Below are positions 1-64,000 of a stretch of DNA of 64,000 nt, one piece after another. The DNA is from Acidobacteriota bacterium (GTDB lineage: Bacteria; Acidobacteriota; Blastocatellia; RBC074). A program made the translations under genes and the position numbers. Every line of letters starts with the position of its first letter. Positions within the stretch are counted from its first letter, which is position 1. The notes under the pieces are model-generated. The model was not told the DNA's origin, ran no database searches, and worked only from the letters and a program-made list of their open reading frames with translations. The DNA lies in contig JACPYM010000034.1 of assembly GCA_016196035.1 (NCBI GenBank), positions 124,001 to 188,000 on the forward strand, written 5' to 3'.

Positions 1-1492
1 TGTGCGCCAGCTTTTCGCTGAAGCTAAACACGTTTTGCGCCAGCCGGAAATTGGCAGTGCTTTGCGGGCCGAAGCGTTGCATGCCGCCGATGTCAATATC
101 GCCGACCGTGGCGCGCCCCGTGATGAACGGCGGCAAGTTCACGTCGGCGCGCACATTCTGCCCGATGCGCGTGCGGCTGAAACCGAAGCGCGCCGTGTTC
201 ACCGTGTTCGCATTCGCCAGCCAGGTGTGTTCGATGGTCGTGAATTGGTTGCGCGACAAAAAGGTGCGCGGGAATTGCGGATAATCGGTTGGCAAAAAGT
301 TGTCGCCGTCATCAAAGGTATGGCGCGCGAAAATCTGATGGTGCTCATTCAAGCTGTGATCTACGCGCGTCTGAAAGAAGTCTTCATCCAGCCGTTGATT
401 GAAGCCGAAAAAGTATTGCGCCAGGCCGCCGCCGATGCTCGCGCCGTTGGGCAGCGGGATCGCATCAAGATAGGGTTTGATCACCGGGCTGACCGTGACA
501 TTGCCGCTGGGCAGGATGCCTTGCCGCGCGTTCAGGTCGGGCACGAACGAGAGAATCGAGCGGCCCAGCCGTTCGCGTAGGGCTTCGTAATTGCCAAAGA
601 AGAAGGTGCGGTCTTTGACGATAGGGCCGCCGATGGCCCCACCGAACTGATTGCGTTTGAATTCGGGTTTGCCCAACGGTTGCCGGTCAAAGAAATTGCG
701 CGCGTCCAGATTGTCGTTGCGCAGGTAATGATAGAGCGCGCCGTGCAATTCGTTCGCGCCAGACTTGCTCAAGGCATTGATCTGGCCGCCGAAGTTGCGC
801 CCGAATTCGGCGGAATATGAATTCGATTCGACGCGGAATTCGCGGATGGATTCGGTGCCCAGGGCCGTACCCGCCGCGCTGCCCGCCGGGCCGCTGGTGG
901 CGTCGTTGAGCAAGGTGCCGTCCAGCAAATACACGTTTGAGCGAATGTCCTGGCCGTTGATGGTAATGCCCGACCCGTGCGCTACGACCGAGCCGCCATC
1001 ACGTTGCGGAAAGGACACCACGCCCGGTTGCAGCAAGGCCAGGTCGGTAAAGTTGCGGCCATTCAACGGCAACTCGCGGATGGCGCGTTCGCCGACCAGA
1101 AAGCTCAACTCTTGCGTTTGCGTGTTGACCAGCGGCGCGGCATCGGTGACTTCGACGGTGGTTGTACTAGCGGCGACTTGTAGGCTGAGATTGACCTCGG
1201 CAGTTTCGCCAATGGTCAGCCTGAGCTTTTTGGTTTCGGTTTTGAAGCCGGATTGTTCGACCAGAATTTCAAAACTGCCGACGCGCAGTTCCGGGAACGA
1301 ATAGCGCCCGGCGCGGTCGGTCGTCGTTGTGCGCGTCAGATTGGTTTCCAAATTGCGCGCGCTGACTTTCGCGCCGACGATGACCGCGCCCGCTTGATCT
1401 TGAACGATGCCGGTGATCGTGCCAGCGGTTTGTGCGGCCAAACTAACTGAAAAACAACACATCAGACCGGCGACCAAAAATGCTTTCGACAT
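1..1492 (-). CDS. Oar-like TonB-dependent receptor with carboxypeptidase-like N-terminal domain (C-terminus cut by window edge)
   Basis: The minus strand reads open from an ATG at 1492 to the left edge, giving at least 497 residues. A signal peptide (about residues 1-24) is followed by a carboxypeptidase regulatory-like beta-sandwich (about 25-105; contains [18 protein letters not shown]). Then comes a TonB plug region with the family-typical '[19 protein letters not shown]', and the start of a large barrel ('[19 protein letters not shown]', '[19 protein letters not shown]'). This architecture is the Oar/CarboxypepD_reg-TonB family, strongly expanded in Acidobacteriota and placed in the outer membrane. 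The substrate cannot be told; such receptors usually import glycans or other large ligands, or act in adhesion. Most of the barrel lies outside the window. Confidence 0.9.
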
Positions 1493-1730
1493 AACTACTT
1501 TGTCCAACTCAGGGTTAATGCAAGATGTTGCGGAGATACGGCACCAGGTTGTCACGAGTCTAGGGTATGCACTGCAAAAATGAAAACGGATTGAAGGCAT
1601 GCAATGTGGTTCGCTGCCACGGCACGCTACAAAGCGAAAGACGGGGCCAAGGGCTTGGCGGTTTCCTTTGTTTCAGCGGCTGGTGCAGGGTTTTTCGGGT
1701 CAGCGCGGGCAAGCTGCTGGCCGCCAGAGC

Positions 1731-2969
1731 TTAGGTTTGAGTGCGCTTTGCCAGCTTTTCGGGATACACCCAATGCAAAAGCGGCGCGGCCATCAGGGTT
1801 GTCACGAGCGCCATCAAGACCATGATGGAAAACAGCGTGGGCGAGATGATGCCCAAATCAAGCCCGATGTTGAGAATAACCAATTCGACCATGCCGCGTG
1901 TATTGAGCAAGACCCCGACAGCGGTGGCTTCGCGCCAGGACAAGCCGGTGAACCGCGCGGCGAGCGTCGAACCGCCTAATTTGCCCGCGATAGCTGTGCC
2001 GATAATGAGGGCACAGCTGAGCCAGCGTCCGCCTGTGATCAAAAAGATGCTCGAACGCAGACCGGTCAACGCGAAGTAAAGCGGCAACAGCAACACCACA
2101 ATTAGCGCTTCAATGCGCAGCCACAACGCTTGCGACAAATCGCTTTGCCGAGGCATCACCAGGCCCGCCAGAAACGCGCCGAATAAAGCGTGGATGCCCA
2201 AGGCTTCAGTGATCCAGCCCGAAGCCAGCACCGTCAACAAGATCAGCGCCAGCATCTCGTGCGATAGCTCTTGCCGCCGCGCATAACGCGGAACGAGTTT
2301 TTGCAAGGCTGGTTTGACCACGACAAACATCAACACGACGTATCCGCCCAACACCAAGAACACAGGCCAAAGCGGCTGTGACTGGTCTGACGCGCGCACC
2401 AAGACCACGATGCCCGCCAACATGCCCCACGCGGTGGCATCGTTGATGGCCGCACAGGTAATGGCGAGCGCGCCGACCTTTGTGCGCAACAGGTCGCGCT
2501 CGGCCAGAATGCGGGCCAGCACGGGAAAGGCCGTAATGCTGATGGCCGTGCCGATGAAGAGCACAAAAGCGGTAAGATTGACGTGCGGATCAGCAAAGCG
2601 CGGGTACAGGTAACCGGCGAGCAGGCAACCCAAAACAAAGGGAACCACGATGCTGGCTTGGCTGGTGACGACTGCCACGCGTCCCAATTCACGCACCTGT
2701 TTCAAATCCAGCTCCAAACCGATCAGGAACATGAACAGTAACAGGCCTAGCTGGCTCAGTGCGCTCAAGGCAGGCAGACTGGCGGCGGGAAACAGCGCGG
2801 CGGATAGATTCGGCGCGGCCCAACCCAGCAGCGAAGGCCCCAGCAAAATGCCCGCCAACATTTCACCGATAACGCGCGGCTGATGTAGCTTGCGAAACAG
2901 CCAGCCGAGCAAGCGCGCCGCGCTGAGGATGATGGCAATCTGGGCGAGCAGCAGCTTGAAACTGAACAT
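1731..2969 (-). CDS. CPA2-family cation:proton antiporter (Na_H_Exchanger)
   Basis: A 412-residue integral membrane protein with about 12 hydrophobic segments. The N-terminal pattern 'RKLHQPRVIGEMLAGILLGP' is typical of CPA2 (KefB/NapA-like) exchangers, and an acidic helix ('TCAAINDATAWGMLAG') supplies the paired Asn-Asp expected for ion/proton exchange. There is no C-terminal RCK/TrkA-N domain, so it is a bare transport unit. The start is placed at the ATG at 2969 (MFSFKLL) because the upstream in-frame extension is arginine-rich and not membrane-like, and it runs into the inverted repeat at 3002-3081. It is the last gene of the minus-strand run from 7773. Whether it is cotranscribed past the repeat is unknown. 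The ion (Na+ or K+) is not readable from sequence. Confidence 0.85.
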   Translation of the reverse strand: MFSFKLLLAQIAIILSAARLLGWLFRKLHQPRVIGEMLAGILLGPSLLGWAAPNLSAALFPAASLPALSALSQLGLLLFMFLIGLELDLKQVRELGRVAVVTSQASIVVPFVLGCLLAGYLYPRFADPHVNLTAFVLFIGTAISITAFPVLARILAERDLLRTKVGALAITCAAINDATAWGMLAGIVVLVRASDQSQPLWPVFLVLGGYVVLMFVVVKPALQKLVPRYARRQELSHEMLALILLTVLASGWITEALGIHALFGAFLAGLVMPRQSDLSQALWLRIEALIVVLLLPLYFALTGLRSSIFLITGGRWLSCALIIGTAIAGKLGGSTLAARFTGLSWREATAVGVLLNTRGMVELVILNIGLDLGIISPTLFSIMVLMALVTTLMAAPLLHWVYPEKLAKRTQT

Positions 2970-3001
2970 CGGGGCGTAGGCTTTTAAGGAGTGGGTTTGG
3001 A

Positions 3002-3081
3002 TCAGTACCGCGACCGATAGGGAGCGTGGTCTGCATCGCTGCAAACCGGGCAATCGCGCTCCCTACCAGTCGCGATACTGA
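3002..3081. repeat. Imperfect 25-bp inverted repeat
   Basis: Arms at 3002-3026 and 3057-3081 pair at 22 of 25 positions around a 30-nt loop. It lies in the gap between the oxidoreductase stop (3088) and the antiporter start (2969). No T-run follows, so it is not a standard intrinsic terminator. It belongs to the class of long intergenic hairpins seen throughout this window. Confidence 0.8.
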
Positions 3082-3087
3082 CAAAGA

Positions 3088-4449
3088 TCAATCTCCCGCT
3101 TGTTGATGCGCCTTGGCGCGGTCGTCGAAATACTGGTACTTGGCCGAAAGCACTTCAGCGGATTCCGCAGCACGTCCGTTATTGTCAGCTTGCTCAGCTT
3201 GCGCAAGCTGCTCCCACAGTGTGGGCGGAATCTCGGCGAAATCGGCCATCGGGCCATAAACGGCATCCACGCCTTCCTTGAAGACATCGCCAATCAGCAG
3301 GCTGATGACGTTGACGCGCTCGTTCGGATACTTCTTGAGAAATTGCGAGAAGCTGAAGCCTTCGTTGTAAAAGGCATAAACGAGTTTGCGCATGGACTCA
3401 ATGCCTTTGTCCAACTTGGCTTGGAATTGACCCAAGCGCGCCGCCGAGAAATCATCGTGTTTGAAGGCGTCGTGAATCGCATCCGCCGCCAACTCCGCCA
3501 TCTTCAGCGCGAGCAGCACGCCGGACGAATAGATTGGGTCGAGGAAGCCATAAGCATCGCCGATCAGGATGAAACCATCACCGGCGTTGTGTTTTGAGCG
3601 ATAGGAGTAATCGAGGATCGAATAGATTTTGTCTACGCGCTCAGCCCCTGCGACGCGGCGGCGACAGGGTTCGCACTTCTCGACTTCCTCGTAAAAGATT
3701 TTCGCCAAATCCTGACCGCGCCCTTTCACCAGATATTCGGGGTCGGCGACAACGCCGACGCTGGTGATGTCGTTTTCGAGCGGGATATACCAGAACCAGC
3801 CGTTGCTGCCGAGTTCAGTGCGCAGTACCAGCGTCGCGCCGCCGTTGAGATCGGGTTCGCGGTGCGCGCCTTTGAAATATGAATAGAGCACAGCCTTTTT
3901 GAGTTTCGGGTCGCGTTGCCGCCAGCGGAATTTGTTCGAGAGCATAGCCTGCTGGCCCGTCGCGTCAATCACGACTTTGGCGTGGAATTGTTGCGGCTGG
4001 CCGTCGAGCAGCACTTCAACCCCGACGGCGCGCTCGCCATCGAAGAGCACTTGTTTGACGGGCGTTTGTTGATGTACGACCGCGCTCTGTTCCGCCGCGT
4101 GTTCGATCAGCATTTGATCGAAGACCGCACGCGTCACTTGCCAGGTCACGGCGCTTTCGTGGTGGTTGGCTTCAAAGAAATAGAACGGGCGCGATTCCTT
4201 GCCCGCCGGGTTGGCGAAGGCCACGCTGTATTTGTGCACGAACGGGCTGGCTTTGAGTTTGTCCAACAAGCCCATGCGCTGAAACGTCCAAAACGTGTCG
4301 GTCATCAGCGATTCACCGATGTGATGGCGTGGGAATTGTTCTTTCTCGAAAAGCACGACCGAGCGGCCTTCGCGGGCGAGAATGCTGGCGACGGTGCTGC
4401 CCGCCGGGCCGCCGCCCATTACGATTACGTCATAGGTTTTGGTGTTCAT
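3088..4449 (-). CDS. FAD-dependent halogenase-like oxidoreductase
   Basis: A 453-residue flavoprotein. The N-terminal Rossmann motif (YDVIVMGGGPAGSTVA, about 6-21) binds FAD, and 'FPRHHIGESL' follows as in flavin-dependent halogenases. The halogenase signature WxWxIP is present as WFWYIP (about 218-223). A lysine at about residue 73 ('FVHKYSVAF') sits where the catalytic lysine lies in halogenases (Lys79 of PrnA, near Lys76 of CndH). This supports a CndH/PltA-type enzyme that would need reduced FAD from a separate reductase. Related proteins are also annotated broadly as geranylgeranyl-reductase-like oxidoreductases, so halogenation is an inference. It starts 38 nt after the SnoaL-like gene and is likely cotranscribed with it. 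Confidence 0.75.
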   Translation of the reverse strand: MNTKTYDVIVMGGGPAGSTVASILAREGRSVVLFEKEQFPRHHIGESLMTDTFWTFQRMGLLDKLKASPFVHKYSVAFANPAGKESRPFYFFEANHHESAVTWQVTRAVFDQMLIEHAAEQSAVVHQQTPVKQVLFDGERAVGVEVLLDGQPQQFHAKVVIDATGQQAMLSNKFRWRQRDPKLKKAVLYSYFKGAHREPDLNGGATLVLRTELGSNGWFWYIPLENDITSVGVVADPEYLVKGRGQDLAKIFYEEVEKCEPCRRRVAGAERVDKIYSILDYSYRSKHNAGDGFILIGDAYGFLDPIYSSGVLLALKMAELAADAIHDAFKHDDFSAARLGQFQAKLDKGIESMRKLVYAFYNEGFSFSQFLKKYPNERVNVISLLIGDVFKEGVDAVYGPMADFAEIPPTLWEQLAQAEQADNNGRAAESAEVLSAKYQYFDDRAKAHQQAGD

Positions 4450-4487
4450 AGTTGGATTCGGTCTCGGTAGTAAAAAAAAACAGGCAA

Positions 4488-4874
4488 TCAAAACATCGTA
4501 TTGTCATTAGCGGACGTGGCGGGGATTACCTGCAACACGTCCCAGTGTTCGACAATCTTGCCGTTTGCGTCGAGGCGGAAAATATCAATGCCTGCCCAGT
4601 CCTGATCGCCCGGCCATTTCTGGAAACAATGTAAGACAACGTAGTCGCCTTCGGCCAGCACCCGCTTAAAATAGACGCGCTTGCCCGGATACTCTGCCGC
4701 CATCCGCGTAAAGTAAGCGATAAACGCTTCCTTCCCATCCGCTACTGCAGGGTTGTGCTGGAGGTAAACTTCTCCGGTGTATTGCTCGATGGCTTCAGCG
4801 GGCTTGCACTGATTGAACATCAAATCATAGAAAGCCATCACGGTTTGTTTGTTTTGTTCGAGCCGGTCGGACAT
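4488..4874 (-). CDS. SnoaL-like / NTF2-fold protein
   Basis: A 128-residue cone-shaped NTF2-fold protein, matching the length of SnoaL-like polyketide cyclases and predicted aldol-condensing enzymes. Family-typical stretches are '[25 protein letters not shown]' in part, '[19 protein letters not shown]' and '[10 protein letters not shown]', with the His-Asp/His residues that line the pocket. The start at 4874 (MSDRLEQ) is chosen because AGAAGGAG lies about 8 nt upstream; the longer in-frame extension is basic and unlike the family. It sits between a HemN-like radical SAM gene and a halogenase-like oxidoreductase, so a tailoring role is plausible but not shown. Confidence 0.8.
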
Positions 4875-5011
4875 TTGAAGTGCTCCTTCTGCCAAAAGTT
4901 TTTGCGTCTCGCGGTCGCTGCGTGCCCGGCGCGCTGGCGACTTACTCGCACGCAGCATTTCATACGGCCTTGCCATTACAGAAACCTTCCCGAACAACCC
5001 AATGAAGGTGC

Positions 5012-6334
5012 TTACGCGTACCGCACCGCCTTCAACTCCGGCTCAAAAAACTCCGGCAGCAAATGGTCAATCTGCTGCAAACCCACGCGGGTGAGTTCAA
5101 TCCTCTCGTGTTGGCCGTTATGACGTTGCAACATATTCTGCCGGCTCAGTTGCTCATACACGGGTTGAAATTCCTGCCAGACATCCACATTGAATTTGCT
5201 ACGGAAATAGCTTGTGTCGAGCGCCCCGGTTTTGAGCAGCAGGATCATCTCCCGAATCAGTTTCTGCTTCGGCGTCAGCCGCAAGGCGCGCCACAAAGGC
5301 AATTCGCCGTTTTCCAAGCCGCGCAAATAATCTTCATACCGCGGCGCGTTCTGAAAGTGCACGCCGTCGAAATGTGAGAACGACGAAACGCCCAGGCCGA
5401 TCATATCGCCGCCGTGCCAGAGGTTGTCGGTGTAAATAAAGCGCGTCGGCTTTTTCGTGGTCGCCAATGTATACGCGCTCGCCGCGCGGTAGCCCCGCGC
5501 TTGAAATTGCTCGAAGGCATAATCAATCCAACGCCGTTTGGTCGGCCAATCGGCAATCGGTGAATCAAGACCCTTCTCGATCATGTCTTTTGAGATGACG
5601 GTGTTGTAGGGCAGTTCCATCTGATAGATCGTGACCGAATCGGGTTCCAGTTCCAGCGCGCGCCGCACGGTTTCGTGCCAGAGCGCCTCCGATTCGCCCA
5701 TCATCCCGGCGATCAGGTCAATGTTGATTTGCGGGAAGTCCACTGTGCGCGCCCATTCATACGCTTGATAAACTTCGGCGGAAAGATGCGCGCGGCCATT
5801 GGCGGCCAGGATGTCGTCATTGAAATGCTCTACGCCGAGGCTCAAGCGCGTGACGCCGATTGCTTTCAGCGTTTCCAGCTTCGCTTTGCGCAAGGTGCCG
5901 GGTTCGCATTCAAACGTGACTTCTTCGGCTTGCGCCCAACTGACGTGGCGATTGAGGCCTTCGACCAAGTAGTGCAATTGACGTTCGCTCAGGTAAGACG
6001 GCGTGCCGCCGCCGAAATAGGCGAGGCGCAAGGGCCGCCCCTGCAACGCGGGCATGCGACTGTAAATCTCGTTCTCTTTGATGACGGCATTGAGATACGC
6101 CTCAATCTCAGTGGCGTTTTTATCGGTGTAGACTTTGAAGTAGCAAAACTTGCAACGCTTGCGGCAAAACGGAATGTGCAGGTACAGACCGAGCGGCTGA
6201 TCGGGGCGCGCGGGTTGTTCCAGCGCCGCCAGCGCGTCGGGAATGTTTTCCGGTTTCCACTGCGAAAACGGCGGATAGTTGGAGACAAAGTAATTGCCGA
6301 CTTCGGTTTTGTTCTGCGAGGTCTCTAGCTGCAT
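5012..6334 (-). CDS. HemN/HemW-like radical SAM enzyme
   Basis: A 440-residue protein of the coproporphyrinogen III oxidase-like radical SAM family. The cluster motif [10 protein letters not shown] (CX3CX2C, then an aromatic residue as in HemN relatives) lies near residue 60, followed by the SAM-binding glycine motif '[13 protein letters not shown]' and a C-terminal HemN-type domain. In place of the HemW haem-binding HNxxYW there is '[14 protein letters not shown]', which argues against plain HemN or HemW. HemN-like enzymes of this type include class C methyltransferases and cyclopropanases of natural-product pathways. The ATG at 6334 is preferred over the one at 6340 because GAGG then has suitable spacing. 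Neighbours (ligase, SnoaL, halogenase-like) suggest a biosynthetic role. Confidence 0.85.
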
Positions 6335-6471
6335 GTACATCCTCGGCGCCACGCTAGGCGCGTGCCTGACTCCCGAATGTTCCGGGTAACGTGATTGAAT
6401 TTGTGCTCGCGTGATGGAATGCGGCGGATTGTAGATGCTTGCGCGCGCATTGCCAACTCCCCCGCGCCGCC

Positions 6472-7773
6472 TCACTCGGCGATCCGCTTAAACCGCCGCG
6501 CTTTGAATTCATAACGCGGCAGGCTGAGCGCTGCGGCTTGCTCGACATTGACGCGGATGTTGAGTTGCGTCCGAAAGGCCGTGCGAATGGCGCGTTCGAC
6601 TTCGGCAAAGGCCAACGCGCCAGTCGTCTCGACCTTCAGCAAAAGATCATCCATCTCTTCAACGCGGCGGATCTCGACTTCGTATTCGACGACGGACGGC
6701 AGCGCCTTGAGCAAGTTATCAATCGCCGCTGGATAAACATTGACGCCGCGCACGCTCAGCATGTCGTCCGCGCGCCCCAGCACGCCGCCTTTGATGCGCG
6801 CCAGTGTTCGTCCACACGCGCATGGTTCGGTCGTCAGTTCCACCAAATCGCCAGTGCGATAGCGCAGCACCGGCATGCCGGGCCGACTCAAGGTCGTGAT
6901 CACCAATTCGCCGCGCACGCCTTCCGCCACCGGCTCGGCGGTTTGCGGATCAATCACCTCAAAGATGAATTCCAGTTCGTTGAGGTGCATCGCGCCATCT
7001 TCCGCCTGACAATCAAAGGCCCACGCGCCGACTTCGGTCGCGCCCGCGTGATCGAAGCAAGGCGCGCCCCAGGCCGCTTCAATACGCCGTTTGACGTTGG
7101 GCACGCTCGCGCCGGGTTCGCCCGCGTGGATCGTCAGGCGTATGTCGCTGGCGTGCAGGTCAATGCCCACACGCGCCGCGACTTCGGCCAGATGCAAAGC
7201 ATAGGTTGGCGTGCAAACCAGCACGGTGCAGCGGTTCTCGATGATCGCGCGCAGCCGTTGTTCCGAACCCATCCCGCCGCCAGACAGCGCCAGCGCACCG
7301 ACGTAACGCGCACCATCAATGCCCGTCCAGTGGCTGATGTAGGGGCCAAACGAAAAGGCGAAAAAGACCAGGTCGGATTCGTTGACGCCCGCACCGCGAT
7401 AGACCTCGGCCCAGCAGCGCAGAAAGCTTTCCCAATCGGCTGCCGTATCGAGCCATTTCAACGAGCGCCCGGTGGTGCCAGAGGTTTGGTGCAGATAGCG
7501 ATACTCACTCAACGGATAGGTGAGCAGGCGACCGTAAGGCGGATGGGCGAGTTGTTCTTCGGCTAATTCGTTTTTGGTGGTGAAGGGGAGACGGGCCAGC
7601 CCGGCGGCATTTGTCACGGTAGCCAGCGGCAAGCCGGCAGCTTGGAACTTGTGCGCGTAAAACTGATTGGTGACCAACTCGCGCAATAAAACACGCAGCC
7701 GCTCGTCTTGCCAGGCGCGCAAGCGTGTCCGACTGGCGGCTTGTAATGCGCGCGCCTCCGCAACTGATTGCAT
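6472..7773 (-). CDS. Phenylacetate-CoA ligase-like adenylate-forming enzyme
   Basis: A 433-residue member of the PaaK branch of the ANL superfamily. The P-loop-like motif 'YLHQTSGTTGRSLKW' binds ATP, 'GATEVGAWAFDC' is the A5-type motif, 'LRYRTGDLVELTTEPCACGRTLARIKGG' in part is the A7/A8 hinge region with the CxCG pair, and the C-terminal AMP-binding domain ends 'RYEFKARRFKRI'. It is expected to activate an aromatic or other carboxylic acid as an acyl-adenylate and pass it to CoA or a carrier. No phenylacetate-degradation genes are nearby, so catabolic PaaK is unlikely. The ATG at 7773 has AGGA at good spacing; the adjacent ATG at 7776 is an alternative. First gene of the minus-strand run. 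Confidence 0.85.
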   Translation of the reverse strand: MQSVAEARALQAASRTRLRAWQDERLRVLLRELVTNQFYAHKFQAAGLPLATVTNAAGLARLPFTTKNELAEEQLAHPPYGRLLTYPLSEYRYLHQTSGTTGRSLKWLDTAADWESFLRCWAEVYRGAGVNESDLVFFAFSFGPYISHWTGIDGARYVGALALSGGGMGSEQRLRAIIENRCTVLVCTPTYALHLAEVAARVGIDLHASDIRLTIHAGEPGASVPNVKRRIEAAWGAPCFDHAGATEVGAWAFDCQAEDGAMHLNELEFIFEVIDPQTAEPVAEGVRGELVITTLSRPGMPVLRYRTGDLVELTTEPCACGRTLARIKGGVLGRADDMLSVRGVNVYPAAIDNLLKALPSVVEYEVEIRRVEEMDDLLLKVETTGALAFAEVERAIRTAFRTQLNIRVNVEQAAALSLPRYEFKARRFKRIAE

Positions 7774-7982
7774 CATTTTCCTGCTTCTCCCGCTTCTGAC
7801 TATGCAGTCTGATTTCGGTCTTTGGCTCTGTGCGGAACTGCCGCCCGTGGCAGTCTGTTTCCAGTTGATCCGCGCACCGCGAAACTTTAGCTCACATTGC
7901 AATTTTCGCAAGTGCTGTGGGATAGTACGCCGCATTTGCGGGGCTGGTTTCGCTTCAAATTACATCGCATTATCAATCGCCT

Positions 7983-8192
7983 ATGAAACAACTGTTGCTG
8001 TCTGGCGCGGTTGCCGCGCTTTATCTATTGCATCAAGACACTTGGTTCTGGCGCACGGCGCAGCCTTTCGTGTTCGGTTTCCTGCCCATCGGCATCTTCT
8101 ATCACGTCTGCTACACGCTGGCAGTGGCCGTTTTGATGGTGGTCTTGGTGCGTTATGCCTGGCCGGCGCAACTCGAACAAGATCACGATTGA
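7983..8192 (+). CDS. DUF3311 small membrane protein
   Basis: A 69-residue protein with two hydrophobic segments (about 5-20 and 27-60) and the pattern 'PFVFGFLPIGIFYHVCYT' typical of DUF3311. These proteins are very often encoded just before a sodium:solute symporter, as here (75 nt gap). They may be accessory subunits of the symporter; the function is not established. It starts divergently from the ligase gene, about 210 nt away, so both promoters should lie in that gap. Confidence 0.8.
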   Translation: MKQLLLSGAVAALYLLHQDTWFWRTAQPFVFGFLPIGIFYHVCYTLAVAVLMVVLVRYAWPAQLEQDHD

Positions 8193-8267
8193 ACCGGTCT
8201 ACAACGCCGGTCTGCAACGCCGGTCTGCAATGATTGATGCTACCAACGTAGAAGGAGTGAGCGCGTT

Positions 8268-9872
8268 TTGATTCCTGCGATCTTTGTTTTCGTCTATCTC
8301 GCCGTCGTCATCTATATCGGCATTTTCGCCTTTCGCCACGCGGGCAAAGAGGGAGCGGAAGGCTTCTTTTTGGCTAACCGCTCGCTGGGCGTTTTCGTGT
8401 TCTTGCTGTCGCTGTTCGGCACGAATATGACCGCGTTCTCAATCCTTGGCGCGTCGAGCCATGCCTTTAACAACGGCATTGTGACCTACGGGCTGATGGC
8501 TTCGTCGTCGGCATTGATTGTGCCGCTGTCTTTGTTTCTGATCGGCACGCGCGTCTGGGCGCTGGGCAAACGGCACGGCTTCATCACGCCGGTGCAAATG
8601 TTCCGCGACCGTTGGGAATGCGGCCACATCGGCACGGTGATTTTCGTCGTGCAAGCGGCGATGCTGGTGCCTTACATCATCATCGGCGTGATGGGCGGCG
8701 GCACTACGCTGAACGCCATCAGCGGCGGGCGCGTGCCGTTCTGGTTCGGCGGCGCGCTCGTGGCCCTGGTCGTGATGTCGTATGTTTTTTTTGGCGGCAT
8801 GCGCGGCACGGCTTGGGTCAATACCTTTCAGACGCTGCTGTTTCTCTGCTTCGGTATCACGGCCCTGATCGTCATTGCCAAGGGCCTCGGCGGTTTTGGT
8901 GCGGCGATTGATGCGTTGAATGCGTCGCCAGCGACCGCCACGTTGCTGACGCGCGAAAAAGTCTCGCCGCTGTATTTTTTCAGCTACACGTTCATTCCGC
9001 TGTCTTCGATCAACTTTCCGCACATCATCATCTTTTGCCTGACGGCGCAGCGTGTGCAGCATTTCAAAAAGACGGTCATTCTGTACCCGCTCTGCATGCT
9101 CGCCATCTGGTTGCCGTCGGTCTATCTGGGCGTGCTGGCCAATCGCGCGGTCGAGGTGCCCGCCATTCAGGCCAAGCTGGCAGCGCGCCAAACGCTGGCG
9201 ACGCAAGCGCAGACGTTGACGCCGGAACAGAAAACGCAGTTGCGCGCGCAAGCCGCCAGCGATGACGTGATCATCCGCTTGCTCGAATTTTATGCGCCGC
9301 TCTGGCTCGCCGGCTTGCTGGGCGCGGGGATTATGGCGGCGGTGATGGCGAGCGATTCGCAGATTCTGGCGCTCTCGACAATGTTTGCCGAAGACCTCTT
9401 CGCCTTTTACGGCGGGCGGCGGCGCTTCGGCGAGCAGGCCGAAGTGCTGACCGGACGCATTTTCGTCATTGTGCTGACGCTAATTGCGTATGCGATTGCG
9501 CTGACCTCGCCGCAATCCATTTTTGATCTGGCGGTGCAATACGCGTTTTCAGGCTATTCCGCCCTGATGCCGTTGATGATCGCGGCGCTGTTTTGGAAAG
9601 GCAGCACGAAGTGGGGCGCGCTCGCTTCGACGCTCTGGACGGCGGCGAGCGTGCTGGCCGTGGCGGCATTTCAATCAGTCGTGACGGCGCCGGGCGTGGT
9701 CTGGAAGCTGGGCAGCGTTGAAGTGTTGACGCGCACGCCCGCCGGCACAGCCGTTTTCGGCTTGCTGCCGGTCGTGCCGATGGTGCTGATCTCGGCGCTG
9801 TTGATGATCGTTGTGTCGTGGGCAACTAAGAAACCCGGCGCGACGACACTGGAGCGCTATTTCAGTGTTTGA
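8268..9872 (+). CDS. Sodium:solute symporter (SSS family)
   Basis: A 534-residue membrane protein with about 13 hydrophobic segments. The N-terminal block '[29 protein letters not shown]' in part is diagnostic of the SSS/PutP-like family. A hydrophilic, Gln/Ala-rich loop (about residues 300-335) breaks the membrane segments. The start codon is TTG at 8268 with GAAGGAG at 8251-8257; no ATG gives a complete first helix, which decides the start. The substrate cannot be read from sequence. It probably forms a unit with the DUF3311 gene upstream. Confidence 0.9.
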
Positions 9873-9997
9873 ACGACGAGCCTGCTTGGCTCGTAGCAAC
9901 GGACGGTTGACAGGTTCGCGCGTCCGCCGTTTGCGATGGCTCAATCGAGCTACCTGAGCTTGGCACCCTCACTTGTTCATGGGCGCGTTCGGAGCAA

Positions 9998-10074
9998 GTG
10001 TTTAGAGTTCAAGCTTTAGCTTGTTTGTGCGCGTATCTGGGGCCAAGACAAGCTAAAGCTTGAACTCTAAACAC
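9998..10074. repeat. Perfect 27-bp inverted repeat
   Basis: Arms 9998-10024 and 10048-10074 are exact reverse complements around a 23-nt loop. Each arm contains an inner AAGCTTTAGCTT palindrome-like core. It follows the symporter gene by 125 nt and precedes the sigma-factor promoter. No poly-T tail is present. It may act as a strong hairpin at the 3' end of the symporter mRNA or be a dispersed palindromic repeat. The rest of the gap 9873-10197 shows no gene. Confidence 0.9.
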
Positions 10075-10222
10075 CCGCTCGTCAGTATTCTTTTCTGCCT
10101 GTGCTCCAAACTTGGTTGCTCTGATTTAGCTTACTCCCTCTCTCCTCCGCAAAACGGGCAATCCTAATTTCTCCTGTAAAAAATCTGGCCGCAGTGATTG
10201 GCGTGGCTCGCTCTGGCGTGGG

Positions 10223-10238
10223 TGCTATAATCCGCGCC
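10223..10238 (+). promoter_or_regulatory. Extended -10 promoter of the sigma factor/kinase operon
   Basis: The sequence TGCTATAATCCGCGCC contains a perfect TATAAT at 10226-10231 preceded by the extended -10 TG. No convincing -35 hexamer lies 16-18 bp upstream, as expected for an extended -10 promoter. Transcription would begin near 10238, about 34 nt before the sigma-factor start codon. The same 16-mer occurs at 22074-22089 before the MFS gene. Confidence 0.65.
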
Positions 10239-10271
10239 GTCCCTGGCTGCGCCGAATTAAAGGAATTATTG

Positions 10272-10850
10272 ATGGCTACCGCACCGACTCAAGTAACTCA
10301 ATTGCTGCGCGATTGGCGCAACGGCGATCAGGCCGCCTTTGAACGGCTGTTGCCGCTGGTCTATGACGAACTGCGCCGCCTGGCGGGCCATTACCTGCGG
10401 GGCGAGCGGCGCGGCCACACCTTGCAAAGCGCGGCGTTGGTGCACGAAGCCTATTTGCAATTGTTGGGGCAGGAAATTGACTGGCAGGGCCGGGCGCATT
10501 TTCTGGGTGTCGCCGCGCAGGCGATGCGCCGCGTCCTGGTGGATTACGCGCGTTCGCGCAACTATCAAAAACGCGGCGGGCAAGCGGTGCACGTCGAGAT
10601 CGAAGCCGCCGCCACCGTCGCATTGACGCAAGCGGGCGAATTGGTCGCGCTGGATGATGCCTTGCAAGGGTTGGAAAAGCTCGACCCACGCAAAAGCCGC
10701 GTCGTCGAGTTGCGCTACTTTGGTGGGTTGAGCGTCGAAGAAACCGCCGAAGTGCTCGGCATCTCGGTGCCGACCGTGGTGCGTGATTGGAATACGGCCA
10801 AAGCCTGGTTGCGCCGCGAAATGAGTCGAGGGGCCAGTGATGACGCCTGA
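10272..10850 (+). CDS. ECF-type RNA polymerase sigma factor (acidobacterial subfamily)
   Basis: A 192-residue sigma-70 family protein with region 2 ('LPLVYDELRRLAGHYLRGER', 'HTLQSAALVHEAYLQLL', about 25-75) and region 4 helix-turn-helix ('LRYFGGLSVEETAEVLGIS', about 150-180). These match the ECF subfamily common in Acidobacteriota and Planctomycetes that is usually encoded beside a Pkn-type kinase (TIGR02999-like). The start at 10272 follows AAGGA. The gene overlaps the next kinase gene by 11 nt, so the two are translationally coupled. It probably has no classical anti-sigma factor and is controlled through phosphorylation by the linked kinase; this is inferred from related systems. Confidence 0.92.
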   Translation: MATAPTQVTQLLRDWRNGDQAAFERLLPLVYDELRRLAGHYLRGERRGHTLQSAALVHEAYLQLLGQEIDWQGRAHFLGVAAQAMRRVLVDYARSRNYQKRGGQAVHVEIEAAATVALTQAGELVALDDALQGLEKLDPRKSRVVELRYFGGLSVEETAEVLGISVPTVVRDWNTAKAWLRREMSRGASDDA

Positions 10851-13599
10851 ACGCCGCCAACAGTTAGACAGCTTGTGCGCGGCCGCGTTGGAAAAACCGG
10901 CGGCAGAGCGCATGGCTTTCTTACAAGCGGCTTGTGCGGGCGATCAGGTCTTGCTGGATGAGTTGAACCAGCGGCTCGCCGCGCAATTGCGCACGGCTGA
11001 ATTGCCAGAAGCGCCGATGGTGCCACTCACGGCGGAGTTGCTGGAACAAGGCACCGGCGAATTATTGCGCGGGCGCAGGCTGGGCCGTTATGAATTGCAA
11101 AGCCTGCTCGGCCACGGCGGCATGGGCACGGTCTTTCAGGCGCAAGACACGCAATTGGGACGGGCTGTCGCGCTCAAGATTTTGCCGCGCCGCTTTACCA
11201 GCGACGCCGAACGCGTGCGCCGCTTTCGCCAGGAAGCCCGCGCCATCTCAGCATTGAATCATCCCAACATTCTGACCATTCACGAAATCGGCGCCGCGTC
11301 TCTGATCGAAAAGGGGGCCACAGGCGAGGTGCATTATCTGGCGACCGAGTTGGTCGAAGGACGCACGTTACGGGCACGGCTGCGTGACGGGGGCTTGACG
11401 TTGGGCGAGGCGCTGGACATCGCGATGCAAACGGCGGGGGCGCTGGCGGCGGCACATCAGGCGGGCATCATTCATCGCGACATCAAACCCGAAAACCTCA
11501 TGGTGCGTCCGGATGGTCTGGTGAAAGTCCTCGATTTCGGTTTGGCCAAACTCACGGGCGAACAGCCCAAAACAGCCACGGCGGCGGCTTCTTATTCGAC
11601 GGTGCACACCAATCCGGGCCAGGTGCTGGGCACGATCAGCTATATGTCGCCCGAGCAGGCGCGCGGGTTGGAAGTAGACGCGCGCAGCGATCTGTTCAGC
11701 CTGGGCGTCGTGCTTTATGAGATGCTCGCGGGCCGCGCGCCCTTTGCGGGCGCAACGACGGGCGATATGCTGGTTTCAATTCTCGACCGTGAACCGCCGC
11801 CGCTCACGCGCGTGTGGCCGTCCGTGCCCGCCGCTTTGCAAGACATCGTCAAGCGCGCCTTGGCCAAAGACCCGCGCGCGCGTTATGCGCACGCCGCCGC
11901 GCTGCAAGACGAGTTGAGAGAATTGAAACAGGAACTCGAACTGGCGGCGCGGCTAAAGCGGGAAGGCAAGACGCCCACGGGGGACGCGGTTTCGTTGAGC
12001 ATGCGCGTGGGGCAGGCTACGGAAGGTGCGGAGGGGGAAGCTCGGCAAGCCGCGCCGTTGACCACGCAGGTCGCCGCGCATCCGACCGCCAAATCGCGCC
12101 GTCTGCTGACGCGCTTGTTCCAGCCCGGCCAACGGATGTTTGTCGCTGTGGCGCTGTTGGTTCTGGTAATTCTGGCCGCTGTCGCGCTCAGCCGCCGTTG
12201 GTGGGCGACGCCAGCCGAAGCGGGCACTGCCATTGCGGTGTTGCCTTTTGTGAATGAGAGCGGCGATGCGCAACTGGACTATCTTTCGGATGGCATCACC
12301 GAAAGTCTGATGCAGAGTTTGCAGCAAGTCCCCGGCTTGCGCGTGATGGCGCGCGGCACCGTCTTTACTTACAAAGGCCGCGAAGTTGACCCGCGCCAGG
12401 TTGGGCAGGCCTTGCCGGTGCGCTCCGTCATCACCGGGCGCATGAAGCGCTTGGGCGAACAACTCATCATCAACGTCGAACTCGCCGATGCCCGCGACGG
12501 CACACGATTGTGGAGCGTCCGTTACCAACGCCCGTTGACTGATTTGGTGGCGCTGCAAACCGAATTGGCGCGCACGCTTTCGCAGCGGCTCGCGCCGCCC
12601 CGCGCGGCTGAACAACCACAGGGCAGCCGTCATTACAGCTACACGGCCAACGCCGAAGCCTACCAACTCTATTTGCAGGGCCGCCATGCCTACAACAAAT
12701 ACACCTACGAAGAAGGGTTGAAGGCGCTGGAGTATTACCGGCAAGCCATTGCGCTCGATCCGGGCTACGCGCTGGCCTATGCCGCGATGGCGGACATCTA
12801 CGCCGATTTTTCCAGCCGCTTTATGTTGCCGAGCGAAGCGATCCCACTGGCGCGGCAAGCGGCGTTAAAGGCGCTGTCTTTGGATAGCGAACTCGCCGAA
12901 GCCCATCAGGCGCTGGCCGCCGTCAAATGCTGGGGCGACTGGGACTGGCATGGCGCTGAGGTGGAATTCAGGCAGGCGTTAAAGCTCAATCCCAACCTGG
13001 CGAATACGCGCGCGATTTTTGCCAATCTGCTGGCGTTCCAGCGGCGCTCCGCCGAAGCTGAGCAAGAGTTGCAGCAAGCCCAGCAACTCGACCCCTTATC
13101 CGCGCTGGTTTCTGAAATGACGGCCTGGAACTATTATTTTGAACGTCGTTATGATGAGGCGCTGGCGGAAAGTTACAAGCTGCTCAAACTCGATCCGACC
13201 TATGTGCGGGCTTATGAACACCTCTGTTACATTTATGAACGAAAAGGGCAATTACAGGAGGCGATTTCCGCGGGGCAAAAGGGCTTGAGCCTACAGCGGA
13301 GTACGAGCGTGCTAGGCGCATTGGCTTATTTGTATGGGCGTGCCGGGCAACGTGCCGAGTCGCAGAAGCTGCTGGAAGAATTAAAAGCCGGGACGCTTCA
13401 GCATTGGGTCTCGCCGGTTGTCTTTGCCAAGATTCATCTGGGCCGGGGCGAAACTGAGTTGGCCTTCCGCCGCCTGCAAGAAGCATACGACGCGCATTCG
13501 GAGTTTCTGGCCCCCCTGACCGTTGACCCGGTTTTTGATTCGATCCGGACTGATCCGCGTTTTATCACGTTGATGCACAAGGTCGGTTTGCAGCCCTGA
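10840..13599 (+). CDS. Ser/Thr protein kinase with TM, TolB-like and TPR domains (paralog 1)
   Basis: A 919-residue membrane kinase. A short N-terminal helical domain (about 1-65) is shared with paralog 2. The kinase domain (about 83-345) has glycine loop GHGGMG, VALK lysine, HRDIKPEN and DFG, plus SYMSPEQARG after the activation loop. One membrane helix (about 433-452) is followed by a TolB/FlgO-like beta domain ('IAVLPFVNESGD', 'YLSDGITESLMQSL', 'GREVDPRQVG') and TPR repeats (about 620-900). The kinase faces the cytoplasm and the TPR half would face the periplasm. It overlaps the sigma-factor gene by 11 nt and has GAGGGG before the ATG at 10840; a GTG at 10837 is an alternative. It likely senses an external cue and acts on the sigma factor. 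Confidence 0.92.
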   Translation: MTPERRQQLDSLCAAALEKPAAERMAFLQAACAGDQVLLDELNQRLAAQLRTAELPEAPMVPLTAELLEQGTGELLRGRRLGRYELQSLLGHGGMGTVFQAQDTQLGRAVALKILPRRFTSDAERVRRFRQEARAISALNHPNILTIHEIGAASLIEKGATGEVHYLATELVEGRTLRARLRDGGLTLGEALDIAMQTAGALAAAHQAGIIHRDIKPENLMVRPDGLVKVLDFGLAKLTGEQPKTATAAASYSTVHTNPGQVLGTISYMSPEQARGLEVDARSDLFSLGVVLYEMLAGRAPFAGATTGDMLVSILDREPPPLTRVWPSVPAALQDIVKRALAKDPRARYAHAAALQDELRELKQELELAARLKREGKTPTGDAVSLSMRVGQATEGAEGEARQAAPLTTQVAAHPTAKSRRLLTRLFQPGQRMFVAVALLVLVILAAVALSRRWWATPAEAGTAIAVLPFVNESGDAQLDYLSDGITESLMQSLQQVPGLRVMARGTVFTYKGREVDPRQVGQALPVRSVITGRMKRLGEQLIINVELADARDGTRLWSVRYQRPLTDLVALQTELARTLSQRLAPPRAAEQPQGSRHYSYTANAEAYQLYLQGRHAYNKYTYEEGLKALEYYRQAIALDPGYALAYAAMADIYADFSSRFMLPSEAIPLARQAALKALSLDSELAEAHQALAAVKCWGDWDWHGAEVEFRQALKLNPNLANTRAIFANLLAFQRRSAEAEQELQQAQQLDPLSALVSEMTAWNYYFERRYDEALAESYKLLKLDPTYVRAYEHLCYIYERKGQLQEAISAGQKGLSLQRSTSVLGALAYLYGRAGQRAESQKLLEELKAGTLQHWVSPVVFAKIHLGRGETELAFRRLQEAYDAHSEFLAPLTVDPVFDSIRTDPRFITLMHKVGLQP

Positions 13600-13618
13600 G
13601 TTGTAGACAAACTGCCTT

Positions 13619-13733
13619 GGTGCGCCCGCGTCTCGCGGGCAGGCTCGTGGCGGCAGACGGCTTGCTGCTGAAAGGTAATCCTCCGGCAGGCTCCCGCCCG
13701 CTGCCACGTTGCCCGCGAGGACGCGGGCGCACC
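13619..13733. repeat. Imperfect long inverted repeat between kinase paralogs 1 and 2
   Basis: Arms of about 33-36 nt (near 13619-13654 and 13701-13733) pair over most of their length, each containing GGTGCGCCCGCGT and GCGGGC words. It fills nearly all of the 162-nt gap between the two kinase genes. No T-run follows. It may block or attenuate read-through from paralog 1 to paralog 2, or be a dispersed palindrome. Confidence 0.75.
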
Positions 13734-13761
13734 GGGGCGACTGAGTAGTTGCAAAACTTCG

Positions 13762-16521
13762 ATGACACCCGAACGCTGGCAACAAGTGGACAATTTGATG
13801 CAGGCCGCGTTGGAGCAACCCGCTGCGGCGCGCGCGGCATTTTTGCAACAAGCCTGCGCCGGCGATGCCGAATTGCTGCGCGAGGTCGAATCACTGCTGG
13901 CCTTCCAATCCGAAGACGAATTTCTCGAAGCGCCCCCGGCGGCGGTCGCGGCGGAAATGCTGGAGCAGGGAACCGCGCAATTGTTGCTGGGCCGCAAGCT
14001 GGGCCGCTACGAATTGCAGCGCGCCTTGGGACGTGGCGGCATGGGGGCCGTCTATCTGGCGCTCGACACGCAACTGGGCCGGCAGGTCGCGTTGAAATTG
14101 TTGCCGCGCCGGTTCACCAGCGACGCCGAGCGCGTGCGCCGTTTCAGGCAGGAAGCCCGCGCCATCTCAGCCCTCAACCATCCCAACATTCTGACGATTC
14201 ACGAAATTGGCGAAGCCTCCCTGACCGACGACGGGAGCGCGGGCGGCGTGCATTTTCTGGCGACGGAATTCGTCGCCGGGCAGACCTTGCGCGCGCGCTT
14301 GCAAAGTGGCGAATTGACGCTGGGCGAAGCGTTGGATACCGCGTTGCAAACGGCCAGCGCCTTGTCCGCCGCGCATCAGGCCGGAATTGTGCACCGCGAC
14401 ATCAAACCCGAAAACATCATGCTGCGGCCTGATGGGTTGGTAAAAGTGCTGGATTTCGGCCTCGCCAAGTTGACGGGAACGCAGGCCAAGACCGCAGTGG
14501 CGGCGACCTTCTCGACGATTCACACCAATCCGGGCATCGTGATGGGCACGGTCAGTTACATGTCGCCCGAACAGGCGCGCGGGCTGGACGTGGACGAACG
14601 CAGCGATGTTTTCAGTCTGGGTGTGGTGCTTTATGAAATGCTGACCGGACGCGCGCCCTTTGCCGGAGCCACCACGGGCGACGTGCTGGTTTCAATTCTG
14701 GACCGCGAGCCGAAGCCGCTCGCCAGCCTCGCGCCCGCCGTGCCCGCCGCGTTGCAACGCATCGTCAATCGCGCGCTCGCAAAAGACACCCAGGCGCGTT
14801 ACCAGCACGCCCATGAGTTGCACGATGAACTGAAGGAGTTAAAACAGGAACTGGAATTGGCGGCGCGGCTGAAACGCAGTGGCGAAACACCTGCCGGTGA
14901 AGTGTCGCTGAGCCTGCGCGTCGGCCAGCCCTTAGCGCAGGAAACTGCGGCTGACGCCCTGGTGACGCGGGCTTCGCTGAAAACGGCGGCAGTCTCGCGT
15001 CCGGGTTGGCTGGATCGCAGGCGGCTTTTTGACCAGCGGCCAAAGCTGGTGACGGCTACGTTGCTGTGCCTGGCGGTGCTGGCGCTGGTGTTGGCTGGCG
15101 CGGGGTTATACCGCAATTGGCCCGCGCATGAAGTGCGCGGAACCAAAACCATTGCCGTGTTGCCCTTCAGCAACGCCAACGCCGATCCAAACCTGGATTA
15201 CCTGCCCGATGGTGTGACGGAAAGTCTGATGCAAAGCCTGCAACAATTGCCCAACCTGCGGGTGATGGCGCGTGGCGCGGTCTTCGCCTACAAAGGCCGC
15301 GAAGTTGATCCGCGCCAAATCGGCAAGCTCTTGCAAGCGGATGTGGTGTTGACCGGGCGCGTGCAGCGGCAAGACGAGCGCTTGCAGATCGCGGTGGAAT
15401 TGGTGGACGCGCGCGACGGCACGCTGTTGTGGAGCGAAACCTATCCGCGCCCGCTCGCCGAAGTGCAGAGTGTGCAGACTGAAATCGCGCGCGAAATCAC
15501 CAGCAAGCTGCGGCTGCAATTAAGCGGCGCCCAGCAGCGGCAACTGGCCGCCCGCTACACGCAAAACGGCGAGGCTTATCAGCTTTACCTCTGGGGCCGT
15601 TATTACTGGAACAAACGCAGCCCCGACGGCATGCTCAAGAGTGTTGATTACTTCCGGCAGGCGAGCGAGAAAGACCCCGGCTTTGCGCTGGCTTATGTCG
15701 GTTTGGCCGATGCCTACAACACGCTCAGCGCCTATCGCGTGCGCCCGCCGCGTGAAGTCGCTCCGCTGGTCCGCGCCGCCATTGAGCGCGCCTTGCAAAT
15801 TGACGAGCAATTGGCTGACGCGCACGCCTCGATGGGCAAGCTGCTGACCGATCATTCGTGGGAATGGGTGGCCGCCGAGCAACAGTTCAAACGCGCGCTG
15901 CAATTGAACCCCAATCTGGCGAACGCGCATCATTGGTATTCGAGCCTGTTAGGAGCGCTGGGCCGTTTTGACGAAGCCGTGCGCGAGGTGCGGCTGGCCG
16001 ATGAACTCGACGCGCACGCGCCGCCCACGCATATTCAACTGGGCAGCATTCTCTATCGCGCGCGCCGCTATGACGAGGCGCTGGCCGTCTTGCGCGAGAC
16101 GCTCGCACAGCAACCCGGCAATGCGACGGCGCTGATTTACAGCGGCTTTTGTTTCATGGCGCAACAGCGCTATCCCGAAGCGCTGGCCGAAGTTCGGAAG
16201 GCGTACACCCAGGTGCCGCATAACCCGGATGTAATCTCGACACTGGGGCTGGTCAGCGGGCTGGCCGGGCAACGCGCCGAGGCGTTGCGCTGTCAGGCCG
16301 AATTGAAGGCGCTCGCGCGTGACACTTATGTTTCGCCCAGTCACTGGTCGGGCATTGCCGCCGGGCTGGGGGATTGGGATGCTTACTTTGCTTATATGGA
16401 TCAATGCGTGGATGAAGGCTTGCCCACCATTCGCGGGCTGAAGACCGATCCGATCTTTGATGTGGTGCGAGGCGATCCGCGTTTCGCGGCGTTGTTGCGG
16501 CGCACGGGGTTGACGCCTTGA
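13762..16521 (+). CDS. Ser/Thr protein kinase with TM, TolB-like and TPR domains (paralog 2)
   Basis: A 919-residue protein with the same domain order and near-identical kinase core as paralog 1: GRGGMG, VALKLLPRRFTSDAERVRRF, HRDIKPENIM, DFG and SYMSPEQARG, then a membrane helix (about 432-452), the TolB-like domain ('IAVLPFSNANADPNLDYLPD') and TPR repeats. The first 65 residues (MTPERWQQVDNLMQAALEQ) match the helical N-terminal domain of paralog 1. The start at 13762 has no strong Shine-Dalgarno, and no separate sigma factor precedes it. It arose by tandem duplication. The TPR halves differ more than the kinase halves, which suggests different inputs with a shared output. Confidence 0.92.
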   Translation: MTPERWQQVDNLMQAALEQPAAARAAFLQQACAGDAELLREVESLLAFQSEDEFLEAPPAAVAAEMLEQGTAQLLLGRKLGRYELQRALGRGGMGAVYLALDTQLGRQVALKLLPRRFTSDAERVRRFRQEARAISALNHPNILTIHEIGEASLTDDGSAGGVHFLATEFVAGQTLRARLQSGELTLGEALDTALQTASALSAAHQAGIVHRDIKPENIMLRPDGLVKVLDFGLAKLTGTQAKTAVAATFSTIHTNPGIVMGTVSYMSPEQARGLDVDERSDVFSLGVVLYEMLTGRAPFAGATTGDVLVSILDREPKPLASLAPAVPAALQRIVNRALAKDTQARYQHAHELHDELKELKQELELAARLKRSGETPAGEVSLSLRVGQPLAQETAADALVTRASLKTAAVSRPGWLDRRRLFDQRPKLVTATLLCLAVLALVLAGAGLYRNWPAHEVRGTKTIAVLPFSNANADPNLDYLPDGVTESLMQSLQQLPNLRVMARGAVFAYKGREVDPRQIGKLLQADVVLTGRVQRQDERLQIAVELVDARDGTLLWSETYPRPLAEVQSVQTEIAREITSKLRLQLSGAQQRQLAARYTQNGEAYQLYLWGRYYWNKRSPDGMLKSVDYFRQASEKDPGFALAYVGLADAYNTLSAYRVRPPREVAPLVRAAIERALQIDEQLADAHASMGKLLTDHSWEWVAAEQQFKRALQLNPNLANAHHWYSSLLGALGRFDEAVREVRLADELDAHAPPTHIQLGSILYRARRYDEALAVLRETLAQQPGNATALIYSGFCFMAQQRYPEALAEVRKAYTQVPHNPDVISTLGLVSGLAGQRAEALRCQAELKALARDTYVSPSHWSGIAAGLGDWDAYFAYMDQCVDEGLPTIRGLKTDPIFDVVRGDPRFAALLRRTGLTP

Positions 16522-16582
16522 ACGGGATGGGGGATAACAAAATTGCTGAAAGACCATCACCCCCGCAACCAAGCCCCTTGAT

Positions 16583-16712
16583 ACAATGACGCCACAATGA
16601 CGCCACAATGACGCCACAATGACGCCACAATGACGCCACAATGACGCCACAATGACGCCACAATGATGCCACAATGACGCCACAATGACGCCACAATGAC
16701 GCCACAATGACG
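16583..16712 (+). repeat. 11-bp tandem repeat (ACAATGACGCC) with 11 full units plus a partial one
   Basis: Eleven full copies run from 16583 to 16703 and a truncated twelfth reaches the kinase start. Only unit 8 (16660-16670) varies (C to T, ACAATGATGCC). Every unit carries an ATG. Because 11 is not a multiple of three, each ATG opens ATG ACG CCA CAA TGA, whose TGA overlaps the ATG of the next unit as ATGA. The last ATG (16707) opens the long kinase frame. The minus strand is open in all three frames across the array, which is an arithmetic result and not a gene. This is a likely length-variable (slippage-prone) locus. Confidence 0.95.
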
Positions 16713-19322
16713 ATGCCGGAACGCCAAGCAGAATCCGCCGCTGGTTCATGCGCCACTACGCCGGGCGCGCCAGCCGCATTGCCCGATGCGCCGACCCGTT
16801 CGCTGGTTGGCCAGCGGCTAGGCCAATACGAATTGCGGCGCGAATTGGGGCGCGGCGGCATGGGGGCCGTTTATCTGGCACTGGATACGCGCCTGAATCG
16901 GCAAGTCGCACTCAAACTCTTGTCGCGCCGTTCGACCAGCGATGCCGAGCGGGTGCGGCGCTTTCGCCAGGAAGCGCGCGCCATCTCCACCCTGAACCAT
17001 CCCAACATTCTGACCATTCATGAAATTGGCGAAGCCCAAACCGACGCGGGCAGCGTGCATTTCATCGCCACCGAATTTGTTGAAGGCAGCACCTTGCGCG
17101 CGTTCCTGACAGGTGTTGGGTTGACGCTGGGCGAGTTGCTGGACATCGGCATTCAAGCGGCAGAGGCTTTGGCCGCCGCGCATCAGGTTGGGATTATTCA
17201 TCGCGACATCAAGCCCGAAAACATCATGCGGCGGCCGGACGGGTTGGTGAAGGTGCTCGATTTCGGTTTGGCCAAGCTGACCGAGGCGCGTGCCACGCCA
17301 GCCACGCCTGCCACGTTTTCGACTGTGGACACCAATCCTGGGCAACTGCTGGGCACGATCAGCTATATGTCGCCCGAACAGGCGCGCGGTTTGGAAGTGG
17401 ATGGGCGTAGCGATCTTTTCAGCCTGGGCGTCGTGCTCTATGAATTGTTGACCGGCCGCGCACCGTTTGCGGGCGCGACAACGGGCGATGTGCTGGTTTC
17501 GATTCTCGAACGCGAACCGCCCTCCTTGCAGACCTATGTGCCACAGGTTCCCGCCGCCTTACAGCGCATCGTCAATCGCACCCTGGCCAAAGAAAGCAGC
17601 GCGCGTTATCAGCAAGCCGTGGAGTTGGCCAGCGCGCTGAAAGAATTGAAGCAGGAGCTTGAATTGGCCACCAAGCTGGAACAATTCGGCAAAGCGCCCG
17701 CTGACCAGGTTTCACTCAACTTGCGTGTTGGGCAGGCCGTGTCCGGCGCGGCGTCGCAGGTGGCGGCGGCTGCCTATACGACCAATGCGGCAGGACGTCC
17801 GACCAATAAATCCCGGCGGTTATTGTCGCGGCTGATGCCGCGCGGAAGCGCGTTGGCGTTGGCGTTGACGACGCTGTTGCTATGGCTGGTCAGCGCGGCT
17901 GTCACGCAATTCTGGCGGCTGCCGGGCAAGGAGCAAACCTTCGGCAGGCTGGCCGTGCTGCCATTTGTGAACGTGGCGGCTGACCCTGAACTCGAATATC
18001 TGGCTGACGGCATAACGGAAAGCCTGCTGCAAAACCTGCAACAGCAACTGCCCAACTTGCGCGTGATGGCGCGCGGCACGGTCTTTACCTACAAAGGCCG
18101 TGAGGTTGATCCGCGCCAGGTGGGGAAAGACTTGAATGTAGACGCGGTCATCACGGGGCGTGTGCAACGGCAGGGCGAGCGTTGGTTGATTAGCGCTGAA
18201 TTGGCGGACACCAAAGACGGCACGCAATTATGGAGCGAGCGTTATCAGAAAACGGCGGCTGATTTGCAAGCCGTGCAAGCCGAGATCGTGCGCGAGGTCA
18301 CGCTCAAGCTACGGCCCCAATTGCCTGACGCCACAGAACGGTTGGCCGGGCAACCCCCTGCCGTCAATAGCGAGGCGTATCAGCTTTATTTGAAAGGGCG
18401 CTATTTTCAACGCCAACTCACCAAAGAGGGCGGCGAAAAGGCGCTGGTGTTCTTTAACCAGGCACTGGCGCTGGAACCGCGCTTTGCGCTCCCGCACAGC
18501 GGCATCGCGCTGGTGTATCAGGATTTTTCCAGCCAATACCTGCGTCCACGCGAGGCTATTCCCAAAGCGAAACAGGCGGCGTTGACGGCGTTGGCGTTGG
18601 ACGATCAATTGGCCGAAGCGCATTTCGCACTGGCGCAGGCCAAGATCTACGATTGGGATTGGGCCGGGGCTGAGCTGGAATTCAAACGCACCCTGGTGCT
18701 CAATCCCAACTTCGTGGATGCGCGTTATTACTACGCAGGCGCGCTCGGACGGTTGAAACGCTTTGCCGAAGCCGAGGCGGTGCTCAGCAAAGCGTTAGAG
18801 TTAGACCCGCTTTCGCCACAGGTCTGCCAGGGTTTGGCCAATATCTTTTATCTTAGCCGTCAATACGAGCGCGCGCGCAGCCAAGCCAACAAGACGCTCG
18901 AACTCACTGCGACGGGTCTCTGGGCCAGCACCGCGCATCGCATGCTCGGGAACATCCAGTTACAGCAGCAGCATTTTCAAGCCGGGCTGGCCGAATTTCG
19001 CCAGGCCTTCGCGCTGAGCCGCACGGATACGATGAAAGCCTGGCTGGCCTATGCCTGTGCGGTGGCCAGGCAACCACGCGAAGCGCGCACCTTGTTGCTG
19101 GAATTGGAAGCCGAAGCCAAAAAGAAATGGGTCTCGCCCGTGTATCTCGCGCGCATTCATATCGGGCTGGGCGAGCATGAACCAGCACTGGCCCTGCTGC
19201 AAAAAGCCTTTGCCGAACAGTCCGATCATCTGGTTCATTTGAGTGTTGACCCGGTTTACGACCCTTTACGCAACGATGTGCGGTTTCAGCAGTTGTTGAG
19301 CGGCATCGGATTTGTGCCTTGA
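16707..19322 (+). CDS. Ser/Thr protein kinase with TM, TolB-like and TPR domains (paralog 3)
   Basis: An 871-residue kinase of the same family: GRGGMG, VALKLLSRRSTSDAERVRRF, HRDIKPENIMRR, DFG, SYMSPEQARG, membrane helix (about 393-411), TolB-like domain ('LAVLPFVNVAADPELEYLAD') and TPR repeats. It lacks the approximately 65-residue N-terminal helical domain of paralogs 1 and 2, having instead a short Ala/Pro-rich leader. The start lies in the tail of the 11-bp repeat; ATG 16707 (MTMPERQ) or ATG 16713 (MPERQ) are both possible, and neither has a Shine-Dalgarno. The residue of MPER resembles the MTPER start of the paralogs, so the repeat may have expanded at the old gene start, deleting the N-terminal domain. 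Confidence 0.9.
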   Translation: MTMPERQAESAAGSCATTPGAPAALPDAPTRSLVGQRLGQYELRRELGRGGMGAVYLALDTRLNRQVALKLLSRRSTSDAERVRRFRQEARAISTLNHPNILTIHEIGEAQTDAGSVHFIATEFVEGSTLRAFLTGVGLTLGELLDIGIQAAEALAAAHQVGIIHRDIKPENIMRRPDGLVKVLDFGLAKLTEARATPATPATFSTVDTNPGQLLGTISYMSPEQARGLEVDGRSDLFSLGVVLYELLTGRAPFAGATTGDVLVSILEREPPSLQTYVPQVPAALQRIVNRTLAKESSARYQQAVELASALKELKQELELATKLEQFGKAPADQVSLNLRVGQAVSGAASQVAAAAYTTNAAGRPTNKSRRLLSRLMPRGSALALALTTLLLWLVSAAVTQFWRLPGKEQTFGRLAVLPFVNVAADPELEYLADGITESLLQNLQQQLPNLRVMARGTVFTYKGREVDPRQVGKDLNVDAVITGRVQRQGERWLISAELADTKDGTQLWSERYQKTAADLQAVQAEIVREVTLKLRPQLPDATERLAGQPPAVNSEAYQLYLKGRYFQRQLTKEGGEKALVFFNQALALEPRFALPHSGIALVYQDFSSQYLRPREAIPKAKQAALTALALDDQLAEAHFALAQAKIYDWDWAGAELEFKRTLVLNPNFVDARYYYAGALGRLKRFAEAEAVLSKALELDPLSPQVCQGLANIFYLSRQYERARSQANKTLELTATGLWASTAHRMLGNIQLQQQHFQAGLAEFRQAFALSRTDTMKAWLAYACAVARQPREARTLLLELEAEAKKKWVSPVYLARIHIGLGEHEPALALLQKAFAEQSDHLVHLSVDPVYDPLRNDVRFQQLLSGIGFVP

Positions 19323-19341
19323 TTGAGGCAGAGTAGGCCAC

Positions 19342-19830
19342 TCACTGTTCAAGTTCGCTTAAAGACGTGACCTCGCGTTTGACTCCGCTGAATCCATCAA
19401 ACACCCGCCGATGCGCATTGTAAGACCATTCGTCGGTACGTGCGTAATAGCCTTCCACCCAGGCCAGCAAATTCACCAGCCTCTCATTTTGGGCTTCAGG
19501 CGAAGCGTATTTCTCAGGCTCCCACGGGCGGCGGCGATTGTTGGCGAGGCAGACTGCTAGACCTGGATTCATAAAAATCAGTTCCGTGCAAAAGGGTAAC
19601 GCCGTTGTCGCCAGTTCGCCATAGCAGCCTTCGATGACCCAGCTTGCCGAACTGTCCATGAAACTTTGAAGCTCGAGTTTGACGAGGTCGAGCGAACGCG
19701 GCACGGCGATTTGATTGGGTTCCCAGACAATCGCGTCGAGTTCGAGCAGCGGGATCGTGTGTCTGGTGGTTAGGCGGCGCGCCAGCGTTGTTTTGCCTGA
19801 ACCGGAGTTGCCAATGATGATGATGCGCAT
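19342..19830 (-). CDS. Small P-loop NTPase, adenylate kinase/FlaR-like
   Basis: A 162-residue protein with Walker A 'IIIIGNSGSGKTTLARRL' at the very N-terminus and 'LLELDAIVWEPN' next, a pattern of the adenylate kinase-like 'DNA topology modulation' (FlaR) and shikimate kinase-like group. The LID arginines ('NNRRRPW') suggest phosphotransfer to an unknown small substrate. The start at 19830 has GGAGGAAA upstream; the upstream in-frame extension is discarded. It converges on kinase paralog 3 with a 19-nt gap. Not assigned to a pathway. Confidence 0.75.
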   Translation of the reverse strand: MRIIIIGNSGSGKTTLARRLTTRHTIPLLELDAIVWEPNQIAVPRSLDLVKLELQSFMDSSASWVIEGCYGELATTALPFCTELIFMNPGLAVCLANNRRRPWEPEKYASPEAQNERLVNLLAWVEGYYARTDEWSYNAHRRVFDGFSGVKREVTSLSELEQ

Positions 19831-19903
19831 GGGTTTCCTCCGCGAAACTGTGTGGCGGTGAGCATAGCGCAGCAGAAAGATTCGGGCCAAGCGTTTCAGT
19901 GAT

Positions 19904-19949
19904 AAAAAACAGCGGGGAAAGCGCGCTGATTACAGCGCGCTTTCCCCGC
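19904..19949 (-). terminator. Intrinsic terminator of the TP-repeat secreted protein gene
   Basis: A perfect 17-bp stem (19912-19928 with 19933-19949, loop ATTA), rich in GC, is followed on the minus strand by a run of six T (19909-19904). It lies 35 nt beyond the stop of the gene ending at 19984 and has the classical form of a Rho-independent terminator. Confidence 0.9.
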
Positions 19950-19983
19950 CAATGAAGGGCAATAGGTTCGTTCCTGCGACTCG

Positions 19984-21672
19984 TTAATTACACGAGGGAG
20001 GGAAAACCGGAATCGTAAAGACGGCGGCACTGGTGAGCGTCAGTTTGTGCAAATTGTGCCCGCCTTTGAACACATTGGTGTTGACGCCGCCAGAACTGTC
20101 GGCGTTGAGCACGACTCCGACGATGCCCGCGCCGTCGTTTTGCGAAACCTTGAACCAGGCGCTGCGGCCCTGCGGCACAAAGGTCTCGAACCGTGGCGTG
20201 ATGCGCGGGAAAGTGTTCGTGATCGAACTCCGGAACTGACAGGCATTGTGGTTGAAACTGAAACTTACGCCGCGCTCGGCATCGTCATAGAACGCCCCAA
20301 AAACCGGCCCTAGCGTAGGCAGACCAGTCGCCAGGCTGCCGCCCAAACGATCAATGACCAGCAAAGTGTCATTCCCATCCAGGCGGCTGGGAATGTTATC
20401 CATCGCCAGCGTGCGCGGGGCTAAATTGTAATTGACGCCATTAAACCGCAACTCCGCGATAAACGAATTGCCGTCGCAATCTGCCGGGTTGCGCGAAAGC
20501 GCCGCAAAGGATTCGGCGGGCAGATTGGCTTCATGCCCGGAGGAGAATTTGACGAAGGCGTCTCCTAGCAAGGCATTGAAAGCCACCGGGCAACCGATGT
20601 TATCAGTGGCTACTGCCACCAGATAGCCGGTCGTGCCGGGATCAAAATCGGCCGCATAGAAACTCGCCGTTTGGCTTTTTGAGAGGCAGATAAACGAGTC
20701 GGAGACGTTACAAGAAGAGCCGTCAATGAAGAACATATGCACGGTCACCGAGAGCCGATTGTCGGCATTGGTGAGCGCAATGCGCGTGTTCTGTGTGCCA
20801 GGCGAAGTCGGGCTGGAAGTGTAAATCGGATAAACCAAGACGGAACCGAGTTTCGTGGCACTGATTTCAGAGGTGACGGGAAATGGTATGCCGGCAGTTC
20901 CCATGGTTGGTGGATCAGGAGTCGGAATGACAGCCGGCAATGGTGTCGGCGTGGGTGTCTGAGTCGGCCCTCCTGTTTGAACCGGCGTGGGCGTCGGCGT
21001 TGGGGTGGCCACTGGTGTGGGCGTCGGTGTTGCGGTTGGCACTGGCGTGGGCGTCGGCGTCGCAACTGGTGTCGGTGTCGCCGTCGGTATGGGCGTGGGC
21101 GTCGGTGTTGACGCTTGCGAACCGATAATGATGCAGCTCGTAGACAGGAGCAGGCCCGTCGAAAATCTCGCTGTTGCCGAAACATAACCGCCAGGTTGCG
21201 TTAAGACGGGGAAGGTCAGTGTGAAACTCGCCGAGCCATTATTATTGGTAGAGATACTCGTGCGTCCGATGATTACTTGCTGATCATTGGCGGTATTAGG
21301 GTCGCAGGCCGGGCTGGTTACAAATTGCAGACTAACCGAAGCATTCGCCGGGCCATTCAGACTGCCGTTAAAGCGTGTGCCATTGGTCTCCGCTACCACC
21401 ATGTTTAACCGTAGCGAATTGAATTCCACGGGGGCGACAGCCACGTGATTCACATTGGAGTTGAACCGCCGTAGCACCTGTCGTCCATATTGAACTGGCG
21501 CGGCAGTCGCCAGTTGCTTGGCCCAGCCGGGCCAGTTCGTTTCAGCCGCAAAGATTCGCGGCAAGGCGGTGCTGGAAAGTGAAATGAGGGAAATGAAAAG
21601 AACGGCAATGAATGCTGTGCAGCTTGTGGGTAGCTTGATCAATGAGGTAGTGCGTTGGTGCGAGGATCGCAT
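19984..21672 (-). CDS. Secreted protein with a Thr-Pro repeat linker
   Basis: A 562-residue exported protein. A signal peptide (about 15-43, ending near IFAAE) is followed by a beta-rich domain (about 60-185), a long low-complexity linker of TPTP/VATPTP/VPTATP units (about 190-250; DNA at roughly 20935-21110), and a C-terminal domain (about 255-562) with no recognised family. Such Thr-Pro linkers usually space surface domains and may be O-glycosylated. The start at 21672 follows AAGGAGAGAAGGA. The gene stands alone, with a strong terminator downstream. No catalytic motif is visible, so the function is unknown. Confidence 0.8.
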   Translation of the reverse strand: MRSSHQRTTSLIKLPTSCTAFIAVLFISLISLSSTALPRIFAAETNWPGWAKQLATAAPVQYGRQVLRRFNSNVNHVAVAPVEFNSLRLNMVVAETNGTRFNGSLNGPANASVSLQFVTSPACDPNTANDQQVIIGRTSISTNNNGSASFTLTFPVLTQPGGYVSATARFSTGLLLSTSCIIIGSQASTPTPTPIPTATPTPVATPTPTPVPTATPTPTPVATPTPTPTPVQTGGPTQTPTPTPLPAVIPTPDPPTMGTAGIPFPVTSEISATKLGSVLVYPIYTSSPTSPGTQNTRIALTNADNRLSVTVHMFFIDGSSCNVSDSFICLSKSQTASFYAADFDPGTTGYLVAVATDNIGCPVAFNALLGDAFVKFSSGHEANLPAESFAALSRNPADCDGNSFIAELRFNGVNYNLAPRTLAMDNIPSRLDGNDTLLVIDRLGGSLATGLPTLGPVFGAFYDDAERGVSFSFNHNACQFRSSITNTFPRITPRFETFVPQGRSAWFKVSQNDGAGIVGVVLNADSSGGVNTNVFKGGHNLHKLTLTSAAVFTIPVFPPSCN

Positions 21673-22169
21673 TCCTTCTCTCCTTAATAAGTCGGTCTAC
21701 AACCAGACGATAAATAAAAGCTTGCGGCGCAGGAGGGCTAGACTGCCAGACACACTCCAGGTAACAAGCAGAATGAACGCTATAAAAGCCGACTTCACTT
21801 AGGGGTATTGGGGGACAATCCGGCGGCTCGTACTTGTCAATGTTCTTAACCAGCAAGCTTTTCAGCTATCAAGGCGATTCAATGAGGCATCCTGACAATC
21901 AGGCAGCTGAAAAGCTTTGCGAAGAGTAATCGGTGGGTCGTAAGACACCGATAAGGTATGTCGAGTTGCTTATACCGTCAATCAATTTAATTATCTTGAG
22001 GTTACAGGCAAAGATTAAAGCACCGCGCTAATAATTGCGGGGTATGCGCCGCAATTGCGTGCCTGGACTCGTCTGCTATAATCCGCGCCAGTCTTTGCGG
22101 GTCGTTTTCTGCTACACAATTTTTCCAAACGCAATATGGACTCTTCTGAATGTTGCTGTTGCCAGTGAC
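21673..22169. other. Intergenic region between divergent genes
   Basis: No gene is supported in these 497 nt. They hold a 15-16-nt inverted repeat (21853-21867 with 21905-21920, core AGCTTTTCAGCT) around a small inner CCTGA/TCAGG hairpin, and the promoter of the MFS gene at 22055-22089. The promoter of the divergent secreted-protein gene should lie just above 21672 but no clear hexamers were found. Confidence 0.6.
22055..22089 (+). promoter_or_regulatory. Sigma-70-type promoter of the MFS gene
   Basis: TTGCGT (22055-22060) and TATAAT (22077-22082) are 16 bp apart, with an extended -10 TG. The 16-mer TGCTATAATCCGCGCC is identical to that before the sigma factor operon. Start of transcription would be near 22089, so the MFS protein must start downstream of that point. 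Confidence 0.7.
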
Positions 22170-23576
22170 ATGCGGGAAGAGGAATCAATAACCAGCACAC
22201 GTACAGCGAAACCTATGACAAACACTGCTGCCCCTGATGGAAATTCGCCGCGTTTCACCACCATTCAATGGCTCATTTGCATCATCGCCGCCATTGGGTT
22301 TGCCTTTGACACGTATGAACTGCTGATGTTGCCATTGCTCATCCGACCTGCGTTGGAGCAACTGGGCGGCTTGCAATTCGGTTCGCCCGGCTACAGCCAT
22401 TGGCGTGATTTGATGTTTTATGTGCCGGCGATTTGTGGCGGCATCTTTGGATTGTTGGGCGGCTATCTCACCGATCTGCTGGGCCGGCGGCGGGTGTTGA
22501 CGTGGAGCATTTTACTATATGCCTTGTCGGCGTTTGCCGCCGGGTTTTCCACCTCTTTGCCGATGCTATTGGTTTTGCGCAGTACCAAATTTATCGGTGT
22601 TTGCGTCGAGTTCGTCGCCGCCGTCGCCTGGCTGGCCGAATTGTTTACTGAGCCGAAACGGCGCGAACAGATACTCGGCTGGACGCAGGCCTTCTCTTCG
22701 CTCGGCGGCTTTATGGTCAGCCTGATGGCGCTTTGGATTGCGAAAATCGCGCCTGCGCTGCCGGCGATTCACGGCGGGCATGACAATTGGCGCTACCTGC
22801 TGATTTCGGGAATCATTCCGGCGCTGCCGTTGATTATCATTCGGCCCTTCCTGCCCGAATCGCCGGTTTGGGCTGAAAAGAAAGCGGCGGGGACATTGCG
22901 GCGGCCTGCGTTGGGCGAAATCTTCAAACCGGCCTACAAGCTGACGACGCTGGTGGCGGCCTTGTTGTTCGCGTGCAGTCTGGGCGCGGCGTTCGGCGCG
23001 ATTCAACAACTGCCGCAACTGGTGCCCGCGCTGGTGCCGCCGACGCCGGGCCTGCCGCCGCCGCAACGGGCGCAGCTTGTGCAATCCACCGTCGCGGGCG
23101 TGCAGACGTTGCAGGAACTGGGCGGTTTGGCGGGACGCATACTGCTGGCTTTTCTGGCGGTGCGCATCGCCTCGCGGCAAAAACTGTTGCGCTTGTTTTT
23201 GCTGCCGGGGTTGGTCATTGTACCGCTGGTATTTTTCTTCCCGGCGGTGAGCAACCTGGCGCTCTTGAAATGGGGCATCTTCTTCGCAGGTTTGTGCACG
23301 GTGGCGCAGTTGAGTTTTTGGGGCAATTACCTGCCTCGCGTTTATCCGGTACATTTACGCGGCACGGGCGAGAGCTTCGCCGCCAATATCGGCGGTCGTA
23401 TGATCGGGACTTCGGCAGCATTGCTGACGACGCAATTGGCGCTACAAATGCCCGGTACCACACCGAATGTGAAATTGGCCTATGCGGCGGGCGGCGTGGC
23501 GTTGCTGGTTTATGCCGTGGCACTGCTGGCCAGTTTCTGGTTGCCGGAACCGCCGAAAGAAGAGTTGGCTGAGTAG
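22170..23576 (+). CDS. MFS transporter, sugar or aromatic-acid:proton symporter type
   Basis: A 12-helix major facilitator of about 468 residues. The loop 2-3 motif is present ('GGYLTDLLGRRRVLTW'), as are 'FLPESPVW' after helix 6 and 'PRVYPVHLRGTGESFAANIGGR' in part near helix 10-11, typical of the metabolite:H+ symporter group (shikimate/alpha-ketoglutarate/aromatic acids). The ATG at 22170 is chosen because the strong promoter places the transcript start near 22089; the ATG at 22215 is an equally possible start, since neither has a good Shine-Dalgarno. It is a single-gene unit. Substrate unknown. Confidence 0.85.
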   Translation: MREEESITSTRTAKPMTNTAAPDGNSPRFTTIQWLICIIAAIGFAFDTYELLMLPLLIRPALEQLGGLQFGSPGYSHWRDLMFYVPAICGGIFGLLGGYLTDLLGRRRVLTWSILLYALSAFAAGFSTSLPMLLVLRSTKFIGVCVEFVAAVAWLAELFTEPKRREQILGWTQAFSSLGGFMVSLMALWIAKIAPALPAIHGGHDNWRYLLISGIIPALPLIIIRPFLPESPVWAEKKAAGTLRRPALGEIFKPAYKLTTLVAALLFACSLGAAFGAIQQLPQLVPALVPPTPGLPPPQRAQLVQSTVAGVQTLQELGGLAGRILLAFLAVRIASRQKLLRLFLLPGLVIVPLVFFFPAVSNLALLKWGIFFAGLCTVAQLSFWGNYLPRVYPVHLRGTGESFAANIGGRMIGTSAALLTTQLALQMPGTTPNVKLAYAAGGVALLVYAVALLASFWLPEPPKEELAE

Positions 23577-23845
23577 CTCACTGCAAAGCCATCGCGCTTT
23601 GTTGTACGTTTAATGCGCCGCTTGCTTTCGCGTGGGCCAAACCCTAAATTATGCCGCGATGTTGCGGCTTAGCTGTATGCGCAAGATCGCTTGTTCGCAA
23701 ATGATGGGGCTAAACCCCTGGCCCTTTTCCTAATCACCAAAAATTCCGCTACCAGCGCGCTCAAGCTGTAGCCGTGTGCATATTTCATGGTGTGACAGCT
23801 TGGCAGCGTGACTGAGAACAACTTGAAGGAGTTTGAACCAGACCT

Positions 23846-24208
23846 ATGAAAAAGATGTTTGCTTTCTTGTTAATCGCGTTGGCGTTTGCCGTGGCTTTTA
23901 TGGCCGCCGGACGTGAGACAGGCATGAATACGGTAGCGGCGGCGGATGCCAAGGCCATCTACGACACCAAGTGCGTCAAGTGTCACAGCGCGGATGGCAA
24001 AGGCCTCAAGAGCTTAGCGCCGCCCGATTTCACCGACGCCAAATGGCAGGCTTCGCGGACGGACGCGCAATTGAAAGCCACGATTTTGAATGGCAAGGAA
24101 ACGATGCCGGCCTTCAAAGGCGCGCTTCCACCGGCTGATGTTGCGGCACTGGTCAAACTGGTGCGCGGCTTCGCGCCGAAAGCGACGGCGGCTCCGAAAA
24201 AGAAGTAA
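23846..24208 (+). CDS. Small secreted class I cytochrome c
   Basis: A 120-residue protein with a signal peptide (1-34, ending VAAADA), haem-binding motif CVKCH (about 43-47) and a distal methionine in 'NGKETMPAFKG' (about 85-95). This is the minimal cytochrome c / c-type domain, acting in the periplasm as an electron carrier. A Lys-rich tail (ATAAPKKK) ends the protein. It is monocistronic, facing the convergent lipoprotein gene across an inverted repeat. The electron partner is not encoded nearby. Confidence 0.9.
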   Translation: MKKMFAFLLIALAFAVAFMAAGRETGMNTVAAADAKAIYDTKCVKCHSADGKGLKSLAPPDFTDAKWQASRTDAQLKATILNGKETMPAFKGALPPADVAALVKLVRGFAPKATAAPKKK

Positions 24209-24218
24209 CGCATTATTC

Positions 24219-24300
24219 AGGCTTCAGACCTCAGACTTCAGACCTTTAAGCCCGACGCCCAACGTTCGTGAGCAGGTCTGAAGTCTGAAGCCTGAAGCCT
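24219..24300. repeat. 27-bp inverted repeat between convergent genes (bidirectional terminator candidate)
   Basis: Arms 24219-24245 and 24274-24300 pair at 25 of 27 positions and are built of GTCTGAAG/CTTCAGAC words. It begins 10 nt after the cytochrome c stop and ends on the stop codon of the convergent lipoprotein gene, so it could end both transcripts. No T-run is present. Confidence 0.8.
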
Positions 24301-24964
24301 ATTTGCTCAGCGATTTCAGCAGCGTTTGAAATTCCTTCTCAGCCGCGCCCATCGTTTTGACGGGGCCAGTCATTTTGAAAAAGACCTCGCTGCCGGGGCC
24401 ATTCGGGCCTTCGACAATCGCGCCGAGCAAACGATAGCCCGTTTTCGGCGCACTGGCCTGGCCCCCCGGATTCATGGCCGCCCCGCCGCCTTTGTACGTG
24501 CCCAGCAAATCAATCGTCGTGACCGCTAAGCCGTTGATCGTCTGCTTGCTCGTTTTGGCTTTCTCGCTCGGATTGCCGCCGCCGGGCAATTCAAACTGCC
24601 CGACCCAACGATCCAGATTGGCTTGCACGCCGCCGCCGATGTTGGCGAAGACCGCGCATTCCGCGCCTTCGGCATCGCCTGCTGCCGCCGGAATCAAAAA
24701 GGTGGCCGCGCGCATGGGCTTTTCAGGGCCGCTCGTCCAGCGCGCGGGCGCAGTCCATTTCACCGGCGCCTGCGTTTGTGGCGCGGACATTGGCGCGGTG
24801 GCCGGCGCTCCGCCGCCGTGGGCGGATGCCACCGTCGAATCCACCGCAGTTGTGGCCGCCGTCAGCGGTGGCGTTTGGCTCGGCGGCACTTCTTTGGGCG
24901 GTGTTGTGCACGCCCCCAAAAGCAAGGACGCCGACAAAAGGGAAGTTGAAAGTAATGCGTTCAT
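24299..24964 (-). CDS. Hypothetical lipoprotein
   Basis: A 221-residue protein with a lipoprotein signal ([15 protein letters not shown], Cys about 19), then a Pro/Ala/Thr-rich linker and a globular domain with '[17 protein letters not shown]' and '[17 protein letters not shown]'. The latter resembles small domains found in planctomycete and acidobacterial lipoproteins of unknown role. AGAAGGA precedes the ATG at 24964. It starts 22 nt after the MFS gene stop (24987) and is probably cotranscribed with it. No function is assigned. Confidence 0.75.
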
Positions 24965-24986
24965 ATCAGAATTCCTTCTCGTAAAG

Positions 24987-26411
24987 TTAATCGGCATACG
25001 CGCCAGCGGATGGCGCGCTACGTGGTTTGAAAAAGAAAAGAAAGATCAACAGGATCACGGCAGCAAAGAGCGCCGGTTTACCCCAGAGCGGTTGCCATTC
25101 GATGGCGCGCAATTCGTCGCGCCGCAACGTCGTCTGCTCATCTTCAAGCTGTTTGATCTGCGTTTGCAGCGCCGCGTTTTCAGTCATCGTGGCCGTCGCC
25201 AGTTTGCCGCGCAACTGTTCCAACTCAGCGCTCTTACTGACGATTTGTTGCGCCTTGGCTTTTGACGCGGGCGTCGTATGCATAGCCTCGATGCGTCCGG
25301 CGATGTTCGCGCCGATGGCCATGCCCAGGCCCAGCGTGAAGAGCACCAGCATGCCCTGCGCCTGCGCGCGAATCTCTTTGGGGGCGATCTGATCGGTGTA
25401 AATCTGGCCCGTCACAAAGAAGAAGTCATAGCAGATGCCGTGCAGCACAATGCCCGCGATAATCATCCAGCGTACTTGCGCGGGCGCGCCAAACGCGAAG
25501 AGTCCATAACGCACGACCCACGCCAGCATGCCCACCGCCAGCATCCATTTCACGCCCAGCCGCGCAAAAAAGAGCGGCATCACGACCATGAAAAAGATTT
25601 CGGAGATTTGCCCGAAGGCCATCACCAGCCCGATCACGTCCCCAAACCCCAGCGCCGTCGCGACCGAACCAAACCCCGCGAGATTTTGAAATTGCATCAT
25701 CTCAACCACGCGGCTCGTGATCTGATAATAAAAGGCCAGCGGAATGCAGATCAGGAACGAACAAATCATGAACACCAGATAGCTCGGATTCTTCAGCAGC
25801 ACGAGCGCATCCAAACCGAGAATCTGCCGCGCTGAGACCGGCCCGCTTTGCGTCGGTGGCGTATGCGGCAGCACAAAGCTGAATAAGCCGAGCACCAGCG
25901 CCGCGCCTGCCGTCAGATAAAACATATTGATTTTGGTGCCCCAGCCCAGCCAGCTCAACGCAAAGCCCGCCACAATCCAGCCGATGGTGCCAAAGACGCG
26001 AATCAGCGGAAACTCTTTTTCCGAGTCCGCCATGTTTTTCATCGCAATCGTATTGGTCAGCGCCAAGGTGGGAAAGTAAGTCAGCATGTAGCCGAACAGC
26101 GCCAGATTGATCGTATTCGGATTCGCGTGCGTGGCCGTCATCAGCGTCGTGGACAGGAACATCAGCACCGCGCCCAGCAAGTGCATGACTCCCAGCACGC
26201 GCTGCGCCGCAAAAAAACGATCCGCGATCATGCCGACAAAAAACGGCGAAATCATGCCTGCAATCGGCCCCACGGCGAAAGTCCAGCCGAAGTCTTCGGC
26301 GGTAAATCCAATCTTGCCCAGATAATTGGGCGCGGTCACATACCACGCGCCCCAGACAAAGAACTGCACAAACATCATCACCGACAGTTGCAGACGAATC
26401 TTGGTGCTCAT
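24987..26411 (-). CDS. MFS transporter of the nucleoside:H+ symporter (NupG-like) family
   Basis: A 474-residue membrane protein beginning '[20 protein letters not shown]', the hallmark of the Nuc_H_symport (NupG/XapB-like) family, with 12 membrane helices. Between the last two helices (about residues 383-440) there is an extra hydrophilic, heptad-like segment ('[17 protein letters not shown]' onward), longer than in E. coli NupG. Nucleoside uptake is the family function, but acidobacterial and planctomycete homologs are poorly characterised. It heads a two-gene unit with the lipoprotein downstream. Confidence 0.85.
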
Positions 26412-26859
26412 AGTCCTCTTTGCTTGCCCTTTTTACGTGTGTTGTTAGATTGAAAAGTATTGCGGGAACTGCTGCAAACGGCTGGCATTCTAGCGGGCGC
26501 CGCCGCGAATGCCAACCTTGCTGACCTGCCTGGTCAGGGCTTTTGCAAAGTCGCCAACAAGAGCACTTGAGCGGCTTGACTGATTTCTGACTCCTGATAG
26601 CTCGAAAATCAGCCAGCATTTTCAAGCTATCAGGAGTCATGGGTCAGGAGTCAGGAATCAGCGGAGCGTCTTTGGCGGGTGTCTTGAGGACTTTGCCTAA
26701 GCCCTGGCTCTGTACAGGCTCGTGTGACGACAGAAAAGCGCGTGGCATTGAGCTTTGTGGCGCTTTTAGTAAACTACGGCCACACTTATCAATGACTGCC
26801 ACGCGCGGTCATTGCGTTTATTAACCCTGTTACGGCCTGGCAATCAGAAGGAGAACCGT
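26412..26859. other. Intergenic region between divergent genes
   Basis: No gene is supported in these 448 nt. A near-perfect inverted repeat is at 26588-26639 (described separately). The promoters of the divergent NupG-like gene and of the secreted PPC protein should be at the two ends, but no clear hexamers were found. Confidence 0.5.
26588..26639. repeat. 22-bp inverted repeat
   Basis: Arms 26588-26609 and 26618-26639 pair at 21 of 22 positions around an 8-nt loop. The word GACTCCTGA recurs just outside the right arm (26641-26652). It lies between divergently transcribed genes, so it is not a terminator of either, unlike most other hairpins here. Confidence 0.85.
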
Positions 26860-28647
26860 ATGCAAATTCCTCGGCGTTTCACGCGACGACAAGTGCTGTG
26901 TTACAGCACGTTGGCATTATGCGCCAGCTTGAGCGTTTGGCTCATCACGCCTGGTTGGCCGGTCGTTGCGCAATCCCTGCAAGCGCAACGCCGCGCGCCC
27001 GTCGTCAGTGGCGGTAAATCCAAAACGCGCAACCTGGTGAATGCGCCTCAGCAAACAACCGTGCCGCTCACCCCCGGCACGCCGCAAACCGGCACGATCA
27101 ACGGCGGCACCACGTCGTGTGTGCTCAGCCCAACGCAATACACCATCGCCACGACGGCAGACACCAAACGGCTGTTGTTGAGTTTAAGCGGGAATCAGGA
27201 TGTGGATTTGTATGTGCGCTACAACAGCCCGCTGGTGATTCAAGGCGGGCAACTCGTCTTCGATTACAACTCCGACTCGGCGGAAACGCAGGAGGAAATT
27301 GCCGTGACGCCGAACGTTTTGCCGCCCTTGCAAACGGGCACGTATTACGTCGGCGTCGTCAATTGCAGCATCAGTGCCGCCAGCTTCACGCTGACCGGGA
27401 CGGTTTCTAACGGCGGCGGGCAAATCACCGAAGAGTTAGCCACCGATGACAGTTCAGCGGACGATGCTTTCGTCGGCAGCGGGTTTTATTACCTCAATCG
27501 GCTGACGCCGCTGCAATACCCTGCGCAATTACAGAAAATTCGCCTACAGCTTGCGCCTTTGCAAGGCTTGCCCAATCCGACCGGCGCGTCCATTCGCTTG
27601 CTGGCGTTCAACCTGCCCACCGGCGCCGCGCTGCCCGCCACCTTACCCACATCCTTGTTGCTGGATCGTATGGTTATTCTGCCGGCCATCACGACGTTGC
27701 GCTTTTATGATTTCGACATCAACGAATTGCCCGTGATTCGCGAGGGCGATTGGTACATTGGTTATCAAGCGCCTAATCCCGCTGCGGGCGTGGGCATCAT
27801 CCTCGATCAGTCCAGTGTGCCGCAGAGCCGTTTCTTATTTAGCAATTCGAGCGGCGGGCCGTTTCAGTTGGACACCGAAGAGAACGCCATGATTCGCGCC
27901 GTGGTCGTGTCGGGCAGCGCGCCGAATGCCGTGGCCAGCGTTTCAGCCGCCAGCTTCAGCGCCGACGCCCTCGCCGCCAGTTCCATCGTGGCCGCCTTTG
28001 GCGCGAAACTGGCTACTGGCAGCGCCAGTTCGACGGCGCAACCCTTGCCCACCACGTTGGCAGGCACGACGGTCAAGGTGCGTGACAGCGCGGGCGTCGA
28101 ACGCCCGGCTGCGCTCTTTTTTGTCTCGCCCGGCCAAGTCAATTATCTGGTTCCGGCGGGCACGGCGAATGGTACCGCCACGGTCACCGTGACCAGCAGC
28201 GATGCCACGGTTTCGACCGGCACCCTCAACATTGTGAGCGTCGCGCCGGGCCTGCTGGCGGCCAACGCGAATGGTCAGGGCATTGCGGCGGGCGTGGTCT
28301 TGCGCGTCAAAGCCGATAATTCGCAAGTCATCGAACCGCTGGTCACGTTCGACGCAGCGCAGAATCGCTTTGTTGCCGTGCCGATTGATGTCAGCAATGC
28401 CGCCGAACAGGTCTTTGCTATCCTGTTTGGCACGGGCTTCCGCAATGTTGGGTCAATTGCAAATGTCACGGTGAAGCTGGGCGGCCAGGATGCCGCCGTG
28501 AATTTCGCCGGTGCACAGGGCGGGCTGGATGGGTTGGATCAACTCAACGTGCGCGTCGCCTCCAGCCTGGCTGGGCGTGGTGAACTGGAGGTTGCCTTTA
28601 CAGCAGGCGGCCGCAACGCCAACGTCGTCAAGATCAATGTGAAGTAA
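26860..28647 (+). CDS. Secreted PPC-domain protein with Solibacter-type C-terminal domain
   Basis: A 595-residue exported protein. A long signal peptide with twin arginines (RRFTRRQVLC..., 1-38, ending VVAQS) is followed by a bacterial pre-peptidase C-terminal (PPC) domain (about 70-150; 'DVDLYVRYNSP', 'GTYYVGVVNCS'), a middle beta domain, and a C-terminal domain (about 370-595) matching the uncharacterised Solibacter C-terminal family TIGR03437 ('FFVSPGQVNYLVPAGTANG', 'FGTGFRN'). The start at 26860 follows AGAAGGAGAA. No protease or glycosidase catalytic domain is attached, so it is more likely a surface or adhesive protein than an enzyme. Confidence 0.85.
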   Translation: MQIPRRFTRRQVLCYSTLALCASLSVWLITPGWPVVAQSLQAQRRAPVVSGGKSKTRNLVNAPQQTTVPLTPGTPQTGTINGGTTSCVLSPTQYTIATTADTKRLLLSLSGNQDVDLYVRYNSPLVIQGGQLVFDYNSDSAETQEEIAVTPNVLPPLQTGTYYVGVVNCSISAASFTLTGTVSNGGGQITEELATDDSSADDAFVGSGFYYLNRLTPLQYPAQLQKIRLQLAPLQGLPNPTGASIRLLAFNLPTGAALPATLPTSLLLDRMVILPAITTLRFYDFDINELPVIREGDWYIGYQAPNPAAGVGIILDQSSVPQSRFLFSNSSGGPFQLDTEENAMIRAVVVSGSAPNAVASVSAASFSADALAASSIVAAFGAKLATGSASSTAQPLPTTLAGTTVKVRDSAGVERPAALFFVSPGQVNYLVPAGTANGTATVTVTSSDATVSTGTLNIVSVAPGLLAANANGQGIAAGVVLRVKADNSQVIEPLVTFDAAQNRFVAVPIDVSNAAEQVFAILFGTGFRNVGSIANVTVKLGGQDAAVNFAGAQGGLDGLDQLNVRVASSLAGRGELEVAFTAGGRNANVVKINVK

Positions 28648-28658
28648 CACTGCGCCAC

Positions 28659-28692
28659 GATGGAGTGCGGCGCGTTCGCGCCGCACTCCATC
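28659..28692 (+). terminator. Perfect 15-bp hairpin after the PPC protein gene
   Basis: Arms 28659-28673 and 28678-28692 are exact complements with a GTTC loop, beginning 12 nt after the stop codon. The stem is GC-rich but no T-run follows, so termination may be factor-aided or the hairpin may protect the mRNA end. Confidence 0.7.
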
Positions 28693-28873
28693 GGCCAGCG
28701 CCGCTTCATCTCATAGAATGCCGCCGGTTTCTCTTGGCATACGCTTCCAATAACCTCAGCGAACTCGCGGCACATTGTTTGCCAAGCCGCATTAGCATTT
28801 ATGCAAATTGTGCGGCAGGTTGGTTACCCGTGTCATCTGCGGGTTGTGGTAAAAAGCTATGATTGGAAGTGAG

Positions 28874-30400
28874 ATGAAGACAAGCACCCGGTTAATTCTG
28901 ATGTTGACGCTGACCGTGAGCGCGGTCATGGCGGCGGCGACGTATTACTCGCTGCGCTTGCGGGCGCAGGCGTTGGAACGAGCAGCACTGGACGAAGTGC
29001 GCGCCCACGCCATCACTTTGCAACTGGCTCTCGAAGAAAACTATGCCGCCGGACGGCAAGACACCGCCCAACGTTTGATCAATCGCTTGGGCGAAAACAC
29101 CGGCGTTACCGGCGTGATCCTGTTTGACCGCAATGGCGCGGTGCAACTGCTGTCAGCATCGCTGAAACAGGCCAACCTCACCGATTCTGATGAAGCCCGC
29201 CGCGTGATCGCGGGCCATGACGACATCCCCATTCGCCGCCGCCTCAATAACGTCGAAGTGCTTTCCTACATTCACCCGCTCATCGTGCAGGGCGAGCGCG
29301 TCGGCGCGATGGAGCTGACCTTGCCAGTGGCCTTCGTCGAAGCGGAAATCAGGCAGGCGGGCGGCGATTCGCTGCTGATTTTGGGATTGCTTTGCCTGGT
29401 GATCTTGTCAGTAGTGGGCGTGGCGACGCGTTACAACCTGACGCGTCCGATCAACCTGCTGCTGGCTGGCGCCGAAGAATTGGGGCGCGGCAATTTGTCG
29501 CACCGTGTGACCATTCCGCACCGCGGTGGCGAATTTGCGATGTTGGCCCGCGCCTTCAACCAAATGGCCGATTCGTTAGCCGAACAACGCCGTCGAGCCG
29601 AGCGCGAAGCCTACGAAAAACTCGAACTCGAACGCCGCTTGCGCCATCACGAAAGACTGGCGGCGGTGGGTCAACTGGCCGCCGGAGTCGCGCACGAACT
29701 GGGCGCGCCCTTGCAAGTCATTGATGGACGCGCCAAACAGTTGCAGGAGCAGACCGAGGTTTCGCGCGAAAAACAGCAGCGCAACTTGGGCATCATTCGC
29801 ACGCAGGCCGACCGCATCACCCGGATGGTGCGCAACTTGCTGAACCTGGCGCGCCCTTATCATCCCCGGCCATGTGCGGTTGATTTGCGCAAAGTGACGA
29901 CCCACACCTTGGAAACGCTCGAAACGCAAACAGCGCAAGCAGGTGTACAGGTCGAGCATCAGGCGAAATCGGCTGTGATGGTTTCCGCCGATGCCGAGTT
30001 ATTGCAGCAGGTTTTCCTGAATATCTGTTTGAACGCCTTGCAGGCCATGCCCACGGGCGGCCTGTTGCGCGTGACTTATGACACCGAGGCTACGCCACGC
30101 GAAGGGCGTAATTTTATGGCAGTGCGGGTTTATGATACGGGTGTCGGCATCGCCACAGCTCATCTGGAGACAATCTTCAATCCATTTTTTACCACCAAAG
30201 AAGTCGGGCATAACACGGGGCTGGGGTTGGCGGTTTCGAGCCGCATCGTGGAAGAACACGGCGGTTGGATTGAAGCCGCCAATTGGCAGGATGGCAAAGC
30301 GCAGGGCGCAGTTTTCGCCGTCTATCTGCCGCAGCCAATTGAACAGGCACAAGGTGGCGACGCCCCGCGTCCGGCCTTATTGCAGGAGGCATTGCATTGA
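28874..30400 (+). CDS. Membrane sensor histidine kinase, NtrB-like
   Basis: A 508-residue kinase. Two membrane helices (about 5-22 and 168-188) flank a periplasmic sensor region of about 145 residues. HAMP follows ('[20 protein letters not shown]'), then HisKA with the phosphorylatable His in '[18 protein letters not shown]', and HATPase_c with N-box '[10 protein letters not shown]', 'VYDTGVGI' and 'GLGLAV'. The N-box and HisKA form are those of kinases that pair with sigma-54 activators. ATG 28874 has GGAAG at 28865; ATG 28859 is an alternative. Its stop overlaps the start of the response regulator, so the pair is translationally coupled. The signal is unknown. Confidence 0.9.
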
Positions 30401-31770
30401 ATCAGGTGCGTTTGTTGATCGCCGAAGATGATCCAGACTTGCGCGATCTGTTGCAGGATGATCTGGAAGACGCCGGATACGAAACCGTCCTGGCCGTGGA
30501 TGGCCGCGCGGCGCTGGCGCAGGTCGAACGTGAGCGCGAGTTTTTTGATTTGCTGATCACCGATGTGAATATGCCCGGTCTGACCGGCACCGAATTGCTG
30601 GCGGCCATGCGCCAGCAGCGCGCCGAAGCCCCCGTCGTCATCATCACCGCTTTCGGTTCGGTCGAGCAAGCCGTCGAGATGGTCAAAGCGGGTGCGTTCC
30701 AATACTTGACTAAGCCCTTCGAGACCGTCGAATTGTTGCGCGTGGTGGATGAAGCCTTGCAGCAAAGCGCGACGCAACGGGCCCAGGCGCGGCTGCGGCG
30801 CGAACTGCCCGGCGCGCCGCCAAAGATCATTGGCGCGTCCCGACCCATGCAGGAGCTATTCAAGCTGATGGCCCGCGCCGCGCGCGGCACGAGCACCGTG
30901 CTCATCACCGGCGAATCGGGAACGGGCAAGGAACTGGTCGCGCGTTCGATGCACGACATGTCGGGCCGGCGCGGGCAATTCGTGCCCGTCAATTGCGCCG
31001 CCATCCCAGCCGATTTGATCGAGTCCGAGCTTTTCGGCCACACGGGCCAAGCCTTTACCGGCGCGAAACAGGTGCGCGCCGGATTGTTCGAATCCGCCGA
31101 GGGCGGCTCGCTCTTGCTGGACGAAATCGGCGAATTGCCGCTGTTGATGCAGCCCAAACTGCTGCGCGTCTTACAGGAGGGCCGGCTGCGCCGCGTCGGT
31201 TCTGATCAAGAGAAGGAATTCAACGTGCGCATCATCGCCGCCACCAACCGCGACCTCGAAAAAGAAGTGCAAGCAGGCCGTTTCCGCGAAGACCTGTTCT
31301 GGCGCCTGAACGTCATTCACCTGCACATTCCGCCGTTGCGCGAACGTCCTTTCGATATTCCGCTGCTGGTCGAGCACTTCCTCAACAAGCTCGCCAAGTC
31401 GGCTCAAACCGAACCGCTCAACGTCACGGCGGAAGCGCTCGCTGTGCTCACCGCCTATGCTTGGCCGGGCAATGCGCGCGAATTGGAAAACGCCATCGAA
31501 CGCGCCGTCGCACTCGCCGAAGGCACAAATCTCGCGCCGCATGATTTGCCCGAACGCATTCGCAACAGTGGCCAGGCCGCGCAAATGCTCACTCAGGCGC
31601 GCCAGCAACGAATGACGCTGCGCGAGTTGGAAAGGGAATACATTCTCGAAACGCTGCGCCTGACTGACGGCAACAAATCACGCGCGGCGGAATTGCTCGG
31701 CTTTGACCGCCGCACGCTGCATCGCAAGCTCGATGAATATCGCGTCGAAGACCCGAATTTCGCCTTGTGA
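30397..31770 (+). CDS. NtrC-family sigma-54 response regulator
   Basis: A 457-residue protein: receiver domain (1-120, phosphorylation site Asp56 in '[10 protein letters not shown]'), AAA+ domain (about 143-380, Walker A 'GESGTGKE', '[10 protein letters not shown]') and Fis-type helix-turn-helix ('[20 protein letters not shown]'). The start is TTG at 30397, overlapping the histidine kinase TGA as TTGA, with AGGAGG at 30384-30389. In the sigma-54 contact loop the usual GAFTGA reads QAFTGA (218-223), a departure at the first glycine. The next operon has a sigma-54 promoter 260 nt downstream, its likely target. Confidence 0.92.
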
Positions 31771-31793
31771 GGTTCGCGCCTCCGTACCTGAAG

Positions 31794-31825
31794 AAAGCCC
31801 CGGCGCCGCATTGCACCGGGGCTTT
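31794..31825 (+). terminator. Hairpin terminator after the NtrC-like gene
   Basis: A perfect 10-bp stem (31794-31803, AAAGCCCCGG, with 31816-31825) and 12-nt loop, ending in three T of the stem. It lies 23 nt after the stop and should separate the regulator operon from the sigma-54-controlled operon. The remaining gap to 32026 shows no gene. Confidence 0.75.
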
Positions 31826-32026
31826 GCCATCAAGGGGCAGCGGTGTTTATCAACACGACGGCGTCTCGCGTCCGGGCAATGTGCATGTAGTGGGGACGTT
31901 GTTCAAAGTGTTCTTGTGAGTTACTACCGTCGTAGCTTGTCACAGTGGGGTGGCAATTTGTCCCGCCGCCTACCACACCGTTTTCGCCGGACGCCACAAA
32001 AGCTCAACAAAGCGGTCTTTTAAGCA

Positions 32027-32043
32027 TTGGCACAGCCCTTGCC
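32027..32043 (+). promoter_or_regulatory. Sigma-54 (-24/-12) promoter before the carbonic anhydrase gene
   Basis: TTGGCACAGCCCTTGCC matches the sigma-54 consensus (TGGCAC-N5-TTGC): GG at 32029-32030 and GC at 32041-32042 are separated by exactly 10 nt. Transcription should start near 32054, giving a leader of about 70 nt. The gene just upstream encodes an NtrC-family activator, the kind of protein such promoters require. No clear palindromic activator site was found upstream. Confidence 0.75.
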
Positions 32044-32123
32044 AACTCCTGCCACGTAACCGTGCGCAGCTTGTGCCGCGCGCAACCAGCACAAATTGTT
32101 CGCAACATTTCAGGAGAAAGAAA

Positions 32124-32816
32124 ATGGAAAAGATCGTTCGCGGAATTCACCAATTTCAAACCACACACTTCAGCGAGCATCAGGAACTGTTCGCCCAGCT
32201 TTCGCATGGGCAGCAGCCCGAAACGCTGCTCATCACCTGTTCCGATTCGCGCATCGTGCCCGATCTGTTGACGCAGACGCAGCCGGGCGAACTCTTTGTC
32301 ATTCGCAATGCGGGCAACATCATTCCGCCCTATGGCGCGGCCAACGGCGGCGAGGGCGCGACGATTGAATTCGCCGTCGGCGCGCTCCAGGTCAAACACA
32401 TCGTCGTGATGGGCCATTCGCATTGCGGCGCCATGAAAGGTTTGTTGCAGCCCGACAGTCTGACCGCGTTGCCGTTGGTCGCCGCTTGGCTGAAACACGC
32501 CGAAGCGACCCGCCGCGTCGTGCTGGCAAGTTACGAAGGGTTGAGCGACATCGAATTGCTCAACGCCGCGATCAAGGAAAACGTGCTGGTGCAAGTGGAC
32601 AACCTGCGCACCTACCCGGCCATCGCTGCGCGCCTGGCAAAAGGCGATCTAACGTTGCACGCCTGGATTTATGAGATCGAGAGCGGGCGCATTCTGGCTT
32701 ACGACGCCGCCCACACACAGTACGTGCCGGTTAGTGTGGCGGGCGTCCAACCCCTCGCTACCAATCGGCTGAAGGCAGAGCCGAAACCGGCGGCGTTTAA
32801 GGCGGCGGCGCAGTAA
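32124..32816 (+). CDS. Beta-class carbonic anhydrase
   Basis: A 230-residue enzyme for reversible CO2 hydration. Zinc ligands Cys39, His98 and Cys101 are present ('LLITCSDSRIVPDLL' and 'VMGHSHCGAMKG'), with the Asp41-Arg43 dyad that positions the active-site water. The start at 32124 follows CAGGAGAAAG. It lies 32 nt before a SulP transporter gene, a common pairing in which bicarbonate taken up or formed is linked to transport. The pair lies behind a sigma-54 promoter, so it is probably induced by the NtrB/NtrC-like system. Confidence 0.92.
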   Translation: MEKIVRGIHQFQTTHFSEHQELFAQLSHGQQPETLLITCSDSRIVPDLLTQTQPGELFVIRNAGNIIPPYGAANGGEGATIEFAVGALQVKHIVVMGHSHCGAMKGLLQPDSLTALPLVAAWLKHAEATRRVVLASYEGLSDIELLNAAIKENVLVQVDNLRTYPAIAARLAKGDLTLHAWIYEIESGRILAYDAAHTQYVPVSVAGVQPLATNRLKAEPKPAAFKAAAQ

Positions 32817-32848
32817 CGGCGCGCCGCTTCACAGGAGGGAGGAAAACC

Positions 32849-34372
32849 ATGATCAAACAAATCACCAATGAAAACGGGATACGCCAGACTTTCGCCCAGG
32901 ACTTGCTGGCCTCCATCGTAGTCTTTCTCGTAGCGTTGCCTTTGTGTATGGGCATCGCCATCGCGTCGGGCGTGCCGCCCGCGCTGGGCCTGATTACAGG
33001 CATCGTCGGCGGGCTGGTCGTCGGCTTCATCGCGGGCAGCCCGTTGCAAGTGAGCGGGCCGGCGGCGGGCTTGACGGTGCTGGTGTGGGAGATGGTTCAG
33101 CAACACGGTATTGCCATGCTCGGCGCGATTGTGCTGCTGGCGGGCGTGCTGCAAATGCTGATGGGCGTGGCGAAGCTGGGCCAATGGTTCCGCGCCATCT
33201 CGCCCGCTGTCATTCAAGGCATGCTCGCGGGCATCGGGGTGTTGATTATCGCTTCGCAGGTTCACGTGATGGTGGACGATGGGCCAAAGGGTAGCGGTTT
33301 GACGAACCTGCTCTCGATTCCCGCCGCGATTTACAAAGGCCTTTTCCCGCTCGATGGTTCGACGCATCACATCGCCGCCGCTGTCGGGCTGGCGACAATG
33401 GCGCTGATTTTCGCGTGGGGCTACGCGCCGAAGAAGTGGCAGATTATGCCCGCTCCGCTGGTCGCCATCGTCGCCGTCACGCTTAGCGCGGCGCTGCTGC
33501 AATTGCCGATCAAGTACGTCAACGTGCCCGGCAATCTGGCGAGTGTGACCAGCTTTCCGACGCTGGAATCCATGCAAGGTTTGCTGAATCTTTCCGTCAT
33601 CGGTTCGGCGTTGGCGCTCTGTTTCATTGCGAGCGCCGAGACACTGCTTTCCGCGACGGCTGTTGACCGCATGCATCAGGGCGAGCGCACGCAATACAAC
33701 AAAGAACTGTTCGCACAGGGCGTGGGCAACTCAATCTGCGGCCTCTTTGGCGCTTTGCCGATGACCGGCGTCATCGTGCGTAGCTCGGCGAATGTGAATG
33801 CAGGCGGCAAGACGCGGCTGTCGGCCATTTTGCACGGCGCGTGGATTCTGGGGTTGGTGGCGCTCGCGCCGTTCATTCTCAATCGGATTCCGACGACGGC
33901 GCTGGCGGGGATTCTGGTTTACACCGGCTTCAAGTTGCTCTCGCCGAAAGCGGTGCGCGAATTGAAACCGCACGGCTGGCAGGAAGTCGCCATTTACGCT
34001 GCGACCATCGTGGGCATCGTGGCGCTCAATCTGCTGGTCGGCGTTTTGATCGGGCTGGGGGCTGGCGTTGTTGAAATTGCTCTACACTTTCTCGCATCTC
34101 GAAGTGCGCGTGCATACCGATTACGCCACCGAAGAGACGACGGTGACGCTGGATGGCGCGGCAACCTTCGTGCGGCTGCCGAAACTGGCGGCGGCGCTCG
34201 AAGCGTTGCCGGCAGGCGCGAAGGTCGTCTTGAACACCGACAAGCTGAGCTACATGGATCATGCTTGTCTCGACCTGATTACGAACTGGCGCAAACAGCA
34301 CGTCGCGCGCAACGGCCAGGCCGAGGTGCCGTGGGAAGATTTGCAGCAACGCAATCAAGCGCGCGAACGTGA
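32849..34372 (+). CDS. SulP-family anion (bicarbonate-type) transporter, frameshifted before its STAS domain
   Basis: A membrane transporter beginning 'TFAQDLLASIVVFLVALPLCMGIAIASG', typical of SulP permeases; the linked carbonic anhydrase suggests bicarbonate as substrate. The membrane part (about 1-405, 10-12 or more helices) is intact. After 'LLVGVLIGLG' the reading frame turns into an Arg-rich, non-homologous tail ending at 34372. One base fewer in the GGGGG run at 34057-34061 would give 'GLGLALLKLLYTFSHLEVRVHTD' and continue into a normal STAS domain to 34418, about 523 residues. This is a sequencing error, a real frameshift or slippage at the G-run. GGAGGGAGG lies just before the start codon. 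Confidence 0.88.
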   Translation: MIKQITNENGIRQTFAQDLLASIVVFLVALPLCMGIAIASGVPPALGLITGIVGGLVVGFIAGSPLQVSGPAAGLTVLVWEMVQQHGIAMLGAIVLLAGVLQMLMGVAKLGQWFRAISPAVIQGMLAGIGVLIIASQVHVMVDDGPKGSGLTNLLSIPAAIYKGLFPLDGSTHHIAAAVGLATMALIFAWGYAPKKWQIMPAPLVAIVAVTLSAALLQLPIKYVNVPGNLASVTSFPTLESMQGLLNLSVIGSALALCFIASAETLLSATAVDRMHQGERTQYNKELFAQGVGNSICGLFGALPMTGVIVRSSANVNAGGKTRLSAILHGAWILGLVALAPFILNRIPTTALAGILVYTGFKLLSPKAVRELKPHGWQEVAIYAATIVGIVALNLLVGVLIGLGAGVVEIALHFLASRSARAYRLRHRRDDGDAGWRGNLRAAAETGGGARSVAGRREGRLEHRQAELHGSCLSRPDYELAQTARRAQRPGRGAVGRFAATQSSART

Positions 34373-34418
34373 GGTCGTACTGATCGCGGCACTACCGGCG
34401 AGCGCCGTGAACTCATAA
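34062..34418 (+). pseudogene. STAS domain separated from SulP by a +1 frameshift
   Basis: In the other frame the region encodes a linker and a STAS domain ('VTLDGAATFVRLPKLAAALE', 'VVLNTDKLSYMDHACLDLI'), the regulatory domain normally at the C-terminus of SulP transporters. It lacks its own ribosome site, and the first ATG in frame (34068) falls within what would be the last membrane helix. It should be read as the rest of the SulP gene and not as a separate protein. Confidence 0.8.
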
Positions 34419-34480
34419 TTTCGAGCAAGCACCGGTTGAGGGAATCTGCTGGGTGGATCCCTCAACCATTGGGGGACAAG

Positions 34481-34951
34481 ATGAAAATTTTGATCGGAGT
34501 GGATGATTCCAATTTCAGTCAGGCCGCTGTCGAGGCGGTGGCCCGGCGTTCCTGGGCGGCGGGCACGGAAGTCAAAGTGGTCTTCGCCATCGAGCCGCCT
34601 TTCACGCCCGAAGCGACTGTCATGGGACGCGCGGGCAATCATTACGAAATTGCGCGGCGGGCGCTTGACCGCGCCGTGTCAACGCTGCGCGGCAGTGACA
34701 ACCATTTTGAACTGATTGGTGACATCATCGAAGGCGCGCCGAAACAAGTGCTGTTGGACGAGGCTGAAGCGTGGGGCGCGGATTTGCTCGTGGTCGGTTC
34801 ACACGGGCGGCGTGGGCTGGATCGTTTCCTGCTTGGCTCGGTTTCGCAAGCTGTGGCGTTGCACGCGCCGTGTTCGGTGGAAATTGTGCGCGTCCCCCTG
34901 TCACAAGCCGCATTACAAACGAAAGCGGCAGGAGCAGAGCATTATGCGTAA
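34481..34951 (+). CDS. Universal stress protein (UspA family)
   Basis: A 156-residue protein with the UspA fold: 'MKILIGVDDSNFSQAAVEAV' at the start and the ATP-binding G-2x-G-9x-G(S) motif in 'GSHGRRGLDRFLLGSVSQ' near the C-terminus, so it is of the nucleotide-binding type. The ATG at 34481 follows GGGGGACAAG. It is 62 nt downstream of the SulP gene and its stop overlaps the start of the VWFA gene by 8 nt. It is probably part of the sigma-54-driven carbonic anhydrase operon. Confidence 0.9.
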   Translation: MKILIGVDDSNFSQAAVEAVARRSWAAGTEVKVVFAIEPPFTPEATVMGRAGNHYEIARRALDRAVSTLRGSDNHFELIGDIIEGAPKQVLLDEAEAWGADLLVVGSHGRRGLDRFLLGSVSQAVALHAPCSVEIVRVPLSQAALQTKAAGAEHYA

Positions 34952-35987
34952 GGCGGGTTTGACGACAATTGAACAGGTCATGAATCAACCGCGGAACCGT
35001 TTTTCAGGCAAATCGGCGGCGGTGGGGTTATGCCTGCTGTTATTGCCTGCGGGTTTCACTGCTCCGGCCGCACTGGCGCAAGCTTTGCCCGCCGCGCTGG
35101 CGACACCGCAAGGCGCGGCGGAGGCGGTTCGCATCAAGACGGAAATGGTCTCACTGACGGTAAGTGTCATTGATGAGGAGGGACGGCATTTCACCGGTCT
35201 GGACAGCAAAGCATTTACCGTCTTCGAGAATGGCGTCGCCCAGGAAGTGAGTTTTTTCAGCCTCGCCGACGGCCCGGCCTCGGTCGGCATCGTCTTTGAT
35301 TTCTCGAATTCCATGACAGGCACGCGCCTCGCACACGCGCGAACGGCGCTCGCCCGTTTCGTCCAAACAAGTCACCCGGACGACGAGTATTGCTTGATCG
35401 GATTCAACAACAGGGCGCAATTGTTGTTAGAACGCACGCGCGACGCCGAAGCCTTGTTGCGCCGCGCTGACGGCCTGACGCCACGCGGCCATACCGCGCT
35501 TTACGATGCGATTGCGCTGGGACTAGCACAAGCTCGGCAAGGCCGCCACGCCAAACGGGCGCTCGTCATCATCAGCGATGGCGAAGACAATCATTCGCGG
35601 CTCGGCTTCAATGCATTGCGCCGCCTGGCGCTGGAAGCCGACGCCAGGATTTATGCCATCGTGATCAGCGATTTCTTTTCGCTGCGCAAACCCGGCGAAC
35701 GACTGAGTGAACTGGCAACCGCGACGGGCGGCAGCGTTCACTATCCCGCCAATGCCGAACGAATGAACGAAGCCTTTGAGCAGATCGCGCTGCAACTGCG
35801 CCAGCACTATTCGCTCGGCTATCTGCCAATGAATTTCAGCGCCGACGGCAAATGGCGCAAGCTGAAAGTGAAAGTCGCGCCGCCGCCGGACACGCCCAAG
35901 CTGGTGGTACGCAGCCGCGCGGGCTATTACGCCAACGCTGACCGCGCAGCCCGTGAACGCGGTATGGCGGCGCTCGATAACGATTGA
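34944..35987 (+). CDS. Secreted VWFA-related acidobacterial protein
   Basis: A 347-residue exported protein with a signal region (about 20-46) and a VWFA domain (about 60-290). The MIDAS motif is intact: 'DFSNSM' (DxSxS), the Thr in 'RGHTALYDAI' and Asp in 'ISDGED', so metal-dependent ligand binding is likely. It matches the acidobacterial VWFA family (TIGR03436). CAGGAG lies before the ATG at 34944; an alternative start is the ATG at 34980 (MNQPRNRF). The gene overlaps the Usp gene by 8 nt, indicating cotranslation. Its role next to a bicarbonate operon is unclear. Confidence 0.85.
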   Translation: MRKAGLTTIEQVMNQPRNRFSGKSAAVGLCLLLLPAGFTAPAALAQALPAALATPQGAAEAVRIKTEMVSLTVSVIDEEGRHFTGLDSKAFTVFENGVAQEVSFFSLADGPASVGIVFDFSNSMTGTRLAHARTALARFVQTSHPDDEYCLIGFNNRAQLLLERTRDAEALLRRADGLTPRGHTALYDAIALGLAQARQGRHAKRALVIISDGEDNHSRLGFNALRRLALEADARIYAIVISDFFSLRKPGERLSELATATGGSVHYPANAERMNEAFEQIALQLRQHYSLGYLPMNFSADGKWRKLKVKVAPPPDTPKLVVRSRAGYYANADRAARERGMAALDND

Positions 35988-35994
35988 GCGAAAG

Positions 35995-36134
35995 CGCGAA
36001 AGGGGAGCGGCTTACTTGATTATTTCGGCGTCGCTGTCAGTGCGCTTGCCCTGCATGCGGGCACGCCGGCGCAGCCAACTTAGGCCAAAGGATCAAGACC
36101 CTCTGTGGCTAAAACTCAGCGGGTCTTTTCTGTT
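35995..36134 (+). promoter_or_regulatory. Candidate yybP-ykoY manganese riboswitch with terminator before terC
   Basis: The leader begins AAAGGGGAGCGG (close to the conserved GGGGAG of the family), has GTCAGTGCG, then a hairpin GCCC-TGCATGC-GGGC (36048-36062) like the conserved loop-3 stem. It ends with an intrinsic terminator: AAGACCC (36095-36101) pairs with GGGTCTT (36121-36127) followed by TTCTGTTT. TerC/Alx genes are the classic partners of this riboswitch. The match was made by eye and needs a covariance search. Confidence 0.5.
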
Positions 36135-36166
36135 TGGCTGCCCTATTACCGTGGGAGATTTCGTTA

Positions 36167-37201
36167 ATGGATTTTGCCTTGTTTCCCATCACCGATTACT
36201 GGTGGGCCTATGTCGCCTTTACGGCCTTCGTGCTGCTGTTGCTCGCGCTCGACTTGGGTGTCTTTCATCGGCAAGCGCACGAGGTTTCATTTCGTGAAGC
36301 GGCGGGCTGGACTGTGGTCTGGGTGGCGTTGGCGCTAGCCTTCAACTTTGGGCTTTATCAATATGCGCTCTGGAAATTTCCACAAGACCCGCGCTTGCTG
36401 GCGCTGCCAGGCTTTAACCCCGACGCGGCGGCCTGGCAGATGGCGCTGGAATTCCTGACCGGCTACGTGGTCGAAAAGTCACTGGCCATAGATAACATCT
36501 TTGTTTTTGTCGTGCTCTTCGGCTTCTTTGCGATTCCGGCGAAGTACCAGCATCGCGTGCTCTTTTACGGCATCCTCGGCGCGCTCGTGTTGCGGGCCGC
36601 ATTCATCGCGCTGGGATCGGTGCTGATGCAATATCACGCGGTCATCATCGTCTTTGGGCTGTTCCTGATCTTCACTGGCGTGAAGATGATGTTTGCGCCC
36701 GAAAAGCAGTTAAACCCGGAGGCGAACATCGTCATTCGCCTGTTTCAGCGCTTCGTGCCGGTGACGGCGCAATTGCATGGCGAACGTTTCTTTGTGTGGC
36801 TGAACGGCGCGCTGCACGCGACGCCATTGTTTGTGGCGTTACTGTTTCTGGAACTAACCGACGTGATCTTTGCAGTGGATTCCGTCCCGGCGATCTTTGC
36901 CTTGACGAAGGAACCGCTGTTGGTTTTTACCTCAAATATGTTCGCGATCCTCGGATTGCGCGCGATGTACTTCATACTGGCGGGCGTGCTGGGTAAGTTC
37001 CACTTGCTGAAATATGGGTTAGCGGCAGTGCTGATTTTCGTTGGTTTGAAGATGGCTTGGTTGAACGAATGGTTCGGCGGCAAGTTCCCGATTACATGGT
37101 CGCTTGGCATCATTGGCGCGCTCATCGGCGGGGCGGTCGTGCTTTCGTTGCTCGTCGAAAAAGGCCGGCGGCCGGGTGGCGCACTGATTGAACGGAGCTA
37201 G
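36167..37201 (+). CDS. TerC/Alx-family membrane protein
   Basis: A 344-residue protein with about 9-10 membrane helices. Family signatures are 'LLALDLGVFHR', 'FLTGYVVEKSLAIDNIFVF' and 'LELTDVIFAVDSVPAIFALT'; the Asp and Glu residues inside helices are thought to bind Mn2+ or other cations. Alx of E. coli exports manganese. The start at 36167 follows GGGAG and gives a family-like N-terminus. It is preceded by a candidate Mn riboswitch, which fits control by manganese and separates it from the operon upstream. Confidence 0.92.
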   Translation: MDFALFPITDYWWAYVAFTAFVLLLLALDLGVFHRQAHEVSFREAAGWTVVWVALALAFNFGLYQYALWKFPQDPRLLALPGFNPDAAAWQMALEFLTGYVVEKSLAIDNIFVFVVLFGFFAIPAKYQHRVLFYGILGALVLRAAFIALGSVLMQYHAVIIVFGLFLIFTGVKMMFAPEKQLNPEANIVIRLFQRFVPVTAQLHGERFFVWLNGALHATPLFVALLFLELTDVIFAVDSVPAIFALTKEPLLVFTSNMFAILGLRAMYFILAGVLGKFHLLKYGLAAVLIFVGLKMAWLNEWFGGKFPITWSLGIIGALIGGAVVLSLLVEKGRRPGGALIERS

Positions 37202-37390
37202 GACGTAGCAAGTGACATAAGCCGACAGCTTGCAGGTTGGCTGAGCCTCAGTTGTAGTGGCGCGTGCTGCACGAGTCGCGTTGATTCCAGCCGAAGCCGC
37301 CAGTCACCTTGTCAAAAAGTCCCGGCGTGAGATAGCGCTGGGCAATGCTGATCCGCAGTTCATTTGAGCTGGGCGGACTGCCAAAACGGT

Positions 37391-38179
37391 TTATTTCATT
37401 TGTCCCGTGCCCCACTTCAGCGCATTGACGATCATCGTCTGATACCAGTCGGTCGTCCACACATCGGGGCGATGACCCATTGCGTTGTACATCACTTTGC
37501 CTTTGCCGTAGTCGTGCCACCAGACGAGCGGAAAATCTTTGGCTTCGACACCCTTGCGTGTCATGTCGGTTTTGCTTTGGTCGAGGCTCACCAGTACGTG
37601 CGTCTTGTCGCGTCCGATGAAATTCTTGATCTGATAAATCTCTTCTTTCATTGTCCAGCCGTCCGGCAGATGACGCGACACCGGATGCGACTTGTCTTCG
37701 GTCTTGAGCGTGACTTCGATGTTTTCCGTCCACGGATGCTGGTTGAAATAACCGCCGATCATCTGCCCGTACTCGGCCCATTTATAAAACGTGTCGGTCG
37801 CGCTATGAATCCCCAAAAAGAACTTGCCGGACTTGATCCAGTCAAGCAGCGCGGTCTTTTGCGCGTCTGACAGCGGCAATTCGCCCGTCGTGTAAAAGAT
37901 GATGGCATCGTAATTTTTCAGGTTCAGCGGTGTGAGGTATTTCTCGGCCATCTGCGTGAGCGTGACCTCAAAGCCGTTCTTCGCGCCCAAGGTTTCCACC
38001 AACTCTTCAGCCAGATGCAATGAAGCGTGGCGGAAGCCTTTGGATTGCGTGACGAACAACACGCGTTTGTGGCCTTTGGTCTGGGCGTAGACATTTGTAT
38101 AACAGCCGAAACTCAGCGTTGTCGCCAACGCCAGCAGCAACGTCACACGTGACAGCGTAGCGGTGCAATTGATCTGCAT
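37391..38179 (-). CDS. Secreted ThuA-like protein
   Basis: A 262-residue protein with a signal peptide (1-33, ending VYAQT) and a ThuA-like glutamine-amidotransferase fold ('RVLFVTQSKGFRHASLHLAEEL', 'ALLDWIKSGKFFLGIHSATDTFYKW', 'FPLVWWHDYGKGKVMYNAMGH'). ThuA domains occur in sugar-utilisation and membrane-anchored haem proteins. The catalytic mechanism is not established, and the usual amidotransferase Cys-His-Glu triad is not evident. The start at 38179 follows GAGGAA. A perfect 28-bp inverted repeat separates it from the efflux operon upstream. Confidence 0.85.
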   Translation of the reverse strand: MQINCTATLSRVTLLLALATTLSFGCYTNVYAQTKGHKRVLFVTQSKGFRHASLHLAEELVETLGAKNGFEVTLTQMAEKYLTPLNLKNYDAIIFYTTGELPLSDAQKTALLDWIKSGKFFLGIHSATDTFYKWAEYGQMIGGYFNQHPWTENIEVTLKTEDKSHPVSRHLPDGWTMKEEIYQIKNFIGRDKTHVLVSLDQSKTDMTRKGVEAKDFPLVWWHDYGKGKVMYNAMGHRPDVWTTDWYQTMIVNALKWGTGQMK

Positions 38180-38310
38180 CTTGCATTCCTCGTCGTTGAA
38201 ATTGGTTTGAAAGCAGTGATGGAAGAGCGGACGGAAGGCAGTGTAGCCGAGGGGGAAAAGTTTGGGAAGGATTGTGCGGATAGGCAAACGGGGCCACTAA
38301 GTCGCTTGTA

Positions 38311-38400
38311 TGTTCGACAAGCTGCCAGCTTGTCGAAGTCCCGGCTGTTAACCCAATGGACTAACGGCCACGCTTCGACAAGCTGGCAGCTTGTCGAACA
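38311..38400. repeat. Perfect 28-bp inverted repeat, each arm itself palindromic
   Basis: Arms 38311-38338 and 38373-38400 are exact complements around a 34-nt loop. Each arm is in addition a near-perfect palindrome (TTCGACAAGCTG and its complement around one base), so the DNA or RNA can form one long stem or two short ones. It lies between the last efflux permease (stop 38449) and the ThuA gene. Confidence 0.9.
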
Positions 38401-38448
38401 ACCCGGTCGCTACCGCTCCTTGGACCGCCGCGACAGCTTGCCTGAACG

Positions 38449-39609
38449 CTAGCCAAGTTGCTTGCGAAAGCGCCACGCACTGATGCCCACCAGCACGATG
38501 GCGAAACCCACCAGCGCGCCGAAATGCGGCCAGAGCACGTCGAGGCCCGCGCTTTTGAGCAGAACCCCGCGCGCGATGCTGGCGAAGTGGCTGATCGGAT
38601 TGAAGAGCGTGAACGGTTGCATCCATTCCGGCATCGCCTCGATGGGGGTCGTCGCGCCCGACAGCATCGAGAGCGGCGGATTGACGAAGAAGCTCATCAA
38701 TTGCGCCTGCTGTTGCGACTTGCTGAACGTCGCCAGAAACGTCCCGATGCCAATGCCCGCCAGCACGCACAGCATTCCCGCCGTGAAGAGCAGCAGCAAG
38801 CTACCGCGCAACGGCAAGTCGAAGACCAGATACCCGGCTGTCAGACCGAGCACGATCTGGGTCGAGAGCAGCACGAAGAGCGGCGCAATCTTGGCGGTCA
38901 CGATTTCGGCGGCTTGCGCCGGGGTCATCAGCAATTGCTCGATGGTGCCCGCTTCTTTCTCGCGCACCAACGCCGACGATCCGATAATCGAACCGTTGAG
39001 CACCAGCAAAATGCCGATCACGCCCGTCACGATGAACCACGCGCTTTGCAAGCCCGGATTGAAGAGCAAGGCGACGCGCGCGACGAATTGTCCGCGTGCG
39101 CTGCCCCCCGAAGTTTGTAACGAAACCGCCTGTGCCGGTTGCGCCAGCCGTTCATTGAGCGCGGCAATGATGCGCGCGGCGTAGCTGCCGGCAATGCCCG
39201 CCGTGTTGGAATTGACCGCGTCGAGCAGCAACTGAACCGGCGCGGTTTCCTGCCGCGCGCGCAGCTTGGCGAAATCGCTGGGCACGACCAAACCCGCATC
39301 CAGCTTGCCCGCGCTCAGCGCCTGGCTCAGCTCGGCAGTTGAGCCGTAAGCAGCCGCGAGTTGAAACGAATTGCTCTCGACAAAGGCCGATACCAACTCG
39401 CGGCTGGCCGTGCTGCGGCTCTCATCCACCACGCCCAGCCGCAAGCCCGTCACATTTGGATTGAGCGCAAACCCGAAGATGACCAGTTGCAGTGTCGGCG
39501 GCAGGATCAACGACACGACCAGCTTTTTGTCCGATTTGATCTGGCGCAATTCTTTCAAAAACAGCGGCCAGAGACGCATGGCGCGAATTCTATTGATGAA
39601 ACTTTGCAT
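38449..39609 (-). CDS. ybhR: ABC-2 type efflux permease, YbhR-like
   Basis: A 386-residue ABC-2 permease. One membrane helix (about 28-50) is followed by a large periplasmic loop (about 55-170) and five more helices in the C-terminal half, the YbhR/YhhJ layout. 'LVREKEAGTIEQLLMTPAQAAEI' is the coupling-helix motif (EKExGT) that contacts the ATPase. GGAGGATTC precedes the ATG. It is the last gene of the efflux operon and forms a heterodimer with the permease encoded just upstream. The substrate (drug or lipid) is unknown. Confidence 0.88.
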   Translation of the reverse strand: MQSFINRIRAMRLWPLFLKELRQIKSDKKLVVSLILPPTLQLVIFGFALNPNVTGLRLGVVDESRSTASRELVSAFVESNSFQLAAAYGSTAELSQALSAGKLDAGLVVPSDFAKLRARQETAPVQLLLDAVNSNTAGIAGSYAARIIAALNERLAQPAQAVSLQTSGGSARGQFVARVALLFNPGLQSAWFIVTGVIGILLVLNGSIIGSSALVREKEAGTIEQLLMTPAQAAEIVTAKIAPLFVLLSTQIVLGLTAGYLVFDLPLRGSLLLLFTAGMLCVLAGIGIGTFLATFSKSQQQAQLMSFFVNPPLSMLSGATTPIEAMPEWMQPFTLFNPISHFASIARGVLLKSAGLDVLWPHFGALVGFAIVLVGISAWRFRKQLG

Positions 39610-39638
39610 GAATCCTCCAAACGAGATGCTAGATGCTG

Positions 39639-39739
39639 GATGCTAGATGCTAGATGCTGGATGCTAGCATCCAAATTCTTCGCTACTTGTTGAAGGTTAG
39701 AGGTTGGGAGCTAGCATCCAGCATCTAGCATCCAGCATC
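39639..39739. repeat. Inverted repeat of tandem GATGCTA/GATGCTGG words between the two permease genes
   Basis: Left arm 39639-39668 and right arm 39710-39739 pair at 29 of 30 positions. Each arm is a short tandem array of 7-8-bp words (GATGCTA, GATGCTGG), and the left array begins earlier, at about 39625. It occupies most of the intercistronic gap between ybhS-like and ybhR-like genes. Confidence 0.85.
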
Positions 39740-39743
39740 TTTC

Positions 39744-40847
39744 TTAAGCGTCAACCTGCATTAGGCGCATCTTTTTCCACGCCTTGAGAAAGTAAAGCGC
39801 GCCGAGCAGCGCCAGCATCAACGGCGCATACCACACGGCGGGCCAGCCGCCGCCGCGCACAAAGCCGTCGCGCACCAGTTCGATGAAATACCGCGCGGGC
39901 ACAATCGCCGAAATCCAGCGGATGCCTGCCGGAATGTTCGAGACCGGGAAGATAAATCCCGACAGCAGGAATGACAGCAGAAACTGCACGCCCGCGACCG
40001 CCTGAATCGCCGCCGCCTGATTCGGAATCGAGACGCCGACCATCACGCCGAAACAGGCGTTGCAAAACAGATACAACACCGTGCCCACCAACAACGGCGT
40101 CGGATCGCCCGCGATCTTCAGATCAAAGAGCGGAAACGCCACCAACAACGCCAGCGCCCACTCGGCCACAGCGATAATGAAAAACCCGGCGATCTTGCCC
40201 AGCAGGAATTCGTGCGCCGAGATGCTCGACACATACACTTGCAGGATCGTTTTCTGCTCGCCTTCGCGCGACATCGCCAGCGCCGCCAACAGGGGCGGGA
40301 AGAGCGCCAGCACGACTGCGAATGCGCCGGGGCCGATGAACTTTCTCGCCGAACCGCCGGGGTTGTACCACATCCGCGTTTCAGCCTTGATGGCGGGCTT
40401 GACCGCAGATGCGCCGCTGCGTTGCGCCGCGAAAGCGTTGGTAATGGAAACCGCCTGTCCGCGCATCGTGTTGGCGGTGTTGGCGTCCACCGCGTCCATC
40501 AGCCATTGCACTTCGACCGTCTGGCCGCGCAAATAATCGCGCTCGAAATGTTGCGGGATCACGATCACCGCGCGCGCCTGCTCTGAAGCCAACGCGGCTT
40601 CGGCGGGCAATTGCGAGGGCACGACGTGAAAGGTAAGCGAGGCATTCAACGCCTCTGCGTACTGGCGCGACAGCGGCGTGCGGTCGTAATCCTGCACGAC
40701 GACCGGGATGCCTTTGACCGACAGCGACAACGCCGTGCCCAGCAGCGCCAGCAAAATCAGCGGCAACACCAGGGCCAGCGCGACGGTCAGCCGGTCGCGA
40801 AAGGTTTGTGTCAGTTCTTTGCGCGCTTGCGCGATGATGCGTTTCAT
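39744..40847 (-). CDS. ybhS: ABC-2 type efflux permease, YbhS-like
   Basis: A 367-residue ABC-2 permease with a first helix (about 22-44), a periplasmic domain (about 45-165) and five C-terminal helices. The EKExGT coupling motif is present in altered form ('SREGEQKTILQVYVSSISAHEF'). AAGGAGAGGAATT precedes the ATG at 40847; the longer upstream frame is only the translated inverted repeat. It pairs with the YbhR-like permease in the transporter. Confidence 0.87.
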   Translation of the reverse strand: MKRIIAQARKELTQTFRDRLTVALALVLPLILLALLGTALSLSVKGIPVVVQDYDRTPLSRQYAEALNASLTFHVVPSQLPAEAALASEQARAVIVIPQHFERDYLRGQTVEVQWLMDAVDANTANTMRGQAVSITNAFAAQRSGASAVKPAIKAETRMWYNPGGSARKFIGPGAFAVVLALFPPLLAALAMSREGEQKTILQVYVSSISAHEFLLGKIAGFFIIAVAEWALALLVAFPLFDLKIAGDPTPLLVGTVLYLFCNACFGVMVGVSIPNQAAAIQAVAGVQFLLSFLLSGFIFPVSNIPAGIRWISAIVPARYFIELVRDGFVRGGGWPAVWYAPLMLALLGALYFLKAWKKMRLMQVDA

Positions 40848-40905
40848 AATTCCTCTCCTTGCTTGCTTCGTTTTGCTTATTGAGCTTTTCAACCGGTCAG
40901 GAGGA

Positions 40906-41010
40906 GAGATTACGGAACAAACGGAAATAACCGAACAAACGGAAGAAGAGTGGCAAATCATTAGGACAGCTTTCTGTCTGTTCCGTTATTTCCGTTTGTT
41001 CCGTAATCTC
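40906..41010. repeat. 33-bp inverted repeat, copy 1 of a family
   Basis: Arms near 40906-40938 and 40978-41010 pair at about 31 of 33 positions and are built of ACGGAA(C/A)A words. The same sequence family forms the 32-bp repeat at 52381-52479. It lies between the double ATPase gene and the first permease gene. Coordinates may be off by one base. Confidence 0.85.
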
Positions 41011-41066
41011 GCTTTGCCTCCCCCAATTGGGAATCGCGTTTGTTGGGCCACCGGCGAGACTTCGCG

Positions 41067-43055
41067 TCAATCTTCGCTCGCCACCTTGCCAACCTTGCGC
41101 GCCTGCTCGACGACCGCGATGAAAACGTCCTCCAGCGAAAAGCGTTCTTCGTGCGCCTGTGTCACGGTGATGCCGTTGTTGCGCAGTTGCCGCTGCAACC
41201 TGCCGATGCCCAGCTCCGCCGCTTCATCCACGATCACGTGCAAGCGGTCGCCAAACAACGACACGCGCCAACGCTCCATTTCGCCTTTCAGCAAATCGGC
41301 GGCTTGCTGCGGTTGATCGGTGAGCAACTCGATCAGGTGGCCGGATTGCGCGGCCTTGATGCCGGTGGGCGTGCCTTCGGCGACCAGTTCGCCCGCGACC
41401 ATGAAGCCGAGCCGGTTGCACTGCTCAGCCTCTTCCAGGTAATGCGTCGTGACCAGCACGGCGACGCCGCGATCCGCCAGTTGATTGATCATCCGCCAGA
41501 ACGCGCGCCGCGCCAGCGGGTCAACGCCAGAGGTCGGTTCGTCCAAAAACAGCACGCTCGGCTCGTGCATCAGCGACGCGCCAAAGGCCACGCGCTGTTT
41601 CCAACCGCCGGGCAACTTGCCCGTCACCATGTCGCCGTGCCCGGCCAGGCCCGAAAATTCCAGCACCCAGCGTTTCTTTTCTTCGCGCTCTTCGGGTGGC
41701 ACCTGATACACGCCCGCAAAGAAATCGAGGTTGTGGTTGATGGTCAGGTCGTCGTAGAGCGAAAACTTCTGCGACATATAACCGATGCGCTGGCGCACGA
41801 AGCTCGAACGCAAGCTGCCCCGTTCGCCCGCCAGTTCCATCTCTCCGCTTGACGGCGCGAGCAAGCCGCAGAGCATTTTGATCGTCGTCGTTTTGCCCGC
41901 GCCGTTCGCGCCCAGCAAGCCGTAAATCTCGCCGTACTTGACCTCGATGTTGACGCCCTTGACCGCGTGGAAATCACGAAAGCTCTTGCGCAAATCGCGC
42001 GCGCCGATGGCAATCGCGTCTGCCGCGCGCTGGCGGAATTGCCGCCGTTGCGGGAAGGGCGCGGCTTTCATCTCGCCATTCAATTCGCGCAAGACAGAGA
42101 CGAAAGCATTTTCCAGCGTGGGCGCGCCCGAGCCGACTTCGAGCACTGCGATGTCTGCCGCACTCAGCGCCGTGCGCGCCAATTCCTCACCACGCGCGGC
42201 ATCGCTGACCATCACGTCCAAGCGGTCGCCGAAACGCTGCACGTCCGTGATGCCTGCGACTTCGCCCAACACTTCTTCGGCTTGGCTCAGCTTGGCGGCG
42301 CGCACTTCCAGCCGTTGCAGCCCCAGATTGTTGCGAATCTCGGCGGGCGTGCCGGTTTGGTGAATCACGCCATCGTGCATCAACGCCACGCGCGTGCAGC
42401 GTTCGGCTTCGTCTAGATACGGCGTCGCCACGACGATGGTCATGCCGTTGATCGAAAGGCTCGCCAACGTGTCCCAAAACTCGCGGCGCGAAACCGGATC
42501 AACGCCTGTGGTCGGTTCGTCCAGCAGCAAGACTTTCGGCTCGGTGATCAGCGCGCAGGCCAGCGCCAGCTTCTGTTTCATCCCGCCGCTCAGCTTGCCC
42601 GCCAGCCGGTCGGTGAAGCGATCCATGTCAAACAGCTTCAGGTAATGCAGCCCGCGCTCTTTGATTTCGCGGTTGGACAGCTTGCGCAGTTGGCCGACGT
42701 AGCGCAGGTTCTCGGCCACGCTCAAATCCTGATAGAGACTGAACGCCTGCGTCAGATAGCCGATTTGCGCACGGGCCGCGCGCGCCGTCTGCCCGAAGAG
42801 CGTGACTTCACCCGCCGTCGCTTTCATCACGCCGCCCAGAATCTGAAAGATCGAAGTCTTGCCCGCGCCGTCCGGCCCGATTAGCCCGAAGATTTCGCCG
42901 CGTTGGATGGCGAGTTCGACACCGCGCACGGCTGCAAAGTCGCCGTAGCTTTTGTGTAGGTTGCGAATGTGGATGGCGGTTTCTGTTGCAGGCCAATTCA
43001 CCGGTAGCAAGTTTTGCTCGGCGTAATCTGATTTAATTGCGAGAAATGCACTCAT
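41067..43055 (-). CDS. ybhF: Double ABC ATPase of a YbhF-type exporter
   Basis: A 662-residue protein with two fused ABC domains. NBD1: Walker A GPDGAGKT (60-67), signature 'LSGGMKQKLALA', Walker B 'VLLLDEPTTGVDP'. NBD2: Walker A 'GANGAGKT', signature changed to 'LPGGWKQRVAF', Walker B 'VLFLDEPTSGVDP'. The changed second signature is also seen in YbhF, which argues for this family over RbbA. It supplies energy for the two permeases encoded downstream. The order adaptor-ATPase-permease-permease is the same as in E. coli ybhGFSR. Confidence 0.9.
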   Translation of the reverse strand: MSAFLAIKSDYAEQNLLPVNWPATETAIHIRNLHKSYGDFAAVRGVELAIQRGEIFGLIGPDGAGKTSIFQILGGVMKATAGEVTLFGQTARAARAQIGYLTQAFSLYQDLSVAENLRYVGQLRKLSNREIKERGLHYLKLFDMDRFTDRLAGKLSGGMKQKLALACALITEPKVLLLDEPTTGVDPVSRREFWDTLASLSINGMTIVVATPYLDEAERCTRVALMHDGVIHQTGTPAEIRNNLGLQRLEVRAAKLSQAEEVLGEVAGITDVQRFGDRLDVMVSDAARGEELARTALSAADIAVLEVGSGAPTLENAFVSVLRELNGEMKAAPFPQRRQFRQRAADAIAIGARDLRKSFRDFHAVKGVNIEVKYGEIYGLLGANGAGKTTTIKMLCGLLAPSSGEMELAGERGSLRSSFVRQRIGYMSQKFSLYDDLTINHNLDFFAGVYQVPPEEREEKKRWVLEFSGLAGHGDMVTGKLPGGWKQRVAFGASLMHEPSVLFLDEPTSGVDPLARRAFWRMINQLADRGVAVLVTTHYLEEAEQCNRLGFMVAGELVAEGTPTGIKAAQSGHLIELLTDQPQQAADLLKGEMERWRVSLFGDRLHVIVDEAAELGIGRLQRQLRNNGITVTQAHEERFSLEDVFIAVVEQARKVGKVASED

Positions 43056-43088
43056 AATTGCTTGCCCTTAAAACTCTGACTGCTCTTG

Positions 43089-43272
43089 AAGCCCCAACGG
43101 GGCGCGATATAACAGCCCAGGGCAACGCCCTGGGTTCATTGGCGAATACATTGAAAGCCCTGAAGGGGCGCAATAAACACCTACTATTTCGCCCTTTCAG
43201 GGCTTTTCTGTGTGGGGCTACGTCTTCCCAGGGCGATGCCCTGGGCTTTCCGATTACGCCCCGTTGGGGCTT
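43089..43272. repeat. Nested triple inverted repeat (184 bp)
   Basis: Three symmetrical layers: outer arms 43089-43104 and 43257-43272 (perfect 16 bp, GCCCCAACGGGGC core), middle near 43115-43135 and 43228-43248 (CCCAGGGC..GCCCTGGG cores), inner around 43153-43205 (GCCCTGAA..TTCAGGGC cores). Each word is itself a small palindrome. It fills the gap between the ATPase and adaptor genes. Similar words occur as dispersed repeats in other bacterial phyla; the link is by recollection and not by search. Confidence 0.85.
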
Positions 43273-43293
43273 TCGACCCTGCCGCTTTCAACC

Positions 43294-44502
43294 CTACCGA
43301 TTCGTCGCCACCCACTGATTGCCTTCGACCAACACTTCGCCATCGGCGGGCATGCCCGGTTTGGCGAAACCTTGCGGGTTGGCGAGTTGCAACTTCACGC
43401 CGACGACTTGCTTGATGCGGTCGTCGCGGAAGTAAGTGTTCTCCGGCGTGAACGACGCTTGCGGGTCAATGCGCGCGACGATGGCGTCCAGCGGTTGTTT
43501 GGCGTTCGAGTCCAAATAAACACGCGCGGCTTGCCCGGTGCGCACGCGGCCAATTTCGCCTTCGGGAATGAAGGCGCGCAGGTAAATCTGATCGGGATTG
43601 AGAATCGTCAGGATCGCAGAACCAGGCGCGACGATTTCGCCAGGTTCCGCCGAGCGCGTCGCCACGATGCCCGCGAAGGGGGCGACGATTTGCAGGTCGC
43701 TGCGATTGGCTTCGGCTTCCTGCAACTCGGCGCGATAGCGGGCGGCTTCGGCGGCGGCGGACTGAATATCGGATTGCGCCTGGCGAATCTGCTGTTCGAC
43801 GGCGGTGGTTTGGGCCGTGCGAATCGCGGGGTTATCCAGGTTCGCTTTGGCCGCCAGCAACGCGCCGCGCGCGGCTTCGACCTGTTTGCGCGCGGCTTGC
43901 ACCACGGCGGTATGCGCGTCGAAGGTGTTGCGCGCCTGTTCGCCGTCGCGCGCGGGCACGTCGCCTTGCGCCGCCAGCGTGCCATAGCGTTCGGCATCCG
44001 CTGCCGCCTGTTTGTGATCGGCTTCGGCGCGGGCCAGCGAAGCTTCGGCGGCGGCGACGTGTGCTTGCGCCTGACTGACGCGACCTTCGGCATCCACGCG
44101 GGATTGGTTGATGCCGAGACGGCTTTGTTCCAATTGCGCCTGCAAAACAGGGACCTGTTGACGCGCGGCTTGCAGCTTGGCGTCGGCCTGCGTCACGTTC
44201 GATTGCGCCTGGGTGACGCGGGCGTTGAGTTGGTCATCGGTGAGCGTCGCGATAACTTGCCCGGCTTTGACGTGATCGCCTTCGCGCACGGTGATTTCGC
44301 GGATGCGCCCAGAGGTCTTGGCCGCGATGACGGCATCATCGCTCTCGATGCGTCCGGTCACGGCAACGATTTCGCGCGGGCCGGATGGTTTGCGGAAGTA
44401 GTACCAGGCCGCTGCCACGCCCGTGAGTAAGGTCAACGCGAGAATGGCGCGGGCGGCTTTCGCCTTGTGTGATTTGCCTGCGGTGTTGTTGCTGTCGGTC
44501 AT
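43294..44502 (-). CDS. ybhG: HlyD-family periplasmic adaptor, YbhG-like
   Basis: A 402-residue membrane fusion protein: N-terminal membrane anchor (about 18-36), biotinyl/lipoyl-like half-motifs ('GRIREITVREGDHVKAGQVIATL' in part and 'LQIVAPFAGIVATRSAEPGEIV' in part), and a long alpha-helical coiled-coil hairpin (about 90-250, Ala/Gln/Arg-rich), then a beta-barrel. It bridges the inner-membrane ABC transporter and TolC. AGAAGGAG precedes the ATG at 44502. Cotranscribed with the genes around it. Confidence 0.9.
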   Translation of the reverse strand: MTDSNNTAGKSHKAKAARAILALTLLTGVAAAWYYFRKPSGPREIVAVTGRIESDDAVIAAKTSGRIREITVREGDHVKAGQVIATLTDDQLNARVTQAQSNVTQADAKLQAARQQVPVLQAQLEQSRLGINQSRVDAEGRVSQAQAHVAAAEASLARAEADHKQAAADAERYGTLAAQGDVPARDGEQARNTFDAHTAVVQAARKQVEAARGALLAAKANLDNPAIRTAQTTAVEQQIRQAQSDIQSAAAEAARYRAELQEAEANRSDLQIVAPFAGIVATRSAEPGEIVAPGSAILTILNPDQIYLRAFIPEGEIGRVRTGQAARVYLDSNAKQPLDAIVARIDPQASFTPENTYFRDDRIKQVVGVKLQLANPQGFAKPGMPADGEVLVEGNQWVATNR

Positions 44503-44539
44503 AATTTTGCTCCTTCTGCTGTCTTGATTCTGTTGTTTT

Positions 44540-44620
44540 GCCACAGAGGCACAGAGGCACAGAGCAAGAAAATAGTCTTGCCCCGTCTCGCCTTCCTCTG
44601 TGTCTCTGTGCCTCTGTGGC
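44540..44620. repeat. 25-bp inverted repeat of CACAGAGG words
   Basis: Arms 44540-44564 and 44596-44620 pair at 24 of 25 positions around a 31-nt loop, each built from the repeated word CACAGAGG. It lies in the gap between the TolC and adaptor genes. Confidence 0.88.
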
Positions 44621-44637
44621 GCATCTCTTTGTGATTG

Positions 44638-46359
44638 TTACCGGCGGCTGACCAATGCGACGTTGTTGTTGGTCAGCGTGGTTGAAAGCGCGCGCTGCAT
44701 CTCGGCGACGGCTTTCGTGTAATCGGTGAGCGCCTTCAACTCGCGTCCGCGTGCCGACGACAAAGCGTTTTGCCGATCCAGCACGAAGAAGTTGGTGGAT
44801 TGCCCGGCGTCGAATTTGCGCTGCTCGCTTTGCGCTTGCAGTTCGGCGTTGACGCGCGAATTTTTGGCGGCTTCGACACGGCGCTTGGCGGTTTCGATTC
44901 CTTGCACGGCGTTGCGCACTTCGCCTTCGATCTGCTGTTCCGTGCGTTGGCGTTGGGCGTCGAGTTGCTTGCCTTCGACCAGCGCGCGTCCGTAATTCGC
45001 TTTGGCCGTGCGGTTGCGCAGCGAAAGGTTGAAAGTCACGCCGGCGCGGAAAGCGCGGTACTCGTTGCGAAAGAGATTCGCCGCGTTCTGGCCGTAACCG
45101 CCGATGAATTTCTCAGGCGTTGCGCCAAACGAAAACGGCGGCAGCGGCGCGAGGCCAGCAACTTGCGACAGTTGATTGACGCGGTCGAAAAGCAGTTGAT
45201 TGCCCGCAACAATCGGGTTGGTTTCGGTGCGTTCTTTGCCCGCCAAGCCATACGTGCCGTAGCTGGCGAAGAAATCAATCTGCGGCTTCGTTTGGTTCTT
45301 GAAATACGCCACATCCACTTTGTTCAGCTCGCCGCGCAAGCGGTACTGCTCCATCTCCGGGCGATTGGCGAAGGCCAGGCGCAAGGCGTCTTCAACCGGC
45401 AGCGCGGCGTCGTGGTTGATCTGCGGTTGTTCGGCAGGAACCAGGGCGGCGCTCCATTGTTCGGTCGCACCCGCAGGCAGCAGCAACAGCTTCAGCGCGT
45501 TTTCGGCGCGTTGGATGGCCTCGATGGCGGCTTCGGCTTCGTCGGTGCGGCGTTCGACTTCGACGCGGGCGGAGACGACATCCGCCGGGGCCAGCGTGCC
45601 TTGCTTGGCCAGGCGTTCGTTGTGTTCGAGTTGCGTCTGCGCCAGTGCGACCGATTCGCGTTTGATGTCGGCATCGCGGCGCGCAAAGACCAAATCCCAG
45701 TAGGCGCGTTCGGCCTGCGCGATGATCTCGATGGCGCGTTGGCGGAACTGACTGTCGGACAGGTCTAGGCGTTTGCTGGCAATGCGCAGTTGACGGCGCG
45801 CCGCGTCAATCTTGCGGTTGCGCAAGAGCGGCTGGGTGAATTCAACCGTCAACTGCGAAGTGAATTGCGGGTTGAGCGCATTGAACAGGTTTTGGCTCGT
45901 CGTGCGGCTTTGGTCGTAACTGAGATTGACGTTGCCGCCTTGCCAGGGCAGTTGTTGCGCGAGCTTGGCCGCGCCGCTGAAATCGGTCGTGCGTAACTTG
46001 CCGTTCTCGCCGCCCGCCAGGATCGAAGCGACGGGCGTGGTTTGCCGGTCGTAAAAATAGCTGCTCGACAGCGTCGGGTCGTAGAAGCCTTTGGCCGCGC
46101 GCAAATCCTGTTCAGAGAGTTGCGTGTTGAGTCGTTCGATCTCGATCTCGCGGTTGTTTTCGAGCGCCATCGTCACGGCTTCGCGTAGCGTCAACAGCGT
46201 TTGTTTGTCGGCCTGGACGCCCGCGCGTTGAATGGGCGCGGGTGTTGTTGCCTGAACCGTCGGCAACGGAAGCTGCGCCCAGGTGGATTGGGTGGACATT
46301 ACGGCGAGTAACGCGGCCAGCACGCCGTGATGCAATTGTTTCAGCTTGGTGTTGAACAT
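44638..46359 (-). CDS. TolC-family outer-membrane efflux protein
   Basis: A 573-residue outer-membrane channel subunit with a signal peptide (about 1-28, ending TWAQL) and two TolC/OEP repeats ('[21 protein letters not shown]' in part and the second half from about 300). Long Ala/Gln/Arg-rich helices would form the periplasmic tunnel, and '[14 protein letters not shown]' is typical of the first beta segment in the OEP family. GAGGGAG precedes the ATG at 46359. It completes the tripartite exporter with the adaptor and ABC proteins, so the operon is self-sufficient for export across both membranes. Confidence 0.9.
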
Positions 46360-46485
46360 AAATTCTCCCTCCTCAATGAATCCAACTTCGTTGCTTATAG
46401 ACAGAGCTAACGCCAAGAGCGGCAACTTTCGCCGCTGCCCGCTGCCTTCGTTTGTTTGTTTCGGTAGCCTTATTTTCGGTAAGCC

Positions 46486-46794
46486 CTACTCGGTAAGTTC
46501 GACTGTGTCCGTGTGGCCGGACAAGCGCCGCATGATCTGTTCAACCAGGGCGCGCATCTGGACATCGGCGGCGATGAGTTTGACTTGGGCTTTTGCCATC
46601 GCCAGCAATAACTGTTTGCCCGCGTCGTCTACAAAGGTGACTTCGGATAAATCCAAGTTGACGGCCAGCGGTTGCGGCGTCGCCATGGTGTAATGCCAGC
46701 AGCGTTCCAACTCCGGCGTCCATTCGCCCGCCAGCCGGCCCGCCAATTTGAAGGTCAGTGCCTCCTCGTCTCGTTGTTCCGTAATCTTCAACAT
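46486..46794 (-). CDS. STAS-domain protein
   Basis: A 102-residue stand-alone STAS domain ('FKLAGRLAGEWTPELERCW', 'LAVNLDLSEVTFVDDAGKQLLL'). It keeps the general shape of anti-sigma factor antagonists. The Asp-Ser site is replaced by VDDAG, with Ala where the phosphorylated Ser would be, so a SpoIIAA-type switch is doubtful. GGGAG lies upstream. It is the second gene of the efflux operon. A role in signalling or in binding a small ligand is possible. Confidence 0.8.
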   Translation of the reverse strand: MLKITEQRDEEALTFKLAGRLAGEWTPELERCWHYTMATPQPLAVNLDLSEVTFVDDAGKQLLLAMAKAQVKLIAADVQMRALVEQIMRRLSGHTDTVELTE

Positions 46795-46866
46795 CGTTTT
46801 CTCCCACGTTCGTCTTATGATTCCTTCTCCTGCTTGATTCTCTTTGTTTATCTCCCGCTTGCTTCA

Positions 46867-47250
46867 TCAACGCACGTAACCCGCCGCCGTCCGGGCCGCC
46901 GCATAAGCGTCCAGGGGCGAAAGCAGCACGATCAACATCCAGAGCGGCAGGGTGATCAACGTGCAAAGCAAACGCTGAAAGCTGCGGCTGGAATTCGGCG
47001 CGGCGGTTTTAGCCGCCAGGCTTTCGGTGACAACCTTGAGCAATTGGCCCGAATAAGTTTGAAACGCGCCGGTTTGCACGTCCAGCGGCTTGGTTTCGCT
47101 CTCCGCCAAATGGATCAGTTCGGTGACGGTGGCGTAGCGGTTGAGTTGTTGTGCGCCGCAATGGCGGCAGTATTTGTCGCGTTTGCGCACGCCGGTCGCG
47201 CAAGCGTGACATTGGTGATCTATCGGTTCTGTTACTGGTCTCGCTGTCAT
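46867..47250 (-). CDS. Zinc-ribbon protein with a C-terminal membrane segment
   Basis: A 127-residue hypothetical protein. The N-terminus has CHAC and CRHC pairs (about 14-33; 'HQCHACATGVRKRDKYCRHC'), a zinc-ribbon. A middle helical region precedes a hydrophobic stretch (about 95-118, 'LLCTLITLPLWMLIVLLSP'). GGGAAGAG lies before the start. It is the first gene after the sigma-54 promoter. A scaffold or sensor function is possible but not indicated. Confidence 0.7.
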   Translation of the reverse strand: MTARPVTEPIDHQCHACATGVRKRDKYCRHCGAQQLNRYATVTELIHLAESETKPLDVQTGAFQTYSGQLLKVVTESLAAKTAAPNSSRSFQRLLCTLITLPLWMLIVLLSPLDAYAAARTAAGYVR

Positions 47251-47312
47251 AACGTTGTCTCTTCCCGTCTAGCGTTCTTTCGTTGCGATCTCGGTGCGAC
47301 GGCCAGCCCTAG

Positions 47313-47329
47313 TGCAAACGCATTGCCAG
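47313..47329 (-). promoter_or_regulatory. Sigma-54 (-24/-12) promoter of the efflux operon
   Basis: On the minus strand CTGGCAATGCGTTTGCA has GG at 47327-47326 and GC at 47315-47314 with exactly 10 nt between; the -12 element TTTGCA and the -24 element TGGCA fit the consensus. Transcription would start near 47302, about 52 nt before the zinc-ribbon gene. A sigma-54 activator gene ends 269 nt further upstream. Confidence 0.7.
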
Positions 47330-47441
47330 AGCCGGGGAAAAAGTTTCAGCAACGCAGTAAGCGCCCGCAAGGAATAAGGTTGTTTCGATTTTGGAGAAGG
47401 CTTATGGCTGCGTGCCGAGGGTGAGTGCCGATGGTGACGAA

Positions 47442-47473
47442 GCCGACATTTCGGCAAGTGCCGAAATGTCGGC
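47442..47473 (-). promoter_or_regulatory. Two palindromic upstream activator sites (TGCCGA-N4-TCGGCA type)
   Basis: GCCGA-CATT-TCGGC (47442-47455) and GCCGA-AATG-TCGGC (47460-47473) are two copies of the same palindrome, with centres 18 bp apart and about 146 and 164 bp upstream of the predicted start. This is the usual position for enhancer sites of sigma-54 activators. Together the two also form a perfect 14-bp hairpin with an AAGT loop, so an RNA or terminator role is an alternative. Confidence 0.6.
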
Positions 47474-47481
47474 ACGAAACA

Positions 47482-47566
47482 GTACCGCGCGCGTGAGCAA
47501 GCGGAGTCGTTACGTTGAGTCCATTGGATATGAGTTGCGAAAGCCGCTTGCTCACGCGCGCGGTAC
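47482..47566. repeat. Perfect 23-bp inverted repeat, copy 1 of a family
   Basis: Arms 47482-47504 and 47544-47566 (words GTACCGCGCGCG and TGAGCAAGCGG) are exact complements around a 39-nt loop. An identical arm pair with a different loop is at 53915-54000. It lies just beyond the stop of the 7-GAF regulator gene. Confidence 0.95.
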
Positions 47567-47597
47567 CGCACCAGAGTTGAGCGGCAGCGATGTCGTT

Positions 47598-52340
<4,743 letters not shown>

Positions 52341-52380
52341 ATCGAGTACTGCTTGTTATAGGGTTGTAGGAAGGAAGACA

Positions 52381-52479
52381 GAGATTACGGAACAGACGGA
52401 AATAACGGAACAGACGGAATGGGAACTGGCTTTAGCCGGCTTCTGTTTGTTCCGTTATTTCCGTCTGTTCCGTAATCTC
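52381..52479. repeat. Perfect 32-bp inverted repeat, copy 2 of a family
   Basis: Arms 52381-52412 and 52448-52479 are exact complements around a 35-nt loop and share their sequence with the repeat at 40906-41010. It lies between the sugar isomerase-type gene and the 7-GAF regulator gene, before the regulator's start. Confidence 0.95.
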
Positions 52480-52514
52480 GTTTTGTCTTTGCCTTGCATG
52501 AATTCAACTTCTGT

Positions 52515-53756
52515 TTACGACCGATAGGCTTGCCGCCCGACGCCTTGCACCGGGATGCCTTGCGCGGCGAGCACTTCGTTTTGCAGCGCGAACATGCAGG
52601 CCGCCGCCTCATCAATCTTGCGCGTGAAGGCAATCGAACCTTGTAGGATCGGTTTGAGCAAGTCCTTGTCTTGAATGCGCGCCTTTGGATATTCGTGTTC
52701 GACGATCAGGAAGGTGTTCGCCACATCCAGTTGCAACAATTCGCGCGCGGCCAACTGATGATCCAGCCAATCCACCGTGCGATTTTGCAGATAGGCCAGC
52801 GGGTCATGTTTCGCCGTGCCGGGCAACTCGTGTTCGCACAAGACGACCTGCTTCTTCCAGGCGTTCAGCAAATCCGCCGGATTCGACGAAGGGACGCCGT
52901 TGACCATATCGCCGCGCTGCACCGTCTGACCGCCGTAGCCCCACGCGCTGACGCCTTTGACATCGGTCACCTGGCCTTTGACATGGAAGCCGCCGATCAG
53001 GAAGTTGTAGCCTTCGTCTTTGAGGTACTGAAAAATCGAGCGCGTGTCCTGGCCCATCAAAATCGCGTGCGACGGGTCGTAGTGAATGCGGAAGACATCC
53101 CCGACACCGTGCTTCTCACAAATCTGATGCAGCGCGATCCAGGTGCCCGGCGTGTAGGCGATGTTGTTATGCCAATTGTCGCCCGGCACCCAGCCCGGCA
53201 TCGGGCACTGTTCGTTGCGGTATTGCAGGCCGCGCTCTTTGGCGTATTGCAGCAGCGGGATGAAGTGCTCTTCAAAATCAATCAGGTTGGCGTCCATGTT
53301 CAACTGCTGATTGCGACCGACAAAACCGCAGACGGCTTCGGCGCCCAGCAACACGGCTGCATCCATCGAACGTCTCATGAAGTCGTGTTTGGATTTTCGG
53401 GTGGCCGGATCGTGGTGGAGCATATTGTCGAAATAACCGACATCCGAAATGCCGACGTGATTCGCGTCTAAACAAGCGCGCACACGTTTGGCGCGGCTTT
53501 CATCGAACGGTTGCCGCAGATCAAGCGTGTTCGCCACTGGATCGAGCATCGCTTCGGGCGGAATGTCGGTTTGGTCGGGATGGACGGCGGCGGAAAGCTG
53601 GATGTACTGCACGCCGAGTTCGCGGGCGAATGCGACCCATTCCTCGATGGCGAGATCGGGGTCGGGGTCGCGCTTTTCGCGCGGCGTGAGTTCTTGCAAG
53701 GCGGCGGTCAAGACGCCGACTTTCATGAATTTCGGGTCAAATGCTGCGACGGACAT
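52515..53756 (-). CDS. Sugar phosphate isomerase/epimerase-type TIM barrel protein
   Basis: A 413-residue member of the AP endonuclease 2-like (xylose isomerase-like TIM barrel) family. Metal-ligand and substrate residues are in '[14 protein letters not shown]', '[16 protein letters not shown]', '[12 protein letters not shown]' and 'VLCEHELPG'. Family members isomerise or epimerise inositol or sugar derivatives using a divalent metal. No signal peptide is seen. The start at 53756 follows AAGGAG. The exact reaction is unknown; no other sugar gene adjoins. Confidence 0.85.
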
Positions 53757-53914
53757 GGGCAGAAGCTCCTTCGGATGTGTTGCCAAATTACTGAAAACGA
53801 GTTGAATGAATTGCACGATGACCGTGTGCAGAAGGGAAGTTAGGTCATCGCGGCGCAGTGTGCCCGACGCCTTTTGGGGTGTCAAGGTTTGGTATAACCA
53901 GCGCATAGCAAGAC

Positions 53915-54000
53915 GGTACCGCGCGCGTGAGCAAGCGGCGATTTGGGAGGGATACCGCTAGCGCAAGGATGACGCACCGCTTGCTCACGCGCGCGGTACC
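53915..54000. repeat. Perfect 24-bp inverted repeat, copy 2 of a family
   Basis: Arms 53915-53938 and 53977-54000 (word GGTACCGCGCGCG, then TGAGCAAGCGG) are exact complements around a 38-nt loop. The arms equal those at 47482-47566 while the loops differ, showing a dispersed repeat. It lies between the divergent isomerase-type and RluA genes. Confidence 0.95.
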
Positions 54001-54047
54001 GCCCCAACGTTTTCTATTTCAGACTTGGACACTTAGAATCGCACGCA

Positions 54048-55016
54048 ATGAGCAAAACAACTTGGCAAGTTAAAGAAGCAGAAACCGGCACGCGGCTGGA
54101 TAAATGGCTGGCGGCGGCGGAACGCCTCAACTCGCGTTCGCGCGCGTTGGCGGCACTGGAAAAAGGGCAGGTCTTCGTCAACGAGGCCGAGCAGTCGGCG
54201 GGCGAGGCCGGGCGGCGCTTGCAGCCCGGCGAAACGGTGCGTCTCTGGCTGGATCGTCCGGGCAGCGCGGCGCGGCGCAATTACGCGGGCAGCGGTAAAC
54301 GCATCGCCGATCTGCATCTGATTTATGAAGACCCGACCTTGCTGGTCGTCAACAAACCGGCGGGGTTGTTGTCGGTACCGTTACCCGCCAAGCCGGATGA
54401 GCCTTCGTTATTGGACAAAGTCACGACACACTTACGTGGCCAGGGTTTGAATCGCGCCTTCATCGTGCACCGCATTGACCGCGATACTTCGGGGCTGGTC
54501 GTGTTTACGAAAAGCTTCGCGGCGCAGCAGCAACTCAAACACCAATTCGAGCGGCACGAGCCGGAGCGTATCTATTACGCTTTTGTTTACGGCCAGCCAC
54601 AACCAGACAAAGGGATGTGGCGCGATGAATTGGTTTGGGATCAGGAAGAGTTGAGGCAGAAGGTGGCGAGTGGCCCCGCTAGCAGTAAGCAGGCGGAAAA
54701 GCAGGAAGCCGAATGCCAGTATCGTGTGCTGGAAAAATACGCCGAGGCCGCGTTGGTCGAGGTCAGTCTGATCACCGGCAAGCGCAACCAGATTCGCATC
54801 CAAGCCGGTTTGCGCGGCCATCCGCTAATTGGCGAGCGCCAGTACGTCTATCAGCACAAACCCGCCGTCAAGCTCGAATTCCCGCGCCAGGCCCTGCACG
54901 CGCTGCGGCTGAGTTTTCGCCATCCGCAAGATGGCCGTAAAGTGAAGTTTGAAGCGTCGCTGCCAGCGGACTTGCAAGGCTTGCAACAGCGCTTGCAAGC
55001 CAGCCGCGCTGCTTGA
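54048..55016 (+). CDS. RluA-family pseudouridine synthase
   Basis: A 322-residue enzyme that converts uridine to pseudouridine in rRNA or tRNA. An S4 RNA-binding domain (about 13-75; 'RLDKWLAAAERLNSRSRALAALEKGQVFVN' in part) precedes the catalytic domain, with 'LLVVNKPAGLLSVP', the catalytic Asp144 in 'IVHRIDRDTSGLVVF' and 'VSLITGKRNQIRIQ'. The RluC/RluD subgroup fits; the target position cannot be given. Single-gene unit, divergent from the isomerase-type gene across the inverted repeat. Confidence 0.92.
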   Translation: MSKTTWQVKEAETGTRLDKWLAAAERLNSRSRALAALEKGQVFVNEAEQSAGEAGRRLQPGETVRLWLDRPGSAARRNYAGSGKRIADLHLIYEDPTLLVVNKPAGLLSVPLPAKPDEPSLLDKVTTHLRGQGLNRAFIVHRIDRDTSGLVVFTKSFAAQQQLKHQFERHEPERIYYAFVYGQPQPDKGMWRDELVWDQEELRQKVASGPASSKQAEKQEAECQYRVLEKYAEAALVEVSLITGKRNQIRIQAGLRGHPLIGERQYVYQHKPAVKLEFPRQALHALRLSFRHPQDGRKVKFEASLPADLQGLQQRLQASRAA

Positions 55017-55655
55017 TCAATAGCCGCCGCGCAGTTTCAACTTACTCAGGATTTGCTGGGCCGCGTCACGCGCCGCCCATTCGATTTGCACTTGCTCGCG
55101 GGTCGCGCCGATGGGCGGTTGAGGCATGCCATTTGGTTGCACGGGCATGCCCATGCCAAAGGCGACCTGTTTGCCCGTCTTCGGTTCAAAGACGGTGTAA
55201 CGCAATTCCAAGCCGTTTGAGGACATGCCCATGCGATCAACTTGCAGTTCAAACAGCACGACATAGACATTGTCGTTATTCTTGGCCACATCCATCGCGT
55301 CTTTACGATTCTTGTTACCGCCGGCATCACTGGCTTGCAAGCCGCGCACTTCGCGTTTCAGTTCGTGCGCACAGGCGGCGCGCGCCGTGTCGCTGAAGTA
55401 GGACGGGATGCCGATGTCGCCCATGTCCGACATCACTTGAATGCGGGTTTTCAGTTCTTCCGCCTTGGGTTTGTCGCCGTCCTCGGGCGCAACGGTTGAT
55501 TCGGCCACGGTGCGCGTTTCGGGTTGGTTGACGCCTTGCACGGGTGGCAGCGGATCGGCCTTTTTCTGTTTGCGGCCGGACTGGGCCGACGCCGTGCCGA
55601 CGAGCAGCAGCAAACAAAAACAGGCGGCAAAAACGAATTGCAGGTGGCGGCGCAT
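55017..55655 (-). CDS. Secreted hypothetical protein
   Basis: A 212-residue exported protein with a signal peptide (1-25, ending GTASAQS), a charged low-complexity linker (about 26-70) and a globular domain (about 75-205; 'DNVYVVLFELQVDRMGMSSNGLELRYTVF' in part). No family recognised. AAGGAGAG precedes the ATG at 55655. The frame stays open further upstream across the divergent kinase gene, but that part is a shadow. Its stop lies directly against the RluA stop (convergent). Confidence 0.75.
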   Translation of the reverse strand: MRRHLQFVFAACFCLLLLVGTASAQSGRKQKKADPLPPVQGVNQPETRTVAESTVAPEDGDKPKAEELKTRIQVMSDMGDIGIPSYFSDTARAACAHELKREVRGLQASDAGGNKNRKDAMDVAKNNDNVYVVLFELQVDRMGMSSNGLELRYTVFEPKTGKQVAFGMGMPVQPNGMPQPPIGATREQVQIEWAARDAAQQILSKLKLRGGY

Positions 55656-55880
55656 AGTTGCTCTCCTTAATTGCAATGGTTGCGGATGTTGATCAGAAGC
55701 AGGCGGCGGGATGTTAGTACGATTGCGGCGCGGGCACAATCGGCCCTGACAATCGGCGCAGCATTCGTGACAAGCGCGGGCGTGTTCATTACAATCCGCC
55801 GCTTGCTGGGTCGTATCGGTTACGCAGAAATCTGTGACGACTGCTTTTCGTTTCAACCAATCTACTTTCAGGAGAACACT

Positions 55881-56963
55881 GTGCAAACTGGTTTGAATAT
55901 TCGTGCTCAAGGCGCGCTTGATCTGGTTTCGCTGGGGGCGCTGATTCATCGGCTCGATCCGGGGATCATCCCCTTCCGCAAAGCCACAACCTGCCAGATT
56001 CATGTCAGCGGGGGCGAATTCAACGTGGCGGCCAACTTGGCCGATTGTTTTGGGCTGAAAACCGGCATCGCTTCGGCAATGGTGGATTACCCGATTGGCG
56101 AATTGATTGCTGAGCGCGTGAAGGCGATGGGCGTCAAGCCCTTTTACAAACGCTTCGCGCACGATGGCGTGATGGGGCCGAATATGGCGACGGTTTATAG
56201 CGACCGGGGTTACGGCGTGCGCGCGCCGGTGGTCTTTTATAACCGCTGCAATGAAGCGGCGGCGCAGCTCAAGCCGGGCGATTTCGATTGGGACAAAATC
56301 TTTGCGGGCGGCGTGCGCTGGTTTCACAGCGGCGGCATCTTTGCGGCGCTGTCTGAAACGACTGCCGAGTTGATTATCGAAGGCATGAAAGCGGCCAAAG
56401 CGGCGGGCGCGGTGACTTCCTTCGATCTGAACTTCCGCGAAAAGCTCTGGAAGATTTCGGGCGGGCAGGATCGCGCTGTTTCCGTCATCGGGCGCATTGT
56501 CGAAAACGTGGATGTGCTGGTCGGCAATGAAGAGGATTTGCAAAAAGGTTTGGGCATCGCGGGGCCGGAAGTTGCCGCGACCTCTAAACTCGACCCGAGC
56601 GCGTTCTTTGGCATGATTGATCGCGTCGTTGAGAAGCATCCGCACATCAAAGTCGTCGCCACGACCTTGCGCGAAGTCCATTCAACCAGCCGTCACAGTT
56701 GGGGCGCGGTGGCCTGGGTCAACGGGCAGGCGCATATTTCGATGACTTGCGATCTGGATGTCTGCGACCGCGTCGGGGGTGGCGATGGCTTTGCCGCCGG
56801 ATTCTTCTATGGTTTGTTGACGGGCGAATCGCCCGAAGAAGCGTTGAAACTGGGCTGGGCACACGGGGCGTTGCTGACGACCTTCCCCGGCGACACCACG
56901 ATGGCGACGGTGGAGCAGGTGCGGGCTTTTGCGCAAGGTGGTTCGGCACGAATCCAACGTTAG
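55881..56963 (+). CDS. PfkB-family sugar kinase (2-keto-3-deoxygluconate kinase-like)
   Basis: A 360-residue ribokinase-fold kinase. 'SGGEFNVAANLADCFGLKTGIAS' is the N-terminal PfkB signature and 'CDRVGGGDGFAAGFFYGLLTG' the C-terminal one, with the catalytic Asp in GGGD. The N-terminus and the GGGD form are nearest to 2-keto-3-deoxygluconate kinases. The start is GTG at 55881 with CAGGAG 7 nt before it; the longer frame from 55671 is rejected. It would phosphorylate a sugar acid with ATP in the cytoplasm. No aldolase is nearby to confirm an Entner-Doudoroff role. Confidence 0.85.
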   Translation: MQTGLNIRAQGALDLVSLGALIHRLDPGIIPFRKATTCQIHVSGGEFNVAANLADCFGLKTGIASAMVDYPIGELIAERVKAMGVKPFYKRFAHDGVMGPNMATVYSDRGYGVRAPVVFYNRCNEAAAQLKPGDFDWDKIFAGGVRWFHSGGIFAALSETTAELIIEGMKAAKAAGAVTSFDLNFREKLWKISGGQDRAVSVIGRIVENVDVLVGNEEDLQKGLGIAGPEVAATSKLDPSAFFGMIDRVVEKHPHIKVVATTLREVHSTSRHSWGAVAWVNGQAHISMTCDLDVCDRVGGGDGFAAGFFYGLLTGESPEEALKLGWAHGALLTTFPGDTTMATVEQVRAFAQGGSARIQR

Positions 56964-56988
56964 TCGGGTGCCGCGCACCGGGTCGCAA

Positions 56989-57267
56989 TCAAGCAGTCGC
57001 CGCTTCTTCGGCCCAGGCTGGTGTGAGGCCGTAATACAAAACATCCGGGTCAATATCCGCGCCGTTTTCCCAGCCGATGGTGCTGCCGCTAATTTTGACG
57101 GTGCGGAAAACGGCAATGTCATTGCGAATCGGCGCAAAGATCGGGCCCCGCAAATACGGCTCCAGGTTTATTTCTTTTTGTACACCGTTCTGAAATGTGA
57201 GGCGCACGTTGAACGCCGTGAGTGGCTCAACGGCTTGCACGCGCATCAGTGGGCCTAAATGTTCCAT
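56989..57267 (-). CDS. DUF2442 protein
   Basis: A 92-residue protein with the DUF2442 pattern ('VRLTFQNGVQKEINLEPYLRGPIF', 'GWENGADIDPDVLYY'). DUF2442 proteins are commonly encoded next to DUF4160 genes, and the pair behaves like a toxin-antitoxin-type module in genome surveys; this is not established biochemically. The stop of the DUF4160 gene is 17 nt upstream, so the two are cotranscribed. An alternative start is the ATG at 57246. Confidence 0.85.
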   Translation of the reverse strand: MEHLGPLMRVQAVEPLTAFNVRLTFQNGVQKEINLEPYLRGPIFAPIRNDIAVFRTVKISGSTIGWENGADIDPDVLYYGLTPAWAEEAATA

Positions 57268-57284
57268 AGTTTGCCAGATTCCTT

Positions 57285-57545
57285 TCAGTCAAGCGGTGCG
57301 ATTTGGGAAAGCTGTTGCTGTTGCCGTGCGAGTTGCCAGTTTTGGCGCAATTCGGCGCGGTGTTGTACTGCCCATTCCACGACCATCGCTTGCGCGCGCC
57401 GTGGTAAACCGCCACGCAGTACAGCAAGAGTGTCTATCTCGAAGATCACCTCGTATTCGCCATACTCGGCGTGAAAATGCGGCGGTTGGTGGTCATTGTA
57501 GTACATATAAATCACGATGCCGAAAAACTGGCTGATGCGAGGCAT
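57285..57545 (-). CDS. DUF4160 protein
   Basis: An 86-residue protein with the DUF4160 signature ('FGIVIYMYYNDHQPPHFHAEYGEYE'). The His-rich motif DHxPPHFHxEYG is conserved in the family. GGAGGGAG lies before the ATG. It is the first gene of the two-gene unit with DUF2442. Function unknown; a toxin-like role is conjectured. Confidence 0.87.
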   Translation of the reverse strand: MPRISQFFGIVIYMYYNDHQPPHFHAEYGEYEVIFEIDTLAVLRGGLPRRAQAMVVEWAVQHRAELRQNWQLARQQQQLSQIAPLD

Positions 57546-57719
57546 ACTCCCTCCTGAAATTCAATTGTGTGACTTTTGGGTGGTGGTTTACCCGCTGGGG
57601 AGGGGTAAATGAATTTTCCTCTTCCCGCATTGGTTTTGCTGCTTGACGGTGTAAGATTGGGCCATCGTCCAAGAAACTCTCGGACATAACTTTATGGCTA
57701 ATTGTTTTTAGGAGCAAGC

Positions 57720-60563
57720 ATGAATCCGTTAGTGGAATTGCAAAAGCTGGGACAAAGCATCTGGTACGACAACATCCGCCGCGCCATGCTCGACAATGGC
57801 GAACTAGCCGGCAAGATTGCCGAGGATGATCTGCGCGGGATGACTTCCAATCCGACGATTTTTGAGAAGGCTATCGCGGGCAGCACCGATTACAACGAAG
57901 GTTTCCGCAAACTGCTTGCCGACAATCAAGGCGTGCAGGAAATTTACGAAGGCCTTGCCATCGAAGACATTCAACGCGCCGCCGATCTCTTCAAACCCGT
58001 TTACGACCGTACCGACAAAGTGGATGGCTATGTCAGCTTCGAGGTCTCGCCGCTGCTGGCGCACGACACCGAAGGCACGATTGCCGAAGCCAAGCGACTG
58101 TGGGCTGCGTTGGGCCGTCCGAATGTGATGATCAAGATTCCCGCCACGCCCGCCGGCCTGCCTGCGATTCGCGCCGTCATCGGGGCCGGCATCAACGTCA
58201 ACGTGACGATGATCTTCGCGCTCGAAAATTATGCCGAGGTTGCCGAAGCCTATATTTTAGGCTTGGAAGATCGCGCCGCCGCCGGAGAGCCGGTCACGGG
58301 CATCGCTTCGGTCGCCAGCGTCTTTGTCAGCCGCATTGATAGCGCCGTGGACAGCCAACTGGAATTTCGCATCCGGCGTTCAACGGACGAAAGCGAAAAG
58401 AAAACCTTGACCGACCTGCTCGGCAAAATTGGGATTGCGAACACCAGGCTGATTTACCAACGCTTCAAAGACATCTTCCACGGCGACCGCTTTGCCGTCT
58501 TGAAGGCTCAGGGCGCGCGCGTGCAACGGCCTTTGTGGGCGAGCACGGGCACCAAAAATCCGCAGTATCGCGATGTGCTTTACGTCGAAGCCTTCATCGG
58601 GCCGGAAACGGTCAACACGGTGCCGCCCGCGACTTACACGGCCTTCCGCGATCACGGGCAAGTGGCGCTGACGCTGGAAACACAACTGGAGGAATCAAAG
58701 GCCATCGTCGCCAAGCTGGCGGAGACCGGCATTGATCTGACGCAGGTCACGCAGCAATTGCAGGATGATGGCGTCAAGGCGTTTGCCGATTCGTTCGAGA
58801 GCCTGATGTCGAGCATCACCTCGAAACGCGCGACGCTGACCAGCGGCTTGAGCGAACGCATGACCGCCAGCCTGGGCGTACACGCCAGCGCCGTGACCGA
58901 CGCCGTCAAGCGGGCCGAGAAAGAGCAATGGGTGCGCAAGATTTGGCGCAAGGATGCCGCTTTGTGGAAGAGCGATGAAACGCATCAGAAGATCATTAAG
59001 CAGGCGCTCGGCTGGGTCACGGTGCCGGATTTGCTGGCCGACAATGTGGATGAACTCGCCGCCTTCAGTGCGCGCATCCGCAATGACGGTTTCAAACACG
59101 TGCTGCTGCTCGGCATGGGCGGCAGCAGTCTCTGCCCCGAAGTCTTTCGCCGCACTTTCGGCAAACAGCCGGGCTTCCCCGAAATTCACGTGCTCGACAG
59201 CACCGACCCGGCGACTGTGGCGGCCTTTGAGGCACGGGTTGAGTTGGAGAAGACGCTGTTTGTCGTAGCGAGCAAATCGGGTTCAACGATTGAGCCGCTG
59301 ATGTTTTACAAATACTTCATCAGCCGGTTGCGTGAATTGAAAGGCGACAAAGCGGGCGAGAATTTTGTGGCGATCACCGATCCGGGCACGCTGATGCAAA
59401 GCATGGCGCAGGGCGATGGCTTCCGCCGCATTTTCCTGAATCCGGCAGACATTGGCGGGCGTTATTCGGCGCTTTCGTATTTCGGAATGGTGCCCGCGGC
59501 GTTGCAGGGCTTCGATTGCAAAACCTTGATCGAACGCGCTGAACGCGCGATGCACGCCTGTGCGCCGCCGGTACCCGCCACAGACAATCCGGCGGTGCGT
59601 TTGGGCGCGGCTTTGGGTGTGTTGGCGTTGGCCGGGCGGGATAAGTTGACGCTGACGACTGACGCCAGGATTGCTTCGCTGGGCTTGTGGATTGAACAAC
59701 TCGTCGCCGAAAGCACGGGCAAAGATGGGAAAGGCATCGTGCCCGTCGCGGGCGAGCCGTTGGCCGGGCCGGAGTTGTACGGACAGGATCGCGTCTTTGT
59801 GCATCTCAGCATTGGCCCAGTTGAGGCTGAAACGGAAAACAAGCTGGCGGCGCTGGCGGCGGCGGGGCATCCGGTGATTCGCCGCACGCTGACCGATGTG
59901 CTCGATTTGGGCGAAGAGTTTTATGTCTGGGAGATGGCGACAGCGATTGCCGGCGCGGTGCTGGAGATCAATCCGTTCGATCAGCCGAACGTGCAGGAGA
60001 GCAAGGACAACACCAAGGCGTTGCTAGAAGAGTTCAAACAGAATGGCAAGCTGAGTGAACAACTGCTGGCAGCGACGGGCGCGGGGCTAAACGTTTACGC
60101 TGATGCTGCAACGATTGAAGCCCTCGGCGCTGGGAAGACAGCCGAAGACTTCATCACGGCGCATCTCAAACGCGTAGGCGCGAGCGATTACGTTGCGCTG
60201 CTCGCCTACATTCAAGAGACCAGTGAACACGAGGCCGCACTGCAAGCGATCCGCACGCAATTGCGTAAGGCCTGGCATGTTGCCGCCACCACGGGGTATG
60301 GCCCGCGCTTCCTGCATTCGACGGGGCAGTTGCACAAGGGCGGCGGAGATCAAGGCGTGTTTATTCAAATCACTGCGAGTACGCAGGCGGATGTGCCCTT
60401 GCCGGGAGAACTATTCAGCTTTGGCGTGTTGAAACAGGCGCAGGCCCTGGGCGACTTTCAAGCGCTGGCCGCGCGCAATCGGCGCGCGCTCCGCATAGAT
60501 TTAGGTGACGACATCGCGGGCGGGTTACAAGCCTTGTGGCAGATCGTGCAAGGCCTGAAGTGA
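57720..60563 (+). CDS. Bifunctional transaldolase / phosphoglucose isomerase
   Basis: A 947-residue fusion. The N-terminal transaldolase (about 1-370) has the Schiff-base Lys139 in 'GRPNVMIKIPATPAGLPAI'. The C-terminal phosphoglucose isomerase (about 390-947) has 'LLGMGGSSLCPEVFRR' and 'VVASKSGSTIEPLMF', the sugar-phosphate-binding loop. Such TAL-PGI fusions occur in several phyla and link the pentose phosphate pathway with glycolysis. The start at 57720 follows TAGGAG. It precedes a HAD phosphatase and 6-phosphogluconolactonase on the same strand, forming a sugar-phosphate operon. Confidence 0.93.
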   Translation: MNPLVELQKLGQSIWYDNIRRAMLDNGELAGKIAEDDLRGMTSNPTIFEKAIAGSTDYNEGFRKLLADNQGVQEIYEGLAIEDIQRAADLFKPVYDRTDKVDGYVSFEVSPLLAHDTEGTIAEAKRLWAALGRPNVMIKIPATPAGLPAIRAVIGAGINVNVTMIFALENYAEVAEAYILGLEDRAAAGEPVTGIASVASVFVSRIDSAVDSQLEFRIRRSTDESEKKTLTDLLGKIGIANTRLIYQRFKDIFHGDRFAVLKAQGARVQRPLWASTGTKNPQYRDVLYVEAFIGPETVNTVPPATYTAFRDHGQVALTLETQLEESKAIVAKLAETGIDLTQVTQQLQDDGVKAFADSFESLMSSITSKRATLTSGLSERMTASLGVHASAVTDAVKRAEKEQWVRKIWRKDAALWKSDETHQKIIKQALGWVTVPDLLADNVDELAAFSARIRNDGFKHVLLLGMGGSSLCPEVFRRTFGKQPGFPEIHVLDSTDPATVAAFEARVELEKTLFVVASKSGSTIEPLMFYKYFISRLRELKGDKAGENFVAITDPGTLMQSMAQGDGFRRIFLNPADIGGRYSALSYFGMVPAALQGFDCKTLIERAERAMHACAPPVPATDNPAVRLGAALGVLALAGRDKLTLTTDARIASLGLWIEQLVAESTGKDGKGIVPVAGEPLAGPELYGQDRVFVHLSIGPVEAETENKLAALAAAGHPVIRRTLTDVLDLGEEFYVWEMATAIAGAVLEINPFDQPNVQESKDNTKALLEEFKQNGKLSEQLLAATGAGLNVYADAATIEALGAGKTAEDFITAHLKRVGASDYVALLAYIQETSEHEAALQAIRTQLRKAWHVAATTGYGPRFLHSTGQLHKGGGDQGVFIQITASTQADVPLPGELFSFGVLKQAQALGDFQALAARNRRALRIDLGDDIAGGLQALWQIVQGLK

Positions 60564-60607
60564 AGCGGACGACCTGGCGTAAGTTTCTTGGAGAAGAGTA
60601 GGGTGAT

Positions 60608-61417
60608 ATGGAAAAACCCAGTATTGATCTAATCGTCTCGGACATAGATGGCACGCTCATCACGTCAGATCACGTCATCACGCCCGCCACCAAGCGGATG
60701 GCGTTGGAACTGCGCATGAGTGGCATCCATCTGTGCCTGGCGAGTTCACGCCCACCGCGCAGCATCAAGCCGATAGCGCAGGAGTTGGGTTTGCGCGCAC
60801 CCTTTGCCGCCTTTAACGGCGCGCTGATTCAATTGCCCGACGATCAAGTCATGGCCGGCAGCGTCATTCCGCCCAACGTGACGCAACGCATCCGGGGGAT
60901 GGCGATGCTCTTGGGGCTGGATGTGTGGCTTTACGATCAGAAGGATTGGTACGTCAATATGCGCACGCCTTTTGTGGATCGTGAAGCGCAGACGGCCGGT
61001 TTCATGGCGCGCACGGATGTTTACATGCAGCAGCTCAAACGCGACAACGTCAAACTGACGGTCGTGGGCACGCCGGATGTCGTCTTGAAAGCACAGGAAC
61101 GCATTCGTGGCGAAATGGGAACGATGGTGTCGGCTTCGCGCTCGAAACCGCGCTTTCTGGATGTGACCGCCCACGGTTGGGACAAAGCGGCGTTGGTGAA
61201 ACGGATGGGCACGTTGTTGAACGTGACGCCGGAACATATCGCCGCGATAGGCGACGGCCCCAATGACGTCGGTCTCTTTCGTCAGGCCATCATGAGCATT
61301 GCCATGGGGCAGGCCGTGGACAACATCAAACAACAAGCCATCCACGTGACAGCCTCGAATGACGAGGATGGTTGGGCACGTGGGATCGAGCAGTTCATTC
61401 TCAGGAGAAAACGTTAA
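60608..61417 (+). CDS. Cof-type HAD sugar phosphatase
   Basis: A 269-residue HAD hydrolase of the Cof (type IIB) family. Motif I 'IVSDIDGTLI' carries the nucleophile Asp12 and acid/base Asp14, motif II is 'CLASSRPPRSI', and motifs III-IV are near 'DKAALVKRM' and 'IAAIGDGPNDVGLF'. A cap domain lies between motifs II and III. It likely dephosphorylates a sugar phosphate or flavin/PLP-type substrate. Its stop abuts the next start (no gap), showing translational coupling with 6-phosphogluconolactonase. Confidence 0.9.
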   Translation: MEKPSIDLIVSDIDGTLITSDHVITPATKRMALELRMSGIHLCLASSRPPRSIKPIAQELGLRAPFAAFNGALIQLPDDQVMAGSVIPPNVTQRIRGMAMLLGLDVWLYDQKDWYVNMRTPFVDREAQTAGFMARTDVYMQQLKRDNVKLTVVGTPDVVLKAQERIRGEMGTMVSASRSKPRFLDVTAHGWDKAALVKRMGTLLNVTPEHIAAIGDGPNDVGLFRQAIMSIAMGQAVDNIKQQAIHVTASNDEDGWARGIEQFILRRKR

Positions 61418-62218
61418 ATGGCTACGAGGTTGCTAAATCTGCCCCAGGCCAATGTGCGGGCATACGTGGATGCGGAAGAACTGGCGTTAAAGGCCGCGCA
61501 TTATTTTGCGCGGCTGGCCGATCAATATGTGATCGGCGACGGCCTGTTCACCGTGGCGCTGTCGGGCGGCTCGACGCCGCAGGCGATGTTCAAGCTGTTG
61601 GCGCAGGAGCCGTTTTATTCGACCGTGCCCTGGTCAGAGATTCATTTCTTCTGGGCCGATGAACGCTGTGTGCCGCCGGATCATGCGGACAGTAACTATC
61701 GCGCGGCCTATGAACTGTTGCTGTCGAAAGTGCCGGTCAAGCCGGAAAACATCCAGCGCTTTAACAGCGAAGACGCCGAACCCGCGCGCGCCGCAGAGCT
61801 TTATTGCCTGCAATTGCAGAAATTTTTCTCTGCCGGGCTGGCGGCGAACCGCACGATCACCGCGCCGATCGCGGCGTTCCCGCGCTTCGATCTGGTGTTG
61901 CTGGGGATGGGGGCGGACGGGCATACCGCTTCGTTGTTTCCGGACACGGTGGCTCTCAAGGCGCAAGACCAAATTGCCGTCGCCAATTATGTCCCGCAAC
62001 TCGCTGCGCGCCGCCTGACCTTGACGGTCGGGTCTATCAACAACGCCCGCAATGTGACCTTTCTGGTCAGCGGCAAGGAAAAGGCCGAGACCTTGCGCCA
62101 AGTGCTGACTGGCCCGCCGCGCCCTGACGCCTTGCCCAGTCAACTGATCAAACCTGCCAATGGAACGCTGCTCTGGTTGGTGGATGAAGCGGCGGTGAGC
62201 GGTATGGGCAGGTTTTGA
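61418..62218 (+). CDS. pgl: 6-phosphogluconolactonase
   Basis: A 266-residue DevB-type lactonase, hydrolysing 6-phosphogluconolactone in the oxidative pentose phosphate pathway. Signatures: 'FTVALSGGSTPQAMFKLL', 'HFFWADERCVPPDHADSNYR' and 'GMGADGHTASLFP' with the catalytic His. The start codon follows the HAD stop directly. Glucose-6-phosphate dehydrogenase and 6-phosphogluconate dehydrogenase are not in the window. Confidence 0.93.
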   Translation: MATRLLNLPQANVRAYVDAEELALKAAHYFARLADQYVIGDGLFTVALSGGSTPQAMFKLLAQEPFYSTVPWSEIHFFWADERCVPPDHADSNYRAAYELLLSKVPVKPENIQRFNSEDAEPARAAELYCLQLQKFFSAGLAANRTITAPIAAFPRFDLVLLGMGADGHTASLFPDTVALKAQDQIAVANYVPQLAARRLTLTVGSINNARNVTFLVSGKEKAETLRQVLTGPPRPDALPSQLIKPANGTLLWLVDEAAVSGMGRF

Positions 62219-62313
62219 AGCTCCTTGCGTGTGACAGTCTGAAATCGGTTTGAACCTGATGCCCGGGGCGTTTGTGCATACGCCCTGCTTTACTCTTTCT
62301 GGAGGGACAAGCC

Positions 62314-64000
62314 ATGACTCGCTGGTTTTTGCTGCTCGGCCTGGCGTTAATCGCGCCGCTGTCTCTGCCTGCTCCGCGCGCGGCGCAACAGCCTGCTCCC
62401 CAAGTGAAACCCACACCCGCGCCCAAGCCTGGCGCATCACCCCAGACAACACCGCAAACGACCGAGCAAGACAACGTCGTCCGCATCTCGACCCAACTCG
62501 TGCAGATTGACGCCGTCGTGACCGACCGCAAGGGCAATCACCTAGACGATCTGCAAGAGGAAGAGTTTGAATTGCTGGTGGATGGTAAGAAACAGCCGCT
62601 TACCTATTTCTCGCTCACTAAACTCAAACGCGAAGCGGCTCCCGCCGCCTCTTCCAAAGATGCCAACGCGCCAAAAAATGCCGCGCCCACGACCATGCCC
62701 ACGCGCAATTTGGAACCGGAGCGAGTGGCGCGCACGATTGCCTTTGTAGTGGATGACCTGGGCCTCTCGTTTGAAAGTACGGCCTACACGCGCGACGCGC
62801 TGAAAAAATTTGTCAGCCAGCAAATGCAGGACGGCGATCTGGTCGGCATCATCCGCACCGGGCGCGGCCTTGGTGCATTGCAGCAATTCACCAGCGACAA
62901 ACGCATCCTGTATGCGGCCATAGACAAACTCACCTGGAATCCGATCAGCCGCGACATGATCCCGCGCTTTGGCGTCAACGATCCCGGCGCGTCGGCGGGC
63001 GAAGATGAAGATTCTCGCCAAGCGCGCCAGGACGCGCAAAATCGCTTCAATGAATTCCGTGACACGGTGTTTTCGGTCGGCACGCTGGGTGCGATCAATT
63101 TCGTCGTGCGCGGCTTGCGCGAATTGCCGGGGCGCAAAATGGTGGTGCTGGTTTCCGATGGCTTTCAACTTTTTGGACGCGACCGCGACAATACGCAGGT
63201 GCTCGACAATGTGCGCCGGCTGGTAGACCTCGCCAATCGTTCCAGCGTCGTGATCTATGCGCTCGATGCCAAAGGGCTGTTGCCGCTGGGCATGACCGCC
63301 GCCGACGACGTGAGCCAGATGTCGCAGCAACAGATCAACGAACGCTATTCCCAGCAATCCCAGGCGCTGGCCGATTCGCAAGAAGGGCTGACCTACGTGG
63401 CGCGCGAAACCGGCGGCTTTGCCATGCTCAACAACAACGATCTGAGCTTTGGCATCAAGCAGGTGCTGAAAGACAACGAGAGTTATTACCTGTTGGGCTT
63501 CGATCCCGAAGACAGCAGTTTCGACCGCAAGTTTCATGCGCTCAAAGTGCGCGTGACCCGCTCCGGCGTGCAAGTGCGCTCGCGTTCGGGCTTTCTGGGC
63601 ATTGCGGATTCAGCGCCGCGCCCGCAGCCCAAAACCCGCGATGAGCAGATTCTGGCGACGCTCTATTCGCCCTTTGGCGCACGCGATTTGTCGTTGCAGA
63701 TGACCTCGTTTTTTTTCAATGTCGAGCAACCATCAACGCCGGCAGCCACGGCTGCCGCGCCGTCGCCCAATGCCGCCGCGCCTAAGACGCAACCCAAGAC
63801 TGCAAATGACAAAGACAACAAAATGCCGCCCGGCACGCTCTCGTTTGTGCGCTCGTTCTTCCACATTGACGCCGACAAGCTGACGTTCACCGATCTGCCG
63901 GACAACAAGAAGGAACTCAAGCTGGAATTGGTCGCCTTCGCGTTTAACGAAGAAGGCGTCGTGGTGGATCAACATGGGCGCTCGTTCGCCGTCACGCTGG
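62314..64000 (+). CDS. Secreted VWFA-related acidobacterial protein (C-terminus cut by window edge)
   Basis: The plus strand reads open from ATG 62314 (GGAGGG before it) to the right edge, at least 562 residues. A signal peptide (about 1-28, ending APRAAQ) precedes a Pro/Thr-rich linker and a VWFA domain of the acidobacterial type (TIGR03436-like): 'VVRISTQLVQIDAVVTDRKG', 'TIAFVVDDLGLSFES', 'ELPGRKMVVLVSDGFQLF', 'YYLLGFDPED'. The first MIDAS site reads DDLGLS and not DxSxS, so classical metal binding is doubtful, in contrast to the protein at 34944. It follows the pgl gene by 95 nt. Its role is unknown. Confidence 0.88.
   Translation, partial: MTRWFLLLGLALIAPLSLPAPRAAQQPAPQVKPTPAPKPGASPQTTPQTTEQDNVVRISTQLVQIDAVVTDRKGNHLDDLQEEEFELLVDGKKQPLTYFSLTKLKREAAPAASSKDANAPKNAAPTTMPTRNLEPERVARTIAFVVDDLGLSFESTAYTRDALKKFVSQQMQDGDLVGIIRTGRGLGALQQFTSDKRILYAAIDKLTWNPISRDMIPRFGVNDPGASAGEDEDSRQARQDAQNRFNEFRDTVFSVGTLGAINFVVRGLRELPGRKMVVLVSDGFQLFGRDRDNTQVLDNVRRLVDLANRSSVVIYALDAKGLLPLGMTAADDVSQMSQQQINERYSQQSQALADSQEGLTYVARETGGFAMLNNNDLSFGIKQVLKDNESYYLLGFDPEDSSFDRKFHALKVRVTRSGVQVRSRSGFLGIADSAPRPQPKTRDEQILATLYSPFGARDLSLQMTSFFFNVEQPSTPAATAAAPSPNAAAPKTQPKTANDKDNKMPPGTLSFVRSFFHIDADKLTFTDLPDNKKELKLELVAFAFNEEGVVVDQHGRSFAVTL

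Follow-up and report, generated by a model that had tools for sequence, protein, structure and literature searches.

The closest described counterparts of the regulatory switch analysed here are activators of the FhlA/NorR/NifA type, which combine GAF, AAA+ (with the GAFTGA loop) and helix-turn-helix (HTH) domains in that order with paired dyads upstream of the target and a promoter of the GG-N10-GC form. Mechanistically, looping of the intervening DNA and ATP-driven promoter opening are well established for the sigma-54 family. The export machinery, in turn, resembles the YbhGFSR-type tripartite ABC exporter, with an HlyD-type protein, a double ATPase and two ABC-2 permeases operating with TolC. 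In E. coli, YbhFSR is reported to take part in tetracycline efflux (PMC7190983). A comparative study has linked sigma-54 in many phyla to the making and transport of exterior molecules (PMC3162934); its text does not use the word 'efflux'. Our searches of the open-licence literature turned up no account of efflux under sigma-54 control in Acidobacteriota, and nothing relevant on sigma-54 control in Acidobacteria or on the dyad sequence described below.

The locus lies in the window (the whole 64-kb stretch of DNA analysed, from a genome of 9.59 Mb) and shares the domain, site and gene features listed above with both known systems, but it differs from the activators in carrying seven GAF domains rather than one or two, another dyad, an exporter as the target and an acidobacteriotal host, and from the exporters in having its own TolC, Zn-ribbon and STAS-like genes and sigma-54 control. 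We are highly confident that the region between the activator and exporter genes is the enhancer and promoter of a sigma-54-dependent exporter operon, run by the adjacent activator. By every testable feature, the switch belongs to the sigma-54 enhancer-binding kind; its principle is textbook sigma-54, and what is new is the site, the array and the phylum.

Genomically, the activator and the exporter operon occupy one strand (minus), with the activator upstream, in the order activator, control region, Zn-ribbon, STAS-like, TolC, HlyD, double ATPase and two ABC-2 permeases. The activator (47598-52340, 1580 aa) contains seven GAF domains, an AAA+ sigma-54 interaction domain and a Fis-type HTH, which we take, as a lead, to resemble that of FhlA. 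Pfam matches comprised GAF_2 in seven stretches, in agreement with the domain count of a preliminary description of this DNA, Sigma54_activat (1.1e-71), AAA_lid_14 and a C-terminal HTH_8 (8.5e-07, above the curated cut-off, hence the Fis-type assignment), and the GAFTGA loop and Walker motifs expected of an enhancer-binding-protein AAA+ domain are intact in the translation. The recognition helix of the HTH is KRTTLQSRMQKLGI, and the closest solved chain by sequence is 9qq6, a Nif-specific regulatory protein.

The -24/-12 promoter, TGGCAATGCGTTTGCA, was located at 47313-47328 on the minus strand (read 47328-47313), with precisely the GG-N10-GC spacing that had been claimed for it, and a predicted +1 at 47302, set 24 bp from the second G of GG. 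This element is the one exact match to TGGCA-N6-TTGCA in the 64-kb window, and when the 347-bp intergenic region was shuffled with its dinucleotides kept, 10 of 2000 sequences scored as high; the matrix approximates the consensus, and its scores serve for ranking only. Spacing, consensus context and conservation in relatives, among which TTTGGCAA-N5-TTGCCCTA is the commonest -24/-12 form, all point to a sigma-54 promoter; RpoN is encoded in the same genome (PF04552, 1.3e-56, at C99), and no sigma-70 promoter was detected across 46800-47700. On the approximate matrix, the corresponding elements in G013, G036, G011 and G363 scored poorly.

Upstream of this promoter, GCCGA-N4-TCGGC occurs at 47442-47455 and 47460-47473 with centres 18 bp apart, as the preliminary description had it, and three matches to this pattern were found in the window against 0.26 expected. 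The binding site proposed there, TGCCGA-N4-TCGGCA, proved correct in sequence but too short, and is better extended to TGCCGAnATnTCGGCA. The two putative upstream activator sites, dyad 1 (TGCCGACATTTCGGCA, 47459-47474, minus strand) and dyad 2 (TGCCGAAATGTCGGCT, 47441-47456, minus strand), are centred at approximately -164 and -146 relative to 47302, matching the earlier placement; dyad 1 has counterparts at 12 other promoters, and dyad 2 is likewise conserved. Two minus-strand TCGGCA half-sites follow, half-site 3 (47426-47431) 15 bp past the right half of dyad 2 and half-site 4 (47413-47418), with weaker conservation, 13 bp past half-site 3.

Evolutionarily, the array is retained well beyond this locus. 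In each syntenic locus reached through Zn-ribbon and TolC relatives (G008, G010 and G013), the dyads and a GG-N10-GC element lie between activator and operon, so that the palindromes are conserved where both genes are, an outcome on which the preliminary description had made its reading depend. The dyad pair and promoter element also occur at exporter promoters of G011 and G017, and G036 has a slightly different layout, with three dyads in steps of 15 and 17 bp and a promoter distance of 126 bp. A pair of TGCCGAnATnTCGGCA-like dyads with the 18-bp step was found at 11 promoters in 7 genomes, usually with one or two extra TCGGCA half-sites, and dyad 2 there lies 116-121 bp from the T of TGG in a GG-N10-GC promoter. 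The half-site 15 bp past the right half of dyad 2 recurs at nine of the 11; the second, 13 bp further, is less regular, and half-sites are missing or shifted at some loci. Spacer identity was 0.37-0.58 for nearly all pairs versus a shuffled mean of 0.41 (the exception being the sister loci L109 and L110, at 0.80), and retention of the array is thus not merely a matter of recent descent. Wherever it was readable, the downstream operon encodes a tripartite exporter of the ABC-2 or RND type. In G011, the array sits ~3 kb downstream of the activator, near ABC exporter genes and before the exporter promoter. A second such activator in the window's own genome (L225, G000:C64:127001-146900) is followed by an array as well; this paralogous C64 locus has two array-bearing promoters, one before small genes and another, the strong TTCTGGCAAAGCCGTTGCACTA, before an RND exporter, and its dyad 2 is GACGATATTTCGTC (GACGA..TCGTC), with both arms changed together.

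These arrangements bear on whether the palindromes could instead act as a transcription terminator, or be a hairpin derived from a repeat, at the activator 3' end, with no protein bound to them. Such a structure would suit their position just past the activator stop codon, the proximity of a palindromic repeat with hundreds of copies, and the mutual complementarity of dyads 1 and 2, which at the window locus join into a single perfect inverted repeat of 32 bp with 2 nt between its arms (47442-47456 and 47459-47473), a structure that appeared in 0 of 500 shuffles. However, no terminator-like site was detected at the dyads, both G011 and the second promoter of C64 have the array kilobases from the activator and ahead of the exporter promoter, and the orthologous arrays consist of two discrete dyads rather than a single long repeat, the window palindrome being unique in its genome; we therefore judge this reading extremely unlikely. 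The adjoining repeat copy (47482-47566) has a second copy at 53916-53999, both with perfect 23-bp arms (GTACCGCGCGCGTGAGCAAGCGG) that flank a variable ~38-bp centre; the arm has 673 matches genome-wide on both strands at ≤2 mismatches, and its reversed control has none. This repeat borders the switch and is not part of it, and the orthologous activator-operon gaps contain no such 23-bp-arm inverted repeat. An origin of the dyads from the dispersed repeat, 9 bp away, was considered and rejected, since the dyads are unique in the genome and are conserved without it.

Functionally, dyads and activator are tied together through the recognition helix. An HTH-based search extended the set, and the region past the activator was examined in 40 loci (one a duplicate record): the dyad pair was present in 11 of the 12 loci with a KR[ST]TL[QN] helix and in 0 of the 28 with other helices. 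The 11 positives comprise ten loci including G011, plus one that came from a blind search via the upstream activator sites; the twelfth, G045 (L270), has the helix with one weak dyad only. Fisher's test gave ~7e-9, computed on 11/12 versus 0/27 (one locus below the final count) and taking no account of relatedness. The blind search, which looked for the paired dyad in 396 genomes across the phylum at ≤2 mismatches, returned the window locus, G011, G013, G017 and G363, each next to or not far from such an activator, and one unrelated place, whereas the reversed pattern gave 0 matches in the same 396 genomes. Newly recovered by this route, G363 belongs to the same phylum and is marked as not of the same class; its dyads lie just past an activator with the helix KRSTLQSRMQKL and ahead of a STAS-like gene, and its promoter element is weak. 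Lone exact 16-mers in G022 and G079, with no promoter beside them, were dismissed as chance, and L293, L298, L299, L301, L302 and L303 (2-3 mismatches) were set aside for want of a promoter-like site within ~330 bp.

Many HTH dimers could bind dyads of this kind, and the pairing of these dyads with the adjacent activator is a prediction from co-occurrence in sequence; the dyads might accordingly serve as the operator of another regulator, with the adjacent activator acting elsewhere. Yet dyad presence tracks that activator's recognition helix, and the distance to the -24 element stays constant at the 116-121 bp given above. Activators with other helices beside the same exporter, moreover, carry a different pair: those with an LPISTLR helix have GATGC..GCATC dyads ~19 bp apart (four loci, noticed after the fact), as in L146 (GATGCCGTATTTGGCATC and GATGCCGCCGGTGGCATC, 19 bp apart) and, with related pairs, L149, L274 and L280, and the L146 and L149 activators adjoin an exporter of the window's type. 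We consider a separate regulator very unlikely, and control by the adjacent activator remains our preferred reading. More broadly, and tentatively, multi-GAF activators of Acidobacteriota may read helix-specific dyads (KR[ST]TL[QN] with TGCCGA..TCGGCA at 18 bp, LPISTLR with GATGC..GCATC at ~19 bp), placed as two full sites plus half-sites in a fixed array and at a fixed distance from sigma-54 promoters of tripartite exporters, such that the helix alone would suffice to predict targets and geometry would set activator assembly; we hold this generalization to be plausible, at somewhat less than even chances.

The first gene past the promoter (46867-47250, minus strand, as are all genes of the operon) encodes a 127-aa Zn-ribbon protein whose C-terminal part has a hydrophobic stretch (Zn_ribbon_NOB1 just below cut-off), relatives of which adjoin equivalent promoters in G008 and G010, and the second (46486-46794) a 102-aa STAS-like protein (PF13466, 1.4e-06, just below cut-off) that is retained in relatives. 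Next come a TolC-like outer-membrane factor (44638-46359; PF02321, 4.6e-43), a YbhG-like HlyD-type membrane fusion protein (43294-44544; PF13437, PF16576), a YbhF-like double-ATPase ABC subunit (41067-43055; PF00005 in two stretches) and two YbhS/R-like ABC-2 permeases (39744-40961 and 38449-39609; both PF12698). HlyD, double ATPase, two ABC-2 permeases and TolC in an operon-like block are the gene content of a YbhGFSR-TolC exporter, whose named relatives are mostly Acidobacteriota, the nearest being Acidobacteria and Blastocatellia; the class assigned to the window's genome is drawn from these relatives. The earlier proposal that the adjacent activator controls this exporter is strengthened by the conserved array and the helix-dyad tie, but it had overlooked the two small genes before TolC.

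Those small genes raise a narrower form of our explanation, compatible with most of it, in which a real switch governs just the Zn-ribbon and STAS-like genes, and separate promoters serve the exporter genes. The gaps of up to ~240 bp between exporter genes, with tandem and inverted repeats inside, would accommodate this, and a small gene often comes first past these promoters; on the other hand, the array precedes exporter genes in other arrangements (near the ABC exporter of G011, away from the activator, and ahead of the RND exporter behind the second promoter of C64), and the exporter gene order is conserved in relatives across families, which makes so restricted a switch unlikely. As a separate observation, a short protein beginning M-x(1,3)-RI(T/S)Q, STAS-like by eye, is often the first gene past these sigma-54 promoters (L149, L268, L271, L274, L280, L284 and L285). 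Short tandem repeats were also noted in the gaps at 39624-39740, 40912-41016, 43269-43299, 44542-44618 and 52376-52419, several of them matched by an inverted copy within their own gap, and copies of the unit ACGGAAC stand near 40912, 40979 and 52387.

Taken as the switch of the whole operon, the stretch is very probably a real one, with paired docking sites and a sigma-54 promoter for a tripartite export pump. We infer that the (GAF)7-AAA+-HTH activator would bind the two TGCCGAnATnTCGGCA dyads, probably assisted by the two half-sites, contact the sigma-54 polymerase poised at TGGCAATGCGTTTGCA by looping out the spacer of ~120 bp, and open the promoter by ATP hydrolysis. The Zn-ribbon and STAS-like genes would then be transcribed, and probably the whole TolC-HlyD-ABC-ABC2-ABC2 operon too, readthrough to its end being assumed. 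Activator activity would be set by a signal sensed in at least one of the GAF domains, making the control inducible and ligand-gated, and drug export would be expected of a YbhGFSR-TolC exporter; counted against our explanation is that the activator GAF domains showed no identifiable ligand-binding residue. For this regulator-exporter pair in Acidobacteriota, a testable predicted binding site and promoter are now available, and the helix-dyad link would allow the targets of related activators to be predicted from sequence. The number of GAF domains itself ranges from 2 to 7 in otherwise similar activators (window 47598-52340, L092, L103, L104, L109, L225 and L307), with seven in the window and G008, three in G013 and C64, and two in G036, G008:C15 and G363. 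That this number varies while helix and dyad stay alike fits a sensing part evolving apart from the DNA-binding part.
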